Positions 1-64,000 of a stretch of 64,000 bases of DNA are shown piece by piece (the stretch's first letter is position 1; every line of letters starts with the position of its first letter). The position numbers and the translations under genes were made by a program. The notes beneath the pieces were generated by a model. That model saw only the letters and a list, made by a program, of their open reading frames with translations, did no database searches and was not told where the DNA came from. Origin of the DNA: Terriglobus sp. RCC_193 (GTDB taxonomy: Bacteria; Acidobacteriota; Terriglobia; Terriglobales; Acidobacteriaceae); contig NZ_JBFUPK010000001.1 of assembly GCF_041355105.1 (NCBI RefSeq), forward strand, positions 806,001-870,000, written 5' to 3'.

Positions 1-2856
1 TGCTACTTCGGTCTTCACCACCACTGGTTCCACATAAGCTGGTGCAGCCGCGCGCTCGCTGCCCGGGCGCCCACGGTACAGCTTGGCCAGGAACTGCCCG
101 GTGTGCGACGCAGCCACCTTGCTCACCCGCTCCGGTGTACCGGACGCCACCACAGTACCGCCACCCGAACCGCCCTCAGGCCCCATATCGATCAGGTAAT
201 CCGCGTTGCGGATCACATCGAGATTGTGCTCGATCACAAGAACAGAATTGCCAAGATCGACAAGCTTTTGCAGCACTTCCAGCAGCTTGCGCACATCGTC
301 GAAGTGCAGGCCTGTCGTTGGCTCATCCAGCAGGTAAAGTGTGCGTCCCGTCTGGCGCTTGGAGAGTTCCTTCGCCAGCTTCATGCGCTGTGCTTCGCCA
401 CCGCTGAGCGTCGTTGCCGACTGGCCAAGGTGAATATATCCAAGGCCAACATCCACCAGCGTCTGTAGCTTCTGCTTGATGTTAGGAATATCGCCAAGCA
501 CATCCAGCGCATCGGAGATGGACAGGTCCAGAATGTCTGCAATGGAATAGCCGTTGAGCTTCACCGACAACGTTTCCTGGTTGTAGCGACGGCCATTGCA
601 GACCTCGCACAGGACGTAAACATCCGGCAGGAAGTTCATCTCGATACGCCGCTGTCCATCGCCCTGGCAAGCCTCGCAGCGTCCACCCTGCACGTTGAAG
701 GAGAAGCGCCCGGACTTGTAGCCACGCTCACGTGACTCGGGCAGCATGGCGAAGTAGTCGCGGATCTGCGTGAACACGCCGGTATACGTCGCCGGGTTAG
801 AGCGCGGCGTACGCCCAATCGGCGACTGGTCGATCTCGACGGCCTTATCGATCTGCTCAATGCCGGTGATGCGGTTGTGCGGTTGTGGCTCTTCCTTGCT
901 GCGGTAGAGATGCTTCGCCAGCGAGCGGTACAGGGTGTCGTTGACCAACGTACTCTTGCCGCTGCCACTGACACCGGTGATAACCACGAGAGCCCCGAGT
1001 GGGAAGCCGACGGTAACGTTCTTCAGGTTGTGTCCGCGCGCAGCGTGGACGACGATCTCCTTGCCGCTGAGAGCGCGGGGAGCGTCGTTGCTGCGGATAT
1101 CGATCTCGCCGGAGATGTACTTGCCGGTGACAGATTCGGTATTCGCTGCAATCTGCGCCGGTGTGCCAGCGCCGATGAGGTAGCCGCCGTTCTTGCCCGC
1201 ACCGGGACCAAGGTCGAGGACGTAGTCGGCCTTGCGGATGGTGTCTTCATCGTGCTCTACGACGAGGACGGTATTGCCAAGGTCGCGCAGGTTCTCCATC
1301 GCGGCGATGAGCTTCATGTTGTCGCGCTGGTGGAGGCCGATGCTGGGTTCGTCCAGTACGTAGAGCACGCCGCGCAGGCGCGATCCAATCTGTGTGGCCA
1401 GACGGATGCGCTGGCCTTCGCCGCCGCTGAGTGTTGCGGCGCTGCGGTTGAGCGAGAGGTAGTTGAGGCCGACAGCGTTAAGGAACTCAAGGCGCTCGAT
1501 CACTTCCTTCTGCAGGCGGTCGGCAATGAGCTTCTCGCGTCCTGTGAAGTGGAAGGTCTTCGCCTTCTGCATGGCCTCGTCCAGTGCGAGCGACGTGAAG
1601 TCGCTAATAGACTGCCTATCGACCTTAACGGCGAGCGATTCCGGGCGTAGGCGTTTGCCGCCGCAGGCAGGGCATTCCGTCGCGGACATGTACTGCATGT
1701 AGTACTCGCGGAAGGTATCGGACTTGGACTCTTCCAGCGTGTCGCGGAGGTAGCCGAAGATGCCATGGAAGCCGGTACGCCCGGCTTCGGCGCGCGGCGG
1801 CCCATAGAGCAGCAGCTTCTGGTGGGCTTCGGAGAGGTCCTCGAATGGCACCTTCAGGTTGATCTTGTTCTTGTCTGCAAAGAGTTTGATAAGTCGGAGC
1901 AAGTAGGCCGAACCAGAGCCAGGTCCCATCGCGCCATCGAGTAGTGGCTTCGACCAATCGGTGATGGTCTTGCCGGGGTCGAAGTCGTAGATACTGCCGA
2001 GGCCGTTGCATTCGGTGCAGGCGCCGTATGTGGAGTTGAAGGAGAAGGAACGCGGCTCCAGCTTGGGGACGTTGATGCCGCAATCCGGGCAGGCCATGGA
2101 GGTGGAGTACAGCGTCTCGTCCATGCCGTGGATGGCGATGACGACAAGGCCATTGGCCATCTGCAGCGCCTTCTGCACGCTGGATTCGAGGCGACGCGTG
2201 TCAGGCTTGCCCTCGGCATCCAGCTTCAGGATGACGCGGTCGACGATCGCCTCGATGGTGTGGTTCTTGCGCTTCTCCAGGCGCATACCTTCGGTGACTT
2301 CCGTGATTTCGCCGTCGATACGGATGCGGAAACCCTGCTGATTCAGGGATTCCAGCTCTTCACGGAACTCACCCTTGCGTCCGCGGACGATGGGTGCGAG
2401 GACGGTGATGCGTTCACCCGGTTTGAGCGCGACGATGCGCTCCACGATCTGGTCGGCCGACTGGCGGCTGATCTCATGGCCGCACTGGGGACAGTGGGGC
2501 TTGCCGACGCTGGCCCAGAGCAGGCGCAGGTAGTCGTAGATTTCCGTGATGGTGCCGACGGTGGAACGCGGCGAGCGCGAGGTAGTCTTCTGCTCGATGG
2601 AGATAGCGGGGGAGAGGCCGTCGATGGAGTCGACGTCCGGACGCTCCATTTGATCGAGGAACTGACGCGCATACGCGGAGAGAGTTTCTACGTAGCGGCG
2701 CTGGCCTTCTGCGTAAATTGTATCGAACGCCAGGGAACTTTTTCCCGACCCGGAGAGGCCGGTGACCACCGTCAGCGAGTTACGCGGGATGGTGACGTCA
2801 ATATTTTTCAGGTTATGGTGCCGCGCGCCGCGTACGGTAATTTGAGAGATGCTCAT
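1..2856 (-). CDS. uvrA: Excinuclease ABC subunit A (UvrA), 3' end cut by the window
   Basis: UvrA is the damage-recognition ATPase of nucleotide excision repair; as a dimer it loads UvrB on lesions. The frame is open from an ATG at 2856 to the window edge (952 codons), so only the last few residues are missing. Two ABC modules are visible: Walker [10 protein letters not shown] at about residues 33-41, signature LSGGEGQR near 475, a second Walker [10 protein letters not shown] near 626 and a second signature LSGGEAQRM near 815. The family's zinc-binding CxxC pairs are present (CPDC near 252 with CTEC, and CEAC near 723 with CEVC). The tail is rich in Ala, Val and Pro, usual for the variable UvrA C-terminus. 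I see no SOS-box-like palindrome upstream. Identification is certain; the exact C-terminus lies outside the window. Confidence 0.98.
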
Positions 2857-3052
2857 AGCGTGTGGCGGCGGTGTTGGGCCGCATATTCTAGGGTACTTTA
2901 TCCGCGCCACTCTTGCAGATGCGGCATACTGGAAGTGTTTGCGATAACGCTGGGAATGTCGGGGAGTAAGGTATCTGCATAGGTACTCCCGCGCGGCGAA
3001 ATTGTGGATTATCACTGAATTTGCCTGAGACTACGTTCCCCCGGTCGCAGGT

Positions 3053-3068
3053 TGGCACTTTGATTGCA
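3053..3068 (+). promoter_or_regulatory. Sigma-54 (-24/-12) promoter
   Basis: TGGCAC (3053-3058), five bases, then TTGCA (3064-3068). The invariant GG (3054-3055) and GC (3066-3067) are exactly 10 bases apart, as RpoN promoters require. The predicted transcription start, about 12 bases after the GC, falls near 3079, just before the Shine-Dalgarno AGGAG at 3084-3088 of the small gene at 3098. The match and geometry are read from sequence; RpoN dependence is inferred. Confidence 0.7.
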
Positions 3069-3097
3069 TTTCTTTTTCAGGACAGGAGTAGACGGCA

Positions 3098-3283
3098 GTG
3101 ACGACGTTGATGTTGATGTGTGCGGTTCTGGCAAGTCTTAGCTTTGGTGTTCTGCTGGCATATGGTCTTTGCGTGGGCATGTTCCACGTCTTTCGGATCC
3201 ATTCCATCCAGGTGGCACAGCAGAGAATTGCACAGCGAGAGGCGACGCGCATGGCGGCTGCCACCGCGGTGGACCTGGCTTAA
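3098..3283 (+). CDS. Small membrane protein of unknown function (61 aa)
   Basis: This short frame begins with GTG at 3098 and has a good ribosome site (AGGAG at 3084-3088, nine bases before the start). The product has one hydrophobic segment at about residues 2-28 and then a polar, Arg/Gln/Ala-rich tail that could form an amphipathic helix on one side of the membrane. It is framed by a sigma-54-type promoter upstream and a perfect intrinsic terminator 25 bases downstream, so it looks like a monocistronic regulated unit and not a chance frame. I do not recognise a family. Function unknown; an envelope-stress or membrane-modulator peptide is possible but unproven. Confidence 0.7.
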   Translation: MTTLMLMCAVLASLSFGVLLAYGLCVGMFHVFRIHSIQVAQQRIAQREATRMAAATAVDLA

Positions 3284-3308
3284 CCCAATAGAGATTTCAT
3301 CCCCGAAG

Positions 3309-3332
3309 GGCGGCTCATCCAGCCGCCTTTTT
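3309..3332 (+). terminator. Rho-independent terminator of the small membrane-protein gene
   Basis: A perfect 7-bp stem GGCGGCT/AGCCGCC with the 5-base loop CATCC is followed directly by five T. It acts on the plus strand only, since the minus-strand side lacks a T run. Confidence 0.85.
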
Positions 3333-3338
3333 CTGCGC

Positions 3339-4109
3339 CTACTGCGGATTCTTCTGCTGGCGCTTTCTTAATTCTTCAAATATCTGTTCCGGGGTTTTCA
3401 CGCCATTAGGTGACTGCGGCTGGCTGCTGTCCGTAGTGCTCGATGAACTGTTGCCATTATCTGTGTTGCCGGGGGCTGTGGTCTCAGCATTACCGTTATT
3501 CGTGAATGCAGTGTTTTCAGCGGGCGGTGGCGACAGTGGCGGGAAGGCCGATTGCGATCCGCTGGATGGATTTTGCGGAGGCCGTTGTGTGCGATTGGCA
3601 AGTGGTGGTGGCGGAACCGCGCGGACTGGATCCGGGCGGCGTGGCTCGAAATCGTTCGCCACCTGGCGTGTGGAGGGTGGTGTCGGAGCGCCAGAGCGGA
3701 TGGTCAACAATAATTCTTTGGGCTTGGTCGAGGTTTCGTTTATCAGCATCATGTTGATGGCCAGGCCGTCGAAAAGCTGGGCAAGAACGGTTTGCACTGA
3801 TGCTGGACCATATTTTCCGTAGACGCGTTCGTCGGGTACACCGCCTGTGATCTTCATGCCAGTTTGGCGGGCGACGCGTCCAAGAAGCTCTGGCATGGCT
3901 TCACCGCTGGTTTCAATGGTGAGCAGCGACCCATCCCAGGTGACCTGGCTTTCTGCGCCGGGGGCGGTTGCGACGGCATTGGGCTGGGCTGAGGGCAGAT
4001 TCGAGACGGACTGCGTCGGCGCGGTTGCCGGAAGAGCCGCGGAGGGCCTGACCTGTGCACCAAGGAGAGGCACGCAGAAGAGGAAGAACGTAATTGGCGC
4101 GGGTCGCAT
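3339..4109 (-). CDS. Exported protein with a secretin/TonB short N-terminal (STN)-like domain
   Basis: The start is set at ATG 4109 because GGAGG lies six bases upstream and a signal peptide (MRPAPITFFLF..., cleavage near residue 20) follows at once; a longer in-frame start at 4163 has no such support. Residues about 50-140 hold an STN-like pattern (DGSLLTIETSGEAMPELLGR, then a turn at GMKITGG and a VLAQLFDGL helix), the fold found at the N-termini of secretins and TonB receptors. The second half is Pro/Asn/Ser-rich low complexity ending in a basic, Gln-rich tail. It is probably periplasmic or envelope-associated. It stands alone, divergent from the next gene. The exact role is unknown. Confidence 0.7.
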   Translation of the reverse strand: MRPAPITFFLFCVPLLGAQVRPSAALPATAPTQSVSNLPSAQPNAVATAPGAESQVTWDGSLLTIETSGEAMPELLGRVARQTGMKITGGVPDERVYGKYGPASVQTVLAQLFDGLAINMMLINETSTKPKELLLTIRSGAPTPPSTRQVANDFEPRRPDPVRAVPPPPLANRTQRPPQNPSSGSQSAFPPLSPPPAENTAFTNNGNAETTAPGNTDNGNSSSSTTDSSQPQSPNGVKTPEQIFEELRKRQQKNPQ

Positions 4110-4221
4110 TGCCATTCCTCCGATAAGACGTTTCGTATTGCCGTCCGGCTCACACGGTGGCAATGGAGAACGTCTGTACTAGACTAGCAACCACGGTGAG
4201 GGATTGCCGTTGCTGAGGTCC

Positions 4222-5232
4222 ATGAAAGTTACGATGCGATGTGTTCGATGGCTGCCTGTGCTCCTGCTTGGGGCAGCTCCTCTGTTTGCGGAAACCTGCA
4301 CGACGCAGGCGGCCATGGAACCCGCTGTGCGCGACGGACTGGTACGCGCGGCAGAGAATCTTGCGATCCTGGCAGCGGCGAACAACGCCGACGGCGTGAA
4401 GGCGCAGACGATGCCGCAGTTTGCCAGCGATTTTTCCGGCATCGCAGGCGTCATGCAGCGGTCGACATCGCATCTGCAGGGCGCAAAATTCGCGCCAGAG
4501 ACAGTGTGGTTACTGGATGCCTCGTCGTTGCGGGGTGATGCGCAGGACGCGCAGTTCTTCTGCAGCCTGAATCGCGGCGCTTCACAGACCAGTTTTTTGA
4601 TTCCATCGCTACCGTCGGGTAAATACGGTTTGGTGGTGCTGAATACGGTGGGTGTTGCCGAACCGTGGCAGGTTGCGTTGTTGTTGCGTGAGAGTGCTCC
4701 GGGGCAGTGGCAGCTTGGTGGACTGTTTCCTCGTGCGACAACTGTGGCTGGCCACGATGGACTCTGGTACTGGAAGACAGCGCGAGAGTATGCGGCGAAG
4801 AGACAGGCGTGGAACGCGTATGTGTATTACTCCGCGGCGGAGCAATTGCTGAAGCCCGTGTCGTTTGTTTCGAGCACGCATCTGGATAAGTTGCAGGAGG
4901 AGCGCGGAAAGTCTGCGCCGCCGGCGCTATCTTCAGGGATCACCACGCAACAGCCGTTGGTGATTGGTGATGGTAAAAGTGCGGAAGTGCGTGTGACAGC
5001 GTTCGGCGCGGAGAATGCACCGGCTAACGCGGGGCTGGACGTACTGGCACATGTGAAGGCGGATACTGTGTTGAATGATCCAGTAGCCTCGCGTGCGCGG
5101 AATACAGCTGCGGCGAAGGCAATCGTCGCTGCTTATCCGGAACTGCGCGGCGCGTTCCATGGCGTGTGGATCGTCTCGGAACTGCCGGATGGAAGCACAT
5201 ATGTGAGCGAAGAGCCGATGACGTCGCTCTAG
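4222..5232 (+). CDS. Exported protein of unknown function (about 336 aa)
   Basis: The product starts with a signal peptide (charged MKVTMRCVRW, then LPVLLLGAAPLFA with cleavage before ETC). The ATG at 4222 is preferred over an in-frame TTG at 4204, but the ribosome site is weak (GAGG three bases upstream), so the start is uncertain by a few codons. The mature part is mixed alpha/beta with an aromatic stretch (DGLWYWK, WNAYVYYSAAEQLL) and no catalytic motif that I recognise. The helical N-terminal region and YYSAAEQLL resemble a TPR-like segment. It runs towards glmU, which is convergent 31 bases away. Probably a periplasmic protein of restricted phylogenetic distribution. Confidence 0.75.
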   Translation: MKVTMRCVRWLPVLLLGAAPLFAETCTTQAAMEPAVRDGLVRAAENLAILAAANNADGVKAQTMPQFASDFSGIAGVMQRSTSHLQGAKFAPETVWLLDASSLRGDAQDAQFFCSLNRGASQTSFLIPSLPSGKYGLVVLNTVGVAEPWQVALLLRESAPGQWQLGGLFPRATTVAGHDGLWYWKTAREYAAKRQAWNAYVYYSAAEQLLKPVSFVSSTHLDKLQEERGKSAPPALSSGITTQQPLVIGDGKSAEVRVTAFGAENAPANAGLDVLAHVKADTVLNDPVASRARNTAAAKAIVAAYPELRGAFHGVWIVSELPDGSTYVSEEPMTSL

Positions 5233-5263
5233 GACGAGTTGTCGACTCCGTTACTCGAACTGA

Positions 5264-6700
5264 CTAGGTGTGGGACTTGCGGGCTTGTTTTAGGGCTTCT
5301 CGCTTATGTTTTGCCCAGTCTGGTTTGGTCACCTGGCGGGCTCGTGCAAGCGCGAGTGCGTCTGCCGGGACGTCATCGGTGATGCTGCTTCCTGCGGCGA
5401 TATACGCTCCGCTTTCTACAGTAAGAGGCGCGACCAGAGTTGAGTCAGAGCCTACAAAAACGTCATTACCAATGGTCGTGCGGTGCTTATTCACGCCGTC
5501 GTAGTTGCAGGTGATGACGCCTGCGCCGATGTTGGTGCCAGTGCCGATCACTGCATCGCCGAGGTAGGCGAGATGGTTGGCCTTGGAACCTTCGCCAAGC
5601 GTGGTCTTCTTTGTCTCAACGAAGTTGCCAACGTGCGCCTTTGCACCGATGTGGCTTTCCGGGCGGATATGGCAGTAGGGGCCAAGCTGCGCACCATCGC
5701 CAATGATGGAGTCGGCAAGGATGCTGCCATTGCGAATGAGAACGCCTTCGCCAATGACGCAGTTTTCAATGACAGAATACGAGCGGATGCGGCAGTTCGG
5801 ACCGATTTTTGTTTTGCCCAGAAGCTGCGTGAATGGCTCCAGAATGGTGTCTGCGGCGACTTCGACACTGGCGTCAATGGTGACGGTTTCTGGGCGAAAG
5901 ATGGTGACGCCCTGCGCCATTAACTTTGCGGTGGTGCGTTCGCGAAGGCTGGCGTCCAGATGCATCATCTCTGCGATGGTGTTGGCGCCAAGCACTTCGT
6001 CGACGGAGTCGACCGGGATGGCGATGACGCGCTCCTCTTCGTTGACCAGCATTGCGGCGACATCGGTGAGATAGAACTCGCCGGAGGAGTTCGTGTTTTG
6101 CAGGCGGCCAAGGCGGTCAAAGAGCTTTTGCGTATCGAAGGCGTAGATGCCACTGTTGATCTCGCGGAGGCGCTCCGGCGTGGCCAGCATGTCGTCCGAG
6201 AGCGACTTCTGCTCGATGATGCCCGCAACATCATCGGAGCCATCCTGCTTGCGAAGGACGCGGCCGTAACCCGAGGGGTCTTCCGGGATGGCGGTCAGGA
6301 TGGTCATGGCGGCGTGTTCGCGCAGGTGCATGTCGCGTAGCTCTGCGATGGTTTCCGGGCGGATGAGCGGGACGTCGCCGGAGAGTACCAGCAGGTTCTC
6401 TGGCGGTGCGACTTTGTTGTCCTGGAACCAGCGCTGTACGCATTGCAGCGCGTGACCGGTGCCAAGCTGTTCCGGTTGCAGAACGAAACGCACGCCGGTA
6501 GGAGCTGCGGCTGTTTCCACGCGGTCTGCCTGATGCCCCACAACGACGAGGATGTTTTCGGCGGTGACGGCAGTCCTGGCTACGTCGATCACGTGCAGCA
6601 AAAGAGCCTTGCCGCCGACCGTATGGAGGACCTTGGGGAGAGCGCTTTTCAGGCGGGTGCCTTTGCCCGCGGCCATGATGACGATGCCGAAGTGGTTCAT
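5264..6700 (-). CDS. glmU: Bifunctional UDP-GlcNAc pyrophosphorylase / glucosamine-1-phosphate N-acetyltransferase
   Basis: GlmU makes UDP-N-acetylglucosamine, the precursor of peptidoglycan and LPS, by acetylating glucosamine-1-phosphate and then uridylylating it. The N-terminal nucleotidyltransferase is marked by IVIMAAGKGTRLKSALPKVL at residues 7-26, with the G-x-G-T-R and P-K signature. From about residue 265 a left-handed beta-helix of hexapeptide repeats follows, including HIRPESHIGAKAHVGNFVE and the acetyltransferase region NYDGVNKHRTTIGNDVFVGS. At 478 residues it is slightly longer than the E. coli enzyme because of a Lys/Arg/Ala-rich tail. ATG 6700 is the only sensible start; the ribosome site is poor. 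Cytoplasmic and essential; no operon partner is visible. Confidence 0.97.
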   Translation of the reverse strand: MNHFGIVIMAAGKGTRLKSALPKVLHTVGGKALLLHVIDVARTAVTAENILVVVGHQADRVETAAAPTGVRFVLQPEQLGTGHALQCVQRWFQDNKVAPPENLLVLSGDVPLIRPETIAELRDMHLREHAAMTILTAIPEDPSGYGRVLRKQDGSDDVAGIIEQKSLSDDMLATPERLREINSGIYAFDTQKLFDRLGRLQNTNSSGEFYLTDVAAMLVNEEERVIAIPVDSVDEVLGANTIAEMMHLDASLRERTTAKLMAQGVTIFRPETVTIDASVEVAADTILEPFTQLLGKTKIGPNCRIRSYSVIENCVIGEGVLIRNGSILADSIIGDGAQLGPYCHIRPESHIGAKAHVGNFVETKKTTLGEGSKANHLAYLGDAVIGTGTNIGAGVITCNYDGVNKHRTTIGNDVFVGSDSTLVAPLTVESGAYIAAGSSITDDVPADALALARARQVTKPDWAKHKREALKQARKSHT

Positions 6701-6806
6701 GTTCTGATGCTACGACGGACAGGGTGTGGTGGAATTGCGATGTATTGAAAACGATGGTGCTTGCCTTGAGACCGACCGGCGGGGGAAACTGGGTTGTCAT
6801 CCCTTT

Positions 6807-9800
6807 ATGCCATTGATGCAATCTTTCCTTCGTGTTATGCCTGCCGGTTTTCGTGTGCTGCTTCGAGTGGCGTTGCTGATGATGCTTCCGTGCGTCGCCA
6901 TTGCCCAGGATGGGCGAACTGCCTTGCCGCAGGTGCAAAGTGCGTCGCTGGGCACGGATGCGGGTGAAGTTGCGGCTTCACAGAAGGTGCCGTCGATTGC
7001 CATCACGCTGAAGCGGACGGTGGCACAGCAGGCGGACCTGGACGCATTTTTTGCGGATGTAAAGACGAAAGGGAACAGCCAGTATCACCAATGGCTAACC
7101 CCGGATGCATTCGCGAAACGGTTTGCACCTTCTTCTGACGGCGTGGCGCAGGTAATGACATGGTTGCAATCGCAGGGGCTGCAGGTGAATTCGGTTGCCG
7201 CCAGTGGAATGCGGCTGAATGTGAGCGGAACAGCGCAGCAGACGGAAGCGGCTTTTGCCGTGTCGCTGCATCGGATGGCGTTAGCTTCTGGTGACGCGGT
7301 TTCGGTGACGGGAACGCCGAGTATTCCGAATGCACTGGCAGGCATTGTGGAGTCAGTCTCCGGTTTGGAAACGACAGCGATTTCGACGGATTCCGTGGCT
7401 GCTCTTGCGGATTCCGTAGATGCGAATACATCCGCGGTGTTGACGGCGGATCTCACGAAGACGTCTGCTTCTGCGGAAGAACTGACTGCAGTGCTGGAAC
7501 AAGCCGCGGCGCAGGGGCAGACTGTGGTTCTGTCGGGCTCCTCGTCTTTGCTGGTGCCAGAACGGGCGTTGCTGGTGGTGAAGTCGGCAGCCGTTGCCAC
7601 GGACGATGCGGAAGAAGAAACACCGAGACCGGATTGGCAGACAGCGCAGGGATTGCCCGCAAATGGACTGCGTGCCACGCCGGATGCAGCGGTGACAGAT
7701 GTTGCGGCACTTGCTGCGGGGCTGGCCTCTGTGACGACCACTTCGGGCAGACAGGGCGAGATTGCTGCGCGCTTTTACCAGGTTGCGCCGGAACCGGGCG
7801 TGTTCACGCATGCGGATCCATCCGTGGCGGATGGCACATGGACGGCTGCGGATGGTTTGGGCACGGTGGATGTGGCGAAGCTGGTGAAGGCACTGGCGGT
7901 GGGTTCGACGAACCCGTTGAGCAGCGTGATTGTGCTGTCGTCGCGCGACCTTACGCACGGGCAAACGATCACGCTTACCGCGACCATTACAGGTGGTTCT
8001 GGAACGCCAACGGGAACGGTGACGTTTGCCAGTTCGCAGGGCGGCACGCTGGGCTCTGTGGCCATGACGAATGGTGTCGCCACGTATTCCACGAATAGCC
8101 TTGCGGGTGGTTTGTACGGGTTTTATGGCACGTATAGCGGCGACAGCACGTATGCGGGCAGCACCACGAATGTCGATACGGCGACGATTCAGCCCGAAGC
8201 GGCGAAAGTGGTTGCCGGGGTGAATGGCACGCCTCTTGTAGGGACCACCATGTCGATATCGGTGGCAGTTTCTTCGACCAGTGGTATTGGTACGCCGTCG
8301 GGAACGGTGACGGTGTGGCCTTATGGAACGGCCATTGGGTCAAGCTCATTCACTGGGACGTTGGGAACTTCGACAAGCGGACAGGCAACGGCGAGCGTGA
8401 GTGTTCCTGCGACGAATGCGGGTACGTTTAACTTCCAGGCGAATTGCACTGCGGACGCGAGTTTTTCCTGCCACTCACCGATCACCTTTTCCGTGACCGT
8501 GGGCAAGGGCGCACCTGCGATGAAGTTGACGCAGACCGGAACATCAACCGCTGCGGCGCTGACAGCAACGGTGACTGCGCCAACGACAGCGGGAACTGGA
8601 ACGGTTGCTCCGACGGGAACAGTGCAGTTTCTGGATAACGGAACGGCCATCGGAAACGGCACGCTGAACAGCTCTGGTGTGGCGACTTATTCCGGCGCAC
8701 TGGGTAGCGGAGCGACCCATGCAGTGACCGCGACATACGGCGGTGATGGAAATTACAACACAGCAACCGCCACCGCGAACGCCACCACGAAGGTGACACC
8801 GAGCGTGGTGCTTGCAGTCGTAACGGCGGGTACGAGTCTGTCCGCGACAGTGACGCCTCCTTCGGGAACATCCACTATTCCCACGGGGACGGTGCAGTTT
8901 CTGAATGGCAGCACGGCGCTGGGCACTGCAACGCTGAATAGCTCCGGCGTGGCGACGTATACCGGCGGTTATACCTCCGGAGTCGGGTACATTCTGACCG
9001 CTGTTTACGCCGGTGATACGAATTTCAATACTGCAACTTCCAATGCGATTGATACAAGCAAGATCACGCCGACCGTGACGCTGACGAAGACTGCATCGTC
9101 ACCGACGGACGCAACGGTCGGATTGGCCGTAGCAGTAACAAGCACCTCTTCCACGATCGCCACAGGATCGGTCGCATTCATGGACGGCACCACGAAGATT
9201 GGCACAGGCACGTTGAATACAAGCGGCACTGCCACGTTCTCTGGTTCGCTGGCGGCGAGTGTATCGACATCTGCCCAGGTGCGGCCGTTTGTCACGTCCA
9301 CTGTGACGCATACGCTGACTGCAGTGTATGGCGGCGATACGAATTTCAATGCAGCGACTTCGAATGCAGTGACGGCAGATGCAACGACGACGCTGATTTC
9401 GACGACGACTGCGCTGACTTCCTCGTCTGGATATACCGGGCCGTATGGCACCAGCTTTACGCTGAACGTGGTGGTGACACCGGCGAGTTATGCTGCGTCT
9501 GGTGTATCGCCAAGTGGCACAGTTACGCTCAGCGACGCCAGCGGTGTCGTGGGTACCGGAACGCTGAGCGGTGGCTCTGCGAGCATTGTGATCAGCACGC
9601 TGGCCGTGGGCAGCCATGCGCTGACAGCAACCTATGGCGGCGATACGAACTATGCAGCATCGACAAGCTCGCCTGCGGTTACGATCACGATCACGCCTGT
9701 GACAGCGACGATTACAGCGACGATCTCGCCGACAGGATCGGTGCCTTACGGATATAACGCCAACATCAATATCAGCGCGACAGCATCGAGCGGTAGTGCT

Positions 9801-11135
9801 GCCCCGGCTGGTACTGTGACTGCGACGATCAGCGGAAACAACGGTACTTATACGGGGACGCTTGCTGCCACAGGTGCCGGTGCAACGACTTCGACGGCGA
9901 GTATCTCTTTCCCTGTGCCGCCGCCGGGCAAATACACCATTACGATTACCTGCAATACAAACATCACCTGCAATACGGCGACGGTGAGCCTGACCACAAT
10001 ACCGGGACACACCAAGACGACGATTACGGGTGTACCTTCTTCACCGCAGGCCGGCGTGCCGGTGAGTATCTCTGCCACGGTGGCTAACTCCGGCACTGGT
10101 ACGGGCACGTATACCTATAGCGGCACGGTCAGCTTCTACGCGGGAAACAAGTATCTGGGCAAGGGCGCCGTGGCGAACGGAGTTGCTACGGCATCGGTTA
10201 CGTTCACTTCCGCTACCGCGACCAGCGTGACTGCGGTGTACAGCGGCGATACGAACTGGAATGGAAGCACTTCCGACGCGATCACCGTGGTGCCGCTGCC
10301 GCTGGATGCTGTGGTGTCCGTGACGCCGAGTACGACCAATGGCATCGTGGGGCAGAACATTACGCTGACTGCTACCGTCGCCTCTGGAGTATCGACTGCA
10401 ACGTTGGTGCCTTCCGGCACAGTGATTTTTTATGACACGTACAACGGCGTCGTGGTGAATCTGGGAAGCGCCGCGCTGCTGTCCAACGGCTTGAACGCGG
10501 CTTATGCGTCTCTGTCCACAACGGGGTTGCGGGCTGGCTCGCACAGCATCGTTGCCATCTACTCCGGCGATACTGCATTCAACAAAGGAACCACCGCGGC
10601 CACAGTCGTAAACATGGGTGATTTCGCGTTGTCTTTCTTGCCTTCGACAACAACGGTTTCGCAAGGTGGCTCGGCGCAGATAAGCGTGATTGTCTCGGGA
10701 GTGAATAGTTTCAGCGGGACCATTGCGCTGGGATGCACGCCACCGGCCGGTACGGAAACCACGTGTTCCATCGCGCCTGCGAGCGTTGCCACGGGGTCGT
10801 CTGCGGTAATGACGATCAACACAACCAAGGCGACGACGTCTACGAAGAGTGCCAGCCGTATTGCGTTTGGCGCTTCTGCTGCGGGCGTGTTTGCTCTGTT
10901 GCTTGCGGGCGGACGCAGGCGGCGTGTAGCTGCGCTGCTGGTGCTTCTGTTAGCCGTTGGATTGCTGAGCGGTGGATGTGGGGAAAACTCCGCCTCAAAC
11001 TCAAACAATGGAGATGGCGGGACGGCGAACTCAGGTACGCCATTGGGAACGCTGACCTTCCAGGTGGTGGGAGCCGCCATCGATGCGCCAGTGGCCGCAC
11101 GCCATACCGCAGCCGTGTCTGTCACGGTGCAGTAG
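6807..11135 (+). CDS. Giant exported protein: pro-kumamolisin-like N-terminus, Ig-like repeat array, hydrophobic C-terminal anchor
   Basis: ATG 6807 is chosen because a signal peptide follows (hydrophobic LLRVALLMMLPCVAIAQ, cleavage near residue 33); in-frame starts from 6726 give an unlikely polar leader. Residues about 60-160 match the pro-domain of S53 (kumamolisin) peptidases: FFADVKTKGNSQYHQWLTPD, then the VSGTAQQTEAAF segment. No S53 catalytic domain follows. Instead, residues about 370-1260 hold Ig-like repeats, each closing with a Y-[SGA]-G-D-[TSG] motif (seven copies, near 8140, 8740, 9005, 9330, 9635, 10240 and 10560). The end has two hydrophobic stretches separated by GGRRRR and a Cys-containing GGCGEN followed by Asn/Gly-rich sequence. 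It is probably surface-displayed, perhaps adhesive. Composition is Thr/Gly/Ala-rich. Confidence 0.85.
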   Translation: MPLMQSFLRVMPAGFRVLLRVALLMMLPCVAIAQDGRTALPQVQSASLGTDAGEVAASQKVPSIAITLKRTVAQQADLDAFFADVKTKGNSQYHQWLTPDAFAKRFAPSSDGVAQVMTWLQSQGLQVNSVAASGMRLNVSGTAQQTEAAFAVSLHRMALASGDAVSVTGTPSIPNALAGIVESVSGLETTAISTDSVAALADSVDANTSAVLTADLTKTSASAEELTAVLEQAAAQGQTVVLSGSSSLLVPERALLVVKSAAVATDDAEEETPRPDWQTAQGLPANGLRATPDAAVTDVAALAAGLASVTTTSGRQGEIAARFYQVAPEPGVFTHADPSVADGTWTAADGLGTVDVAKLVKALAVGSTNPLSSVIVLSSRDLTHGQTITLTATITGGSGTPTGTVTFASSQGGTLGSVAMTNGVATYSTNSLAGGLYGFYGTYSGDSTYAGSTTNVDTATIQPEAAKVVAGVNGTPLVGTTMSISVAVSSTSGIGTPSGTVTVWPYGTAIGSSSFTGTLGTSTSGQATASVSVPATNAGTFNFQANCTADASFSCHSPITFSVTVGKGAPAMKLTQTGTSTAAALTATVTAPTTAGTGTVAPTGTVQFLDNGTAIGNGTLNSSGVATYSGALGSGATHAVTATYGGDGNYNTATATANATTKVTPSVVLAVVTAGTSLSATVTPPSGTSTIPTGTVQFLNGSTALGTATLNSSGVATYTGGYTSGVGYILTAVYAGDTNFNTATSNAIDTSKITPTVTLTKTASSPTDATVGLAVAVTSTSSTIATGSVAFMDGTTKIGTGTLNTSGTATFSGSLAASVSTSAQVRPFVTSTVTHTLTAVYGGDTNFNAATSNAVTADATTTLISTTTALTSSSGYTGPYGTSFTLNVVVTPASYAASGVSPSGTVTLSDASGVVGTGTLSGGSASIVISTLAVGSHALTATYGGDTNYAASTSSPAVTITITPVTATITATISPTGSVPYGYNANINISATASSGSAAPAGTVTATISGNNGTYTGTLAATGAGATTSTASISFPVPPPGKYTITITCNTNITCNTATVSLTTIPGHTKTTITGVPSSPQAGVPVSISATVANSGTGTGTYTYSGTVSFYAGNKYLGKGAVANGVATASVTFTSATATSVTAVYSGDTNWNGSTSDAITVVPLPLDAVVSVTPSTTNGIVGQNITLTATVASGVSTATLVPSGTVIFYDTYNGVVVNLGSAALLSNGLNAAYASLSTTGLRAGSHSIVAIYSGDTAFNKGTTAATVVNMGDFALSFLPSTTTVSQGGSAQISVIVSGVNSFSGTIALGCTPPAGTETTCSIAPASVATGSSAVMTINTTKATTSTKSASRIAFGASAAGVFALLLAGGRRRRVAALLVLLLAVGLLSGGCGENSASNSNNGDGGTANSGTPLGTLTFQVVGAAIDAPVAARHTAAVSVTVQ

Positions 11136-11158
11136 GGCGTGGCCTTTCGGACGATGCT

Positions 11159-11545
11159 TTAACGCGTCAGAAGAGCAACGCCTGCGGCCACGAAGATAGC
11201 AGCAAGCCAGCGACGGCGATCTACGTTTTCCTTCAGGTAGAACTTTGCGGCAACCGCTGTCGCGATGAAGGTAAGGGAATTGGTTGCTGGCGCGACCAGA
11301 CTCAGGTCTGCTCCTGACAGTGCAAATAGCAGCGAAAAAAAACTGATCGCCATGCAGGCAATGCCAGCGATCAGGTAGGGCGAGGTAACGACGGCTTTGA
11401 TCGCGCCGGCGAGGCCGGATTTTGCGCGGATCTCATCCAGATCGCCAACGCGTGTCATGGCGGCGGAGATCAGCGTTTCACCGACCGTGGCTCCGGCGAC
11501 CATGAGGACGATTGTGATCACGGTGTCGGCAGAGAGATGCGTCAT
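11159..11545 (-). CDS. Small EamA/DMT-type membrane transporter, second of a pair
   Basis: This 128-residue, four-helix protein fits one EamA (drug/metabolite transporter) repeat, the size of SMR-type half-transporters. Helices lie at about residues 7-25, 52-75, 78-100 and 108-126; APATNSLTFIATAVAAKFYL is typical of the EamA C-terminal helices. It begins with ATG 11545, which overlaps the stop of the upstream homologue by four bases (ATGA), so translation is coupled and a heterodimer with that neighbour is likely. Both sit directly downstream of the hopanoid gene hpnJ, which suggests flipping or export of a lipid or lipid-linked group. Substrate is inferred only from context. It is convergent with the Ig-repeat gene. 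Confidence 0.8.
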   Translation of the reverse strand: MTHLSADTVITIVLMVAGATVGETLISAAMTRVGDLDEIRAKSGLAGAIKAVVTSPYLIAGIACMAISFFSLLFALSGADLSLVAPATNSLTFIATAVAAKFYLKENVDRRRWLAAIFVAAGVALLTR

Positions 11546-11970
11546 GCGCCTTCGCCTCCCGTTAACGCGATCGTGTGCTTATGCTCCGTTTTCGATGGGC
11601 CATTGGCGACAAAGCCCACGCCGATGACGATGCAGGCAATGCCCGCCCAGCGCATGGGAGTGATGGCCTCGTGCAGCCAGAGGCAGCCGATCAGTGCAGT
11701 GACCACGTTGCCGAACGCAGTAGCAGGCTGCACGAAGGTGAGATCGGCCCATGACAGCGCTGTCATGTAACTGCCCATGAAGCTGATGAGCACGACAATG
11801 CCTGCGATAACCCAAGGGTTCAGAAGGGCGTCCAGCAGGAGTCCAAGATGGCTGAAGGAGACTGGGCCTACTTCACGCATGCCACGGCTCAACAAAGCAT
11901 CGCCGACGGATGCGCCCAGCATGATGAAGACGAGCATGAGGTACTGCGAAAACTTTAGGCGGTGCTTCAC
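11542..11970 (-). CDS. Small EamA/DMT-type membrane transporter, first of a pair
   Basis: The start is placed at GTG 11970 because AGGA lies six bases upstream (TCCT at 11977-11980); an in-frame TTG at 11994 falls inside a hairpin and lacks a ribosome site. The protein (about 142 aa) has four predicted helices, with VFIMLGASVGDALLSRGM in the first and DLTFVQPATAFGNVVTALIG in the third, matching its downstream partner helix by helix (ADLSLVAPATNSLTF at the equivalent place). A 35-residue polar C-terminus follows the last helix. The paired, overlapping arrangement resembles two-gene SMR-like flippases such as ArnE/ArnF. Substrate unknown; linkage to hpnJ makes a hopanoid-related lipid a reasonable guess. 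Confidence 0.78.
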   Translation of the reverse strand: MKHRLKFSQYLMLVFIMLGASVGDALLSRGMREVGPVSFSHLGLLLDALLNPWVIAGIVVLISFMGSYMTALSWADLTFVQPATAFGNVVTALIGCLWLHEAITPMRWAGIACIVIGVGFVANGPSKTEHKHTIALTGGEGA

Positions 11971-11994
11971 GAATGATCCTGAAAGGTAATGCAA

Positions 11995-12025
11995 CGAAGG
12001 GACCTGCGATAAGCAGATCCCTTCG
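11995..12025 (-). promoter_or_regulatory. Strong RNA hairpin between hpnJ and the EamA pair
   Basis: CGAAGGGA (11995-12002) pairs with TCCCTTCG (12018-12025), and an inner CTGC/GCAG continues the stem around the loop GATAA after one mismatch. On the minus strand it lies 21 bases after the hpnJ stop and ends 24 bases before the downstream GTG. The sequence after it (TTGCATTACCTTT) is not a clean T tract, so partial termination or transcript processing is more likely than full termination. Confidence 0.55.
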
Positions 12026-12046
12026 TGTTGATGCCGAGGATGACGC

Positions 12047-13525
12047 TTACGCGTTCATGCTGACGGATTCCTGCTGCTTCAGTGCGTTTTCTTCCTTCTT
12101 GGCGCGAGCAGCTTTGTTGCGCTGGCTGCGGAGCTTCATGAAGCTCTTTGCCTCAACGTACAGGCGGGGAACGTCGCGGTTCACGATTGCCTTCCACACC
12201 ACGCGGAACGCGGCCTTCGGGCGGAAGTAGTATTCGTCGTAGAACTTGTGCACCATCTCCATGACGTACTCCGTAGGCAGACCGGGGTACTCGATGTGCG
12301 CCATCTGGTGACCGCCACCGTCGTTCATATTCTCGTTGGTAATGTAGCCATGCTTCTCGGCAAACTCATAGAACTCTGTACCGGGATAGGCGTGGGCCAC
12401 GGAGACCTGAATGGTTTCGCAGTCGAGCGACTTGGCGAAGTCGATGGTGTTGCGGATGGATTCCTTCGTCTCGCCTGGCAGACCAAGGATGAAGTCAGCG
12501 TGAATGATCAGGCCGAGATCATGGCAGTCCTTCACGAACTCGCGAGCGCGTTCGACGGTGGAACCCTTCTTGATGTTCTTCAGGATCTGCGGATCGCCGG
12601 ACTCAAAGCCCACGATCAGCAGGCGGCAGCCCGCTTCCTTCATGGCCTTCAGCGTGTCGCGGTGTGTGGTGGTACGGCTGGTGCAGGACCACGTGATGCC
12701 AAGCGGCTTCAGCTTTGCGCAGAGCTCGATGGTGCGTTCCTTCTGGATGTTGAAGGTGTCGTCATCAAAGAAGAACTCCTTCACATGCGGGAAGTTTTCC
12801 TTGGCCCACTTCAACTCTGCAGCCACATCGTCCGTGGAACGCTTGCGCCATGCGTGGCCCGAAAGCGTCTGCGGCCAGAGGCAGAAGGTGCACTGAGCCG
12901 GGCAACCGCGTGTGGAGTACAGCGAGATGTAGGGGTGCAGCAGGAACGGCACGTTGTAACGCGTCACATCCATGTCGCGCTTATAGATCTTGGTGGCCCA
13001 GGGCATTGCGTCCAGGTCTTCCACCTGCGGACGGTCCGGGTTGTGCTGGATCACGCCGTTCTCATCCTTGTAGGAGAGACCGAGAATCTCGTGGATCGGT
13101 TTGCCCTGTGCGTATTCGACAATGGTGTAGTCGAATTCGCGGCGGCAGATAAAGTCGATGGCGCTGCACTCGTTCAGAGCGCGCTCGGGATCCGTGGTGA
13201 CTGGCGGTCCTACGAAGGCAATCTTGATCGTCGGGTTGGCCTTCTTGATGGCCTGTGCCAGCGCGTGATCGCCTGCCCAGCCCACGGTAGAGGTGAAGAG
13301 AACCAGGAACTCATAGCCCTTGGCGATCTCGATGGTCTCATCCGCGGAGATGTGGTGCGGTGGGGCATCGAGCAGGCGCGAGCCTTCGAGCATACCGGCG
13401 GGATACGCGAGCCACACGGGATACCAGTAGGACTCAATCTCGCGGGTCGCGGGCCAACGAGAGCTGGCGCCGCCGTCGAAGTTTTCGAAGGAGGGCGGGT
13501 TCAGAAGCAGTGTCTTCAATACCAT
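12047..13525 (-). CDS. hpnJ: Hopanoid biosynthesis-associated radical SAM protein HpnJ
   Basis: HpnJ is a B12-binding-type radical SAM enzyme of hopanoid side-chain modification; genetic work in other bacteria links it to formation of the cyclitol ether group of composite hopanoids. The N-terminus LLLNPPSFENFDGGASSRWP and the early ESYWYPVWLAYPAGM motif are characteristic. Residues about 30-160 form the cobalamin-binding-like domain. The radical SAM cluster motif CPAQCTFC (CxxxCxxC) lies at about residues 209-216, followed by FFFDDDTFN, GFESGD and the LGLPGETKES stretch. The C-terminus is Lys/Ala/Glu-rich. ATG 13525 agrees with the usual family start. Two EamA transporters follow on the same strand. 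No other hopanoid gene lies in the window. Confidence 0.92.
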   Translation of the reverse strand: MVLKTLLLNPPSFENFDGGASSRWPATREIESYWYPVWLAYPAGMLEGSRLLDAPPHHISADETIEIAKGYEFLVLFTSTVGWAGDHALAQAIKKANPTIKIAFVGPPVTTDPERALNECSAIDFICRREFDYTIVEYAQGKPIHEILGLSYKDENGVIQHNPDRPQVEDLDAMPWATKIYKRDMDVTRYNVPFLLHPYISLYSTRGCPAQCTFCLWPQTLSGHAWRKRSTDDVAAELKWAKENFPHVKEFFFDDDTFNIQKERTIELCAKLKPLGITWSCTSRTTTHRDTLKAMKEAGCRLLIVGFESGDPQILKNIKKGSTVERAREFVKDCHDLGLIIHADFILGLPGETKESIRNTIDFAKSLDCETIQVSVAHAYPGTEFYEFAEKHGYITNENMNDGGGHQMAHIEYPGLPTEYVMEMVHKFYDEYYFRPKAAFRVVWKAIVNRDVPRLYVEAKSFMKLRSQRNKAARAKKEENALKQQESVSMNA

Positions 13526-13551
13526 GGCAATAGCCCGATTTTACCATTTCT

Positions 13552-13606
13552 TCACCCCTGGCGCTGTTTTCCGGAGAAAGGGAACCCGGAGGTGTTCCAG
13601 GGGTGA
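13552..13606 (-). terminator. Long hairpin after the efflux operon, possibly also the hpnJ leader
   Basis: TCACCCCTGG (13552-13561) pairs perfectly with CCAGGGGTGA (13597-13606); inside, TCCGG and CCGGA can extend the fold. It starts 17 bases after the tolC-like stop on the minus strand and ends about 25 bases before the hpnJ start. There is no T run, so it is either a weak or Rho-assisted terminator or a structured hpnJ leader. Confidence 0.45.
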
Positions 13607-13622
13607 GAAGTTTAAGAGATTG

Positions 13623-15059
13623 TCAGCGACCTGGCGCCTGGGGAAGCGGTGTCGTGGAAGCGCCCGATGGCTGTGTCCCAGAAACGTCAGGAGTCTTGTT
13701 TCCCGCTGCCGGAGGAATTGACGGTGTGAGTGTGCTCGTTCCGCCGACTGCACCCAAAATCCAGTCTCCAAGGGTGTTTGTCTGGCGCATCACATTCACC
13801 TGCGTCTGACGGAGCTGTAGGTCGGCAGAGAGTACGTCGAGGTATTTCTGGCGCTCCTGAAGCTGCGCGTTCAACTGGTCTTTCGGTGTAACCTGAGGTC
13901 CCTGACTGTTACCACCCTGCTGATTTAACTGAAGTTGCAGCGTTTCCAGTTGGTCCTGAGCAATTTCACGATCATCGCGCGCCAGCTGGGCGCGCAAGTC
14001 CAGTTCGCGTGCGGCATTCTGCAGTTTTGCGCGACCTTCACGGTACACAGAGCGCTGCATGTCGGCATCGGCATAGGCGCGGGCCGCATCGGCGGCAGAG
14101 GCACGGGCCTTGGCGCGGTGTGCCATGTCCAGCAGGGGAATGTTGAACTGAAGTCCGTAGCTCATGGAATTTTCACTGTTTCCCGGAGATCCAAACTTTG
14201 GGTAGTAAGCCGCGTAATCGGCCAATCCAATCGCGACGCGGCTGTAATTGGCGGCAAGGCTGATCTGCGGACGCAGAAGGTACCGACTATCGCCGAAAGC
14301 CGTGTACTGCCGAGCATGCGCACTGGCATAGGCAGCGCGCACTCCGTCACTGTCCTGAAGGCTTGCGGTATCTGTTGTTGAAGCTCCTGGATGCAGGTGG
14401 TATGCAGGCACGGAGTTGATATCCGTGATGAGGGATGTTTCGGGAAGCCCCGTTAACTGTGCCAGGTGCAGTCGATTCGACGCGATATCATCGTCTACCT
14501 GAAGCGCCTGCAACCGAATCTGGGTGGCGGTCCGGCGGGTCTTAGGAGCCTCCACCTTCGGGTCCACGCCAAGTGTGATCCGGTCGCTGGTGACACTGAC
14601 AAGGCGATCTGCTACATCGAGCGATTGAAGCAGCACTGTACGCCGTTGCATGGCGAAATCGAGTGCGAGATAGGTGTTCGTCGTATCTTCTACGACTTCG
14701 ATCTCAGCGTTGTGCAGGACAAACTCTGCAGCCCTGATCCCTTCACTGGCGGAGCGGATGTAATCCTTTTGCGAGAAGGAGAAAAGCAGGCTCTGCGCGT
14801 TGATCGAGAAGATCGTCGGCACGTTGAGAGGAGCGCCGGTGGACTGGCCATATCCGGAGGTGGTGGTCACGACGGGGATGTAGGCATCCCGAACTTCGCT
14901 TTTATTCGCCTTTGCCTTATCCAGGTCGGCCTTCGCGGCGCGGACTTTGGGGCTGTTTTTGAGGGCAAGATTGACTACAGTCGACAGCGACACCTGGCCA
15001 TGCGCCGCAGTTGCGGAGCAGAGCAATGCAAACGAGAGGAGGAGACAGGAAATTTTCAT
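13623..15059 (-). CDS. TolC-family outer-membrane efflux protein
   Basis: This 478-residue protein has a signal peptide (MKISCLLLSFALLCSATAAHG) and the long heptad-rich helices of the TolC/outer membrane efflux family: LSTVVNLALKNSPKVRAAKA at the start of the mature protein, a middle helix repeat from about residue 290 (HRAKARASAADAARAYADAD), and a coiled stretch DQLNAQLQERQKYLDVLSAD near residue 400. TolC trimers form the channel through the outer membrane for tripartite exporters. Its ATG (15059) overlaps the stop of the upstream TPR gene by four bases, so it is co-translated with it and with the membrane-fusion protein. The Pro/Gly/Thr-rich C-terminus is usual. The exported substrate is unknown. 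Confidence 0.88.
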   Translation of the reverse strand: MKISCLLLSFALLCSATAAHGQVSLSTVVNLALKNSPKVRAAKADLDKAKANKSEVRDAYIPVVTTTSGYGQSTGAPLNVPTIFSINAQSLLFSFSQKDYIRSASEGIRAAEFVLHNAEIEVVEDTTNTYLALDFAMQRRTVLLQSLDVADRLVSVTSDRITLGVDPKVEAPKTRRTATQIRLQALQVDDDIASNRLHLAQLTGLPETSLITDINSVPAYHLHPGASTTDTASLQDSDGVRAAYASAHARQYTAFGDSRYLLRPQISLAANYSRVAIGLADYAAYYPKFGSPGNSENSMSYGLQFNIPLLDMAHRAKARASAADAARAYADADMQRSVYREGRAKLQNAARELDLRAQLARDDREIAQDQLETLQLQLNQQGGNSQGPQVTPKDQLNAQLQERQKYLDVLSADLQLRQTQVNVMRQTNTLGDWILGAVGGTSTLTPSIPPAAGNKTPDVSGTQPSGASTTPLPQAPGR

Positions 15060-15991
15060 TTGCCGGCGGCCTTCCGTGCCGGTTCGTAGTTGTGCGCCAG
15101 TGCCAGGGCAGCGGCATATTCCTTCTGTGCGCCGTCGGTATCGCCGGACTCTTTCAGGCTATCGCCAAGCAGCACATGAGCCTGCGCGTAGGCGGCAACA
15201 TGCTCCTGTGGTGTTGCCAGATAGCCGCGCAGACCGGCCTGTGCGATGGGAACGCCACGATGCAGCTGCAAGAGCAATTTTGCGGCATCCAGTGTGTCGG
15301 GGCCGTGTTCCTTATCTATCTGGATTGCCGACCGCGCTGCATTTTCGGCAGCGTCGTATTGCTTGCGGTCGCGGTAATAGCGAGCCAGATCGACCCATGC
15401 CTCCGGCGTATGCCCCGCTGCAAGCGCTGCTTTGTATTCTGTTTCAGCCGTAGCATCGTCATGATTCTTTCTGGCGATCATGGCATTCAGGCGATGAGCG
15501 CGTGCTGCAGAAAGCGGTTGCAGCTTTGTGGCGAGTTCTTTTGCCTTGTCCGTGCCGCCCCCCACAATGCCCGGAGCTTCCACGTAAAACTGACCGAGGT
15601 CACTCAGAGCTTCTACGTTGGAGCCATCAAGCTGTACGGCGCGTTCGAAGGCGCCGCGAATCTTGCCCACCATGCGCATGCCGGTGAAGGCTCCGCTGTG
15701 ATCTGCCTTGTCGCCATAAACGCGAGCGAGTGCCAGTTCGTAGGTGCTGTTGTTCGGTGCTGCTGTAGTCGCCGCTTCGCAGGCCTGGATGGCGTGGTCG
15801 CGGTCTTCGATGGAGCTATACAGTCCGCAGCGCAGAAATTCAGCATCGGCGCTCCTGGCATTACCCAACGCACCAAACGCACTGTCCACGCGGCCATTGT
15901 GCGCATCGGCTTTTGCAGATACGGGAACCTGTGCGGCGGCACACAACGATGCCAGCAGGATAGGCGCTACGAATTGGAGCGAACGCTTCAT
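15056..15991 (-). CDS. Exported tetratricopeptide-repeat protein
   Basis: The product has a signal peptide (MKRSLQFVAPILLASLCAAAQ) followed by TPR units: ALGNARSADAEFLRCGLY, HAIQACEAATTAAPNNSTYE, AFERAVQLDGSNVEALSDLG, AETEYKAALAAGHTPEAWVD, YDAAENAARSAIQIDKE and AQKEYAAALALAHNYEPARK. TPR arrays are protein-binding scaffolds; here the protein is probably periplasmic. It sits between a membrane-fusion protein (stop and start share one base at 15991) and a TolC-family gene (four-base overlap), which points to a structural role in the same export complex. I recognise no catalytic motif, and the family assignment goes no further than TPR. Confidence 0.85.
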   Translation of the reverse strand: MKRSLQFVAPILLASLCAAAQVPVSAKADAHNGRVDSAFGALGNARSADAEFLRCGLYSSIEDRDHAIQACEAATTAAPNNSTYELALARVYGDKADHSGAFTGMRMVGKIRGAFERAVQLDGSNVEALSDLGQFYVEAPGIVGGGTDKAKELATKLQPLSAARAHRLNAMIARKNHDDATAETEYKAALAAGHTPEAWVDLARYYRDRKQYDAAENAARSAIQIDKEHGPDTLDAAKLLLQLHRGVPIAQAGLRGYLATPQEHVAAYAQAHVLLGDSLKESGDTDGAQKEYAAALALAHNYEPARKAAGK

Positions 15992-17241
15992 TACTGCACA
16001 ACCTTGACCTGGAGCCCCTCTTTGAGGTCAACGGAGCTGCTGGTCGGATTTAGTGCTACTGTGTCACCGTCATTCAAGCCAGAGAGGATCTGTACATTCA
16101 GTAGGTTAAAGTTCCCGATTCCTACGGAACGCTTTACCAGAACACCCTTCTGGATCAGGTACACAAAGTTTGTCGAACTGCCCTGGGTGCGCAGTGCTTC
16201 ACGGGGAATGCTAAGGACGTGATTCACTTCCTGCGTGATGACGCTAACGTTCACGTTCGTGTTCGGCAACAAATCGCCAGTCGCATCATCCACTGAGATG
16301 AGGCATTCACCCACGTTGCGAGTGCCGTACGTGATGACAGTGGTAGGCGTGCGGATGATATGGCCGTGCCACATCTGATTCGGTCGCGCATCCCACTTGA
16401 TGGTCACCTGCTGATCCACTTTCAGTTTGCCAATCTCCGGCTCATCGAAATAAGCGCGCACCTGCATGTGGTTCAGGTCGGCAAGCTGGATGAGTTCTTC
16501 TCCCGCGCCAACGAAGTCATAAGCCTTGACGGGCAGGGAATAGACCGTACCCGCAAATGGGGCGCGAACCACGTCCTGGGCGAGCTGTTGCTGTGCAGCA
16601 TCCAAAGCAGCGTGGCTGTCATTCAACTGTGCCTGTACGCGTTGTAAGTCTGTCGATGAATAGCGTGAGGTCGAACGTTGTTGGAGAGACTCCAGCGAAC
16701 TTTGAGCGGACGACAGGCGGGATTGTGCTGCGGCAACCTCGGATGTGGAGGCTGCACCGCGCGCCTGAAGCGCCTGCAATGCGGAGAGATCCTTTTGCGA
16801 TTGCTGCACCTGCAGTTTCGCGCGATCCAGATCGCCCAGGATAGCGATGCGTTCGTCTTTCGACCCGCCGTTGTGGATATCGGCTTGTGCGGCCTGTGCC
16901 TGCGCAATGGCAGAGCGCGCCGTTTCGACACGCGATTCCGCCGTGGCGGAGCTCATTTTGAGAAGGAGCGTACCCGCAGTGACCTGCTGTCCGTTATGCA
17001 CGTAAACGGCCTGAACGCTGCCGGGCTCCTGTGCATGTGCCTGAAAATTCTGCGTGGGTTCTACCTTGCCAGTGGTGGACGTATTGCTCACCAGGTTGGC
17101 ATGGCTGGCCTTTGCAACACGAATCTCTACTTCGCTACGCGTGAAGTAGCGAATACCAAAGACAAGGGCCGAAACGACCACTGCCACAATCAGAATCCGA
17201 ATTGCGATTTTGCCGCCGTTGACGCTTGCTTGTTCGCTCAT
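15991..17241 (-). CDS. Periplasmic adaptor (membrane-fusion) protein, HlyD/AcrA type
   Basis: This 416-residue protein has one N-terminal membrane anchor (residues about 11-29, IAIRILIVAVVVSALVFG), a lipoyl-like half-motif (GSVQAVYVHNGQQVTAGTLL), a long coiled-coil hairpin (about residues 105-215, rich in Ala, Gln, Ser), the returning half-motif APFAGTVYSLPV, and beta-barrel and membrane-proximal domains ending at LKEGLQVKVVQ. Such adaptors bridge an inner-membrane pump and a TolC channel. The downstream TPR and TolC genes are coupled to it, but no ABC, RND or MFS pump is adjacent. It starts 45 bases after the recJ stop and may be read from the recJ promoter. The likely partner is a MacB-type ABC or RND pump encoded elsewhere. 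Confidence 0.9.
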   Translation of the reverse strand: MSEQASVNGGKIAIRILIVAVVVSALVFGIRYFTRSEVEIRVAKASHANLVSNTSTTGKVEPTQNFQAHAQEPGSVQAVYVHNGQQVTAGTLLLKMSSATAESRVETARSAIAQAQAAQADIHNGGSKDERIAILGDLDRAKLQVQQSQKDLSALQALQARGAASTSEVAAAQSRLSSAQSSLESLQQRSTSRYSSTDLQRVQAQLNDSHAALDAAQQQLAQDVVRAPFAGTVYSLPVKAYDFVGAGEELIQLADLNHMQVRAYFDEPEIGKLKVDQQVTIKWDARPNQMWHGHIIRTPTTVITYGTRNVGECLISVDDATGDLLPNTNVNVSVITQEVNHVLSIPREALRTQGSSTNFVYLIQKGVLVKRSVGIGNFNLLNVQILSGLNDGDTVALNPTSSSVDLKEGLQVKVVQ

Positions 17242-17286
17242 GCCCGAATCGTCATTGTATAGGACGCCTCTCGCCCGGTTGGCGCT

Positions 17287-19158
17287 TCAATTTGTTGTCG
17301 AGGAGGATGTTAGCCGCAGATCGCACAGTTCCATTTCCACCCCGCCAAACTGTGGGTGCCGGTTTTCACGCACACGATACGCAACATCCACATGGGAACC
17401 CAGTACGATTCCCATGTCCGCTATCCTCTCCGGCCACAGGATCTCCCGGCTCCATCCCAGGCAGTCCACGGTTGCTTCCGGCGAGATGCGGATACGGAGT
17501 TTGATGTGTCGCTCTTTCAGCGTCTTTGGCGTTTCTTCCACCTGGCAATCGCGTGACAGGAAGATAGGCTCCCGGTTGCCCTGGCCAAAGGGTTCCAGCA
17601 GATGCAGTTTCTTTATCAGGTCAGGATTAATTTCCGCTGAAGGGAGTTCTGCGTCGATTGCAATTCGTTCCTGCAACAGGGCCGGAGAAAGCCGGCCCAT
17701 GCTGTACGTCGACAGGCGTTTACGCAGCAGGGGAACGCGTTCCGACGGCAGGGAGAAGCCAACGGCATGCGCGTGTCCACCAAAACGGTCGAAAAGGAGC
17801 GGCTCTTCTTCGGAGTGTGCGGCAGTAATGGCGTCGAGCAGGTGAAAGCCGGAGACGGAGCGACCAGAACCGTGAGCTTGTCCGTCTTCATGTGCGATGA
17901 CCAACGCGGGACGTCGCATCCGCTCCACGACACGTGAAGCAAGAATACCGATGACGCCACGGTGCCAGCCCTCGCCATCCAGCACGAGGCAGCCCATCGT
18001 GCTGAGAGAGGCTTCATCTGCGCGCAGGGTCTCCATCTGCGTCTCAAGCGTGGCCAGTACGCTGGATTCCACGTTGCGACGCTCTTCGTTGAGCTGGTGG
18101 AGCTTCCCGGCAAGCGCAGCCCCTTCTTCCGGTGTTCGTGCGAGGAACATGCGGACGACATCTCCGGCGACATCCATGCGACCGGCAGCATTGATGCGCG
18201 GCGCGATGCGAAAGGCGATATCAGTAGCCGAGGGGCCGCGTTCCTGGTCAGAAGTTACCCCGGCGAAATCGAAAAGTGCGCGAAGGCCGTGTTGGCGGGG
18301 ATCACGAAGGGCCTTCAGACCAAGCCCAACGATGACGCGATTTTCGCCGGTGAGCGGAACCGAATCCGCAATCGTGGCAATGGCCACCAGTTTCAGCAGC
18401 GAGGGAATCAGCTTGTCCCACAGTGCCAGGAAGTCGACCGTGCGATAGGCGTTGGGATCGTCGGCAGGTTTTGTGGCGGCGTGGAGCAGGGCATGTGCAA
18501 GTTTGAAGGCAACCGCCGCGCCGCAGAGTTCCTTGTACGGATAGTCGCAACCGGCCTGGTTAGGATTGATCACCGCAATGGCTTCGGGGATACCCTGCAT
18601 GCCGTCGGGAAGGTGATGGTCCGTGACAATAAGGTCCAGTCCCAGACGCTTCGACTCCGCCGCCGCCGCGAAGGCGCGGATGCCGGTATCCACGCTGATG
18701 ACAAGGCGAATGCCCTGCGTGGTAGCTTCGGCCAGCACGCTGGACTGCATACCGTAACCTTCGCGAATGCGGTGCGGAATGTGGTATCGCACCAGCGAGG
18801 GCACGCCCGCCGGTGTGATACGGTCGATCGCTGTTTTCAGCAGGACGGTGGCGGTAGTGCCGTCGACGTCGTAGTCGCCGTAGATGAGGATAGGTTCGCG
18901 CTTCGCAACGGCCTGCAGTACGCGTGCAACGGCTTCCTTCATGCCGCAGAGCAGCATGGGGTCGTGCAATGCCGCCATGTCAGGAACAAGAAAACGTCGC
19001 GCGTCTGCGGGAGTTTCAACCCCGCGGGAAACAAGTATCTGCGCAAACCAAAGCGGTTGTTCCAGGGCCGCGGCAAGACCGTGTGCCTCAACGCCAGGTT
19101 CGTCTGGCAAGACCCAGTGTGCGTTTCGCGCGGTTGTGATTTCTTCTGGCTCTGACAT
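17287..19158 (-). CDS. recJ: Single-stranded-DNA-specific exonuclease RecJ
   Basis: RecJ degrades single-stranded DNA 5' to 3' in recombination and repair. The DHH-family motifs are clear: YGDYDVDGTTAT at residues 93-104 (motif I), VISVDTGI near 153-160, TDHHLPDG at 179-186 (the DHH motif), and the DHHA1 part with GEGWHRGVIGILASRVVE and the GSGRSVSGFHLLDAI substrate-binding loop. An OB-fold-like region follows from about residue 480 (EPFGQGNREPIFL). The length of 623 aa is slightly above the E. coli protein. Start ATG 19158 lies eight bases after the stop of the upstream small gene, so the two are an operon; the downstream efflux adaptor begins 45 bases after its stop. Confidence 0.96.
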   Translation of the reverse strand: MSEPEEITTARNAHWVLPDEPGVEAHGLAAALEQPLWFAQILVSRGVETPADARRFLVPDMAALHDPMLLCGMKEAVARVLQAVAKREPILIYGDYDVDGTTATVLLKTAIDRITPAGVPSLVRYHIPHRIREGYGMQSSVLAEATTQGIRLVISVDTGIRAFAAAAESKRLGLDLIVTDHHLPDGMQGIPEAIAVINPNQAGCDYPYKELCGAAVAFKLAHALLHAATKPADDPNAYRTVDFLALWDKLIPSLLKLVAIATIADSVPLTGENRVIVGLGLKALRDPRQHGLRALFDFAGVTSDQERGPSATDIAFRIAPRINAAGRMDVAGDVVRMFLARTPEEGAALAGKLHQLNEERRNVESSVLATLETQMETLRADEASLSTMGCLVLDGEGWHRGVIGILASRVVERMRRPALVIAHEDGQAHGSGRSVSGFHLLDAITAAHSEEEPLLFDRFGGHAHAVGFSLPSERVPLLRKRLSTYSMGRLSPALLQERIAIDAELPSAEINPDLIKKLHLLEPFGQGNREPIFLSRDCQVEETPKTLKERHIKLRIRISPEATVDCLGWSREILWPERIADMGIVLGSHVDVAYRVRENRHPQFGGVEMELCDLRLTSSSTTN

Positions 19159-19166
19159 TGCGGGGA

Positions 19167-19628
19167 TTAGTCTTCGTCGCTGTCATCCAGAACAATGCTG
19201 CCCAGATCGGCCACTGCTTCCATCCACTGCTGGTAACGGTCATACCAGTCCGTTGCCGTCTCGTAGAGGAACATGACGCCGTTGTAGGCGAAGCCAATCT
19301 GCAAATAACCGGTTTTACCGATGTGCTGCAGCAGGTACTGCGCATCATCGAGATCCTGACCGGCTTCGTCCGGAAAGCGATGAACGCGGGTGCGCTCAAT
19401 CAGCATCTCGATGTCCTGCTTTTCCAGCACAACTTCGCTCATGGTGACGAAAGCGACATTCGTGGCCTTGGCGTGTTCGACAAAGTCTTTCCAGGCATCC
19501 GGGCCGTGTTCCTCAAACATCACAGAGGGAACATCTTCCGGAACATACGCATTCACCGTCCGCAGGCCGTTACCCGCGATGAACGCAATCATGTCGTCTT
19601 TGAGGCCGAGCAGATCGTCAGGGTGCAT
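19167..19628 (-). CDS. Acidic protein of unknown function upstream of recJ (153 aa)
   Basis: The protein is soluble, acidic and ends in the very acidic tail LDDSDED. It has alternating helix/strand segments (NVAFVTMSEVVLEKQDIEML; TGYLQIGFAYNGVMFLYETA) but no motif that I can tie to a known enzyme. It starts at ATG 19628 and ends eight bases before recJ, so it is cotranscribed with it. The divergent ferredoxin-like gene starts 44 bases away, and the promoters must overlap in that gap. A role beside RecJ is only a guess from position. It is a real gene by its operon context and intact frame, but of unknown function. Confidence 0.75.
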   Translation of the reverse strand: MHPDDLLGLKDDMIAFIAGNGLRTVNAYVPEDVPSVMFEEHGPDAWKDFVEHAKATNVAFVTMSEVVLEKQDIEMLIERTRVHRFPDEAGQDLDDAQYLLQHIGKTGYLQIGFAYNGVMFLYETATDWYDRYQQWMEAVADLGSIVLDDSDED

Positions 19629-19672
19629 TTCTGCTCTATTGTCTCACTTCGGAGCGGCGTTAGCATGGGAAG

Positions 19673-20032
19673 ATGGCGGTTCCGGAACGGCAGATTCTTG
19701 TGTGCGTTAACGAGCGTGATCCCAGCGCCTCGCGTCCTTCGTGCCGTAATGAAGGTTCAAGAAAACTGAAAGATGAACTGAAGGAGCTGGTAAAGGATGC
19801 CGGGCTGAAAGGCCGTGTCCGCGTACTGGAGACCAGTTGCATGGACCAGTGCGAACATGCCGCGGTCTGCGCTATCTATCCGGATAACGTCTGGTACAGC
19901 TTTGTGAAGGCGAAAGACGCCGAGGAGATCGTGCAGGAACACCTGCTGAACAACCGTCCAGTGGAGCGCTTGTTGCACGATAATCCCGCCAATCTGGCAC
20001 ATGCGGAACGAAGGGCAGTGAAGCGCGACTAA
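19673..20032 (+). CDS. Thioredoxin-like [2Fe-2S] ferredoxin family protein
   Basis: The sequence fits the small thioredoxin-like 2Fe-2S ferredoxins related to NuoE: ILVCVNERDPSASRPSC at the start gives the first cysteines (residues 11 and 24), a helix LKDELKELVKDAGL follows, and ETSCMDQCEHAAVCAIYPD supplies the second pair (Cys 56 and 60). These four are the expected cluster ligands, in the usual C-x(12)-C...CxxxC spacing. ATG 19673 starts the protein. The last 30 residues (VERLLHDNPANLAHAERRA) are charged and specific to this homologue. It is followed after about 25 bases by two DUF507 genes. A redox or electron-transfer role is likely; the partner is unknown. Confidence 0.85.
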   Translation: MAVPERQILVCVNERDPSASRPSCRNEGSRKLKDELKELVKDAGLKGRVRVLETSCMDQCEHAAVCAIYPDNVWYSFVKAKDAEEIVQEHLLNNRPVERLLHDNPANLAHAERRAVKRD

Positions 20033-20057
20033 GTAGCGTGCTATCCTCCTCTTGCCC

Positions 20058-20336
20058 ATGCTCTTTTCAAAGGATTACGTCGGATATCTCTCGCGACAGG
20101 TGGTGCGCCGGCTTCAGGAAGCGAAGGTCGTACGCACGGACAAGCCTGCCGTCCTGGCAGAACGCATTAACAATGGCCTGGTTGACGAGCTTTCGCTGGA
20201 AGATCGCATCAACGAAGAGGCTCGCCTCATCCTGGAGCAGCTGCAGGGCGAGATGACTAAAGTCGGCGCCAGCTACCCCGAGATGTTTAAGAAGATTAAG
20301 CTGCGCCTGGTGCAGCAGTACAAGGCGGTGCTGTAA
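20058..20336 (+). CDS. DUF507 family protein (first of two)
   Basis: This 92-residue protein begins MLFSKDYVGYLSRQVVRRL, the recognised start of DUF507 proteins; ATG 20058 is preferred over a TTG two codons earlier. It is almost entirely helical and charged (ERINNGLVDELSLEDRINEE, EMFKKIKLRLVQQYKAVL). DUF507 has no assigned biochemical function. The stop overlaps the start of the next DUF507 gene by one base (TAATG), so the two are translated together and probably form a complex. The ferredoxin-like gene is about 25 bases upstream. No good Shine-Dalgarno sequence is visible before this start. Confidence 0.88.
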   Translation: MLFSKDYVGYLSRQVVRRLQEAKVVRTDKPAVLAERINNGLVDELSLEDRINEEARLILEQLQGEMTKVGASYPEMFKKIKLRLVQQYKAVL

Positions 20337-20611
20337 TGCGCATTTCACGCGATAAGGTGAACAAACTTGCCCACGTGATCGCCGACACGCTGGCTGATAC
20401 CGACGAAGCGGAGTTTTTGGAAGATCGCAACACCATCCGCCAGGAGGCGCGCAAAATTCTGGAACAGCTTTTTGCGGAAGAAGTGAAAATCGACGCCGCG
20501 GCGCGCCAGAAGATCACCTCCCAGCAGCGCATCATTCTGGAAGGCACGCAGGAGTGGGACATCCTGTACCGCAAGTATTACAACGATGAAGTAAAACGGC
20601 TGGGAATTTAG
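20336..20611 (+). CDS. DUF507 family protein (second of two)
   Basis: This 91-residue, helical, charged paralogue of the preceding gene shares its pattern: MRISRDKVNKLAHVIADTL at the start, then REARKILEQLFAEE where the first copy has EEARLILEQLQGE. The C-terminal EWDILYRKYYNDEVKRLGI resembles the end of DUF507 proteins. The start codon overlaps the previous stop. Tandem DUF507 copies suggest an obligate heterodimer that arose by duplication. No catalytic residues or membrane segments are apparent; function unknown. Confidence 0.88.
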   Translation: MRISRDKVNKLAHVIADTLADTDEAEFLEDRNTIRQEARKILEQLFAEEVKIDAAARQKITSQQRIILEGTQEWDILYRKYYNDEVKRLGI

Positions 20612-20749
20612 AGCAAATTCGCCTGTAACGGCCGCCTGTTAACAGCCTGGACTGAGAGTTTCTCGCGAAAAGCGGTATTTCGTTATGGTGCGCTTCAATC
20701 CATATTGGAATGAGGCATCTTCAGGCGGCAGGAGCTGCAAGCAAAGCAT

Positions 20750-20778
20750 TTGGAATCTGGCTGCTGCTGCGGTATAGT
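20750..20778 (+). promoter_or_regulatory. Sigma-70-type promoter of the tRNA-Glu gene
   Basis: TTGGAA at 20750-20755 and TATAGT at 20773-20778 are separated by 17 bases. The predicted start, near 20785, leaves a leader of just under 30 bases before the mature tRNA end. Confidence 0.65.
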
Positions 20779-20812
20779 AAGAAGGTCGCGTAAGTGACAG
20801 CCATCCCAAAGT

Positions 20813-20889
20813 GGCGATATGGTGTAACTGGTTAACACGTCGCCCTCTCAAGGCGAAGAGTTCGGGTTCGAGCCCCGATATCGCTACCA
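20813..20889 (+). tRNA. tRNA-Glu (anticodon CTC)
   Basis: A full cloverleaf can be drawn: acceptor GGCGATA (20813-20819) with TATCGCT (20879-20885), D arm GTGT/ACAC, anticodon stem TCGCC/GGCGA with loop CTCTCAA (anticodon CTC at 20847-20849, decoding GAG), T arm TCGGG/CCCGA with loop TTCGAGC, discriminator A and an encoded CCA at 20887-20889. The first acceptor pair is G:U instead of G:C, a small oddity. A promoter and an intrinsic terminator flank it. Confidence 0.96.
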
Positions 20890-20918
20890 AAACCCACTTA
20901 AAATCAAAGGTTTATGGG

Positions 20919-20939
20919 GAGTCCGCAAGGGCTCTTTTT
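20919..20939 (+). terminator. Rho-independent terminator of tRNA-Glu
   Basis: GAGTCC (20919-20924) and GGGCTC (20929-20934) form a 6-bp stem with one G:U pair closed by a GCAA (GNRA) tetraloop, followed by TTTTT. Confidence 0.8.
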
Positions 20940-20954
20940 GTCGTTCTGGGTCCC

Positions 20955-22346
20955 CTACGCTTCCATCCTTTGGCTTTTTCGTTGATGCAGGTGTCGCATG
21001 GCATAGATAAGAAGGCCGCTGACAAGTACGAAGAGGGCCAGGCGGAACTCTGTGACAATCTTCGGGCGAGATAACAGAATGAAGACAAACGTACCCGTGG
21101 CAATGAGGCTGGGCAACGGGTAAAGCGGCATGCGGAACCGTCCGGCGCGTGCACGTTCGGCCCTGTGCTTTGGAAGCAGAACCGCAATGCCTTGCAGTAA
21201 GAATTGGAAGACGATGCGTAGCACTACGAGCGATGCGATGACTTCTTGCAGTCGAAAGAGGCAACAGACCAACGTGACAAGGCAGAGCACGCTGAGCGAG
21301 ACCACGGGGAAACCGTGACGAGGATGCAATCGTGCGAAGATCGCAGGGAAGTTGCCATCGCGTGCGGCGGCGAAGGGGATGCGCGAATAGCCGAGCAGCA
21401 GTGCGTAAACTGAGGCCAATGATGCGATGGCAATAAAAATAACTACGGTAGATGCGGCAGCGTGAGCCCATGCATGTGAGGCAAAGGCCGTCTGCACGAA
21501 AACGGCCATGGTGTACTGCCGCTCGCCACTATTGCTGTGGGTAAGCGACTGCCACGGCAGAACGCCCAACACGCTAATGTTCATCAGTAGATACAGGAGG
21601 CCAACGATGACGATGGCTCCGATGACGGCGCGCGGAATGTTGCGGCTGGGATCGCGCACCTCAGCGCCCAGGAAGCAGACGTTGTAGTAGCCCCAGTAAT
21701 CATATGCAGCGACCAGTAGACCCGCTCCAAGGCCACTGAAGAAGGAGCTGTTCAGATGAAAGGCGTTGGGGGGGAAGCTGAATGCCAGCGATGGCGAGAA
21801 GTGTGTAAAGCCGATGGCGATGACACCAACCAGAGTCGCGATGACCACACCGCCCAAAACACGCGTCACCGTACCGATCTTTCGAATGGGCTGGAAGAGA
21901 AGTGCTGTACAGCTGAGACAAGCGAGAAGGGCCAGAACAGTTTGTGCGGTATGACTAAAGCCGGGCAGAAACCATGTGGCATATTGCGCGAAACCAATAC
22001 ATCCAGAGGCAATCGAAAGTGGCGCGGAAAAGATAAGTTGCCACGCGTAGAGAAAGCTCAATGCCTTACCGGTTTTTAGAGGGTAGGCAGATTTGAGGTA
22101 GGCATACGAGCCACCTGCTTCGGGATACGCAGTACCGAGCTCGCTCCATGTGCAGCCGTCGGCAAGAGAGAGAAACGCTCCCAGCAGCCATCCCAGCATC
22201 GCCTGTGGTCCGCCCATCGCAGACACAATCAGCGGCAAGGTGATGAATGGGCCAACACCGACCATATCGATGATGTTGGCGGAGAGTGCACCCGTGAATC
22301 CGAGTTGGCGGCGGAGGTTTGTCTCGGACGGATTGGTTGCGTTCAT
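20955..22346 (-). CDS. APC-superfamily amino acid/amine permease
   Basis: This 463-residue integral membrane protein has about 12 hydrophobic helices. The first half carries APC-family features: GFTGALSANIIDMVGVGPFI in helix 1 with the glycine-rich unwound segment, and the TYPEAGGSYAYLKSAYP-like stretch (seen here as AYPEAGGSYAYLKSAYP) between helices 2 and 3. It is expected to import an amino acid or related amine by proton or sodium symport, or exchange. The gene directly follows a lyase of the argininosuccinate-lyase family on the same strand (gap 73 bases), so the permease probably brings in the lyase substrate or exports a product. The basic C-terminal tail is cytoplasmic. Substrate not predictable from sequence alone. 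Confidence 0.9.
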   Translation of the reverse strand: MNATNPSETNLRRQLGFTGALSANIIDMVGVGPFITLPLIVSAMGGPQAMLGWLLGAFLSLADGCTWSELGTAYPEAGGSYAYLKSAYPLKTGKALSFLYAWQLIFSAPLSIASGCIGFAQYATWFLPGFSHTAQTVLALLACLSCTALLFQPIRKIGTVTRVLGGVVIATLVGVIAIGFTHFSPSLAFSFPPNAFHLNSSFFSGLGAGLLVAAYDYWGYYNVCFLGAEVRDPSRNIPRAVIGAIVIVGLLYLLMNISVLGVLPWQSLTHSNSGERQYTMAVFVQTAFASHAWAHAAASTVVIFIAIASLASVYALLLGYSRIPFAAARDGNFPAIFARLHPRHGFPVVSLSVLCLVTLVCCLFRLQEVIASLVVLRIVFQFLLQGIAVLLPKHRAERARAGRFRMPLYPLPSLIATGTFVFILLSRPKIVTEFRLALFVLVSGLLIYAMRHLHQRKSQRMEA

Positions 22347-22419
22347 CTGGCTCTCTTGGTGGAACGCTGCAGGGAGGGGGTGGGATGACGCCCCGTTTCC
22401 ATCTCCTGCGTTCGTTGGT

Positions 22420-23898
22420 TTATGGATGGGATTGTACGATTATCTGGCATTCGCGCCGAAGCATTGCTTCTGCTTCGACGAGATTGCTCTGCGCCGTGGT
22501 CAGCCACTGCCTATCGAGCTTCAGCTGCTGGGATGCGTAATCGATCTGTGGCTGCATTGCGGAGGCAGCTGGGCCACCGACGACGGAGCGGACTTCAACA
22601 AAGTGCGCTGGATCCATTGCCTGTTGCAGTTGCTGTTTTGTGATGTCGATGCCGGCTTCCTGGGCGCGTTGGAATAGATCATCCACGAAGGCGGAAACAT
22701 TGTCCGAGGTTGCGGACTTCACCGCCGCAGAGACGAGTGTATGAGCGTTGTGGAATGAAATGCCTGTCTGGCGGACGAGTGTGTCAGCAACTTCAGTGAC
22801 GGGAAGGAAATTGCTGCCTGCGCGTTGCCGCATCTCTTCCGTGTTGAAGCTTGCTTCGGAGAGGGCACCTGCAAGAAGTGTTAGTGCGCGCTGCGCATCG
22901 GAGAAGGCAAGTGCGACGAGCGGCTGCAGCGAATCTTCTCCATCATTCATATCGGCGAAGGGCGTGTTGTGCAGTGAGCCGAGAATGGATTGCGATTCCG
23001 TAAGCGCACGGGATGCCAGGATGCGTGTGTGTTCCAGCGGCACGGGGTTGCGCTTTTGCGGCATGATGCTGCTGATCTGCACATAGCCGTTGGACAGGCG
23101 CAGGAAGTTGAATTCAGCGGTGGACCATAACAACATGTCCTGTGCGAAACGGCCAAGGCTAAGCATGGCGGTTGCCAAGACGCTGCATGCCTCAGCAACA
23201 TAATCGACGGCCGCGATGGCCCCATAGCTATTCACAATCAGCCCATTGAAACCGAGCAGGCGCATGGTGAGATCGCGCCGGATGGGGAAGCCGGTGGTGG
23301 TGATTGCGCAGGCACCAAGAGGATTGCGATTCACTCGAGCAAAGCAGGCGATCAGGCGTTCCGCATCCCGTTCCAGAACTTCGATCATGGCCATCATATA
23401 GTGGCCCAGTGTCGTGGGTTGTGCGGGCTGGTTGTGTGTGTATGCGGGCATCAACGCATCGCGGTACTGCGTGGCAATCGTCAGCAATACGGAGCGCAAC
23501 TCAAAAGATGCGTTGAGGATGCCAAGCAGATTTGACCGGAGCACCATGCGATACATGGTGAGGTCGATATCGTTTCGCGAACGTGCGGTATGTAGTCTTC
23601 CTGCATGTTCCTCGCCAGCAACACTGGCAAGCTTTTTCTCAACGAGGAAGAAAAGATCTTCCACGGAGCCATCGTAGAGCGCAGAACGCAGTTCATCCAG
23701 ATTCAGTGCGTCAATGCCTTGCAGGCAGGCGGATGCGGTTTCACCGGTAATGATGCCGCTGCGGTGGAGCATGACTGCGTGTGCGCGATCAATCTTCAGC
23801 AGAGACGGCAGGAAGAGATGCTGGGCGTCGGCAAAGATATGCGCAAGAACCTGTTCGCGGTAGATCGGAGCGGGAAAAGAAGTAGTTGTGTTCGACAC
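22420..23898 (-). CDS. Argininosuccinate-lyase-like C-N lyase (aspartase/fumarase superfamily)
   Basis: The superfamily motifs are present: GRLHTARSRNDIDLT (about residues 100-114), the catalytic-His region YTHNQPAQPTTLGHYMMA (about 158-175) and the flexible loop ISSIMPQKRNPVPLEHTR (about 280-297) with the active-site serines. It departs from housekeeping ArgH: the N-terminal WGGRF motif is absent, SRNDQVAT is SRNDIDLT, and GSSxMPxKKNPD is changed. Such divergence is seen in ArgH relatives with other substrates, for example EDDS lyase. The GTG start at 23898 has GGAG seven bases upstream. The neighbours (permease, TonB receptor) suggest catabolism of an imported N-substituted aspartate or a similar compound. 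It may still be a genuine ArgH, so I give no gene symbol. Confidence 0.82.
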   Translation of the reverse strand: MSNTTTSFPAPIYREQVLAHIFADAQHLFLPSLLKIDRAHAVMLHRSGIITGETASACLQGIDALNLDELRSALYDGSVEDLFFLVEKKLASVAGEEHAGRLHTARSRNDIDLTMYRMVLRSNLLGILNASFELRSVLLTIATQYRDALMPAYTHNQPAQPTTLGHYMMAMIEVLERDAERLIACFARVNRNPLGACAITTTGFPIRRDLTMRLLGFNGLIVNSYGAIAAVDYVAEACSVLATAMLSLGRFAQDMLLWSTAEFNFLRLSNGYVQISSIMPQKRNPVPLEHTRILASRALTESQSILGSLHNTPFADMNDGEDSLQPLVALAFSDAQRALTLLAGALSEASFNTEEMRQRAGSNFLPVTEVADTLVRQTGISFHNAHTLVSAAVKSATSDNVSAFVDDLFQRAQEAGIDITKQQLQQAMDPAHFVEVRSVVGGPAASAMQPQIDYASQQLKLDRQWLTTAQSNLVEAEAMLRRECQIIVQSHP

Positions 23899-23937
23899 GG
23901 GGTAACTCCGCCGGTGTTGCTTTTCGTTAGGGAGAAT

Positions 23938-23967
23938 AACGAGGAGCGGTGGTTACCGCTCCTCGTT
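23938..23967 (-). terminator. Strong hairpin terminator after the TonB-receptor gene
   Basis: AACGAGGAGCGGT (23938-23950) and ACCGCTCCTCGTT (23955-23967) form a perfect 13-bp stem with a 4-base loop, starting 10 bases after the receptor stop on the minus strand. No long T run follows (ATTCTCCC), so termination may be partial and allow read-through into the lyase. Confidence 0.6.
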
Positions 23968-23977
23968 CTGTAACAGA

Positions 23978-26842
23978 TTAGAAGCGGACCGCAACGCCCC
24001 ATTGCACGATACGCTGTTCCAGCACAGTGGTGCGGTTGATAGCGGGTGGTGCGCTGGTGGCGACACCTGTTGAAGCCGTTACCGCCTGTGTGTAGGAGAT
24101 GTTTGTGATGTTGTTGTGATTGAAGATATTGTTCGCTTCAAGCAGGAACGAAGGCGCAATCCGCTCCCATATCTTAGGGAAGGTGCGCGTATAACGAGCA
24201 TCTACCTGATAGACAGAGGGGCTGCGAAGCGTGTTGCGTCCAACGAAGGCTGGCCGTGCAACAGTCTGCGAGGCATCGTTGTAGAACGTCTGGCTAGAGG
24301 ACAGAATCGTTGCCTGGTCACCTGACATCAGGTTTCCGAGGACCGACAACATGTTGTGGTTGGCAAGTTCACGACCGAATTTGTTGTTGAAGTTAAACTG
24401 CGGCTCCAGAACTGCCGTTACATTGAACGCATTCGGGTGATTGACGTTGGAGTTTCCGCGATCGAACTTACGGTTCAACGTGTTCGTAACATTTGCGTTC
24501 TGCTCAAATGAGTTTACGTCCGGTGCATCCGAAATCGTGTGCGACCAGGTGTAACTTGCATTCACAGACATACCGCGTACCGGCGCCATCACAAAGTTCA
24601 CGAACATCGCATTGAAGCTTGAATTCGCGCCGGATTCCACACGATTGACTTGGTTATAGCGAGTGTCATAACGGGTAGCGCTGTTGATCGCACTGGCGAA
24701 AACGGGACGACCATCTGCCAAAGTACCCGTTGGAATCGCATTGATGTTATGCATCCACATCAGGTTGCGGCCATTCGACATGATGTAGCCCACAGTGACG
24801 GATGTCTTATTCGTAAGCTGCTGAGCGACCTGCAAGTTTGCGTTCCAGGTGTATTCATTCTTGAAGCGGGGGCTCACGGTCGTTACGTTCTGGGTTGCAA
24901 CTATTCCAACGCTGGATGGAATTGTCGGATAAGCCGGAGCACCGGCGGTGGTAGATGTGTAGGTGTACGACGACGTGCGGTTTGAACCATCAAGGTTTAA
25001 CGCATTAGCCCAAAGATCAGTCGGCGTCTGTCCATAGAAGATGCCAGCCGAAAGCTTTACGGTCGTCATATTGGTTGCACGGTAGCTGAGGCCAAGACGC
25101 GGTGCAAAGTCCGTATTCGGGACATTGAAGTTGCGCGAATCGGCATACGGCGCATTAGGGTTTGCCTTCGGAGAGGCAAAGCGGTCCCAGCGCAGACCAT
25201 ATACCGCGGTTAGACGCGGGGATAACGCCCAGGTGTCCTGAGCATATCCACCGTAGAACAGCGAAGCATACCCAATACCGTTTGCATCGGTCTGTGATGC
25301 GAAATTGTCATAGGAGTACAGGTTCGTGCCATTCTTTGCACTCAGATAGGCCGCAACGGAAGCGAAGGTATAGCGGTTATAGGAAACCAGACGCTTACGG
25401 TTTTGAATCTGAGCCAGCAGAAATCCTGCCTTGAATGTATGTGCTCCACGGATATAGCTGATGTTTTCAGAGCCTGATGGCTGCTTGTCAGTGTAGATAT
25501 CACCCGCGTTGCTGGTGCCGTTGAAGGCTGCGATACCGGTAATCACGATGGCTGGGCCCTTCCCCGTGACGGGGCCGGCAAAGTGAGTGTTGGTGCGATA
25601 CGGCACGGAGAAGCGTAGCTCGTTCAGCAGATGATCGTTGATGGTTGAGATCCACTGAACGCCAGCCACGTGGGCACGGTCCGTATAGTCGACACCTGCG
25701 CTGGCGGCGTTGATGCCGCCGACCTGCGTGTTGAACGGGAAGCTGTTCTTGAAGTAGTTATAGCGCAGAAAGACGGAGTTTTTGGAGTTGACGTTGTAAT
25801 CAATGCGGAAGTCCATGAAGGTTCCGTGGAGAAGGCCGGGGGCCGTAACCAGCTCGGATGCCGGAAGACCAATTGCCGCAGCGTTTGCCGGAGTAATGGT
25901 GACCACGGCCGGGCTTCCGCGAAGGACATGCTCATAAGAGCCGAAGAAGAAGAGCTTGTCCTTCTTCACGGGGCCGCCAATGTTGAATGCATGATCTTCC
26001 AGAATCAGGTTTGGCTTCGTCGGATTTGTTACCTTGTTCTGCAACAACGGGAATGCTGTTGCGTCCACCCAGCGCTTGATGAACTCGTACTTACCGTGGA
26101 ACTGATTGCTGCCTGAGTTTGAGATTACGTTGTATACGTTACCTGTCGTCCATCCATTTTCAGGAGCAGCCGGGTTCGAGATGGTCTGTACTTCCTTCAC
26201 GAAGATATTGCCGATGGGGAAGAGCCGCAGGCCGATACGATCAGCTTCGGTGTTTACCATGCCATCCATCTGGTAGTTGATGCGGTCCATGAGGCCGTTG
26301 GTGTTCAGCGTACGCGGAATACCAAGCTCCGGGTTCGGGTGGCCCGAAACGCCCGGCTGGAAAACGATGAAGTTATAGGGGTTGCGCGAGGTGAGCGGCG
26401 CGTTCTGAATTTCAGCAGTGGAAAGTGTCCGCTGAACATTCAGGTTTGTTGGATCGATTGATGTCTCGGATGCTTCCACAGTAACAGCAGTATCCGCGGA
26501 ACCGACCTTAAGATTGCCATCGATTACAGACTCTGTACCTGCATTCAGGGTGACAGAAGAGACTGTCAGTGGCGAGAAACCAGTGGACGTAATGCTCACC
26601 GTGTATACGCCCAACGGCAAATTGATGAGCACATAATAGCCATCAGAGCCAGTGGTTACAGTGCGTGATACGCCAACTGAGGGATTCGTAATCGTGACGG
26701 TCGCCCCCGCGATCGCCGCGCCAGTCGGGTCTGCGACCCGTCCGCGAATGGTTCCGTTAATGGATTGTGACTGGCTCCATGCAGCGGGAGCCGTTGATAA
26801 AAGAATTGCGGATGAGACAAAAAATCTGGACAGCCTGGACAT
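23978..26842 (-). CDS. Oar-type TonB-dependent receptor with carboxypeptidase-regulatory-like domain
   Basis: The start is moved to ATG 26842 because a near-perfect ribosome site (AAAGGAGG, five bases upstream) and a signal peptide (MSRLSRFFVSSAILLSTAPA) meet there. The 954-residue product has a CarboxypepD_reg-like domain at about residues 28-110 (GTIRGRVADPTGAAIAGATV, SDGYYVLINLPLGVYTVSI), a plug domain with RNPYNFIVFQPGVSG and MDRINYQMDG, then a large beta-barrel with aromatic strands ending in terminal Phe (WGVAVRF). This class is abundant in acidobacteria and imports glycans, peptides or metal complexes with TonB energy. The ROK regulator gene ends 109 bases upstream on the same strand, a usual link to sugar-type substrates. 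Confidence 0.93.
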   Translation of the reverse strand: MSRLSRFFVSSAILLSTAPAAWSQSQSINGTIRGRVADPTGAAIAGATVTITNPSVGVSRTVTTGSDGYYVLINLPLGVYTVSITSTGFSPLTVSSVTLNAGTESVIDGNLKVGSADTAVTVEASETSIDPTNLNVQRTLSTAEIQNAPLTSRNPYNFIVFQPGVSGHPNPELGIPRTLNTNGLMDRINYQMDGMVNTEADRIGLRLFPIGNIFVKEVQTISNPAAPENGWTTGNVYNVISNSGSNQFHGKYEFIKRWVDATAFPLLQNKVTNPTKPNLILEDHAFNIGGPVKKDKLFFFGSYEHVLRGSPAVVTITPANAAAIGLPASELVTAPGLLHGTFMDFRIDYNVNSKNSVFLRYNYFKNSFPFNTQVGGINAASAGVDYTDRAHVAGVQWISTINDHLLNELRFSVPYRTNTHFAGPVTGKGPAIVITGIAAFNGTSNAGDIYTDKQPSGSENISYIRGAHTFKAGFLLAQIQNRKRLVSYNRYTFASVAAYLSAKNGTNLYSYDNFASQTDANGIGYASLFYGGYAQDTWALSPRLTAVYGLRWDRFASPKANPNAPYADSRNFNVPNTDFAPRLGLSYRATNMTTVKLSAGIFYGQTPTDLWANALNLDGSNRTSSYTYTSTTAGAPAYPTIPSSVGIVATQNVTTVSPRFKNEYTWNANLQVAQQLTNKTSVTVGYIMSNGRNLMWMHNINAIPTGTLADGRPVFASAINSATRYDTRYNQVNRVESGANSSFNAMFVNFVMAPVRGMSVNASYTWSHTISDAPDVNSFEQNANVTNTLNRKFDRGNSNVNHPNAFNVTAVLEPQFNFNNKFGRELANHNMLSVLGNLMSGDQATILSSSQTFYNDASQTVARPAFVGRNTLRSPSVYQVDARYTRTFPKIWERIAPSFLLEANNIFNHNNITNISYTQAVTASTGVATSAPPAINRTTVLEQRIVQWGVAVRF

Positions 26843-26951
26843 AAATTCCTCCTTTAGAGAGACAAGACAATGAACCGGGTGCGGCAACTGCAAGTGATGT
26901 GAGAAATGCCGATTGTTCCTGGCGGAACGAAAGGGCGAATACCGTGAACGG

Positions 26952-28136
26952 TCAGAACAGCAGCTTCGTTTCGGTCGCAGCAAGAGATTGCGAAATGGCT
27001 CCGAACAACTGGGCTTTTGTGCCCAGAGAAGAAGAACGCAAGCGCGGCAGCGCGAAATCGTTTTCGCGTAAACATCGATCAGTAGCGCTACAGAGCGCCG
27101 GGTGTGCACCCACGCCTCCACCCAGCACAATCAGTTCCGGGTTAAAGAGCAGCGAGATACTGCTGAGACTGTCCGCCAATACTCGGGACGTGTTCTCAAG
27201 AACCTGTTCGGCTATGTTGTCGCCTTCCTGCGCGAGATCGAAGATCTGCGTTGCGCGCAGTTGCATGCGTGCTCGGTCGGTTACTCCCGCCTGCCGAAGA
27301 AGCGTCCTCCATTGAAGCTCAATTCCTTCGCCACCAATGACGCGCTCAAGTTGTCCTGTATCGCGCATGCGAACACGCTGACGGTTCATGCCTACGACAG
27401 GGAGATAGCCAATTTCTCCCGCGGACCAGTTTGCACCGCGGTGAAGTGCGCCTCGCAGAAAGATACCGGCGCCCACTCCTGTCCCGATTGCAATGAAGAT
27501 GAAGTCATCAACCCCGCGTGCCACGCCCTCCGCATACTCACCCACCGAAGCGAGGTTCACATCATTGTCTACACCAGCAGGGATGTTCAGATCACGTTCC
27601 AACAAAGTCTTAAAGGAAACGTCGTTCCAGCCTGAGAGATTGGGGGCGGCCAGTACAACTCCGCGATCAATGTCAGTGATGCCGGGAGCACCGGCGGTGA
27701 TGTGAAGGATCTTGCGTTTTTCCGGCAGCGTGTTCAGCATCGCATCAAGACCTTGACGGATATGAGCGATGACGCCGCGCGGCGTCTTTCCTTTTTCTGT
27801 GAGATTGTCTTCCCACTCGGCAACCGGATTGCCGTTCAGATCCGCAAGCATCATGCGCACTCGCGTACCGCCAATGTCGGCTGCGGCCACGTAACCGTGC
27901 GAAGCATTGAAGCGCAGCATGGCCGGCGGTCGACCACCAGAGGAGATGCCCTCTCCGTCGTCCGCTACAAGGCCACGCTCGATCAGGTCAGATACTGCCA
28001 GCGTGACAGTAGGGACAGCCAATCCGGAGATACGTGCAAGGTCGGCGCGAGAGCAGGGGGAATGTTCCCGAATCAGGTGCAGCAGCAGCCGTTGATTGGT
28101 CTTGCGCAACTGCGCCGGACGCGCGGGTTCGGCCAT
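26952..28136 (-). CDS. ROK-family transcriptional regulator (NagC/XylR type)
   Basis: An N-terminal winged helix-turn-helix (about residues 8-65, TNQRLLLHLIREHSPCSRAD and SGLAVPTVTLAVSDLIERGL) precedes a ROK sugar-kinase-like domain with DIGGTRVRMMLADLNG and VDNDVNLASVGE. The zinc site normal for the family (a GEIGH histidine plus a CxCGxxGC cluster) is missing: the equivalent region reads AGEIGYLPVV and has no cysteine cluster. ATG 28136 is preferred because the HTH then begins as in relatives; an in-frame GTG at 28214 would add a basic 26-residue leader. It is probably a repressor that senses a sugar or sugar phosphate and controls the TonB receptor downstream and/or the divergent deacetylase gene. 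Confidence 0.88.
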   Translation of the reverse strand: MAEPARPAQLRKTNQRLLLHLIREHSPCSRADLARISGLAVPTVTLAVSDLIERGLVADDGEGISSGGRPPAMLRFNASHGYVAAADIGGTRVRMMLADLNGNPVAEWEDNLTEKGKTPRGVIAHIRQGLDAMLNTLPEKRKILHITAGAPGITDIDRGVVLAAPNLSGWNDVSFKTLLERDLNIPAGVDNDVNLASVGEYAEGVARGVDDFIFIAIGTGVGAGIFLRGALHRGANWSAGEIGYLPVVGMNRQRVRMRDTGQLERVIGGEGIELQWRTLLRQAGVTDRARMQLRATQIFDLAQEGDNIAEQVLENTSRVLADSLSSISLLFNPELIVLGGGVGAHPALCSATDRCLRENDFALPRLRSSSLGTKAQLFGAISQSLAATETKLLF

Positions 28137-28228
28137 CACTTCTGTTTTTGAACGCAGAGGAGCGGTGGTACGAGTCGAAGGACGGCGACGAGTTGGAACC
28201 AAACGGCGTTTCACAGGATTTGAAACGG

Positions 28229-28258
28229 ATTATAAGGAATATTTAGAAAGTTGGTGAA
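28229..28258 (-). promoter_or_regulatory. Sigma-70-type promoter for the ROK gene
   Basis: On the minus strand, TTCACC (28258-28253) and a perfect TATAAT (28234-28229) are separated by 18 bases. The predicted start is near 28222. Confidence 0.55.
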
Positions 28259-28260
28259 AA

Positions 28261-28283
28261 CTTTTTAATTGTCATTTAAAAAG
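28261..28283. promoter_or_regulatory. Palindrome, candidate operator for the ROK regulator
   Basis: CTTTTTAA (28261-28268), seven bases, then TTAAAAAG (28276-28283): a perfect 8-bp AT-rich inverted repeat 23 bp long, the size and AT-rich dyad style reported for NagC/Mlc sites. It lies between the ROK and deacetylase genes, just beyond the -35 element of the ROK promoter. The palindrome is seen; binding by the ROK protein is inferred. Confidence 0.5.
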
Positions 28284-28347
28284 GTTGTCACGAAGTGATT
28301 CCGTTCCAGCAGGTGCGGAATCGATCTGAAGGAGGCGAGCGCGTTCA

Positions 28348-31215
28348 ATGAAGCGATTTGTGAGCAGTGGAAGCTGGAAAAGATCTGTACAGATGTTCGT
28401 TTGCTGCATACCGCTCGCCGTCGTCGCGGTGCAGGCGAGTGCGCAAACACCTGTGCCTGAGCCGATGAAGATTGCGGTGGACGCGTCTTACGCGCAGCCC
28501 TTGCCGATTGAACGAGGTGCTCCTGGGCTTGCGGAGACACTTCGCAAGTTGCATACGCGGGCAAGCCTGATCCAGATCAACGCCCACCCGGATGACGAGG
28601 ACGGCGGCATGTTGGCCTACGAAAGCCGTGGTGTCGGTGCGGATGTATCCCTGTTGGCCTTGAATCGTGGCGAGGGTGGTCAGAATGTGATGACGGGTGA
28701 CTTCTGGGACCAGCTTGGCATCCTGCGCACCATGGAGCATCAGGCAGCCAACCGCTACTACGGATCGCACCTCTTCTACACGCGTGTGGCGGACTTTGGT
28801 TTTTCGAAAACGCTTGAAGAGGCTCTGAAGCAGTGGAACCACGACCGCGTTCTGGAAGATGTGGTACGCGTCGTACGAACGGTGCGCCCAATGGTTGTGA
28901 CCAGCGTCTTCGCAGGGTATGTTTCTGACGGACACGGGCATCATCAGACAGCTGGTGTGATGGCGCAGGAAGTGTTCAATGCTGCGGCCGATCCGAAGAT
29001 GTTTCCGGATCAGATCAAAGAAGGTCTTTTGCCGTGGAAGCCGTTGAAGGTATATGCGCGCGTTCCCTTCGCGCAGGTTACGCCGAAGGGCATCTTCGAC
29101 TATGCAACCAACAAATGGGAGCCTGTCGCGTTTAAGAACTACGTCACTGGAGAGCCAATCCAGGGCGTGCCGGCGACAACTGTGACTGTTCCGGAGAGCG
29201 AGTACAACGCTTTGTACGGTCGCAACTATCTGCAGGTGGCGCGCGAAGGTTTGAATGAACAGAAATCGCAGACAGGGGGCGTGGCAATTCCGCCACCGGG
29301 AAAATTTGATAGCCCGTATCACCTGTATGCATCGCGTGTAACGTCGACGTTGCCTACGCATGAAGAGTCTTTCTTCGACGGCATCGATACTTCGTTGCCA
29401 GGTATCGCAGGATATCTGCCAGCGGGCGCGCAGGCCACGGTACGCACGAAACTACAGGCGATCACTGCAACCGTTGACGAGGCGACACAGAAGTACAACG
29501 CGAATGATCCATCGACGAGCGCACCGGCGTTGGCAAAAGGCCTGTCTTTGACGCGGGATCTGATTACGGAACTGAAGGCTGCGAAGCTGCCGGATGAGGC
29601 TCGTCACAACGCGTTGCACGAGTTGCAGGTGAAGGAAGGGCAGTTCAACTTCGCGCTGGGACAGGCACTTGGTGTGTCGCTGATTGCGAGTGTGCAGACG
29701 TCAGCTACGGGAGCAGCGCGATCTGGTCCAATGGGGGGCGGCGACAATGTCTTCTCCACCGCGTCTGGCAGTCCGACAGCAATTCCGGGACAGGCGCTGT
29801 TGGTGGGCGTGCATGTCGCGGCGCAGGGAAGTCAGCCATTGCAGGTCGATTCCGTTGCATTGTCACCCAATACTGGTGGCGATTGGAAATTGACGGAGCA
29901 GAAGGGAATTACCAGCACAATCGCAGCAGGGACAGCGCAGGATGCGTATGTAGCTGCAACGGTACCGGTGAATGCACCATACACTGCGCCTTACTTTGAG
30001 CGCCCCAATCTTGAGCAGAGCTACTACAACCTGACGTCGCCGCAGTATGTCACGTTGCCGGTGATGTCCTATCCACTCACAGCGATTGCCACTTACACCT
30101 ATAACGGGGTGAAGGGTAATCTCCGCAGCGTAGTGCAGACGGCGCATCGTTACAACGGTCTTGGCGTCGTGATGGAACCGCTGCTGGTGGCTCCTGCGAT
30201 CAGCGTGCGGGTGACCCCGCCAGCCGGTGTTATGCCCTTGAAGGCTGGCAGCGTGTCGCTGGACGTGACGGTACATTCCAGCGTGAAGGGAACAGCACAG
30301 GGAACGCTGGAACTGAAGCTGCCAAGTGGATGGACAGCTTCTCCTGCGACACAGACCTTTGCTACCAAGCGTGAAGGAGAAGATACCAACCTGCACTTCG
30401 TGATCACACCGAAAAATGTGGAAGCGAAGACATACGAAATTGCCGCCGTGGCGAAGTATGCCGGCAAAGAATATACGAGCGGATTTCAAACTATTGGATA
30501 TCCCGGTATTACACCCTATCCACAGTACCGAGAGGCGAAGTTTCGCACGACGGGCGTAGACGTAACGGTGGCCCCCGATCTGAAGGTGGCGTACATCATG
30601 GGAACGGGCGAGGAAGTACCGCAGTCGTTGAAGGACATCGGCATTAAGGTAACGCAGCTTTCCAGTGACGACATCGCTAAGGCTGACCTCAATGGATACG
30701 ACTGCATCATCCTGGGCATTCGCACATATGCGGCACGACCGGAGCTTCGCACTTACAATCAGCGCCTGCTGGATTACGTGAAAAATGGTGGTGTCGTGGT
30801 AAGTGAGTATCAGTCTCCGGAGTATGAGCGAGACTTTGCCCCCTATGTAATTCCCGTGACCCGCGAGGCGGAGAAGGTAGTGGAAGAAGATGCTAAGGTG
30901 AGCATCCTGAAGCCGAATGACCCTTTGCTTACTTGGCCAAACCATATCGTTTCCACTGACTTCGACAGCTGGGTAGAAGAACGCGGTCACGGATTCCCCG
31001 GAGCGTTCGATCCAAGGTATATTGCGCTGACCGAAGTGCACGATCAAGGGCAAGATCCGCAGCAGGGCGGCCTGGTCTATGCGCAATCCGGAAAAGGCTA
31101 TTACGTATATCTTGCCTACGCATTCTTCCGGCAAATGCCAGAAGGAGTACCAGGAAGCTTCCGCATAATGGCTAACCTGATCAGCGCCAAGAAGAACCCG
31201 GGCTTAGCACACTGA
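28348..31215 (+). CDS. Exported PIG-L (LmbE)-family deacetylase with long C-terminal extension (955 aa)
   Basis: After a signal peptide (cleavage near residue 32, ASAQ) the PIG-L domain carries the metal-binding INAHPDDEDGG motif (HPDDE at 80-84) and the later DGHGHHQTAG histidines (near 195-204). PIG-L enzymes are zinc N-deacetylases acting on GlcNAc-type groups. The middle (about residues 480-720) is beta-rich, with two segments resembling sugar-binding or NEW3/CBM-like sandwiches (SVSLDVTVHSSVKGTAQGTL). The C-terminal about 200 residues (VAYIMGTGEEVPQSLKDIGI, YDCIILGIRTYAARPEL) look like a class-I glutamine-amidotransferase fold. The ribosome site AAGGAGG lies 12 bases before ATG 28348. 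It is probably periplasmic, working with the TonB receptor on N-acetylated glycans; that link is inferred. Confidence 0.88.
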   Translation: MKRFVSSGSWKRSVQMFVCCIPLAVVAVQASAQTPVPEPMKIAVDASYAQPLPIERGAPGLAETLRKLHTRASLIQINAHPDDEDGGMLAYESRGVGADVSLLALNRGEGGQNVMTGDFWDQLGILRTMEHQAANRYYGSHLFYTRVADFGFSKTLEEALKQWNHDRVLEDVVRVVRTVRPMVVTSVFAGYVSDGHGHHQTAGVMAQEVFNAAADPKMFPDQIKEGLLPWKPLKVYARVPFAQVTPKGIFDYATNKWEPVAFKNYVTGEPIQGVPATTVTVPESEYNALYGRNYLQVAREGLNEQKSQTGGVAIPPPGKFDSPYHLYASRVTSTLPTHEESFFDGIDTSLPGIAGYLPAGAQATVRTKLQAITATVDEATQKYNANDPSTSAPALAKGLSLTRDLITELKAAKLPDEARHNALHELQVKEGQFNFALGQALGVSLIASVQTSATGAARSGPMGGGDNVFSTASGSPTAIPGQALLVGVHVAAQGSQPLQVDSVALSPNTGGDWKLTEQKGITSTIAAGTAQDAYVAATVPVNAPYTAPYFERPNLEQSYYNLTSPQYVTLPVMSYPLTAIATYTYNGVKGNLRSVVQTAHRYNGLGVVMEPLLVAPAISVRVTPPAGVMPLKAGSVSLDVTVHSSVKGTAQGTLELKLPSGWTASPATQTFATKREGEDTNLHFVITPKNVEAKTYEIAAVAKYAGKEYTSGFQTIGYPGITPYPQYREAKFRTTGVDVTVAPDLKVAYIMGTGEEVPQSLKDIGIKVTQLSSDDIAKADLNGYDCIILGIRTYAARPELRTYNQRLLDYVKNGGVVVSEYQSPEYERDFAPYVIPVTREAEKVVEEDAKVSILKPNDPLLTWPNHIVSTDFDSWVEERGHGFPGAFDPRYIALTEVHDQGQDPQQGGLVYAQSGKGYYVYLAYAFFRQMPEGVPGSFRIMANLISAKKNPGLAH

Positions 31216-31229
31216 GTACGTTCTGAAAT

Positions 31230-31257
31230 GTGCTGCCAGATAGACATCTGGCAGCAC
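31230..31257 (+). terminator. Perfect 12-bp hairpin after the deacetylase gene
   Basis: GTGCTGCCAGAT (31230-31241) pairs with ATCTGGCAGCAC (31246-31257) around the loop AGAC, 15 bases after the stop codon. No T tract follows. Confidence 0.6.
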
Positions 31258-31276
31258 AGGCACACTTCTATTGATG

Positions 31277-31314
31277 AGGCTTCATATCATGCCTTGCTGC
31301 ATGATATGAAGCCT
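31277..31314. terminator. Perfect 16-bp hairpin, second of two in tandem
   Basis: AGGCTTCATATCATGC (31277-31292) pairs without mismatch with GCATGATATGAAGCCT (31299-31314) around a 6-base loop. It lies 20 bases after the 12-bp hairpin and between two convergent genes, so it can act in both directions. The remaining sequence up to 31484 holds no gene that I can support. Confidence 0.6.
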
Positions 31315-31484
31315 TGTGTTATTAGAGTGGAGATTCGGCGCAGATGGCAAGGGCTCGCAATAAAGCAATGATGGCATCTATTTTCGTTTCAAGGCGAACA
31401 CTCACAGCCCCAATATCCGTAGTTTCGGTAGTTTTCAGGTAGAGCGAAGTAAAGCTATTCGACCTCCACCTCGACCGCGTTCGC

Positions 31485-31949
31485 TTAGTTTGGTGACAAG
31501 CAACGCATCATAAAGTGAATTCGGTCACGTCCGCCAAGATCGTGAGCGACGTATCGCGCTCCAAAGGAAAGAGTCACGTCGATGGGGCCGGGGTGACTGA
31601 GCTTAATACCCAGGCTGCGGGACTCTTCCGGAATCCCCTTCAAAGATGCAGGATGAAAATCGATGGTGATGTTTGAAAATGACGAATCGTCAATGAGACT
31701 TGCTTCCAGCTGAAGAGTAGAAAAACTTTGATTGATGATTTTGATCGGAATGATCGTCAGCACACCACACGGAGTTGGATCTGGGAGTCGTCCGGAGAGC
31801 ACAACACTGACTCGCGATTCCGGGTTAATCGTGATCGTGATCGGTGCTGTATCTACAGGCTTCCCGTCGCGATGAACGTGATCCTGCGCATTGCTCCAAA
31901 GCGGCACCAGTAGGAATAATGCTGGGACGAACTTTGAGGAGAACGTCAT
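31485..31949 (-). CDS. Small exported protein of unknown function, last gene of the oxidase operon
   Basis: ATG 31949 overlaps the stop of the upstream metallohydrolase by four bases (ATGA), with GAGG four bases before it. The 154-residue product has a signal peptide (KFVPALFLLVPLWSNAQ) and a mature part that looks like a single beta-sandwich domain (TITINPESRVSVVLSGRLPD, VLTIIPIKIINQSFSTLQLE, GPIDVTLSFGARYVAHDL). Short His-containing stretches occur at both ends (DHVHRDGKP; RIHFMMRC). I do not recognise a family. Its coupling to the CehA-like gene suggests an accessory or binding subunit in the periplasm. Confidence 0.75.
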   Translation of the reverse strand: MTFSSKFVPALFLLVPLWSNAQDHVHRDGKPVDTAPITITINPESRVSVVLSGRLPDPTPCGVLTIIPIKIINQSFSTLQLEASLIDDSSFSNITIDFHPASLKGIPEESRSLGIKLSHPGPIDVTLSFGARYVAHDLGGRDRIHFMMRCLSPN

Positions 31950-34339
31950 GCCACCTCGCACTCCGTGGCAATCTTTTCGTAGATTTTGCGAGCATGTTCA
32001 AACGCCGCTGCGGCTTCCGGATGTTCACTTTCGCGAATAAATGGCGACTTTACTTCCCATACTTTATCGACGCATGCACGGCACCATTCTGCGCTCCTTT
32101 TCGAAGCCCGGATAGGCTTGTGATCCACCTGAACGAATGAGGGATGAGTGTGCAGGGAAGGAAGAATGCGAAGGGCCCACCAGGAACTGCGTGTGATGTT
32201 GGCCTTCAATCTAACGATGCGCGGTACGCCGTCGGCCACAATGTTGACGGTTGCAGCAGGCACCCCGTTGACGATCAGTTCGAGTGGTACTTTCTGTGTG
32301 TTGCCTATCCGAGCCTTTTCGATGTCGTAGCCGGATTCGTTTGCTCGGCGCGCCTTGGTCTCTGACGTAAGCTTTGGTTCCAGTCGGGCAGCTACTAATA
32401 CCTCAACATTGATATTTCCACCAGATTCAAGTACCAAGTCGGAATCCGAGAGAGGCTTGCCATTAACTCTGCATTCCAGGATATGGCTGCGTCCATCGCC
32501 GCAGTATTGATGCGGCTTGAATAGACCTGCGATCCAGGATGTATAACCGAGATTACCGTTGGGGCGCGTTGCCAGCTTTACGTAACTACGTCCTGCTCCC
32601 ATGCGGCCGTCACTCATGCAAGGGAAATCCGTTTCTCCAAGCATGGCCATGCGGAAACCGCAGTTAAGCATGTGATACCAGGCGTTGAGTTCGGCAACAG
32701 GAAGACTGTCGCATCCGGAAAGAAAGTCGACATATCCATGAGTTACATCGATGATCGCTTCCTGCGTGCCAATGCTGTCCATGGGAGGGATTTCGTAGTT
32801 CGGAAGCTCCGTTGATTCCACTTCCATTCCGAGTCCACAATGCGCATAGCCGCCGTAGGCACCCTGCGATCTTACCCACTTAAGAATAGGCAGGTTCCAC
32901 GAAGGCCAATCTTCGATCAACGGGGCATCCGGATAGTCCTGCTCTTTGAGTTGCAGTAGAACCAGGTGCCCAGCATGACTTGATGGAAACTGAGATACCT
33001 CGACATCGTAGCGAATGATGCTTTCTGTATCTTCGCGTGTCGTCTGTGGCTGCAGAGTGACGCCGTATGCCTTTTGCAGTTCAGGATGTTCCAGTATTGC
33101 AGTGGGACTTTCAGCATTACCTGAAAAGAATTGTTTTTGGTAATACCAGCTTGGACCCCAGTTAAGAGCATCTCCGATCGTTAAAGCTTCGCCACGAATG
33201 TGGCGAATCAATGTTTCGGGACCCACACCCTCTGTTGGCCTTTCATAGTGAGAACAGCCCGCAGCGTGGATATGTGTGTCGCCCGAATAGAGGCCCCATT
33301 TCGAAGGATCAATCCATCTCTCCAGCTTCACGTCAATCATTGAAGAGGGGCCGTCAATGATTACGGTTTGCATAATGCGTAGGTATTCGGGGCCGCGTCC
33401 ACACTGGATGATGTACTCACCTTCTGGTAAACGTACGGTTTCTCCATCGGCTCGGTAGATCTGTTCCTGGAAAAACAGGTCTGGAGCGAGGCGCATCGCC
33501 TTGGGGGGATAAAGGCGGTTGAGCTTGTCCTTGATGATGAGAGAAGCGAAACAACTACGACCGTTTGTATCGAGAATACGTAACTGGACTTCGTGAGAAG
33601 GAAGACACTCGAAATCAAACTGACGACGTGCAGGATGGAACACACGATCATTCGACGAAGACAGGGCGTTCAAGGAAAAACTAGTTGTGCGTTGTCCGCG
33701 ATCGCGGCTGAATAACTGGACAACGTGATACTCAATTGGAATTTCCGGAAGTGGTATCGTCTGAACTTCAATGCCGCCGCTGACGACCGGTGTTGGTTCG
33801 TACAACTCCATGGCGAACCACATCTTTTCAATCATTGGCCCCTTATTCAGAACATCAGCAAGAGCCGTGCGCTGTGCCGCTCCCTTACTGACAATCTCCA
33901 GGTTGCCGATGGTACGCGTTCCACTCGTGAAGACCAGCGAGCCTTTCTGGACCCTCTCGTTTTCGATACGAACCAGAAACATGCGCCATCCCTGCTCGAC
34001 AAGTTGCCTTGGTGCGTTGCCCGCTGTGATCTGCGGTGCGCCATCAGCACTAAGGGAAAGCTGAGCCAACGTATAGTGGCTGAGTATTTCCTCTGCTTTA
34101 TTGATTGCTGCAACATCGTTGCGTTGCGTCAGGATCACAATCTGCTCTGCATCCGTTGAGCTTATAGGGGAACCAAGATGCGACAGCGCTTGAATTGCCC
34201 GATTCACAGCGGCGAAATAGGGCTGAGTCGGAATCTGTCTAATTTCCGGTTCAAGCGCGCTACAAAAACGACCGCTGGCAAAAGCACTTCCTAGAACCAG
34301 AAAACCTCGACGCGTCAGACCTGATTGCAAGGCAGCCAT
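31946..34339 (-). CDS. Tat-exported CehA/McbA-like metallohydrolase (PHP-type fold)
   Basis: The start is ATG 34339, preceded by a G-rich ribosome site and followed by a twin-arginine signal (SGLTRRGFLVLGSAFASG, RR at residues 10-11). The 797-residue protein has a helical N-terminal third, a beta-rich middle, and from about residue 350 a catalytic domain with YSGDTHIHAAG (HIH at 356-358), the first metal motif of the PHP/CehA family; further candidate ligands are in YGGYAHCGLG, IDVTHGYVDF and LGETDFPCMSDG. Relatives cleave carbamate or amide bonds, but most family members are uncharacterised. It is the third gene of an operon with a multicopper oxidase and a phosphoesterase. Tat export suggests that it folds with its metal in the cytoplasm first. 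Confidence 0.82.
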   Translation of the reverse strand: MAALQSGLTRRGFLVLGSAFASGRFCSALEPEIRQIPTQPYFAAVNRAIQALSHLGSPISSTDAEQIVILTQRNDVAAINKAEEILSHYTLAQLSLSADGAPQITAGNAPRQLVEQGWRMFLVRIENERVQKGSLVFTSGTRTIGNLEIVSKGAAQRTALADVLNKGPMIEKMWFAMELYEPTPVVSGGIEVQTIPLPEIPIEYHVVQLFSRDRGQRTTSFSLNALSSSNDRVFHPARRQFDFECLPSHEVQLRILDTNGRSCFASLIIKDKLNRLYPPKAMRLAPDLFFQEQIYRADGETVRLPEGEYIIQCGRGPEYLRIMQTVIIDGPSSMIDVKLERWIDPSKWGLYSGDTHIHAAGCSHYERPTEGVGPETLIRHIRGEALTIGDALNWGPSWYYQKQFFSGNAESPTAILEHPELQKAYGVTLQPQTTREDTESIIRYDVEVSQFPSSHAGHLVLLQLKEQDYPDAPLIEDWPSWNLPILKWVRSQGAYGGYAHCGLGMEVESTELPNYEIPPMDSIGTQEAIIDVTHGYVDFLSGCDSLPVAELNAWYHMLNCGFRMAMLGETDFPCMSDGRMGAGRSYVKLATRPNGNLGYTSWIAGLFKPHQYCGDGRSHILECRVNGKPLSDSDLVLESGGNINVEVLVAARLEPKLTSETKARRANESGYDIEKARIGNTQKVPLELIVNGVPAATVNIVADGVPRIVRLKANITRSSWWALRILPSLHTHPSFVQVDHKPIRASKRSAEWCRACVDKVWEVKSPFIRESEHPEAAAAFEHARKIYEKIATECEVA

Positions 34340-34376
34340 TTCGGTCCCCCCAAAATTGTTAGTGACAAACGTAAGA

Positions 34377-34409
34377 GGGCCTGTGAAGACGTGCAACGTT
34401 CACGGGCCC
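34377..34409 (-). promoter_or_regulatory. Intra-operon hairpin between phosphoesterase and metallohydrolase genes
   Basis: GGGCCTGTGAA (34377-34387) pairs with TTCACGGGCCC (34399-34409) over 11 bp with one G:U pair and an 11-base loop, in the 77-base gap. It lacks a T run on the minus strand. Differential mRNA stability or partial termination within the operon is likely. Confidence 0.5.
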
Positions 34410-34416
34410 TTATTTA

Positions 34417-35898
34417 CTAATGGATATCCACGCTTTTCAGGATGCTTCCATCGAGACCAACGATTGATAGCTTTAGACTCTTCTGATCCGCTTCGATCAC
34501 ATTGAAGCCATTCTGCTTCGCTTGAAATGTTGAGCGCGTGTAGTTCTTCTGCGTAAAGTCATAAAGAGAGGCGCCAGCTGCTCCGCTTACAAAGAAGTTC
34601 ACGCCGCCGTCTGACTGCAACTCCTGCAGATTGTGATCGTGTCCGCACAGGAAAAGATTGACTCGGTTGCGAAGCACAGGCATAAGACGGTCAATCAGGT
34701 TCTGCTCATCGCCACGCGATGCCGAATATACCTGGTAATGACCGTAAACGATCTTCCAACGGGCCTTGCTTTTAGCGATTTCGGCATCGAGCCATGCCAA
34801 CTGTTGCTGGTATAGCGCCGTATCCGACATCTCCATGGTGTCGATTGCGAAAAATTGAACAGGTCCAGCGGTGTACGTATAGAAGGTTGCCGGCATGTGC
34901 CATGTTTTGCTCTTGTGCGTGTAGATCACTTCGGCTGCAGGTCCGTCGGCCTGCAGATAATCATGGTTACCAAGGGTGGGATAGAACGATATCCCAAGCG
35001 GACCGTAGACCTTCTCCCAGTCATTTTCCCAATGAGGATCATTGGGACTGGAGACTCCACGTGGATAGAAATTGTCGCCAACCGTGATACCGAAATCGAA
35101 AGGGTGTTGCTGGCTGTAGGTGATCATTGTTGCCGCAAGCTGCTTTTGTGCAGGAGAGCCATTGCCGAAATCACCGAAAGCCAGAACGCGGATGGACTTA
35201 CCTTCAGGTGCCACCGCAAAAACAGGTGGTGGTGTGCGAAGGAATGTTGGCAGATTGACCTGCTCGTCGTAGGTGAGCCAATCGTAGGCTTCCTTGCGCA
35301 GTACAGCTTCTCCGGCGGAATCCTTTCGCTGGTGAGCATTTTCGGCGGCTTCGAGAAGGAGCTGCCCATTGACACCCCAGTTCAGCTTGCGGAGATCGCG
35401 CGCTGCTTCAAGAGCCACGTCTGCATTAGTGTCTGTGGCGACCAGATGCTCTAGGATGGCTTGTAGCTGATGGCGCTTCGCGGGCTGTTCCGCAATCTCA
35501 GCATGAACTGCAGAGGGCGAATGAAGGGGACGGTTGGAAGCCTGCAGAGAACGAACCTGTCCGCGGAGACTCTGTGTGAGGATAAGTAGGCGATGTTGCG
35601 CATCCTCATCTTTCGCGAGTTGCGTTGTCAGAAAATCAAATGCCTGCGGCTGCTGGCCAATGTATTTCAGCGCAAGGATGAATCCCGCTTCCGGTTGAGC
35701 GGGAATCTTCTTTAGCGTTGACTGCTGTTCTTCGGCGGGGATATCGGGATGTAGTGATTCCAACTCCTCGAGATAGGGTGCAGGAATCGTACGGGTCAGT
35801 TCAGGAAGCAGGGTCTTACTTTGCTGTGCAAAGACAGAGACAGAACAGGCAGCTAAAGTCAGAAGCAACGTAGCGCGTAATGAATTCATCAGAGGCAT
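34417..35898 (-). CDS. Exported calcineurin-like metallophosphoesterase
   Basis: All five metal-ligand motifs of the calcineurin-like superfamily are visible: GDFGNGS, VGDNFYPRG, GNHDY, YGHYQVY and CGHDHNLQ, spread over the C-terminal half (about residues 240-450). This set matches purple-acid-phosphatase-like/TartA-type periplasmic enzymes. The N-terminal 225 residues are helical and specific to this branch. A signal peptide (LLLTLAACSVSVFAQ) supports ATG 35898; it contains AAC, a possible but weak lipobox. The gene starts five bases after the stop of the multicopper oxidase gene, so they are cotranscribed. It probably hydrolyses a phosphomonoester or diester in the periplasm; the substrate is unknown. 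Confidence 0.88.
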   Translation of the reverse strand: MPLMNSLRATLLLTLAACSVSVFAQQSKTLLPELTRTIPAPYLEELESLHPDIPAEEQQSTLKKIPAQPEAGFILALKYIGQQPQAFDFLTTQLAKDEDAQHRLLILTQSLRGQVRSLQASNRPLHSPSAVHAEIAEQPAKRHQLQAILEHLVATDTNADVALEAARDLRKLNWGVNGQLLLEAAENAHQRKDSAGEAVLRKEAYDWLTYDEQVNLPTFLRTPPPVFAVAPEGKSIRVLAFGDFGNGSPAQKQLAATMITYSQQHPFDFGITVGDNFYPRGVSSPNDPHWENDWEKVYGPLGISFYPTLGNHDYLQADGPAAEVIYTHKSKTWHMPATFYTYTAGPVQFFAIDTMEMSDTALYQQQLAWLDAEIAKSKARWKIVYGHYQVYSASRGDEQNLIDRLMPVLRNRVNLFLCGHDHNLQELQSDGGVNFFVSGAAGASLYDFTQKNYTRSTFQAKQNGFNVIEADQKSLKLSIVGLDGSILKSVDIH

Positions 35899-35903
35899 AC
35901 TTT

Positions 35904-37325
35904 CTAAGAGATAGAGAGAAGTGTCTTGAGACCGCAATCCATGTGCATCTGGTTATGGCAATGCAATAGCGCGGGCCCACTGTTATCAGGCTGAACATTA
36001 AATCGAACTTGTTGAAAGGGAGGCACAACTACTGTGTCTTTCCGGATGCCGGTACATGGTTGTCCTGCAATGCTGGTCAACTCAAACGGGAAACGATGAA
36101 GGTGCATCGGGTGAGCTTCATCGGAGCTATTGAAAAGAGTGATGCGGCAGCGCTCGCCCACGCGCAGAGTCTCTTGTTGAGATGACAGGAGCACCATCGC
36201 CCAACGTTCAAATCCGTCAGAGCCTGAAGGGCGCCGTTCTATGCGGTACGAAAGGTTCTGATTGCACTGTGCTTCATTCTTAGTTCCGGAAGAAAAATGA
36301 AGGTAGTTCCAGGGAGCAGTGTCCGCAGGAGGGCTCCAGATTGGCTTTCCTTTGCGGTCCGCATATTCGATGACAGCACCCATTCCGAGTGCGCGGCGCT
36401 GGTCATCCGGTGAACCCAGAACCCATATGCCAGGAGTGTCCATAACAACGATTGCATCGAGGCGTTCGCCCACACCCAGATCGAGTACTTCAACAAGAGC
36501 TGGCTTGGGGACACGATATCCATCAAGCGCAACTACCAGAAAGCGATGTCCTGGTAGCGATAGCCGCAATTGTTCTGTTGCACTGGCATTCAAAATACGA
36601 AAGAGGATGCGTTCGTTGTTGCGAACACGTATGGGTTCACCTTCCCCCAGAGCTTTGCCGTTGATGGTGGCAGCGCGATACACGATGTCCCATCCATCGT
36701 CAGGTACATCTTCCCCTTCTTCGGATTCGGAGTCGATCTGTAGATGATGCATCTCTTCCAGTGACCGCTCATTGCCTGCGGTATCGAAGACGCGTGGTTC
36801 CCATTCATGACTGGTGATAAAGACTTCTCGATCAAAAGGCTCAGCGTATTCCAGCGAACCAATGACCATTGGAACAAACTGTCCACTATAAGGACCGCGC
36901 GTGAGATCGTGCTCACACATAGCGTGCGAATGTGCGAAATAAAATCCCGGTTCGCTTGGAGGTAGCGTGTAAGTAAGCACGCCTCCGGCCGTTACGCTGC
37001 GACTTTCCTCTTCCGGCGTTCCATCCAGTGCAGCAGACACGCGCAGGCCATGCCAGTGAACAAACTCTTCTTCTCTTGTGTTATTGCAAATCCGAACATC
37101 AGTAAGACGGTCTGGTTGCAAACGAATTACTGCGCCAGATTGATAGTCTGCATAGCTGGTTGTAGTGACAAATCGATTGTTCGCGATTTCAAGAGAAGAT
37201 GGGGCGAGATTCAACATCAACTGTTGACGAGGTGTCCGCTCAGGAGGAGAGAGCAAACGGTCTGCGAGGCAAATCGCTGAACCGGCGAGGAACTGTCGCC
37301 GGCTTGGATTCCAGCTGATAGCCAT
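35904..37325 (-). CDS. Tat-exported multicopper oxidase
   Basis: All four copper-binding motifs are present: HWHG (residues 90-93), HSH (132-134), HPMHLHRF (near 402) and HCHNQMHMDCG (near 453-463), which together bind one type 1 copper and the trinuclear type 2/3 cluster. The residue after the last motif is Leu, suggesting a higher-potential type 1 site without axial Met. The N-terminus carries a twin-arginine signal (NPSRRQFLAGSAI), so the enzyme is probably exported folded. At 473 residues it is a three-domain laccase/CueO-size protein. It is the first gene of a four-gene exported operon. Metal, phenol or amine oxidation are all possible. Confidence 0.92.
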   Translation of the reverse strand: MAISWNPSRRQFLAGSAICLADRLLSPPERTPRQQLMLNLAPSSLEIANNRFVTTTSYADYQSGAVIRLQPDRLTDVRICNNTREEEFVHWHGLRVSAALDGTPEEESRSVTAGGVLTYTLPPSEPGFYFAHSHAMCEHDLTRGPYSGQFVPMVIGSLEYAEPFDREVFITSHEWEPRVFDTAGNERSLEEMHHLQIDSESEEGEDVPDDGWDIVYRAATINGKALGEGEPIRVRNNERILFRILNASATEQLRLSLPGHRFLVVALDGYRVPKPALVEVLDLGVGERLDAIVVMDTPGIWVLGSPDDQRRALGMGAVIEYADRKGKPIWSPPADTAPWNYLHFSSGTKNEAQCNQNLSYRIERRPSGSDGFERWAMVLLSSQQETLRVGERCRITLFNSSDEAHPMHLHRFPFELTSIAGQPCTGIRKDTVVVPPFQQVRFNVQPDNSGPALLHCHNQMHMDCGLKTLLSIS

Positions 37326-37419
37326 AAATCAACATCTCCTACAGAGCGTATGTGCATCCTGCCAAGGCAACTCCTGTGGTTCTATCGCTCTTGCAGGGGG
37401 TAGGTGCGTCTAAAGCATA

Positions 37420-37447
37420 CGTCGCATTTGTATGTAGCAAATGGACG
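37420..37447. promoter_or_regulatory. Imperfect palindrome upstream of the multicopper-oxidase operon
   Basis: CGTC-G-CATTTG, seven bases (TATGTAG), then CAAATG-GACG: a 6-bp core plus a 4-bp outer arm with one bulged base, lying 95 bases before the oxidase start in the 270-bp gap to miaB. Candidate operator; the binding protein is unknown. Confidence 0.35.
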
Positions 37448-37595
37448 ACGCCCACTCATCTGTAATTACAAGCTGCTGGTTAGTCGAAGGACTGCAGAGG
37501 AGATCGTATAGGGAGTGGTGGTTTTGCTTGAACGAGGCCATGTTTTCGCCGCAGATTCGCCTTCGGACCGCCACGGGACGTATACTTTAAATGTG

Positions 37596-38927
37596 ATGAG
37601 TACCCCCGCGAAGACCTTCTATATCGAAACCTTTGGCTGCCAGATGAATGCCCATGACTCGGAAAAAGTTATTGGGACGCTGGAGCATGAGGGCTATTCG
37701 CGTGTGGAGGATGAAGAGGCTGCCGATCTCATCCTGTACAACACCTGTTCCATCCGCGACAAGGCGGAGCAGAAGGTCTTCCATCGCCTGAACGAATACA
37801 AACGTATGCAGGGCGAGGGGAAGAAGTTTGCCGTTCTGGGATGCGTGGCACAGCAGGAAGGTAACAAGATTTTTGACAAGGCGCCATTTGTGTCGCTTGT
37901 CTCGGGGTCGGCATCCTATCGCAACCTGCCGGAGATGCTGGTGCGCCTCGAAGCAGGTGAGAAACGCATCACCGGACTGGATGATCGTCAGACGGAAGAG
38001 ACTTTCGATACCGAATTCACCGCACGGTCTAATCCACATCGCGGCTACATCACCATCATCGAAGGTTGCGATAAGTTCTGCTCATATTGTGTAGTGCCTT
38101 ACACACGTGGCAAGGAGCGGTCGCGCGCTTCGGAGAGCATTCTTACCGAGGCGAAGCGTATGGCGGAAGCTGGCTATACGGATATTCAGCTTCTGGGGCA
38201 GAACGTGAACAGCTACCACGATCCTCTGGGCAAGAAGAGTTTTGCCGATGTGCTGGCGATGGTGGGCGAGCTTCCCGGTGTTCGTCGTGTGCGTTTCACC
38301 ACATCGCACCCGCGAGACTTTACGCCAGACATTGTGCAGGTAATCGACAGCATGCCTACCGTTTGTGATCACGTGCATCTGCCGGTTCAAAGTGGATCAT
38401 CAACTGTATTGAAGGCCATGCAGCGTGAATACACGCGTGAGTGGTATCTGGAGCGCATTGCGTGGATTAAGTCTGCGAAGCGCGATATCAGCATGACGAC
38501 GGACATTATCGTCGGTTTTCCCGGGGAGACCGAAGAAAACTTTGAGGAGACGATGAGTCTTCTCGATGTTGTTGGGTACGACGGCGTGTTCGCATTCCAG
38601 TATTCGCCCCGTCCTAATACGCCGGCTGTGGGAATGACCGAAACAGTTTCCGACGAGGTGAAGGCTGCGCGTCTGCAGCGTTTGTTGGAAGCGCAGCGCG
38701 AGCGGCAGCGTGTGAGCTACGAACGCCATCTCGGTCAAACCGTAGAAGTGATGGTGGAGGGATATAACCATCAGCGAGGCCAGATCACTGGCCGCACCAC
38801 ACAGAATAAAACGCTGAACTTTACGACGACGTTGCCCATTTTGCCGGCAATCGGCAGCTATCTGAATGTGCGTGTGACGAAGACGTATCCGAACAGCCTC
38901 GTGGGCGAGGCAGTGAGCACCGCATGA
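37596..38927 (+). CDS. miaB: tRNA-2-methylthio-N6-dimethylallyladenosine synthase MiaB
   Basis: MiaB adds a methylthio group to i6A37 of tRNAs reading UNN codons. The N-terminal MTTase domain has its three cluster cysteines (ETFGCQMNAHDSEK, LYNTCSIRDKAEQ, AVLGCVAQQEG), the radical SAM motif is EGCDKFCSYCVVPYTRGKER near residues 156-175, and the C-terminal about 65 residues form a TRAM RNA-binding domain (GQTVEVMVEGYN). ATG 37596 gives a family-typical N-terminus; a longer GTG start at 37515 adds an unlikely leader. There is no ribosome site, but a TATACT box ends only 10 bases upstream. The downstream gene overlaps by four bases. Confidence 0.95.
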   Translation: MSTPAKTFYIETFGCQMNAHDSEKVIGTLEHEGYSRVEDEEAADLILYNTCSIRDKAEQKVFHRLNEYKRMQGEGKKFAVLGCVAQQEGNKIFDKAPFVSLVSGSASYRNLPEMLVRLEAGEKRITGLDDRQTEETFDTEFTARSNPHRGYITIIEGCDKFCSYCVVPYTRGKERSRASESILTEAKRMAEAGYTDIQLLGQNVNSYHDPLGKKSFADVLAMVGELPGVRRVRFTTSHPRDFTPDIVQVIDSMPTVCDHVHLPVQSGSSTVLKAMQREYTREWYLERIAWIKSAKRDISMTTDIIVGFPGETEENFEETMSLLDVVGYDGVFAFQYSPRPNTPAVGMTETVSDEVKAARLQRLLEAQRERQRVSYERHLGQTVEVMVEGYNHQRGQITGRTTQNKTLNFTTTLPILPAIGSYLNVRVTKTYPNSLVGEAVSTA

Positions 38928-39463
38928 GCGATTCCGCACAGCAGCTTCGTGATTCCATTGCTTCCGAGAATACGCGGGAGGAGATCGAAGTCCGCATCCG
39001 CGGACTGATGATGGATCCTGTTACGAACATGCCCATGGTGGTGCTGAAAGAAGTCAACGGCGATGACGTGCTGCCGATCTGGGTTGGCATCTTCGAAGCG
39101 AACGCGATTGCATTGGAGATTGAGAAAAATGCTCCGCCGCGGCCGATGACGCATGATCTGGTGCGCAATCTATTGCGGTCGCTCGCTGTACGCATAACAC
39201 GCGTTGTGATCTCAGAGTTGAAGGATGATACGTTCTTCGCAATCCTCTGGATGGAATGCAATGGCGAAACCTTGACAGTAGATGCCCGGCCTTCTGATGC
39301 GCTGGCATTGGCAATGCGTGCGGACTGCCCGATCTATGTCAACCGGTCTGTGATGGACGTGGCGCGCGCAGGGCAGAAAGGGAGCCGTGATGTGAACTCG
39401 GACGAGCTCCGTCGCTGGCTCGAAGGCCTGGGCGATGACGATATGGGACAGTATAAAATGTAG
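38924..39463 (+). CDS. Bifunctional nuclease family protein (DUF151)
   Basis: This 179-residue protein matches the BFN/DUF151 family: EVRIRGLMMDPVTNMPMVVL at the start, then DVLPIWVGIFEANAIALEIE, the RPMTHDLVRNLL helix and the DARPSDALALAMRADCPIYV motif that closes the domain. Family members have reported DNase/RNase activity or serve as regulators. An acidic C-terminal extension (LEGLGDDDMGQYKM) is present. The ATG at 38924 overlaps the miaB stop by four bases, so it is translationally coupled to miaB, an arrangement common in related genomes. Cytoplasmic. Family certain, precise function uncertain. Confidence 0.9.
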   Translation: MSDSAQQLRDSIASENTREEIEVRIRGLMMDPVTNMPMVVLKEVNGDDVLPIWVGIFEANAIALEIEKNAPPRPMTHDLVRNLLRSLAVRITRVVISELKDDTFFAILWMECNGETLTVDARPSDALALAMRADCPIYVNRSVMDVARAGQKGSRDVNSDELRRWLEGLGDDDMGQYKM

Positions 39464-39512
39464 TTCGTTTCGTGAACGAACTACATTAATCGCGTACTCT
39501 GTTCGCGATTAA
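39457..39512. terminator. Double hairpin between convergent genes
   Basis: AATGTAGTTCGTT (39457-39469) pairs perfectly with AACGAACTACATT (39475-39487). Overlapping its last two bases, TTAATCGCG (39486-39494) pairs with CGCGATTAA (39504-39512). The first stem contains the stop of the plus-strand gene and the second contains the stop of the minus-strand glycosyltransferase. The two structures compete and can serve as a bidirectional terminator. Confidence 0.7.
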
Positions 39513-40612
39513 ACCCAGTGGCAAAGCTTTGCTACACGTTCAGCCCATTCCTCTTCGGAACTGATGGCAGGCAAAGGCCGGCCAAAGTGACGGCCCTCTG
39601 CGGCACTGAACATCGCCTGTCGCAGTGCAGGTGCCATGGCTTCGATACCTCCGTCAAAAACAGTTGCCCACGGAGTATCAAGCAAAATATCGCTGACGCC
39701 GCTTTCGCGATGAAGAAGCACAGGCATACCGGATTGCAGCGCTTCCACTGCAGGAATACCGAAGCCTTGTAGTGCAGGCATCAGGAACAAATGCGACTCA
39801 CGAATCAACTGCCGCAGATCGTCATCAGAGACAAAGCCGAGGAAATGCACGCGCTGTGCGATGCCGAGCGACTCGGCCATGGTTCGCAGCGCGTCGATCT
39901 GTGAGCCTTTACCTGCAAGCCGAAGTTGCCAGTCAAAGTGTGATGACAAGGGAATCGCTTCATGCTCAAGCGCTGCGAGCGATTGCAGCATCCAGTCGAT
40001 GCGTTTGTTCTTTTCAATCCGCGAAACAGAAAGAAGGTTCAGCGTTCCGGAGTAAGAGCGTTCGCGAAACTCTTCCGTGGAAGTAAGGCCACCCATACGC
40101 GCGATCTGTGCTTCGATTCCGAAGTCCTTGCGGCACTCTGCACGAAGAAACTCGCTGGTGACGATGGTTGTGCCTCCCGAGCGAAGGCCCCGCGCCGTCA
40201 GGAAACTTTGCAGCTTAATGCGCAGTTTCGCTTTCAGGGAACGGTGGCCCGCATCACTGAAAAGAGCCGGGGTGTCGTGCATGAGGCAATGAAAGCCACG
40301 CACTCCAACCAAAGTGGCATGGAGTGCGGGCTGATAGCCGGAGACGATGAGTCGCGATTGTGTTGAAACGCCCGCAAAGTGCCGTTTCAGTGTCGCGAGT
40401 TTGCTGCGAAAACCACCGTTCGGATTGAGAGTAATTACCTCGACGGGATGGGCCGCGTACTTTGCGAGACCGATAGCATCTCGATACGTAAGAAAACGAT
40501 TGGCAATGCCATGCTCATAGAGCCAGCGTGACAGAGCGAGATCGGCACGTTCTGCGCCGCCAAAAGCCTCCACCTCTGCGATGAAAATCTCTACCGGCGG
40601 CAGGTTCGTCAT
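39509..40612 (-). CDS. Glycosyltransferase (GT4-like, GT-B fold)
   Basis: The 367-residue protein has the two Rossmann-like halves of GT-B enzymes. The N-terminal acceptor part opens VEIFIAEVEAFGGAERADLA, the usual G-G-A-E/R start of GT4 enzymes. The donor half carries LLSVSRIEKNKRIDWMLQSL, LRLAGKGSQ, VHFLGFVSDDDL and LFLMPALQGFGIPAVEALQS, the E-x(7)-E-like nucleotide-sugar motif. It begins five bases after the aroA stop, so both are in one transcription unit. The target could be LPS, exopolysaccharide or a lipid; no polysaccharide cluster is nearby, so the acceptor is unknown. It lacks membrane segments and is probably peripheral on the inner membrane. Confidence 0.88.
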   Translation of the reverse strand: MTNLPPVEIFIAEVEAFGGAERADLALSRWLYEHGIANRFLTYRDAIGLAKYAAHPVEVITLNPNGGFRSKLATLKRHFAGVSTQSRLIVSGYQPALHATLVGVRGFHCLMHDTPALFSDAGHRSLKAKLRIKLQSFLTARGLRSGGTTIVTSEFLRAECRKDFGIEAQIARMGGLTSTEEFRERSYSGTLNLLSVSRIEKNKRIDWMLQSLAALEHEAIPLSSHFDWQLRLAGKGSQIDALRTMAESLGIAQRVHFLGFVSDDDLRQLIRESHLFLMPALQGFGIPAVEALQSGMPVLLHRESGVSDILLDTPWATVFDGGIEAMAPALRQAMFSAAEGRHFGRPLPAISSEEEWAERVAKLCHWV

Positions 40613-40617
40613 GCGAT

Positions 40618-41916
40618 CTATCGCTCCGAAATCTGGTTAAGCAACGAGAAGAATTCAGGAAAAGAGATGGCAGCAGCTTCAGCACCGTGAATGGCGGTTT
40701 CACCTTCCGCGCGCAGTGCCGCAATGGCGAATGCCATCGCAATACGGTGGTCGTCAGCAGAGTCGACAATACCGCCGCGAAGCATCTGATTTCCCGGAAC
40801 GTGCAGACCATCTTCGAATTCTTCTACTTCCGCGCCCATGGCTCGCAGGTTCTGAACCACAAGCGCAATACGATCAGATTCTTTCACGCGAAGTTCTTTC
40901 GCATTGCGAATGGTCACGCCGGTATTTGTATAGGGTCCGATTGCTGCAAGGACAGGGAGCTCATCGATGATGAGCGCCGGAAGATCACCAATGATCTCAG
41001 CACCTTTAAGTTCTGTAGCACCATTTACCTGAATGGTGCCGATCATTTCTCCATGCTTTTCTTCCAGGTTCAGCACCTTTACCTGCAGTCCCATGGAGGC
41101 AAGCACATCCAGCAGCGTGGAACGTGATGGGTTCATGCCCACGTCGTCCAGCACAAGCTGCGCATCGGGAAAGAGAATGGTTGCGCAGAGGAAGAACGCA
41201 GCGGAAGAAAGGTCGCCCGGAACGGTGGCTTCAATAGCCTGAAGCTGCTGTCCACCACGAATAGAGATGGAATTCTTGCCTCGCTCCAACTCCGCGCCAA
41301 ACGCACGCAGGGCGTGCTCGGAATGATCGCGCGTGCGGACGGCTTCTTGCAGCGTAGTGGTTCCTTCTGCGCCAAGTCCGGCAAAAAGTACGGCCGTTTT
41401 TACCTGCGCACTGGCAATCGGCGTATTGAATTCAATGGCCTTCAGAGTACCGCCGTGAATCGTCATCGGCGCGTGGCCGTCGGTCAATTCGACCTGTGCG
41501 CCCATCTGCTCCAGTGGCCCCTTGATGCGCTGCATGGGGCGCTTGGTGAGGGAAGCGTCGCCGATAAAACGATACGTGCCTTTGTGGCCTGCAACCAAAC
41601 CCGCGAGCATGCGCATTGTGGAACCGGAGTTACCGCAGTCCAGGTCGCGTGTGGGCTGCTGAAATGTGCCACCCACGCCGGTGACTTCGATGATGCCGTC
41701 GGGACCCTTTACAACAGTCGCACCCAGTGCTTCCATGCAGCTCAGCGAGCTATGCGGATCTGCGCCAGTGGAGAAGTTTGCGAAGCGCGAGGTGCCTTTG
41801 GCCAACCCTGCCAACATGGCATAGCGGTGCGAGATGCTCTTGTCGCCGGGCAGTCGAACACTGCCGCGGACGGTGCGTGCTGGACGCACAACTTCTGTGG
41901 TTCCGTTGTGTGACAT
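40618..41916 (-). CDS. aroA: 3-phosphoshikimate 1-carboxyvinyltransferase (EPSP synthase)
   Basis: AroA joins shikimate-3-phosphate and phosphoenolpyruvate in the shikimate pathway to aromatic amino acids. Visible landmarks are RLPGDKSISHRYAMLAGLAK (substrate Lys/Ser/Arg), the DCGNSGSTMRMLAG motif, the LFAGLGAEGTTTLQ segment, and RVKESDRIA near the C-terminus, followed by a conserved DDHRIAMAFAIAAL. The length of about 432 residues is normal. ATG 41916 is chosen; an ATG three codons upstream and a longer in-frame ORF are possible, and none has a clear ribosome site. The glycosyltransferase gene follows after five bases. Cytoplasmic. Confidence 0.96.
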   Translation of the reverse strand: MSHNGTTEVVRPARTVRGSVRLPGDKSISHRYAMLAGLAKGTSRFANFSTGADPHSSLSCMEALGATVVKGPDGIIEVTGVGGTFQQPTRDLDCGNSGSTMRMLAGLVAGHKGTYRFIGDASLTKRPMQRIKGPLEQMGAQVELTDGHAPMTIHGGTLKAIEFNTPIASAQVKTAVLFAGLGAEGTTTLQEAVRTRDHSEHALRAFGAELERGKNSISIRGGQQLQAIEATVPGDLSSAAFFLCATILFPDAQLVLDDVGMNPSRSTLLDVLASMGLQVKVLNLEEKHGEMIGTIQVNGATELKGAEIIGDLPALIIDELPVLAAIGPYTNTGVTIRNAKELRVKESDRIALVVQNLRAMGAEVEEFEDGLHVPGNQMLRGGIVDSADDHRIAMAFAIAALRAEGETAIHGAEAAAISFPEFFSLLNQISER

Positions 41917-41947
41917 GGATACCATTCTACTGGTTGTGAGTGAACGA

Positions 41948-43951
41948 TTAGCGAACCTGAAGTACCAGCAGGGTTTCGTCGTCAAAATGCTCGTGGCCAT
42001 CCTGGAATGTAGAAACACTCTCCAGGACCGTCTTCACTGCGGTTTCCGCATCTGCTTCATGCAGATTGTCCAGCACTTCAATGAGACGATCATTGCCAAA
42101 CATCTCACCGGCGCCATTTTCCGCGTCGACAATGCCATCGGAGAAGAAGACCAGCAGGTCGCCGGGGCGTGTGCTGATCGTAAATTCTTCATACTCGGCA
42201 TTGGGAAAGAGACCAAGTGGGAAGCCTTCTGCTTCAATCACGCGCGTATGCATCTGCTCGCCATCGCCTGAGACCAGCATGGGTTGCACGGACCCAGCAT
42301 TCGCAATGCTGAGAGTTCGTTCGTCGTCATTCCACACGGCGAAGAGCATGGTGACGTACTGCGAATCGAGCTTGCGCTCCTGCAACTGGTTGTTGAGTTC
42401 CGCCAGCATGGCTGCAGGGGAGAGATGTTGCGTCGCCACAGAGCGCAGGATGCCGCTGACCAGTGCAGCATAGAGGGCGGCAGGTGCTGCCTTGCCGCTA
42501 ACGTCACCCACAGCGATGGCGACGCGACCATTGCCGTAGTCGATGAAGTCGTAAACATCACCACCAATGGAACGTGCAGGTAGAAATGTTGCCGCAAACT
42601 GCGCATGTGGCAGCGGTTGCGGTGGCGGCGGCAGAAGGCGCATCTGCACTTCACGCGCCATTTGCAGGTCACGCTCCATGCGCTGTTCTTCCTCGAAGAT
42701 GCGCTCATACAGCCGCGCGTTGGTGATGGCAATGGCGATCTGACCGGCCAATGTTGTCAGCGTGCGCTGATGATCTTCGTTGTAGTAGTTAACGCGGGTG
42801 TGCTCCAGCGCAATGACGCCGGTGACTTTTTCTTTGTAGATCAGCGGTACAGCAAGCATGGAGCGCACTTCAGCAGAGCCTCGTTCGCCGCCAGAAGTGC
42901 TATCACCCAGATAGCGCGGATCCTTGCGCACATCTGGCACCAGAATCGGCTGGCGTTCCGCCGCTGCCAGACCAAAAATGCCCTTGCCCATCTCCGCATT
43001 GCGATCTCGCTGCACCCGCTCGCCAAAGCGGGTGGAAAACCGATTCATAAACTGCTGTCGGCTCTCGCTCCACAACAAAATAGTGAACATCTGAAAATCG
43101 ACAACACGCTTCAACAGAGTACCAATGCGCTCCAGCAGTGTATCGAGATCAAGGATGGCCGTCAGTTCGCGGCTGATTTCAGCCAGTACAGTCAGTGTCT
43201 GCGCTTGTCGGGAGAGTCGTGTATACAGCCGAGCGTTTTCTACCGCCACCGCCATACGTGAAGCGACCAATTCCAGTAGACGCCGCTGGTCCTGCGTGAA
43301 CGCACTCGCTTGTTCGCTTTCAAGATCGATCACGCCAATGACGCGATTCTTGATGATGAGAGGAATGGCGAGTTCGCTCTGTACCGCTGGATTGGCAGAG
43401 ATGTAATGCGGCGCATGCGCGACGTCGTCCACTAAAACAGACATGCGCGTGGCTGCGGCCTGTCCCACGATGCCCTGACCTATCTTGAGGCGGATGCGTT
43501 CCACTTCAGGGGCATGGCCCACCTGAAAGCGCATCCATAATTCCTGTGTACGATCGTTCAGCAGGAAGATGGCAAAGATGCGGTAATCCACCACGGCCCG
43601 CACCAACTCTGCCACACGCAGCATCAGCGTCTGCAGATCAAGCGTATTGTTCAGGGCATCGGCAAGACGCTGTAGGAAGTCCACATGTTCCGAATGCACG
43701 CGGATGCGGTTTTCCGGGTGTCCAGGCGAAACCGGGTCAATCACCATGTCGTGATTCGGAATGTCGACCCGTAGAGTATCGTCTGCCTGCGCACCCGGGC
43801 TGGGACGATAGTCGCCTTCGAAGTGATGGGAAGGTGTCCCGGCTTCTTCGGCAGCTTGCAGCCGTACCTCGGAAGCATCGGAGGCGCGCGACCGCGTTAC
43901 CACACGCAGCGGTTTATCTTCGCGCTTTCCTTTGTCTCCATGTGCAGCCAT
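41948..43951 (-). CDS. GAF-domain sensor with SpoIIE-type PP2C phosphatase domain
   Basis: The 667-residue protein starts with a charged, disordered stretch, then two GAF domains (about residues 100-250, DLQTLMLRVAELVRAVVDYR, and 262-420, DLDTLLERIGTLLKRVVDFQ), a coiled linker with EEEQRMERDLQMAREVQMRL, and a SpoIIE/RsbU phosphatase domain: IGGDVYDFIDYGNGRVAIAV, VGDVSGKAAPAALYAA and DLLVFFSDGIVDAENG carry the metal-binding Asp residues. Such RsbU-like phosphatases dephosphorylate anti-sigma-factor antagonists in partner-switching stress pathways; the GAF domains would sense a small molecule or redox state. ATG 43951 is preferred over a GTG at 44014 that overlaps deoC. It follows deoC after 37 bases. 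Confidence 0.9.
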   Translation of the reverse strand: MAAHGDKGKREDKPLRVVTRSRASDASEVRLQAAEEAGTPSHHFEGDYRPSPGAQADDTLRVDIPNHDMVIDPVSPGHPENRIRVHSEHVDFLQRLADALNNTLDLQTLMLRVAELVRAVVDYRIFAIFLLNDRTQELWMRFQVGHAPEVERIRLKIGQGIVGQAAATRMSVLVDDVAHAPHYISANPAVQSELAIPLIIKNRVIGVIDLESEQASAFTQDQRRLLELVASRMAVAVENARLYTRLSRQAQTLTVLAEISRELTAILDLDTLLERIGTLLKRVVDFQMFTILLWSESRQQFMNRFSTRFGERVQRDRNAEMGKGIFGLAAAERQPILVPDVRKDPRYLGDSTSGGERGSAEVRSMLAVPLIYKEKVTGVIALEHTRVNYYNEDHQRTLTTLAGQIAIAITNARLYERIFEEEQRMERDLQMAREVQMRLLPPPPQPLPHAQFAATFLPARSIGGDVYDFIDYGNGRVAIAVGDVSGKAAPAALYAALVSGILRSVATQHLSPAAMLAELNNQLQERKLDSQYVTMLFAVWNDDERTLSIANAGSVQPMLVSGDGEQMHTRVIEAEGFPLGLFPNAEYEEFTISTRPGDLLVFFSDGIVDAENGAGEMFGNDRLIEVLDNLHEADAETAVKTVLESVSTFQDGHEHFDDETLLVLQVR

Positions 43952-43988
43952 GTACCTGCTTGCCTTTGTAGCAGAGGTGCGGTCTTTC

Positions 43989-44735
43989 TTAGTAGCCGGA
44001 ACCGCCGGAGTCACCCTTGGCCGTTCCCGTCAGCTCCTGCACAATGCGCACGCTGGCACTTGCGCCAATGCGGTTTGCCCCTGCTTTCAACATCGCTTTC
44101 GCGTCTGCCAGAGAACGGATGCCGCCCGATGCCTTCACGCCAGAACGTAGCCCAGCCACACTACGCATCTGCGCAATGTCATCCACTGTGGCACCCCCAG
44201 TGGAGAAGCCGGTGCTGGTTTTGATGAAGTCTGCGCCGGCATTTACGGCAATCTCACTGGCGCGCAGCTTTTCTTCAAAGTTCAGCAGGGCCGTCTCCAG
44301 AATGACCTTCACGATGGCTCCGCGCTCATGCGCCGCATCAACTATGCCACGAATATCATTCGCCACGGTGTCATATTCGCCACCTTTAAGAGCCCCGATA
44401 TTCAGCACCATGTCGACATCATGGGCACCGAGTGCGATGACGCGTTTTGCCTCGTCCACCTTCGATTCGGAGAGGGATGCGCCCAACGGAAATCCGATGA
44501 CGACTCCTACCGGTACACCTGTCCCAGCGAGTGCCGCGGCCGCCGTAGATACCCAGAACGGATTCACCATGGCACAGGCAAAACGATACTGTGCCGCTTC
44601 CTCGCAGATCTGAAGCACCTGCGCCCGGGTGGCATCAGCCTTCAGCAATGTGTGGTCCAGCGTGGCGGCCAGGGCACGCGCGCTGCTCATTGCATGCTCA
44701 TAAAAGCTCTCAGGAGTGTACGTCGATTCCATCAT
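43989..44735 (-). CDS. deoC: Deoxyribose-phosphate aldolase
   Basis: DeoC cleaves 2-deoxyribose-5-phosphate to glyceraldehyde-3-phosphate and acetaldehyde in deoxynucleoside salvage. The TIM-barrel shows the family sites: LDHTLLKADAT, CAMVNPFWV, VIGFPLGA, VDMVLNIGALKGG, the Schiff-base lysine in DFIKTSTGFSTGGAT and the second lysine in GVKASGGIRS. ATG 44735 has GAGAG seven bases upstream and is preferred to longer in-frame starts. The C-terminal GDSGGSGY is an extra Gly-rich tail. The GAF/SpoIIE gene follows after 37 bases on the same strand. Confidence 0.95.
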   Translation of the reverse strand: MMESTYTPESFYEHAMSSARALAATLDHTLLKADATRAQVLQICEEAAQYRFACAMVNPFWVSTAAAALAGTGVPVGVVIGFPLGASLSESKVDEAKRVIALGAHDVDMVLNIGALKGGEYDTVANDIRGIVDAAHERGAIVKVILETALLNFEEKLRASEIAVNAGADFIKTSTGFSTGGATVDDIAQMRSVAGLRSGVKASGGIRSLADAKAMLKAGANRIGASASVRIVQELTGTAKGDSGGSGY

Positions 44736-44933
44736 GTAAAAACTCTCAATCTGCAAGGCCGTAAAAGACCCAAAGGACATCATATCCTCTGATGCGCAGA
44801 TTCGTTGTTATGACAGCAACCCACTAGCGCACCCGCCCGTGCGAAATAACACAGCGATAGCAGGTCATCCCCGGAGATAACCCTGCGCTGCGGGAGCACG
44901 TTGCCGTTCCGGCAGTGCACTTATCTTGCCTGG

Positions 44934-47222
44934 TTATCTACCTGTCGGAGCATTGCTGCGCCACTTGTTGTTGAGCGCAGTCAGCTTATCTGACATGGAG
45001 GATGGCTCGGGTTGCCGCTGTTGTTGCGGGCGGTTGCCTCCGCGCTGCGGCCCTTTGCCGCCTGGGGCTGGTTCCAGCGCCTTGATAGAGAGCGAGATGC
45101 GCTTCGTCTTTGTATCTGCACTCAGGACCTTGGCCTTAACCAACTGTCCGGCCTTGAGGGCTTCGCTCGGGTCCTTGATGAACTTGTGCGAAATCTCTGA
45201 GATGTGAACGAGTCCATCCTGATGCACGCCGATGTCCACGAACGCACCGAACTTCGTCACATTGGTCACAACGCCTTCCATGATCATGCCCGGTTCCACA
45301 TCCTTAATTTCGCGGACGGCTTCGTTGAAGGTGGGGGCAATAAACGTATCGCGAGGATCGCGCCCGGGCTTCTTCAACTCCTCCAGAATGTCGTTCAGCG
45401 TGTACGTGCCTGCACCGAACGCATCGGTTTTCACACCGGTCAGCAGTTGCGGTTTGCGAATCAGATCGTCAATCGAAGTGTTTAGCGACGACGCAATCTG
45501 CTCCACCAGGGCATACGATTCGGGATGTACCGCGGTCGAATCCAGCGGCTGCTCTCCATCGCGGATACGCAGGAATCCAGCGGCCTGCTCGAACGTCTTG
45601 GGGCCGATACCGGCTACTTCATGCAACTGCTTACGCGACTGGAAGCGACCATTCGTATCGCGAAACTGAACAATGCTCAGCGCAATGCGCTCACTGATAC
45701 CGGCGACGTACCGCAACAGTGTCCACGATGCCGTGTTCAGATCGACACCCACGCGGTTTACGCAGCTTTCAATCACAGCTTCCAGTGATTGGTTCAACTG
45801 TCGCTGATCCACATCGTGCTGATACTGACCAACGCCGATGGACTTGGGATCGACCTTCACCAGTTCCGAAAGCGGGTCTTGCAAGCGCCGCGCAATCGAG
45901 ATGGCGCCGCGCACGGTCAGGTCAAGGTCAGGGAACTCCTGGCGCGCAATATCGGATGCGGAATACACGCTGGCACCAGACTCCGAGACAGTAACCTTGA
46001 AGATGCCACCCAGCTTGTGTTCTGCGAGGAAGTCGCGCACAAACGCATCCGTCTCGCGCGATGCGGTGCCATTGCCGATGGCGATGGCGCGAATATTCTG
46101 CGAGGCCACCATCACTGCCAGCTTTTGCGATGCTTCTTTTTCGCGGCCAGTATGCGGATAAATCACATCATGCGCCAGGAACTTGCCCGTCTCATCGACT
46201 ACGGCGATCTTGCATCCAGTACGCAGGCCGGGATCGATACCGAGCACACAAATCGGTCCCGCAGGGGAAGCCATCAGCACATGCTGCAGATTCTCGCGAA
46301 AGACATCAATGGCTTCCGTATCGGAACGCCGCTTCAGTTCCAGACGCAATTCACCCTGAATCGATGAATTGAGAAGACGCTTCCAGCAATCTTCAATGGC
46401 AAGGTTGAGTTGCGGTGTCCAATCGCCGTCATTCTTCAGCACACGCGAACGGATCAGCGCCAACATGCGCTCTTCCTCCGTTTCAATGAGCCAATAGAGG
46501 ACGTTCTCCGCTTCACCACGACGCACAGCCAGCATGCGATGCGATGGGATTGTCTTCACCGGCTCGCGATACTCGTAGTACATCTTGAACTTTTCCTGCT
46601 CATCCTTCGCGTCGAATATCTTGCGGCTGACGATCAGTCCTTCTTCAAACATTACGTGACGAGTGGAGCGGCGCACCTCGGCGTCTTCGCTGATGCGTTC
46701 GGCAACAATGTGTCGCGCACCTTCCAGGGCGTCGTCGACCGTGGCGACTTCCTTTGCTGGATCGACCAGCGAAGTGGCCAACGCGATCAGATCAAGCTCC
46801 GCAGCTTCCTGCGCCCATAGATAATCGGCCAGCGGTTCCAGGCCTTTTTCGCGCGCAATCGTTGCCTTGGTGCGGCGCTTGGGCTTGTAGGGAAGATACA
46901 GGTCCTCCAGCTCACTGCGATCCAGTGTGCCCATGATCTTCGCCTTCAGTTCATCGGTCATCTTGCCCTGTTCCGTGATGGAAGACAGGACGGTCTCACG
47001 ACGAGAGACGAACTCACGGAAGTACGTGATCTTTTCGGCAAGGTCACGGATCTGCACTTCGTCCAGGTTGCCGGTGGCTTCCTTGCGATAGCGCGCGATA
47101 AAGGGAACAGTCGAACCTTCATCCAGCAGCCCCATCACGGCGCGCACGCCGCTGAGCGGGATGTTCAGTTCTTGGGCAATGTGGAGGAGGATTTCCGGAG
47201 CGAGAGATTGCACTTCAGCCAT
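44934..47222 (-). CDS. tex: RNA-binding transcriptional accessory protein Tex
   Basis: Tex is a conserved nucleic-acid-binding protein needed for transcription robustness and stress tolerance. Domains in order: helical Tex N-domain (residues 1-190, VPFIARYRKEATGNLDEVQI; LYLPYKPKRRTKATIAREKG), a YqgF-like nuclease-fold domain (about 325-450, LGIDPGLRTGCKIAVVDETG), helix-hairpin-helix repeats (about 490-560, VDLNTASWTLLRYVAGISER and EVAGIGPKTFEQAAGFLRIR), and an S1 domain (about 645-720, GMIMEGVVTNVTKFGAFVDI). The C-terminus is Gly/Arg/Gln-rich and probably disordered, suiting RNA contact. ATG 47222 is family-typical. It lies 80 bases downstream of the cytochrome c maturation genes on the same strand. 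Confidence 0.96.
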   Translation of the reverse strand: MAEVQSLAPEILLHIAQELNIPLSGVRAVMGLLDEGSTVPFIARYRKEATGNLDEVQIRDLAEKITYFREFVSRRETVLSSITEQGKMTDELKAKIMGTLDRSELEDLYLPYKPKRRTKATIAREKGLEPLADYLWAQEAAELDLIALATSLVDPAKEVATVDDALEGARHIVAERISEDAEVRRSTRHVMFEEGLIVSRKIFDAKDEQEKFKMYYEYREPVKTIPSHRMLAVRRGEAENVLYWLIETEEERMLALIRSRVLKNDGDWTPQLNLAIEDCWKRLLNSSIQGELRLELKRRSDTEAIDVFRENLQHVLMASPAGPICVLGIDPGLRTGCKIAVVDETGKFLAHDVIYPHTGREKEASQKLAVMVASQNIRAIAIGNGTASRETDAFVRDFLAEHKLGGIFKVTVSESGASVYSASDIARQEFPDLDLTVRGAISIARRLQDPLSELVKVDPKSIGVGQYQHDVDQRQLNQSLEAVIESCVNRVGVDLNTASWTLLRYVAGISERIALSIVQFRDTNGRFQSRKQLHEVAGIGPKTFEQAAGFLRIRDGEQPLDSTAVHPESYALVEQIASSLNTSIDDLIRKPQLLTGVKTDAFGAGTYTLNDILEELKKPGRDPRDTFIAPTFNEAVREIKDVEPGMIMEGVVTNVTKFGAFVDIGVHQDGLVHISEISHKFIKDPSEALKAGQLVKAKVLSADTKTKRISLSIKALEPAPGGKGPQRGGNRPQQQRQPEPSSMSDKLTALNNKWRSNAPTGR

Positions 47223-47302
47223 ACCCGTTCATGGTAACGGGGAAGTCTCAGGAAAACTTGCTACACGTCACAATCGCGGAGTGGATTGTGATGCGCAACA
47301 AA

Positions 47303-47569
47303 TTAGACGCGCTCGAGCAGATCGATTTCGCGAACGATGGTGGCGGCTTCGTCTTCCAGCATGGCACGTTGCGTGGCGTAATCCTCTTCTGGATATTTGC
47401 CTGCTTTGTACTCGAAATTGAGGTCACGCAGGTTGGCGAAAATGGATTCGCGGCGTTCGCGCAGGAAGTCTATGCGTGAGGTTGCGCGCTGGACGAAGGG
47501 ATTCTTCTCCGGCCAGAAGGTGTAGGCGAAGGCTCCGACAAAAAGTGCGAGGCAGGCAATGTATGCCAT
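47303..47569 (-). CDS. Short CcmI-like protein, cytochrome c maturation
   Basis: This 88-residue protein has one N-terminal membrane helix (MAYIACLALFVGAFAYTFW) and a charged helix with LRDLNFEYKAGKYPEEDYAT, the signature of the N-terminal part of CcmI/CycH. Full CcmI adds a periplasmic TPR domain to hold apocytochrome c; here only the membrane-anchored coiled-coil part remains. The gene starts three bases after the ccmH stop, so it belongs to the ccmF-ccmH unit. Short forms could hand over to a separate TPR protein. The assignment rests on this motif and the position. Confidence 0.75.
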   Translation of the reverse strand: MAYIACLALFVGAFAYTFWPEKNPFVQRATSRIDFLRERRESIFANLRDLNFEYKAGKYPEEDYATQRAMLEDEAATIVREIDLLERV

Positions 47570-47572
47570 GAT

Positions 47573-48055
47573 TCAGTACTCCGTCTCGCGGCGAATGCGC
47601 TCGCGTACCGCGTCGTTTTCCGGGGTGTAGGGGATGGACGGTGCACCGGCTACTGCGACCATGTGGCGGCCCTTCCAACGGCGCACCAGAAAGGCCGTGC
47701 CACCGAGCGCAAAGACGAACACGACGACCGGGACGATCCATGCCGCGTTGTCAAAGCCGCCGCGGATGGGCGCTGCGAGAACAGTAGGACCGTATTTCGC
47801 TACGAACCAGTTGAAGACACTGGTGTCGCTGCCGCCCGCCGCCACCTGCACACGGAGTTCTTTGATCATGCGGTCGGAGTCAGGGCAGCCGACGTGGTTG
47901 CACTCCAGCAGAATCTGCCCGCAACCGCAGACGCACATCATTTTGTGGCCGATGGAGGAAAATTTCTCGTCTGTGCTACCTGCGCCGATGGTCGCGAGCG
48001 CGATAGTGAAGACGAAGACCATTTGCAGGATGCGATTACGTAATAGATTGCGCAT
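47573..48055 (-). CDS. ccmH: Cytochrome c-type biogenesis protein CcmH
   Basis: CcmH is a thiol protein that reduces or holds the apocytochrome CxxCH motif before heme attachment. Layout: signal/membrane segment (residues about 8-25), periplasmic domain, second membrane segment (about 106-124) and a short cytoplasmic tail, as in CcmH/NrfF proteins. The catalytic region reads HKMMCVCGCGQILLECNH, where the classic family motif is LRCxxCQ; the spacing is CxCxC, with a further Cys in LECNHVGC. This variant is noted as an oddity, though I believe acidobacterial homologues share it. Gene ends overlap ccmF by one base, showing translational coupling. Confidence 0.88.
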   Translation of the reverse strand: MRNLLRNRILQMVFVFTIALATIGAGSTDEKFSSIGHKMMCVCGCGQILLECNHVGCPDSDRMIKELRVQVAAGGSDTSVFNWFVAKYGPTVLAAPIRGGFDNAAWIVPVVVFVFALGGTAFLVRRWKGRHMVAVAGAPSIPYTPENDAVRERIRRETEY

Positions 48056-50124
48056 CAGTCGCCTCCTGCGGCAACGAGTTCACGTGGTTCGGCGGGTGTG
48101 GACTTGTTGCTGAGTTGGGCGCGTAGGCCCGGGAGCAGAGCGAGCACTGTGCCTGCAAAGACGATGGCCACACCTGCCCAGATCCAGCTTACGAGTGGGT
48201 TCAGGAAGACCTTGATGATGGGTTTGTTTGTGTCCGGATTACGGCCTTCGAAGATGACGTAGAGATCGCGCAGCACCGTGGAATGGATCGCCACAATGGT
48301 CGAAGTTGTCTGGCTGGCGTTGTAGAAACGGCGCTCCGGCGACATCTGGCCGATCTTCTTGTCGCCACGGAAGACGTCCAGCAGTGCAAAGTCGGTGTCG
48401 TAGTTCGGGTTGGAATCCTGTGTGTAGCTCTGGCAGACAAGCTTGTAGTTGCCGATGGTGAGCGAGTCACCAAAGCCCATCTCCATCTCGTGCTGTTGAT
48501 TGAAAGCGGAGCCTGCAAGGCCGATAAAAAGGATGACGATGCCGAAGTGCACGATATAACCGCCGTAGCGGCGGTTGTTACGCATCGTCAGTGTCCATAC
48601 GGCTGCGGTAAGGCTCTTCCCGGTCTGCGTGCGGACAACGTTGGCACCACGCAGGAACTCTGCTGCGATGGCAACCATGACACCCGTGCCGATGGAGAAG
48701 CAGACAAGCGCGTAAAGCTGGCCTTCCAGGTCATCCTTCGATGCGGACCACGGATGCATACCGGTAGCCATCAGGATGACAGCGGTGCCGAGGACGGTAA
48801 CGCAGGGAAGGATAAAGTTGCGGCGGATGGACCGCAGCGAGGTTGCTCGCCATGCCAGCAACGGACCGACGCCCGTGAGCACAAGAAGGAAGAGGCCGAT
48901 GGGCACCGCGACCCTGTTGAAGAATGGCGGTCCCATGGTGACCTTCGAGCCTTGCACGTATTCGCTGAGAACTGGAAACAGTGTGCCGAAGAGAACGGTG
49001 AAGCAGGCAACGAGCAGGACGAGATTGTTGAAGAGGAAGCTGCTCTCGCGGCTGACGACGGATTCCAGTTTGTGTTCGCTGGTGAGGTGGCTGCTCTGGC
49101 GGAAGAAGACGAAGAGGCAGACCGCGAAGATGATGCAGAGGAAGGTGGTGAACCAGTTACCAATACTGCTCTGCGCAAAGGCATGAACGCTGCTGACCAG
49201 GCCGGAGCGCGTGAGGTCCGTGCCCAGGATGGTAAGCATGAATGTGAGGAAGATCAGCCACACGTTCCACTTCTTCATCATGCCGCGCTTCTCCTGCATC
49301 ATGACGGAGTGCAGGAAGGCAGTGGCGGTGAGCCAGGGAAGGAACGATGCGTTTTCAACCGGATCCCATCCCCAGTAGCCACCCCAACCCAAAACCGCGT
49401 AGGCCCAGTGCATGCCGAGCGCGATGCCGACGGTGAGAAACAGCCACGTCACCAGCGTCCAGCGGCGCGTAATGCGAATCCATTTTTCGCCGGGGTAGCG
49501 CATCATCAGAGCGCCGAGTGCGAAGGCGAAGGGAACCGTGAAGCCCACGTAGCCCAGGTACAACATGGGCGGATGGATGACCATCTCCACGTATTGCAGG
49601 AGCGGATTAAGACCGTTGCCGTCGGCGGGAATCGGACCTTTGGTCAGGGAGAAGGGCTCCGCCGCGAAATTGAGTAGCGCGAGGAAGAAAATCTGCGGTG
49701 CTGCGAGGATGGTCGATGCGTAGGCGAAGAGGCGGACATCTGTTTTATGACGCAGACGCAGCACAAAGCCGTAGGCCGCCAGCAGGAATGACCACAGCAG
49801 CAGCGAGCCTTCCTGTCCGCTCCAGAGCGCAGAGAACTTGTACATCGGGTTCAGCGCGATGTTGGTATGTTCGCGGATGTACTCGACGGAGAAGTCGTTA
49901 GTGAAGGCTGCCCAGACGAGGGCGAAGGCCGCGCAAAGCACTGCGACGAAGCTGGCGATGCCAGCACGACGGGCGGTTTCACTCAGTCGCTCTGCCGAGA
50001 TGCGAAGCTGCATCCCTTTGGACATGGCAAAGAGCGCAAAGCTACCCGCAAACAATGTATAGGCGGCGAGGCACAGCGCCAGAAGCAGTGCAAAGGTGCC
50101 GAAAGTAGGCATGGGATGAGACAT
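48055..50124 (-). CDS. ccmF: Cytochrome c heme lyase subunit CcmF
   Basis: CcmF is the inner-membrane synthetase that attaches heme to apocytochromes c. The 689-residue protein has about 15 hydrophobic helices and the tryptophan-rich heme-handling motif WGGYWGWDPVENASFLPWLT (near residues 248-267), with HPPMLYLGYVGFTVPFAFAL before it and a periplasmic C-terminal loop with a final helix (WIWAGVAIVFAGTVLALLPG). It starts a small operon with ccmH and the CcmI-like gene. CcmA, B, C and E are not in the window, so the system is split or lies upstream beyond other loci. Confidence 0.94.
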   Translation of the reverse strand: MSHPMPTFGTFALLLALCLAAYTLFAGSFALFAMSKGMQLRISAERLSETARRAGIASFVAVLCAAFALVWAAFTNDFSVEYIREHTNIALNPMYKFSALWSGQEGSLLLWSFLLAAYGFVLRLRHKTDVRLFAYASTILAAPQIFFLALLNFAAEPFSLTKGPIPADGNGLNPLLQYVEMVIHPPMLYLGYVGFTVPFAFALGALMMRYPGEKWIRITRRWTLVTWLFLTVGIALGMHWAYAVLGWGGYWGWDPVENASFLPWLTATAFLHSVMMQEKRGMMKKWNVWLIFLTFMLTILGTDLTRSGLVSSVHAFAQSSIGNWFTTFLCIIFAVCLFVFFRQSSHLTSEHKLESVVSRESSFLFNNLVLLVACFTVLFGTLFPVLSEYVQGSKVTMGPPFFNRVAVPIGLFLLVLTGVGPLLAWRATSLRSIRRNFILPCVTVLGTAVILMATGMHPWSASKDDLEGQLYALVCFSIGTGVMVAIAAEFLRGANVVRTQTGKSLTAAVWTLTMRNNRRYGGYIVHFGIVILFIGLAGSAFNQQHEMEMGFGDSLTIGNYKLVCQSYTQDSNPNYDTDFALLDVFRGDKKIGQMSPERRFYNASQTTSTIVAIHSTVLRDLYVIFEGRNPDTNKPIIKVFLNPLVSWIWAGVAIVFAGTVLALLPGLRAQLSNKSTPAEPRELVAAGGD

Positions 50125-50184
50125 GGGTATCCGGCGCTATGGGCGCAGGTTCATTGTCTCAGGGCAGGACGGCAGGTGCAAACG

Positions 50185-50574
50185 TCAGGCGTGTTGGCGC
50201 TCCGGTATCCGGCAATGCACCAGGCGGTCCACGGAAGCGAGCAGATTGTCCGGCAACAGAGGTTTGAGACGGAAGGTCACATTGAGGCTCTGATATTCAT
50301 CCTCTGCCTCTTCCAGACCACTGATGACCAGTACAGGAAGATCCGGCTGCAGGATGCGAAGTTCGCGGACAAATTCGGCGCCACTCATGCCGGGCATGAT
50401 GTGATCCGTGATAACAAGCTGAATTTCAGAGGGGAAGTCATTATCGCGAAACTGTTGAAGAGCACGCTGAGGATTCAAAATCGGAATGACGAAATACCCG
50501 GCGCGCTTAAGTATCGTCTGTCGCGTGGCGGCCTGAATGGCATTGTCGTCAATCAGAAGTACTGTTGCTTCCAT
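50185..50574 (-). CDS. Stand-alone response-regulator receiver domain
   Basis: ATG 50574 is chosen because AGAGGA lies 12 bases upstream and the receiver fold starts there; an in-frame start at 50676 adds 34 unstructured residues. The 129-residue protein is a CheY-like domain only: acidic pocket D9/D10 (VLLIDDN), phosphoacceptor D57 (VITDHIMPGMSG), conserved Ser85 (VISG) and Lys104 (FRLKPL). Without an output domain it works by protein contact. No histidine kinase is adjacent; the divergent Ser/Thr kinase gene starts 404 bases away. Confidence 0.88.
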   Translation of the reverse strand: MEATVLLIDDNAIQAATRQTILKRAGYFVIPILNPQRALQQFRDNDFPSEIQLVITDHIMPGMSGAEFVRELRILQPDLPVLVISGLEEAEDEYQSLNVTFRLKPLLPDNLLASVDRLVHCRIPERQHA

Positions 50575-50978
50575 CGATGTTTCTATTCCTCTGCGAGAGC
50601 GTTCTCTCTGCGATTTGCTGTGTATCTGGAGATTTCCACCTTCAGATGCAAATGTTGCCACAACAGCAGCCCGCAATAGGTTATTTTTACAGGTGCTTCC
50701 TACATGAAAAGGCAGTTTCGAACGGAATAAACAGTCAGTCTTGCCAGTAAAACGGGTGATTGCAACGATTTATGCGCTCTGCGAATAAATTGCGGCAGGT
50801 GGGAAGAATCTTCGCGGATACCCAGGACAAAGCAGCTTTTTCAAGCCGTTTCGTGTTTATGAGACGCTCCGCAACCCGCTTTATTGGATCTGCCATAAAT
50901 TATCCCGTAAAGGGAACACCGCGAGACTGTCTCTAGCTCTTCCTGATGTAAGTGCCCCTTCCTTGAGATAATCAGGTT
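50575..50978. other. Non-coding gap with divergent promoters
   Basis: A 404-bp region between the receiver gene and the kinase gene. It must hold the promoters of both, but I find no convincing -35/-10 pair, repeat or RNA fold. It is more AT-rich than the flanking genes (for example 50680-50770). Confidence 0.6.
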
Positions 50979-53444
50979 ATGAAGCACCGCGTCATTGAAC
51001 ACTATGAACTGGTCCGAAAGCTTGGGGCTGGCGGAAGTGGCGTGGTCTATCTGGCCAACGACACGCAGTTGCAGCGGCCTGTGGTGCTAAAGCTGCTGCA
51101 ACGCGGCGCGCTGACAGAAGAGCAGATGCGGACCACCTATCTGCGCGAGGCGCGACTGGCTTCAGCGATTGACCATCCTAATGTGTGCTCCATTTATGAC
51201 GTAGGTGAATCGGACGATGAAGCCTACATCGTGATGCAGTATGTCCCGGGCAAACCTCTGGACAAACTGATTGAGGGCGGACCCGCATCAGTGGAGCTGG
51301 TACTGTCCGTCGGTATCCAGATGGCGGACGGTCTGGCAGCGGCGCATTCATTAGGTATTTTTCATCGCGATCTGAAACCGGCGAATGCCATCCTGACCGA
51401 TGGCGGTTTGGTGAAGATTCTGGATTTTGGCCTGGCGCGGCGCATCAACATGGAAGACGTGGAATTTGATCCGGCGCGTTCGAATCCGCGGACACCTCCG
51501 CCGGATGCGAAGTACACGGCGCGCGGCGGCACGCTGGCGTATATGGCTCCGGAACAGTTTGTTACGGGACAATCGTCAGTACAAAGCGATATCTTTGCGC
51601 TAGGCGTGGTGCTGTATGAACTGCTGACAGGACGGCATCCATTTCATCGACCGGATGCGCCGGATTTTCAGAGCATCCGTGCGATTCAGTTTGCCGAGCC
51701 GCCGTCGATCCGCGGGTTTGCGCCGAATACTCCGGTGGAACTTGAGAGCACCATCCTGCATTGTCTGGAGAAGCAGCCCGCGGCGCGGTTTGCTTCGGCC
51801 GTCGAATTGCGCGAGAGTCTGCGCACAATTCTGAAGGCGAATGAGTTGGATTCGCTGGTCGTACCCAGCGCCAGCATGCCTGCGTCAGCTTCGCTGGATT
51901 TCAAAACGCCAGAGGAAGAGAAGCGATCGACTGGCTTCCTGTCGATGCTGGCGGAGCGGTTCCGTGAGAGTGGCGGCAATGAACAACAGAACACCATCGT
52001 GGTTTTGCCGTTTGTGAACATGGGGCCTGCGAATTCAGCGCCGTTGTATGGGCACGCGTTGGCGGATGCGATCAGTGCAAGATTAGCGCGGATGCAATCG
52101 CTCGTGGTGCGTCCTACGAGCGCGCTGATGAATGTTCCGGCGCGGCAGCTTGACCCTTTGAGCATTGGACGAAAGCTGGTGGTGCAATACGTGGTGGCCG
52201 GAAGCTTTCTAAAAGGCGAGAGCGGCTTCGACCTGAACTGGCAAATGCTGGATGTTCCCGCGCAGGCAGTACGTGCGGGTGGTTCCATCAATGTTGAGTC
52301 ATTCGATTTGATTGCCGTACAGAACGAGATCAGCACTGAGATTTTTGGTGCGCTGCGCGGTAGTGGAACTGTTCGCATCGGTTCAGCGGGACGGCAACAG
52401 CAGGAACAGCAGCCGCACTCGTTGAATGAAGAGGTTTCAGAGGAGTATCTACAGGCGCGTGCGGTGTTGAGTACATTCATGTCGCGTACAGGTGCACTGG
52501 AAGATCTGGAGCGCGCCCGCAAGTTGTTTGAAGACGTGACGCTGCGTGATCCCTCGTACGCCGCAGCCTGGACCGGTCTTGGCGTGACGCATCTGCAATA
52601 CGCACGGCATGGGTTGGGTGGACAGATGCATCTTCTGGAGACGCGGCGTGCTCTGGATAAGGCATTGTCGTTGGATCCTGCGTCCGTTGAGGCGAACCTG
52701 TATCGCGTGTACATGCTGCTGTCGCGCGGTGAGAAGGAAAGCGCACGTCATGGCATTGCGCACTTGTTGCAGACAGCGGGCAATGACTGGAACGTGCATC
52801 GCGTGGCCGGCATGACTCTGCGAAGTGATGGTCAATATGCGGAAGCGCTGCGCGAGTTTGGCATTGCTCTGCAACAGAACCCAGCAGATGCAGCCGTGAT
52901 CTATAACCATCGCGCACGCGTGCTGCAGTATCAGAATCAGTTGGAACTGGCCGACGACGAGCTGGAAAAGGGACTCGCACTGGAGCCGAAGCAGCCTCTG
53001 CTGCGGATTTCGCGCGGCTATCAGTTGATGCGATTGGGACGACTCTCCGAGGCGATTGATGCACTGGAAGAAGTGATTGCCGAAGACGCCACCATGCGCA
53101 TTGTGTTCCCAACGATTGCCATGTGCTACGTACAGCTTGGCGATCGCGAAAAAGCGGCGACCTTTATCGTGGATGAGACGATGGCCGCGGCAGAAGCTGA
53201 CAGCGAGATGGCGTATCGGTTGGCCACGTACTTCGCCGTGGATGGTGAAGCGGGCGAAGCGCTGCACTGGCTGCGTCGCGCCGTGTACCTGGGCAATGAA
53301 AACTATCCGTGGTTTGTTATCAACCCGGCGTGGGCCAAGCTGCAGGGCAACAGCGATTTCGAGTTAATCCTGAATGATCTGAAGAAGATATTCAAGCGCA
53401 ACACGAAAACCTGGAAGCGGCTGCTGGGGCAGTTGGCGCGCTAA
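50979..53444 (+). CDS. Serine/threonine protein kinase with C-terminal TPR array
   Basis: The N-terminal kinase domain (residues 9-275) is complete: glycine loop LGAGGSGVVY (15-24), Lys38, catalytic HRDLKPANAI (129-138), DFG Asp149 and APEQ motif in LAYMAPEQ. Residues about 335-470 form a FlgO/TolB-N-like alpha/beta module (IVVLPFVNMGPANSAPLYGH) often found between kinase and TPRs. From about 480 to 800 lie TPR units (LDKALSLDPASVEANLYRVY, ALREFGIALQQNPADAAVIY, ADDELEKGLALEPKQPLLRI). There is no membrane helix, so it is cytoplasmic, unlike many PknB-type kinases. Start ATG 50979 has only a weak ribosome site. Input and substrate are unknown; no phosphatase gene is nearby. Confidence 0.92.
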   Translation: MKHRVIEHYELVRKLGAGGSGVVYLANDTQLQRPVVLKLLQRGALTEEQMRTTYLREARLASAIDHPNVCSIYDVGESDDEAYIVMQYVPGKPLDKLIEGGPASVELVLSVGIQMADGLAAAHSLGIFHRDLKPANAILTDGGLVKILDFGLARRINMEDVEFDPARSNPRTPPPDAKYTARGGTLAYMAPEQFVTGQSSVQSDIFALGVVLYELLTGRHPFHRPDAPDFQSIRAIQFAEPPSIRGFAPNTPVELESTILHCLEKQPAARFASAVELRESLRTILKANELDSLVVPSASMPASASLDFKTPEEEKRSTGFLSMLAERFRESGGNEQQNTIVVLPFVNMGPANSAPLYGHALADAISARLARMQSLVVRPTSALMNVPARQLDPLSIGRKLVVQYVVAGSFLKGESGFDLNWQMLDVPAQAVRAGGSINVESFDLIAVQNEISTEIFGALRGSGTVRIGSAGRQQQEQQPHSLNEEVSEEYLQARAVLSTFMSRTGALEDLERARKLFEDVTLRDPSYAAAWTGLGVTHLQYARHGLGGQMHLLETRRALDKALSLDPASVEANLYRVYMLLSRGEKESARHGIAHLLQTAGNDWNVHRVAGMTLRSDGQYAEALREFGIALQQNPADAAVIYNHRARVLQYQNQLELADDELEKGLALEPKQPLLRISRGYQLMRLGRLSEAIDALEEVIAEDATMRIVFPTIAMCYVQLGDREKAATFIVDETMAAAEADSEMAYRLATYFAVDGEAGEALHWLRRAVYLGNENYPWFVINPAWAKLQGNSDFELILNDLKKIFKRNTKTWKRLLGQLAR

Positions 53445-53460
53445 AGCAAAACGCCAATTC

Positions 53461-53814
53461 TTATTGCCTGGAGCTGCGTCTACTGAAGCCGAGCCACAGA
53501 ACAAAAACGCTGAGTTGCAGCAGCAGCACCAGTTGAATGGTCGTCCATGTGTTGGGCTTGCCTGCAGCAGCGGGCGTGAGTGCAAACATGAGCACGACGA
53601 GCACGACGAGCGCAGCAAAGATGGCTTTGCGCCCGTAATCCGGGGCGGTGAAAACGGCGTTCGCAAACCGCTGGTACGGCTGTGGCTTTTGCGGAACGCG
53701 TGCCATGACGCGTGTGGCGAAATCCTGCGGCGCAGTAATTTGCGGTGACGTTTCCAAAGCACGGACTAGAGCGGTGTTCCGTTCGTCCTGAGTGTCCTGA
53801 GCGTCGTTCGTCAT
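53461..53814 (-). CDS. Membrane protein coupled to ECF sigma factor, possible anti-sigma factor
   Basis: ATG 53814 overlaps the sigma-factor stop by four bases (ATGA) and has GGGGG six bases before it. The 117-residue protein has a cytoplasmic N-terminal part (about 60 residues, VRALETSPQITAPQDFATRV) and two membrane helices (about 66-84 and 92-110) ending RRSSRQ. Size, topology and position match a one-domain anti-sigma factor, but the HxxxCxxC zinc motif of ZAS-type anti-sigmas is absent, so this remains an inference. It would hold the sigma factor at the membrane until a signal arrives. Confidence 0.7.
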   Translation of the reverse strand: MTNDAQDTQDERNTALVRALETSPQITAPQDFATRVMARVPQKPQPYQRFANAVFTAPDYGRKAIFAALVVLVVLMFALTPAAAGKPNTWTTIQLVLLLQLSVFVLWLGFSRRSSRQ

Positions 53815-54344
53815 TGCCATCCCCCTTTCCGTTCCAGTGCTGTTCGTAGCTTATTCCTGCCGCGGTGCAGATGTGTTCGGACGGTACCGATGGGAAGTCG
53901 TAACGACTCGGCAATCTGCTGATAGCTCCGCTCCTCCTGATGATAGAGGACGATGATAGAGCGCTCGACCGCGCTGAGTTTCCCCATTTCTTCTTCGACA
54001 CGCAACTGTAGTTCGCGCGTTGCCAGTTCCTGTTCGGCGTTTAGCGACGGATGATGCAGGCGATCTTCCCAGCCACTGGTTTCGTCAGAGATGGAAGTCT
54101 GGCGCTGATCGATGCGTTTACGGCGCTTCCATTCGTCCTGTGCCACATTAACGACGATGCGGTGCAGATACGTGGTGAGAAGTGCTTCGCCGCGAAAGGA
54201 CGGTAACGCGCGATAAAGCCGAAGGAAGACTTCCTGTGCCAGATCATCCACGTTTTCTCGCGATCCGGTGAGGCGGACAAGCATACGAAACACCATGTCC
54301 TGATGTTGCGTGACAACCTGCTCGAAGCTGGCTTGATCGTTCAA
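53811..54344 (-). CDS. ECF-type RNA polymerase sigma factor
   Basis: Region 2 (about residues 8-75) contains QDMVFRMLVRLTGSRENVDD and AQEVFLRLYRALPSF; region 4 (about 120-170) contains LSAVERSIIVLYHQEERSYQ and SLRLPIGTVRTHLHRGRNKL, a helix-turn-helix for the -35 box. The 177-residue length is normal. The start is a TTG at 54344 because no better codon fits region 2, and there is no clear ribosome site. The overlapping downstream membrane gene is a candidate regulator. Its target promoters are not evident in this window. Confidence 0.92.
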   Translation of the reverse strand: MNDQASFEQVVTQHQDMVFRMLVRLTGSRENVDDLAQEVFLRLYRALPSFRGEALLTTYLHRIVVNVAQDEWKRRKRIDQRQTSISDETSGWEDRLHHPSLNAEQELATRELQLRVEEEMGKLSAVERSIIVLYHQEERSYQQIAESLRLPIGTVRTHLHRGRNKLRTALERKGGWQ

Positions 54345-54444
54345 GTGAGGGTAAGACCGTGGCGGGCTGCAAAAGTTTCAGAAAAGATTTTGAAACTCAC
54401 TGTGTGCGCTTCAGTCTAACGCCGGCGAAAAGGAGAAACACCCC

Positions 54445-54891
54445 ATGAATGCTTTTGATAGTCCCTTTGTAGTCCCAGTCGCCGGTTGTGTGATGATTTT
54501 GGGTCTTGGTGTCGCCGGTATCTATTCAGAGATTCGCAATAAGGAGTTGCGTTCGCAGGAGCGTGTGGCCATGTTGCAGCGCGGTGTGCCGCTTGCGGAC
54601 ATTGAGCGCATGATGGTGCAAAACGTTGAGAACGAGAAGAGGGTCCGCGATCCATTGCGCAGTCTTGCCATCGCTCGTCGCACTGCGATGGTGCTGCTCT
54701 CGGCGGGCGTTGGTCTTGTGGCGTTTGGTGTGATGCTGGATCTGATTCTTCAGGTTCGCGAAACGCTTGTGGTCTGCGGCGTTGGCGTCATCAATCTGTG
54801 CATTGGCTTAGGCTTCCTCATCGACTACAACATGCAGAAGCGCGAACTTTCGCGCTTCGGCATGGAAGTGGATTCAGAAGCCTCACTATAA
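54445..54891 (+). CDS. Three-helix membrane protein of unknown function (148 aa)
   Basis: A good ribosome site (AAGGAG, nine bases upstream) precedes ATG 54445. The protein has helices at about residues 8-26, 81-103 and 106-127, separated by a charged cytoplasmic segment with VAMLQRGVPLADIERMMVQN. This pattern (N-terminal helix, a short 'rGvp' amphipathic element, then two helices) resembles small DUF6249-like membrane proteins that often sit next to ECF sigma factors. It is divergent from the sigma gene, 100 bases away, so it could be a target or a partner of that regulator. Function unknown. Confidence 0.78.
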   Translation: MNAFDSPFVVPVAGCVMILGLGVAGIYSEIRNKELRSQERVAMLQRGVPLADIERMMVQNVENEKRVRDPLRSLAIARRTAMVLLSAGVGLVAFGVMLDLILQVRETLVVCGVGVINLCIGLGFLIDYNMQKRELSRFGMEVDSEASL

Positions 54892-54901
54892 ATTCCAGCC
54901 G

Positions 54902-55858
54902 TTAGTTGGTTGGCACGAAAGCCTTTTCCGATATGCCGGAATTTGCCGCAGGCGACGCGGATGCCGTTGCTGCTATCGGTGCCGACGGAGACAGGGGCTG
55001 CGCCGGAGCCGATGCGAAGTTCATACGGCTAAGGTCCATGGGCTCTGTCAGGCTGAGAACCACCTGCGTTCCTTCTGGCAGATGCGCCTGGCGATCCTGT
55101 TTCAGCCATACCGCCGTACCAAGACCTGCTCCCACTCCTGCTCCAATTAATGCACCCGCTGGGCCGCCAATGATACCACCTGCGGCTGCTGCGCCACCCG
55201 TAGTAAGGGACATGGCTGCAAGTGTTCCACCTACGTGGTCCTTGCGAAGGACGTTGCCTTCGCCATCGATGCGAGTATTTGCAAACTGATCTGTATCGAC
55301 GACCTGCGCGTGCAAGGGGAGACGCGTGCCATCCGGCAGAATAATGGTGTCCATCTGAAGATGAATCAAAGCGGTGCCGCGGATGCGTTTGCCGCCGCGA
55401 ATCTGCGTGACTCGACCTTCCACAATGGAGCCCTGCGGAATAACGACGCGTCCATCATTCTGAATGTTCTCGGTCAGTTCGCCGCGGAAAGGCGTGTTGG
55501 GCTGGGTGGATGCCGTGTCGATGGCGCTGTCGAGTGTGACGTGCAACGAGGTTCCCTCTGGAAGTTCGTTGGGGCGACGCGGTACCTCAGTGACAATGCC
55601 GGCGTCGGGGTCTGGCTGCGGCACACGCTGACGCAGCACGGGCGTTCCACCGTAGGGTTTGTAGTCACCGTACGTTTCGGCGGCAGAAGGCTTGGACTGG
55701 GGCGTGGATTCTGCCGGTGCGGCTGCGGCAACAGGAGCCGGCTGCGCTACCTGAGGAATGTCCTGCACGTTCTCGGACGGATTGGACACGCCGGACTGTT
55801 GTGCAAACGCATTGCCCGCAAGCACTGCGGCAAAAGCAAGGGCGATGGGCATCTTCAT
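54902..55858 (-). CDS. Exported protein with glycine-zipper segment and TrbI/VirB10-like region
   Basis: ATG 55858, with GAGGAG upstream, starts a signal peptide (PIALAFAAVLAGNAFAQQ). After a Pro/Ala-rich stretch, residues about 95-200 contain LPEGTSLHVTLDSAIDT, DGRVVIPQGSIVEGRVTQI and LPDGTRLPLHAQVVDTD, the pattern of the TrbI/VirB10-type periplasmic beta domain. Residues about 215-265 are a glycine zipper (GGIIGGPAGALIGAGVGAGL), likely to insert in or associate with a membrane. The end repeats the LPEGTQVVLSL motif. It is probably an envelope protein; it is not part of a conjugation system here. The role is unknown. Confidence 0.75.
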   Translation of the reverse strand: MKMPIALAFAAVLAGNAFAQQSGVSNPSENVQDIPQVAQPAPVAAAAPAESTPQSKPSAAETYGDYKPYGGTPVLRQRVPQPDPDAGIVTEVPRRPNELPEGTSLHVTLDSAIDTASTQPNTPFRGELTENIQNDGRVVIPQGSIVEGRVTQIRGGKRIRGTALIHLQMDTIILPDGTRLPLHAQVVDTDQFANTRIDGEGNVLRKDHVGGTLAAMSLTTGGAAAAGGIIGGPAGALIGAGVGAGLGTAVWLKQDRQAHLPEGTQVVLSLTEPMDLSRMNFASAPAQPLSPSAPIAATASASPAANSGISEKAFVPTN

Positions 55859-57523
<1,665 letters not shown>

Positions 57524-57552
57524 CTTCTGCAGTTTTAACGGAACAACGAGAG

Positions 57553-57602
57553 CGAACGCAGCGCCGCAGCGAATCCGCCGCGTCCGCTGCGTTCGTTCTT
57601 TC
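57553..57602 (+). terminator. Hairpin terminator after eno
   Basis: CGAACGCAGCG (57553-57563) pairs perfectly with CGCTGCGTTCG (57585-57595), followed by TTCTTTC. The 21-base loop is GC-rich and may fold further. It separates eno from gpmI but may be leaky. Confidence 0.6.
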
Positions 57603-57628
57603 AGCAACGAATAAGGAAAGGTAGCCTC

Positions 57629-59245
57629 ATGTCCCGCCGTAAACCTCTTGTACTTACCATTCTTGACGGCTGGGGTATTCGCTCCGAGACGCATGGTAAT
57701 GCCATTGCCATGGCGCGCAAACCGACATATGACATGTTGCTGCGCGAGTATCCGAACACCATCATTCGCGCCAGCGATCATTATGTTGGTCTGCCGGATG
57801 GACAGATGGGCAATAGCGAAGTGGGCCATCTGAATCTGGGCGCTGGTCGCGTGGTGCGCATGGATATTGTGCGAATCGATTCGTTAATTGAGTCGGGCGA
57901 GTTCTTTGAATTGCCCTTGCTGGTCAATGGAATCAAGGAAGCGATGGAGCGTGGGCGCGCCGTTCATTTCCTCGGCTTGTTGAGTGATGGCGGTGTGCAC
58001 TCGCATCAGCGGCACCTGTATGCGTTGTTAAAGTTATGCGCAAAGCTGGGTGCGAAGGATGTGTTTGTCCATGCGTTTTTGGACGGGCGCGACACCATGC
58101 CGACTTCCGGCGCGGGGTACGTCGATGCGCTGCAGCAGAAGATTCGCGAGATTGGTGTTGGCAAGCTGGCATCGTGCAGTGGCCGTTACTACGCGATGGA
58201 TCGTGATTTGAAGTGGGACCGCGAAGCCAAGGCGTTCGACGCCATGGTGAAGGGCAATGCGGAAGGTGGCACCGCGACCGATGCTGCCGCAAAGATTCGC
58301 CAGAACTACAACAACGGTGTGACCGACGAGTTCACCATTCCGTTTGTGTGCGTGGATGAAACGGGTAAGCCCGTTGGAACCATTGGCGATGAGGATCTGT
58401 GCATCTGCTTTAACTACCGCAGTGACCGTGTACGGCAGGTTACGCGTGTACTGGCGCGCAATGTTGAGGGCGGCCTGACGAAGTCGAATGCGCTTGATCT
58501 GCCCAAGGCGGATGAACTTGACCTTGAGATTCCTCGCAACTCTGCACCGAAGAACATTCGCTACATCACCATGACGCAGTACGATCCGAAGTTCACGTTG
58601 CCGATGGTGATTCTGCCGGAGAGCATGGATAATCTGCTGGCTAACGTGATGGCGAACAATGAACTGCGCAACCTGCGAGTGGCCGAGACAGAGAAGTACG
58701 CGCATGTGACGTACTTCTTCAACGGCGGCATTGAGAAGCCGTTCGCGGGCGAAGAGCGTGAGGTGGTGCAGTCGCAGAAGGTGGCGACGTATGACCTGGC
58801 TCCGGAGATGAGCGCGCGTGGCATCTGCGACGTGGTGCTGAAGGCGATTGATGACACCGCGTTTGATGTCGTCGTCGTCAACTTTGCCAATGCGGACATG
58901 GTGGGTCACAGCGGCAAGATGGAGCCGACCATCAAGGGCGTGGAAACTGTCGATGCTTGCCTGGGTGAGATCTATGCGTCGCTGAAGCGCAACGGCGGTT
59001 CGTGGCTCATCACAGCAGATCATGGCAACGCGGAGTTGCTGATCGATCCGGTGACGGGCGGACCGCACACGGCGCACACAACGAATCCGGTGCCGCTGAT
59101 TGCAGTCACAGAAGCAGGGAAGTCGTTCTCATTGCGTGAAGGCGGTTCGCTGCGGGATATCTCGCCGACCATGCTGGGCATGCTTGGAATGCAATTGCCG
59201 AAGGAGATGACCGGTGGCGATCTGCGAGTATTTCCGAAGCTGTAG
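57629..59245 (+). CDS. gpmI: 2,3-bisphosphoglycerate-independent phosphoglycerate mutase
   Basis: GpmI interconverts 3- and 2-phosphoglycerate, using two metal ions and a phosphoserine. Visible sites: [10 protein letters not shown] (metal Asp13), nucleophile Ser63 in [17 protein letters not shown], the substrate loop [29 protein letters not shown], the [12 protein letters not shown] metal site and [11 protein letters not shown]. The length of 538 residues is normal. ATG 57629 with AAGGAAAGG upstream is clear. It follows eno in the same direction, and a strong bidirectional terminator closes the unit. Cytoplasmic. Confidence 0.97.
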
Positions 59246-59265
59246 TGTTATGAGATAGAAAACAG

Positions 59266-59297
59266 AAGAGGCCGGATGCATCTGCATCCGGCCTCTT
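59266..59297. terminator. Bidirectional terminator between convergent genes
   Basis: AAGAGGCCGGATGC (59266-59279) and GCATCCGGCCTCTT (59284-59297) form a perfect 14-bp stem with a 4-base loop between gpmI (plus) and the exported-protein gene ending at 59319 (minus). On the minus strand it is followed by CTGTTTTC. Confidence 0.75.
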
Positions 59298-59318
59298 GCT
59301 TAAATCAAGTTAGTTAAC

Positions 59319-60275
59319 TTAACGAACAACCTGCTGAAAGAGCGGGGAGCTTAACAGCTCCGAGAACTGCGTGTCGTTGGCGGCATAGGAAACCTGCAGC
59401 GTACCCGAGTTGGAGTCGATGTTGGTTTCCTTCATCGCGGACTTCTCCAACTGCGAACCCTGCGACTGCTTCATCAAAGCCATACCCTTCATCAGGGTTG
59501 CGGCAGTGGCTGCGGTCATGGTGTCGCTCATGACAACGGCCATGTCGAACTTAATGCCGTTCGAGAAGTCCATGGTGTAACGCGAGCTTTTCATGCGATT
59601 CTTCACCGTGTCGTAGTCGGTGAGGGAAGCGGCATCGCCCAGAACGCTACGCATCATGGTCTGCGTGCCCTTCTGATCGAGCAGGCTCCAGATCGCACGC
59701 TGGTCCACGATGTTCATCTCGGTCATCATGTCGCTGTTTTCCAGGATGTTGGAGGCGAGACCGTCGCGGCAGTCCAAACCGGCCTTCACGGCCGCGCTGT
59801 CGCCAAAGATCATGGTGGTCTGGTTGAGGAAGACCACGCTCATACCAGCGGCGCCCATCGGGTACACATTGTAGTTACGCACCGGGGTAGACTTGGTCTT
59901 TTGCTTCGTCCAATTCGCCTGAATGGCCGCGGTGTTGAACTGGCCCTGAGCCACGCCCAGGGTGCGCGTGTTGTTGCTGTTGCCGCTGCTGCCGATGCGA
60001 AATGCCGCAAAAGCGAGCGTTTCGGTATCGCGATCCACCTTAAGGCCGCTGGTCTTCAGCGCCGTCTCCAGGCGTACCAGTTCCGGCGGCATAATGCGCT
60101 GCTTCAGATTCATGGCCGCAGGCGAGGCCTGCATGGAGCGGTAATCCACCACGATCAACTGCTGAATATCCTTGGGGATAGACGCCTTCGCATCGCCGCT
60201 TAACTGCGCCGCATGCGCCGCTCCTGCGGTTAGAACCGCAACCAATCCCATCAGCACTGTCCGTGCGATCTTCAT
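59319..60275 (-). CDS. Exported protein of unknown function (about 318 aa)
   Basis: ATG 60275 is supported by GGAGG nine bases upstream and by a signal peptide (MKIARTVLMGLVAVLTAGAAHA). The mature protein is mixed alpha/beta with a Met/Asn/Ser-rich composition: IPKDIQQLIVVDYRSMQASP, VVFLNQTTMIFGDSAAVKAG and MDFSNGIKFDMAVVMSDTMT. The pattern of paired beta strands and central 'GDSAAVKAGLD' resembles DUF3352-like proteins that evaluate a per-protein score, but this is weak. It begins 34 bases after ftcD on the same strand, so it may be cotranscribed with it. Function unknown. Confidence 0.72.
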   Translation of the reverse strand: MKIARTVLMGLVAVLTAGAAHAAQLSGDAKASIPKDIQQLIVVDYRSMQASPAAMNLKQRIMPPELVRLETALKTSGLKVDRDTETLAFAAFRIGSSGNSNNTRTLGVAQGQFNTAAIQANWTKQKTKSTPVRNYNVYPMGAAGMSVVFLNQTTMIFGDSAAVKAGLDCRDGLASNILENSDMMTEMNIVDQRAIWSLLDQKGTQTMMRSVLGDAASLTDYDTVKNRMKSSRYTMDFSNGIKFDMAVVMSDTMTAATAATLMKGMALMKQSQGSQLEKSAMKETNIDSNSGTLQVSYAANDTQFSELLSSPLFQQVVR

Positions 60276-60309
60276 TGCCAACTGCCTCCGTACCACTACT
60301 TCTCTTATT

Positions 60310-61299
60310 TTAGACGTGCGCCGCGGGAACGGCTTCCGGCCACGGGAGGGGCCGAGACAGCTTCCGTTCCAGCACTTTTTCGTCTGGGTGGAACTCACTG
60401 GTTTGACGCAGCCATTCGGGTAGCGTTTCACGTGCAATAATGGGGGCGCAGGCGGCTTCCGGGATCAGGCCAATAAGTTCGCCCTCTGCCGTGGCGATAC
60501 CCATCCGTGCGGCGACACGGCATACTGCGGCATGGACCCGCTCGACCGGAGAGGCGTGGAAGTCCGTAATGTTCATAGAAACCTGAGCGCGATCACCCAC
60601 AAGCACTCCCATGGCCTTTACGCCCACCATGCCACCGCTGGATGCGCGCACTTCTTTTGCGATGGCGCGGGCGGCGTGTAGGTCTGCGCTCTCCAAAAAA
60701 ATGTTGTAGGCGATGAGGAACTGGCGAGCTCCCACGGCAACGGCCCCGGCAGAAGGATGGAGTTCACCGAGACCGACGTCGGGATGGCGTGAGGAGTCAC
60801 GCCGGACGGCCTCCCGGATACCTTCAAACTGGCCGCGGCGCACTTCTTCAAGACGCATGCGGTCAGGCCGCATGGCTGCTGCTTCGTAAAAATACACAGG
60901 AACGCCAAAGCGCCGCCAGATTTCAAGGCCTGCATGATGGGCAAGCGCCGCACATTGACCAAGGGAGTAATGGGCCACAGGAACAAAGGGAACCACGTCC
61001 GCGGCGCCGATGCGGGGATGTACGCCTGCCTGCTTGGTCAGATCGATGAGCTGGGCAGCGCGTCCTACGCCACGTATGGCCGACTCGGCAACAGCTTCCG
61101 GCGATCCTGCAATCGTGACGACGCTACGGTTGTGCGTCGCGTCCATGGACCAGTCCAGCAGGCTTACACCGAAGACCTTCATGGACTGCACAATCTCACG
61201 CACAATGCGCTCGTTCCGTCCCTCAGAAAAGTTCGGAACACACTCGACGATCGGTTCGGTCGTCGCGGGGGAGGCTGCTTCGTACTGCTCTTCTTCCAT
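60310..61299 (-). CDS. ftcD: Glutamate formimidoyltransferase
   Basis: The enzyme moves the formimino group from N-formimino-L-glutamate to tetrahydrofolate in histidine breakdown. Family features: IVECVPNFSEGRNERIVREI at the start, the DATHNRSVVTIAG substrate-binding histidine motif, the GVHPRIGAADVVPFVPV loop, GVPVYFYEAAAM and VSMNITDFHASPVERVHAAV. At 329 residues it is the formiminotransferase domain alone, without the cyclodeaminase found in the animal bifunctional protein. ATG 61299 is preferred to a GTG one codon earlier. No hut genes lie nearby, so the pathway must be encoded elsewhere or the enzyme serves one-carbon metabolism. Confidence 0.93.
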   Translation of the reverse strand: MEEEQYEAASPATTEPIVECVPNFSEGRNERIVREIVQSMKVFGVSLLDWSMDATHNRSVVTIAGSPEAVAESAIRGVGRAAQLIDLTKQAGVHPRIGAADVVPFVPVAHYSLGQCAALAHHAGLEIWRRFGVPVYFYEAAAMRPDRMRLEEVRRGQFEGIREAVRRDSSRHPDVGLGELHPSAGAVAVGARQFLIAYNIFLESADLHAARAIAKEVRASSGGMVGVKAMGVLVGDRAQVSMNITDFHASPVERVHAAVCRVAARMGIATAEGELIGLIPEAACAPIIARETLPEWLRQTSEFHPDEKVLERKLSRPLPWPEAVPAAHV

Positions 61300-61323
61300 C
61301 ACTTCGAAACTTCTACATCCTGA

Positions 61324-62055
61324 CTATTTCTTCCACCACGTGTATCCGATGGAGAACTGCACGCTGGCATTCACGCCAGGGTTGCGGTCTCCAAGAGAGG
61401 CCGATGAGATGTGAACTGCGTTGGCCCCGAAATCAAGCGAACGGTTGGGCTGCAGAAAGTAATGGAGGCCAACCCCACCCTGCGGGGTGAAGTTCCAGAC
61501 ACTGGCGTCAGAGTTTGGTCCCATGTTCTGCAGATTCACTTCGCCCTGACCATACGCCGGATACTTATGGTTCGTCCACAGCACGCCACCCGCTGCCTGC
61601 GCCCAGGGCATGATCCTGTGACCATGCGTAAAGTTCCAGCGCAGAATGATGGGTGTGACGGAGACACCGTGGAAGGTGCCGCCCACGGTATACGGACCTA
61701 CGCAATTGAAGACGTTGGGGTTAGGTGTCCCCGTGCAGGAGTAGCGCTGAAAGGTGGGTGTGTTCGACTGCCAGTAGGGAAACACCTCGACCGCATATTC
61801 AAAGTTGCCCTTGAAGAGGCCGCTGCCGTATTCGGGCGTGATCACCTTGCCCAAATGGCCACCTGCCATGAAGAACTGGAAGCCATCACGTTCGTCGGTG
61901 ATGCCTTTACCGCCCTGGAAGATTACGCCCATCTCCCACGGGGTGTGTTTCGCCGTCGCGCTTACCGGCGATTCATTGGCCGTCATCTGACCGAGTGCCG
62001 CAAGGGGAAACAGTCCCGCTACCGCTGCAAGAACCAAACGTTTTACCTGGGACAT
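61324..62055 (-). CDS. PagL-like acyloxyacyl hydrolase / lipid A 3-O-deacylase-family outer-membrane protein
   Basis: ATG 62055 has AAGGAG five bases upstream and a signal peptide (MSQVKRLVLAAVAGLFPLAALG). The mature part is an eight-strand-size beta barrel (about 220 residues, EMGVIFQGGKGITDERDGFQ, IILRWNFTHGHRIMPWAQAA) ending GYTWWKK. The catalytic zone reads AVHISSASLGDRNPGVNASV, which aligns with PagL's HxSN...N-[DP]-G region: His and Ser are kept, but the position of the PagL Glu is Asn. PagL removes an ester-linked acyl chain from lipid A. Activity is therefore uncertain, although the fold and location look sure. Confidence 0.78.
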   Translation of the reverse strand: MSQVKRLVLAAVAGLFPLAALGQMTANESPVSATAKHTPWEMGVIFQGGKGITDERDGFQFFMAGGHLGKVITPEYGSGLFKGNFEYAVEVFPYWQSNTPTFQRYSCTGTPNPNVFNCVGPYTVGGTFHGVSVTPIILRWNFTHGHRIMPWAQAAGGVLWTNHKYPAYGQGEVNLQNMGPNSDASVWNFTPQGGVGLHYFLQPNRSLDFGANAVHISSASLGDRNPGVNASVQFSIGYTWWKK

Positions 62056-62081
62056 TCCACTCCTTCTTCCGGTGACAGAGC

Positions 62082-62103
62082 AAAGCCGCCGGTATACGGC
62101 GGC
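62082..62103 (-). terminator. Hairpin terminator after yebC
   Basis: A perfect 7-bp GC stem (GCCGCCG/CGGCGGC, plus-strand arms 62085-62091 and 62097-62103) with a 5-base loop lies between yebC and the PagL-like gene; on the minus strand it is followed by TTTG. Confidence 0.5.
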
Positions 62104-62131
62104 CGTTTGCCCTCTGTGTTTTTCAAGCGAT

Positions 62132-62872
62132 TTACGCGGTGACCGCAGCTTCATCCATGTCGAAGTTGCTGTAGACGTTCTGTGAATCGTCCAGATCTTC
62201 CAGCACCTCCAGCAGACGCATCATGGCGTTTGCCTGAGAGCCTTCCAGCTTCTGGTAGGTACTGGGAATCATGGTGACTTCAGCGTGTTCGGGCTTGAAA
62301 CCAGCCTTTTCGATGGCTTCCTTCACCGTAACGAAGTCCTTGGGCGTGGTGTAAATTTCCCAGTTCTCGCCTTCATCGTTCAGGTCGTCTGCACCTGCTT
62401 CCAGAACCACTTCCGTCAACTTCTCTTCGTCTGCACCATCCTTGGCAATGACGATGATGCCCTTCTTCGAGAACATGTAGCCAACCGAGCCGGTTTCACC
62501 CAGGTTGCCACCGTTCTTGCTGAAGGCATGGCGGATTTCGCTGACGGCGCGATTGCGGTTGTCGGTGAGCACCTCCACGATGACAGCAACGCCGCCAGGG
62601 CCGTAGCCTTCGAAGGTGATCTCCTCGTAGGTGAGGCCTTCAATTTCGCCCGTGCCGCGCTGGGTGGCGCGCTTGATGTTGTCGGCCGGCATGTTCTCAG
62701 CCTTGGCTGCCAGGATGGCAGTACGCAGACGCGGATTGCCGTCGGGATCGCCGCCGCCCTGCTTTGCTGCTACCGTGATTTCCTTGATCAGACGGGTGAA
62801 GACCTTGCCACGCTTGGCGTCGGCTGCGCCCTTCTTATGCTTGATGGTTGCCCATTTTGAGTGGCCTGACAT
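62132..62872 (-). CDS. yebC: YebC/PmpR-family protein
   Basis: The N-terminus [20 protein letters not shown] is the near-invariant start of YebC, followed by [14 protein letters not shown], the [17 protein letters not shown] motif, YEGYGPGG-type motif (here [14 protein letters not shown]) and [20 protein letters not shown]. The 246-residue protein has the usual three-domain length. YebC proteins bind DNA as regulators and, in newer work, also aid translation past proline stretches. ATG 62872 is clear. It may be followed by the PagL-like gene in one transcript, with a hairpin between. Confidence 0.95.
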
Positions 62873-62956
62873 GGAACAAAACCCTACTCTTTCCTATGAT
62901 TCAACGCGCTCCGCCAGAAGTGGAGCGCAACAGGGAAAGTATAGCAAGCCGCACAG

Positions 62957-63475
62957 TTATTGCACCTGTGCAGGTATATCCACAGGAGCTTCCTTCGCAG
63001 CGGCCAGTATGGGGCGCAAATCGAGGGGACGCGTGATCATGCGGATGTTGCCGTCGGCATCCAGCGGCCACTCTTCTTTGGGCCGATCCCAATAGAGTTC
63101 CACTCCGTTGCTGTCAGGATCAGCGAGATAGATGGCTTCGCTGACGCCGTGGTCGGAGGCTCCGTGAATGGTGATGCCTGCGTTCAAGAGACGCTGTAGA
63201 GCTTTGCCCAGTTCCGCACGCGTGGGATACAGAATGGCGAGGTGATACAGGCCGGTGGTGCCTGCCGCAGGTGGTTGTCCTCCCTGACTTTCCCATGTGT
63301 TCAGGCCAATGTGATGGTGGTATCCGCCAGCAGAGACAAACGCGGCGCTGCTGCCGAAACGCTGCACGATTTCGAAGCCAAGTACCTCGTGATAGAACCA
63401 CAGGGCGCGATCCAGATCCGCCACCTTCAGGTGAACATGACCAATGCGCACGCCGGGATGAATTGCGTCACTCAT
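62957..63475 (-). CDS. VOC-superfamily (glyoxalase/dioxygenase-like) protein
   Basis: Two beta-alpha-beta-beta-beta units form the VOC fold: IGHVHLKVADLDRALWFYHE and YHLAILYPTRAELGKALQRL. Metal-ligand candidates are His in GHVHLKVADL, His in LYHLAILYP and Glu in NGVELYWDRP. The HHHIGLNTWESQGGQ segment is typical of the catechol-2,3-dioxygenase-like or CatE-type branch. The length of 172 residues fits a single-chain enzyme. The C-terminal tail is specific. The substrate cannot be read from the sequence. It lies upstream of yebC on the same strand with an 84-base gap, and divergent from the right-edge gene. Confidence 0.88.
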   Translation of the reverse strand: MSDAIHPGVRIGHVHLKVADLDRALWFYHEVLGFEIVQRFGSSAAFVSAGGYHHHIGLNTWESQGGQPPAAGTTGLYHLAILYPTRAELGKALQRLLNAGITIHGASDHGVSEAIYLADPDSNGVELYWDRPKEEWPLDADGNIRMITRPLDLRPILAAAKEAPVDIPAQVQ

Positions 63476-63601
63476 GTGCCTTTAGATGATTTGACGTCGA
63501 AATGGATGCGGGTTGTGCGTTCTGGCGTTATAACGGTGCATCTAAGTTAGTCAGATAGTTTGGTCAGGTATTGCTGCTACATCTTGCATGGGGTTTCTGC
63601 T

Positions 63602-64000
63602 TTGAAGCGCATTTCCATAGTTGTTCTGTTGCTGATACTCCTCGTTGGAGGTGCGTGGTATGCGTACGTCGCCTTCTCCGTGGACGACGACACGCCGGAT
63701 ACTCCGCTGGCACAGATTCCACTCACGTTTGACGACCAGGTGGCCATGGCAAACCTTGCCTGCGGAGGCCATGCCAGCGTGGATGCGAAAAAAGTGATCG
63801 TATGCAGGACGTGTCCTCCGGGATCTGATTTTGCAGGGGAGAGCAGTGGGCCGGATGAAGGATGGAGCAACGGCGGCGTGCTGACCGGGAGTTTTACGGC
63901 ACCCGGTATGCAGGAAGCGCTGATGCGGGCTTCAGGATGCGAATCACACGCGAATAACATGGGCGGCGATTTTCTCTTTCGCAGGAACGGAAGCAAGTGG
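63602..64000 (+). CDS. Membrane-anchored protein of unknown function, cut by the window end
   Basis: An open frame of 133 codons runs without a stop to the edge. A TTG at 63602 with GGGG eight bases upstream gives MKRISIVVLLLILLVGGAWY, a good signal-anchor; a TTG at 63584 is an alternative. The outward part is acidic with several Cys: NLACGGHAS, VIVCRTCPPGSD (CxxC) and MRASGCESHANN, which suggests disulfides or a metal site. The GGVLTGSF and GGDFLFRR stretches look like beta strands. No family recognised; at least the C-terminal part is missing. Confidence 0.65.
   Translation, partial: MKRISIVVLLLILLVGGAWYAYVAFSVDDDTPDTPLAQIPLTFDDQVAMANLACGGHASVDAKKVIVCRTCPPGSDFAGESSGPDEGWSNGGVLTGSFTAPGMQEALMRASGCESHANNMGGDFLFRRNGSKW

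What the first reader, a model, noticed from the sequence alone, without database searches (positions are those of the whole stretch)
31485..37325. Four-gene operon of exported metalloenzymes with no known joint function
A Tat-type multicopper oxidase, a calcineurin-like phosphoesterase, a Tat-type CehA/McbA-like metallohydrolase and a small beta-rich exported protein are packed with gaps of 5 and 77 bases and a 4-base overlap. All carry export signals. Motifs are seen directly; the families are known individually, but I know of no pathway using this set. A periplasmic route for oxidising and then hydrolysing a copper-, phosphate- or carbamate-containing compound is a hypothesis.
Basis: partly seen in the sequence, partly recalled or inferred. 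Interest (0 to 1): 0.62.

Follow-up and report, generated by a model that had tools for sequence, protein, structure and literature searches.

The report
Carbamate-hydrolase operon with exiled domain partner
Four exported-enzyme genes in a soil bacterium turn out to be two older gene pairs joined together, one of which is a close cousin of the known carbamate-pesticide hydrolase CehA plus a small unnamed protein that looks like one of CehA's own domains copied out into a separate gene, which suggests an overlooked partner protein.

Summary
In detail: four minus-strand genes (31485-37325), gaps of 5 and 77 bases and a 4-base overlap. They are kept as a block: 3 of 10 genus genomes seen carry all four in this order, with differing flanks. 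The block joins two older pairs. (1) A TRAP-like purple acid phosphatase plus a laccase-like multicopper oxidase; 10 phosphatase-adjacent oxidases lie on one side of a tree branch (100/99), 11 unpaired ones on the other. (2) A CehA-type metallohydrolase plus the small protein; this pair recurs in four genomes of three phyla and beside the characterised carbamate hydrolase CehA of Sphingobium CFD-1 (48% identical), where it is annotated only 'hypothetical protein'. The small protein is homologous to CehA's own N-terminal beta domain (profile P=5e-11). Motif INPExRV is in 0 of 8 partnered CehAs, 8 of 8 small proteins and 52 of 53 unpartnered CehAs (48 of 53 with a stricter pattern). So the 'small beta-rich protein' is a detached CehA domain, probably a partner subunit (inferred). 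New variant of known kinds.

The parts
35904..37325 (-). Tat-type three-domain multicopper oxidase, laccase-like; copper motifs HWHG, HSH, HPMHLH and HCHNQMHMDCGL (Leu at the axial position; motif knowledge recalled)
   Evidence: Pfam PF07731/PF00394/PF07732; laccase 4f7k_A 1.2e-22; motif positions
34417..35898 (-). Secreted metallophosphoesterase with N-terminal extension and C-terminal TRAP/type-5 purple acid phosphatase domain
   Evidence: PF00149 1.6e-12; rat TRAP 1qhw_A 2.2e-27; GDFG, GDNFY, GNHD, GHY, GHDHN present
34444..35193 (-). TRAP-like catalytic domain of the phosphoesterase (residues 249-498 of the ORF that opens at 35937)
   Evidence: phmmer alignment
31946..34339 (-). Tat-type CehA-family metallohydrolase, 797 aa, same clade as characterised CehA of Sphingobium CFD-1 (48% identity over 95%)
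   Evidence: NF038032; tblastn to cehA on NZ_CP084404.1; tree SH-aLRT 100
33596..34072 (-). CehA N-terminal beta domain (residues 90-248) that lacks the INPExRV and DLGxR motifs
   Evidence: AlphaFold model; motif counts; alignments
32336..33295 (-). PHP-fold catalytic domain of CehA (about residues 349-668); H356, H358, H458, H500 conserved
   Evidence: VIA-align EndoQ 5zb8_B Z 14.3; residue mapping to CFD-1 CehA
31485..31949 (-). Small exported protein: detached homologue of the CehA N-terminal beta domain, with His-x-His near the predicted mature N-terminus
   Evidence: hhalign P 4e-11 and 5e-11; AlphaFold pLDDT 80; homologue next to CFD-1 cehA
31809..31829 (-). INPESRV motif retained in the small protein
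   Evidence: translation; alignment A4

Best explanation
The locus is one operon-like unit made of two older, separately occurring pairs. Pair 1: a TRAP-like purple acid phosphatase and a laccase-like multicopper oxidase. Pair 2: a CehA-type PHP metallohydrolase and a stand-alone copy of CehA's own N-terminal beta domain. Shown by sequence: the two pairs, the domain homology, the membership of this CehA in the clade of the characterised carbamate hydrolase, and the reciprocal placement of the INPExRV and DLGxR motifs. Inferred: (a) the small protein acts in trans on or with CehA, replacing a surface that the in-protein copy has lost (about 0.5); (b) all act outside the cytoplasm, where CehA cleaves aryl carbamates or related esters and the phosphatase cleaves aryl phosphates, both releasing phenols that the copper oxidase then oxidises or polymerises (about 0.3). 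The confidence below is for the anatomy plus (a); (b) is a weaker rider.
For: Block kept in G000, G031, G266 with differing flanks. CehA-small pair in four further genomes: L037 Opitutaceae, L038 Gammaproteobacteria, L039/G088 Acidobacteriaceae, L040 Alphaproteobacteria, and on the CFD-1 plasmid beside the gene annotated carbaryl hydrolase CehA, with the same 4-base overlap. Homology of small to the CehA N-domain: P 5e-11 against 44 unpartnered CehAs; best of 20 column shuffles 0.013, reversed 0.02; same strand order in two AlphaFold models, by eye; both align to the same macroglobulin domain of complement C4, 5jpm_B 830-936 (Z 7.0) and 830-937 (Z 7.1). Motifs: INPExRV in 0 of 8 partnered CehAs, 8 of 8 small proteins, 52 of 53 other CehAs (48 of 53 with the first, stricter pattern); DLGxR 0 of 8, 8 of 8, 49 of 53; letter-shuffled domains hit either pattern in about 0.2% of trials. 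Partnered CehAs are one clade, SH-aLRT 100. His 453 and 495 of CFD-1 CehA map to H458 and H500. Ten phosphatase-adjacent MCOs lie on one side of a branch, 100/99. Carbaryl hydrolysis is said to release toxic 1-naphthol in the periplasm of Pseudomonas C5pp (PMC8292978, passages).
Against: The 8 partnered CehAs are one clade, so the motif switch is one evolutionary event, not eight, and their N-domain evolves fast in general (stem branch 1.24). The small profile matches six partnered CehAs only weakly (P 0.0019, 52 columns). CFD-1 CehA was purified and characterised after heterologous expression according to the review, presumably without the small protein, so it is probably not needed for catalysis in vitro. 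Among 72,556 plasmid records only the CFD-1 one holds the small gene. Pair 1 was seen beside pair 2 in one genus only; CFD-1 has a TonB-dependent receptor upstream instead, and L037, L039, L040 show no MCO or TRAP-like gene beside CehA in the stretch held. The motif pattern was widened after the first count. No substrate, expression or binding data exist here.
Confidence: 0.55

Rival explanations
1. The small protein kept the beta-domain fold but works on its own as a periplasmic metal-binding protein (copper, nickel or zinc) through its N-terminal His motif, loading CehA or the copper oxidase.
For: After an A-x-A-like site the predicted mature N-terminus reads Q-x-His (an ATCUN-like X-X-His, motif recalled) in 5 of 8 small proteins, and the leader before INPE holds at least two His in 7 of 8. 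A copper enzyme is in the same operon.
Against: Cleavage sites are judged by a crude rule and by eye; an N-terminal Gln may cyclise and block such a site. Of the five pairs outside the genus, four (L037, L039, L040, CFD-1) have no copper oxidase adjacent in the stretch held, and the fifth (L038) has too little upstream sequence to tell. L037 has a single His in its leader.
Confidence: 0.2
2. The unit scavenges phosphate and carbon from a glycoconjugate; CehA removes an acyl or carbamoyl group from sugars rather than from phenols.
For: GH38 alpha-mannosidase-like genes lie next to CehA-small in G088, next to phosphatase-MCO in G035 and G375 and near the sister CehAs in G262 and G254; Oar-like TonB-dependent receptors adjoin the phosphatase-MCO pair in G035, G327, G329 and G321, and G327 adds a GDPD phosphodiesterase.
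Against: Enrichment was not tested, and only chosen neighbours were scanned; none of these genes is in the window operon itself.
Confidence: 0.22
3. The two pairs were brought together by horizontal transfer and have no joint pathway.
For: Outside the three genomes with the block, each pair was seen without the other; operon G+C is 0.50-0.52 against 0.566 for the window.
Against: The four stay together with differing flanks in three genomes of the genus.
Confidence: 0.25

Closest known systems
CehA carbamate (carbaryl/carbofuran) hydrolase of Sphingobium sp. CFD-1 and the cehA loci of sphingomonads
   Same: 48% identity over 95%, same clade, catalytic His conserved, downstream small gene with 4-base overlap
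   Different: Not beside insertion elements or a TonB receptor as in CFD-1, but in an operon with a purple acid phosphatase and a copper oxidase
Other CehA-family proteins of Planctomycetota, Poribacteria, Acidobacteriota, Bacteroidota
   Same: Same domain order by alignment, 35-43% identity
   Different: 52 of 53 keep INPExRV inside the N-terminal domain, and no small gene was found in their loci by profile
Tartrate-resistant (type 5) purple acid phosphatase
   Same: Catalytic domain and the motifs that carry its metal ligands (ligand identities recalled)
   Different: Extra N-terminal region of about 230 residues; adjacent to a copper oxidase
Laccase-type multicopper oxidases (4f7k)
   Same: Three Cu-oxidase domains and copper motifs
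   Different: Belongs with the phosphatase-adjacent oxidases, apart from 11 unpaired paralogues compared

Membership tests
CehA/McbA metallohydrolase (NCBIfam NF038032) | Score above curated cut-off | tested here: met
   179.5 bits against 80
CehA clade proper (carbamate hydrolase) | Groups with characterised CehA | tested here: met
   Clade of 8 with CFD-1 CehA, SH-aLRT 100, quick tree without bootstrap
CehA clade proper (carbamate hydrolase) | Catalytic histidines | tested here: met
   H453, H495 map to H458, H500; HLH 351/353 maps to H356/H358; the review prints 313/315, which are not His in the record, so digits are probably transposed
CehA clade proper (carbamate hydrolase) | Hydrolyses aryl carbamates | not testable with these tools
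   Needs enzyme assay
PHP fold | PHP catalytic domain | tested here: met
   5zb8_B Z 14.3, 224 aligned, 3.5 A; 2anu_D Z 12.5, 198 aligned, 3.2 A
Type-5 purple acid phosphatase | TRAP catalytic domain with metal-ligand motifs | tested here: met
   1qhw_A 2.2e-27 over 241-498; GDFG, GDNFY, GNHD, GHY, GHDHN present; ligand identities recalled
Type-5 purple acid phosphatase | Dinuclear metal centre and phosphatase activity | not testable with these tools
   Needs purified protein
Multicopper oxidase, laccase type | Three Cu-oxidase domains and type 1-3 copper motifs | tested here: met
CopA/CueO copper-resistance oxidase | Score above NCBIfam cut-off | tested here: not met
   TIGR01480 114.4 against 478.95; CueO 66 against 525
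Small protein as CehA N-terminal-domain homologue | Significant profile match with shared motif blocks and strand order | tested here: met

The most novel reading that the evidence does not exclude
The true CehA lineage, including the studied carbamate-pesticide hydrolase, is a split enzyme: its N-terminal beta domain was copied out into a separate exported gene, the in-protein copy lost its conserved motifs, and the exiled copy is an overlooked trans-acting subunit that still follows cehA on the CFD-1 plasmid.
Probability: 0.4. Interest if true: 0.72.

Novelty: new variant of a known kind. Interest (0 to 1): 0.6.

Why it matters
CehA is a studied bioremediation enzyme whose natural role is unsettled. 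If its downstream 'hypothetical protein' is an exiled domain that works with it, expression and engineering of CehA without it have missed a component. The window also gives a setting for a CehA, with a phosphatase and a copper oxidase, that makes its natural substrate testable, and it points to an old phosphatase-copper oxidase pair in relatives of this bacterium.

Tried and rejected
Foldseek alone on the CehA model gave pilin-like and ciliary hits at TM about 0.1 that mean little (job, collected); VIA-align then found the PHP fold. PDB by sequence found nothing for CehA at E 1 and, for the small protein, three hits at E 0.014 or worse. Foldseek on the small protein gave three hits under E 0.001, to macroglobulin-type proteins at TM 0.42-0.45. 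The idea that the metallophosphoesterase beside cehA in Sphingobium EP60837 is the same gene as here was rejected: BLASTP E 0.38. The idea that CehA-small genomes carry the phosphatase-oxidase pair elsewhere was not borne out: of G471-G474 only G471 has a TRAP-like relative (C42, 40%), and it has no oxidase match at E 0.001; G473 has an unpaired oxidase (39%), G472 and G474 weak ones. A search of the order around the alphaproteobacterial G474 found CehA at E 1e-100 in 1 of 96 genomes, itself. The origin of the small protein inside the domain tree is not resolved: it sits on a 1.76 branch. The Fisher test is not used, because the 8 rows are one clade. Rows left out of the motif count: of the 55 loci, seven were not in the alignment (L049, L054, L072, L074, L084, L085, L088); read afterwards, L049, L054 and L072 have both motifs, L074 has DLGxR-type only, its ORF beginning after the first motif, and L084, L085, L088 are cut off at contig ends before the domain (the reasons by inspection); the interrupted gene of G089 was also left out. 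Paper searches: purple acid phosphatase with multicopper oxidase and operon, 0 papers; laccase, acid phosphatase, TonB, Acidobacteria, gene cluster, 0; cehA with istB and orf, one review, of which I saw passages only; other listings seen only as listings; PMC4850150 was searched for six terms without a hit. The primary papers on cehA cited in that review (Hashimoto 2002, Yan 2018, Jiang 2020 and others) were not seen, so absence from print is limited to these searches.

Full report
What is there. Four minus-strand ORFs, MCO 37325-35904, phosphoesterase 35898-34417, CehA-like 34339-31946, small 31949-31485, with gaps of 5 and 77 bases and a 4-base overlap. A sigma-70 consensus scan shows no site in the stretch before the MCO, and it found fewer promoter- and terminator-like sites than shuffles give, so the operon is inferred from packing and conservation. 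Divergent on the MCO side are a miaB-like gene and a bifunctional-nuclease-domain gene; convergent on the small side is a PIG-L gene.

Each protein. The MCO has three Cu-oxidase domains and four copper motifs; the only solved relative at E 1e-20 is laccase 4f7k, and it is far below the CopA and CueO cut-offs. The phosphoesterase's C-terminal half is a TRAP/type-5 purple acid phosphatase (1qhw_A, 2.2e-27). The third is a CehA/McbA-family metallohydrolase; its AlphaFold model (pLDDT 85.8) has a helical start, an N-terminal beta domain (90-248), a PHP domain (about 349-668; EndoQ Z 14.3) and further beta domains. The small protein is a beta sandwich (pLDDT 80.1) without a match in Pfam or NCBIfam.

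Two modules. In a sample of 120 genomes of the family, 34 match the CehA at E 0.001; those at 50% identity or more are the window's own genome, G031, G088 and G089. In 399 genomes of the class 12, the own one included, match a profile of six partnered CehAs at E 1e-150. Of the 10 genus genomes in that sample, the whole four-gene block is in G000, G031 and G266; G254, G262 and G360 have a CehA without the small gene, G327 has only phosphatase and oxidase, and G095, G312 and G413 pass neither threshold. Flanks differ: miaB-like on the MCO side in the window and G031, an epoxide hydrolase in G266; PIG-L on the small side in the window, other genes in G031 and G266.

Phosphatase-oxidase pair. Of 399 class genomes 21, the own one included, have a phosphatase match at E 1e-40. 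Besides G000, G031 and G266 I fetched 13 regions from 12 of them: 6 have the oxidase next door (G327, G286, G375, G329, G321, G452) and 7 do not (G348, G431 twice, G232, G318, G141, G194); of the 7, the G194 stretch ends about 700 bases beyond the phosphatase and one G431 contig is only 4 kb. Six genomes were not fetched (G145, G469, G203, G411, G356, G380), nor a second weaker place in G194. G035, from the family sample, is a further genome with the pair. Gene order flips: phosphatase first in G035, G286, G375, G329, G321, G452, oxidase first in G000, G031, G266 and G327, which are one genus. In a tree of 21 oxidases the 10 phosphatase-adjacent ones are on one side of a branch (100/99), the 11 others on the other. 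Those 11 are what the tool returned as loci, not a random sample; a phosphatase was looked for within about 1.5 kb of them; one more locus, L112, gave no ORF and was dropped. Oar-like TonB-dependent receptors adjoin the pair in G035, G327, G329 and G321, the four that I scanned.

CehA-small pair. A scan of genome contigs of 84,980 species with the CehA gave 55 loci. The small gene follows CehA in four: L037 (Opitutaceae), L038 (Gammaproteobacteria), L039 (Acidobacteriaceae; the same contig as G088) and L040 (Alphaproteobacteria); a profile of eight small proteins run over all loci held finds no other. L038 has only about 500 bases upstream, so its upstream neighbours are unknown; the other three show no MCO or TRAP-like gene in the stretch held. 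A plasmid search with the window CehA matched 3 of 72,556 records, the best being the gene annotated carbaryl hydrolase CehA of Sphingobium sp. CFD-1 at 48.3% over 95%. The next gene there, 'hypothetical protein' with a 4-base overlap, is a small homologue (34% identity, E 1e-22); no other plasmid record holds it. In Sphingobium EP60837 cehA is cut by IS6100 and the small gene is not annotated there. A review says cehA of Rhizobium AC100 has 'an orf downstream' and that of KN65.2 'a short orf downstream' (PMC8292978, passages); whether those are the same gene I could not check.

The exiled domain. hhalign of six small proteins against 50 CehAs aligns small 37-153 with CehA 92-248. Against the 44 unpartnered CehAs P is 5e-11; the best of 20 column-shuffled profiles reached 0.013 and the reversed profile 0.02; against the six partnered CehAs only 0.0019, over 52 columns in the same register. 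Strand order looks the same in the two models, and VIA-align puts both on the same macroglobulin domain of complement proteins at Z about 7, a middling value that alone would prove little. Two motif blocks are reciprocal: INPExRV in 0 of 8 partnered CehAs, 8 of 8 small proteins and 52 of 53 other CehAs (L082 lacks it); DLGxR in 0 of 8, 8 of 8 and 49 of 53. The INPExRV pattern was widened after a first count; with the first pattern the others score 48 of 53, the 8 and 8 unchanged (one search shows the same as 48 of 54 with the interrupted G089 gene counted). Letter-shuffled domains hit either pattern in about 0.2% of trials. G089, an unpartnered relative at 49-50% identity, was left out because its gene is interrupted, but its first piece reads INPEDRV. 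In the tree of 62 CehAs the 8 partnered ones form a group with SH-aLRT 100, next to L094 and L132-L134. So the simplest history is one duplication of the domain into a separate gene in the stem of this clade, followed by motif loss in the parent; the domain tree does not resolve the exact origin.

How it may work. Shown: homology, reciprocity, linkage. Inferred: a trans-acting partner of CehA. Against an essential role, CFD-1 CehA is reported purified and characterised after heterologous expression (review passage). The predicted mature small proteins start with Q-x-His in 5 of 8, which would fit metal binding. For the whole operon I favour unmask-then-oxidise: CehA and the phosphatase free phenols from esters or carbamates and from phosphates outside the cytoplasm, and the laccase-like oxidase oxidises them. 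The review notes that carbaryl hydrolysis makes toxic 1-naphthol in the periplasm of Pseudomonas C5pp. A glycoconjugate role is a serious rival because GH38 genes recur near both modules.

Verdict. Observation confirmed, interpretation partly supported and redirected. The components are known kinds; I did not find the split-domain partner of the CehA lineage or the phosphatase-oxidase pair described in the searches made, which cover an open-licence library only.

Noticed in passing
L092 12228-19500; L131 1-6974: In G031 and G266 the small-gene side of the operon abuts genes that look like an extracellular contractile injection or phage-tail-like cluster (by eye, not scanned).
   Followed up: no
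L118 10790-14386; L162 2207-5776; L093 12355-15906; L133 1107-3746; L134 16748-19000: GH38 alpha-mannosidase-like genes recur beside the phosphatase-oxidase pair, the CehA-small pair and the sister CehAs; enrichment not tested.
   Followed up: partly
L094 8889-11281: CehA of G089 is interrupted by a frame change between two open pieces (pseudogene or assembly error) and no small gene was found in the stretch.
   Followed up: partly
L174 4494-7773: Sphingobium EP60837 pEP2 carries a cehA cut by IS6100, with an unrelated metallophosphoesterase just upstream.
   Followed up: yes
window 31485-37325: G+C of the four genes is 0.50-0.52 against 0.566 for the window, which would fit horizontal gain.
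   Followed up: partly
L143 (G471 C42) around 5117-6118: The Opitutaceae genome that has CehA-small also has a distant TRAP-like phosphatase on another contig, with no copper oxidase match in the genome at E 0.001.
   Followed up: partly
PMC8292978, section on carbofuran (passage): Printed catalytic residues His313/His315 of CFD-1 CehA are not His in the record; 351/353 are, so digits are probably transposed.
   Followed up: yes
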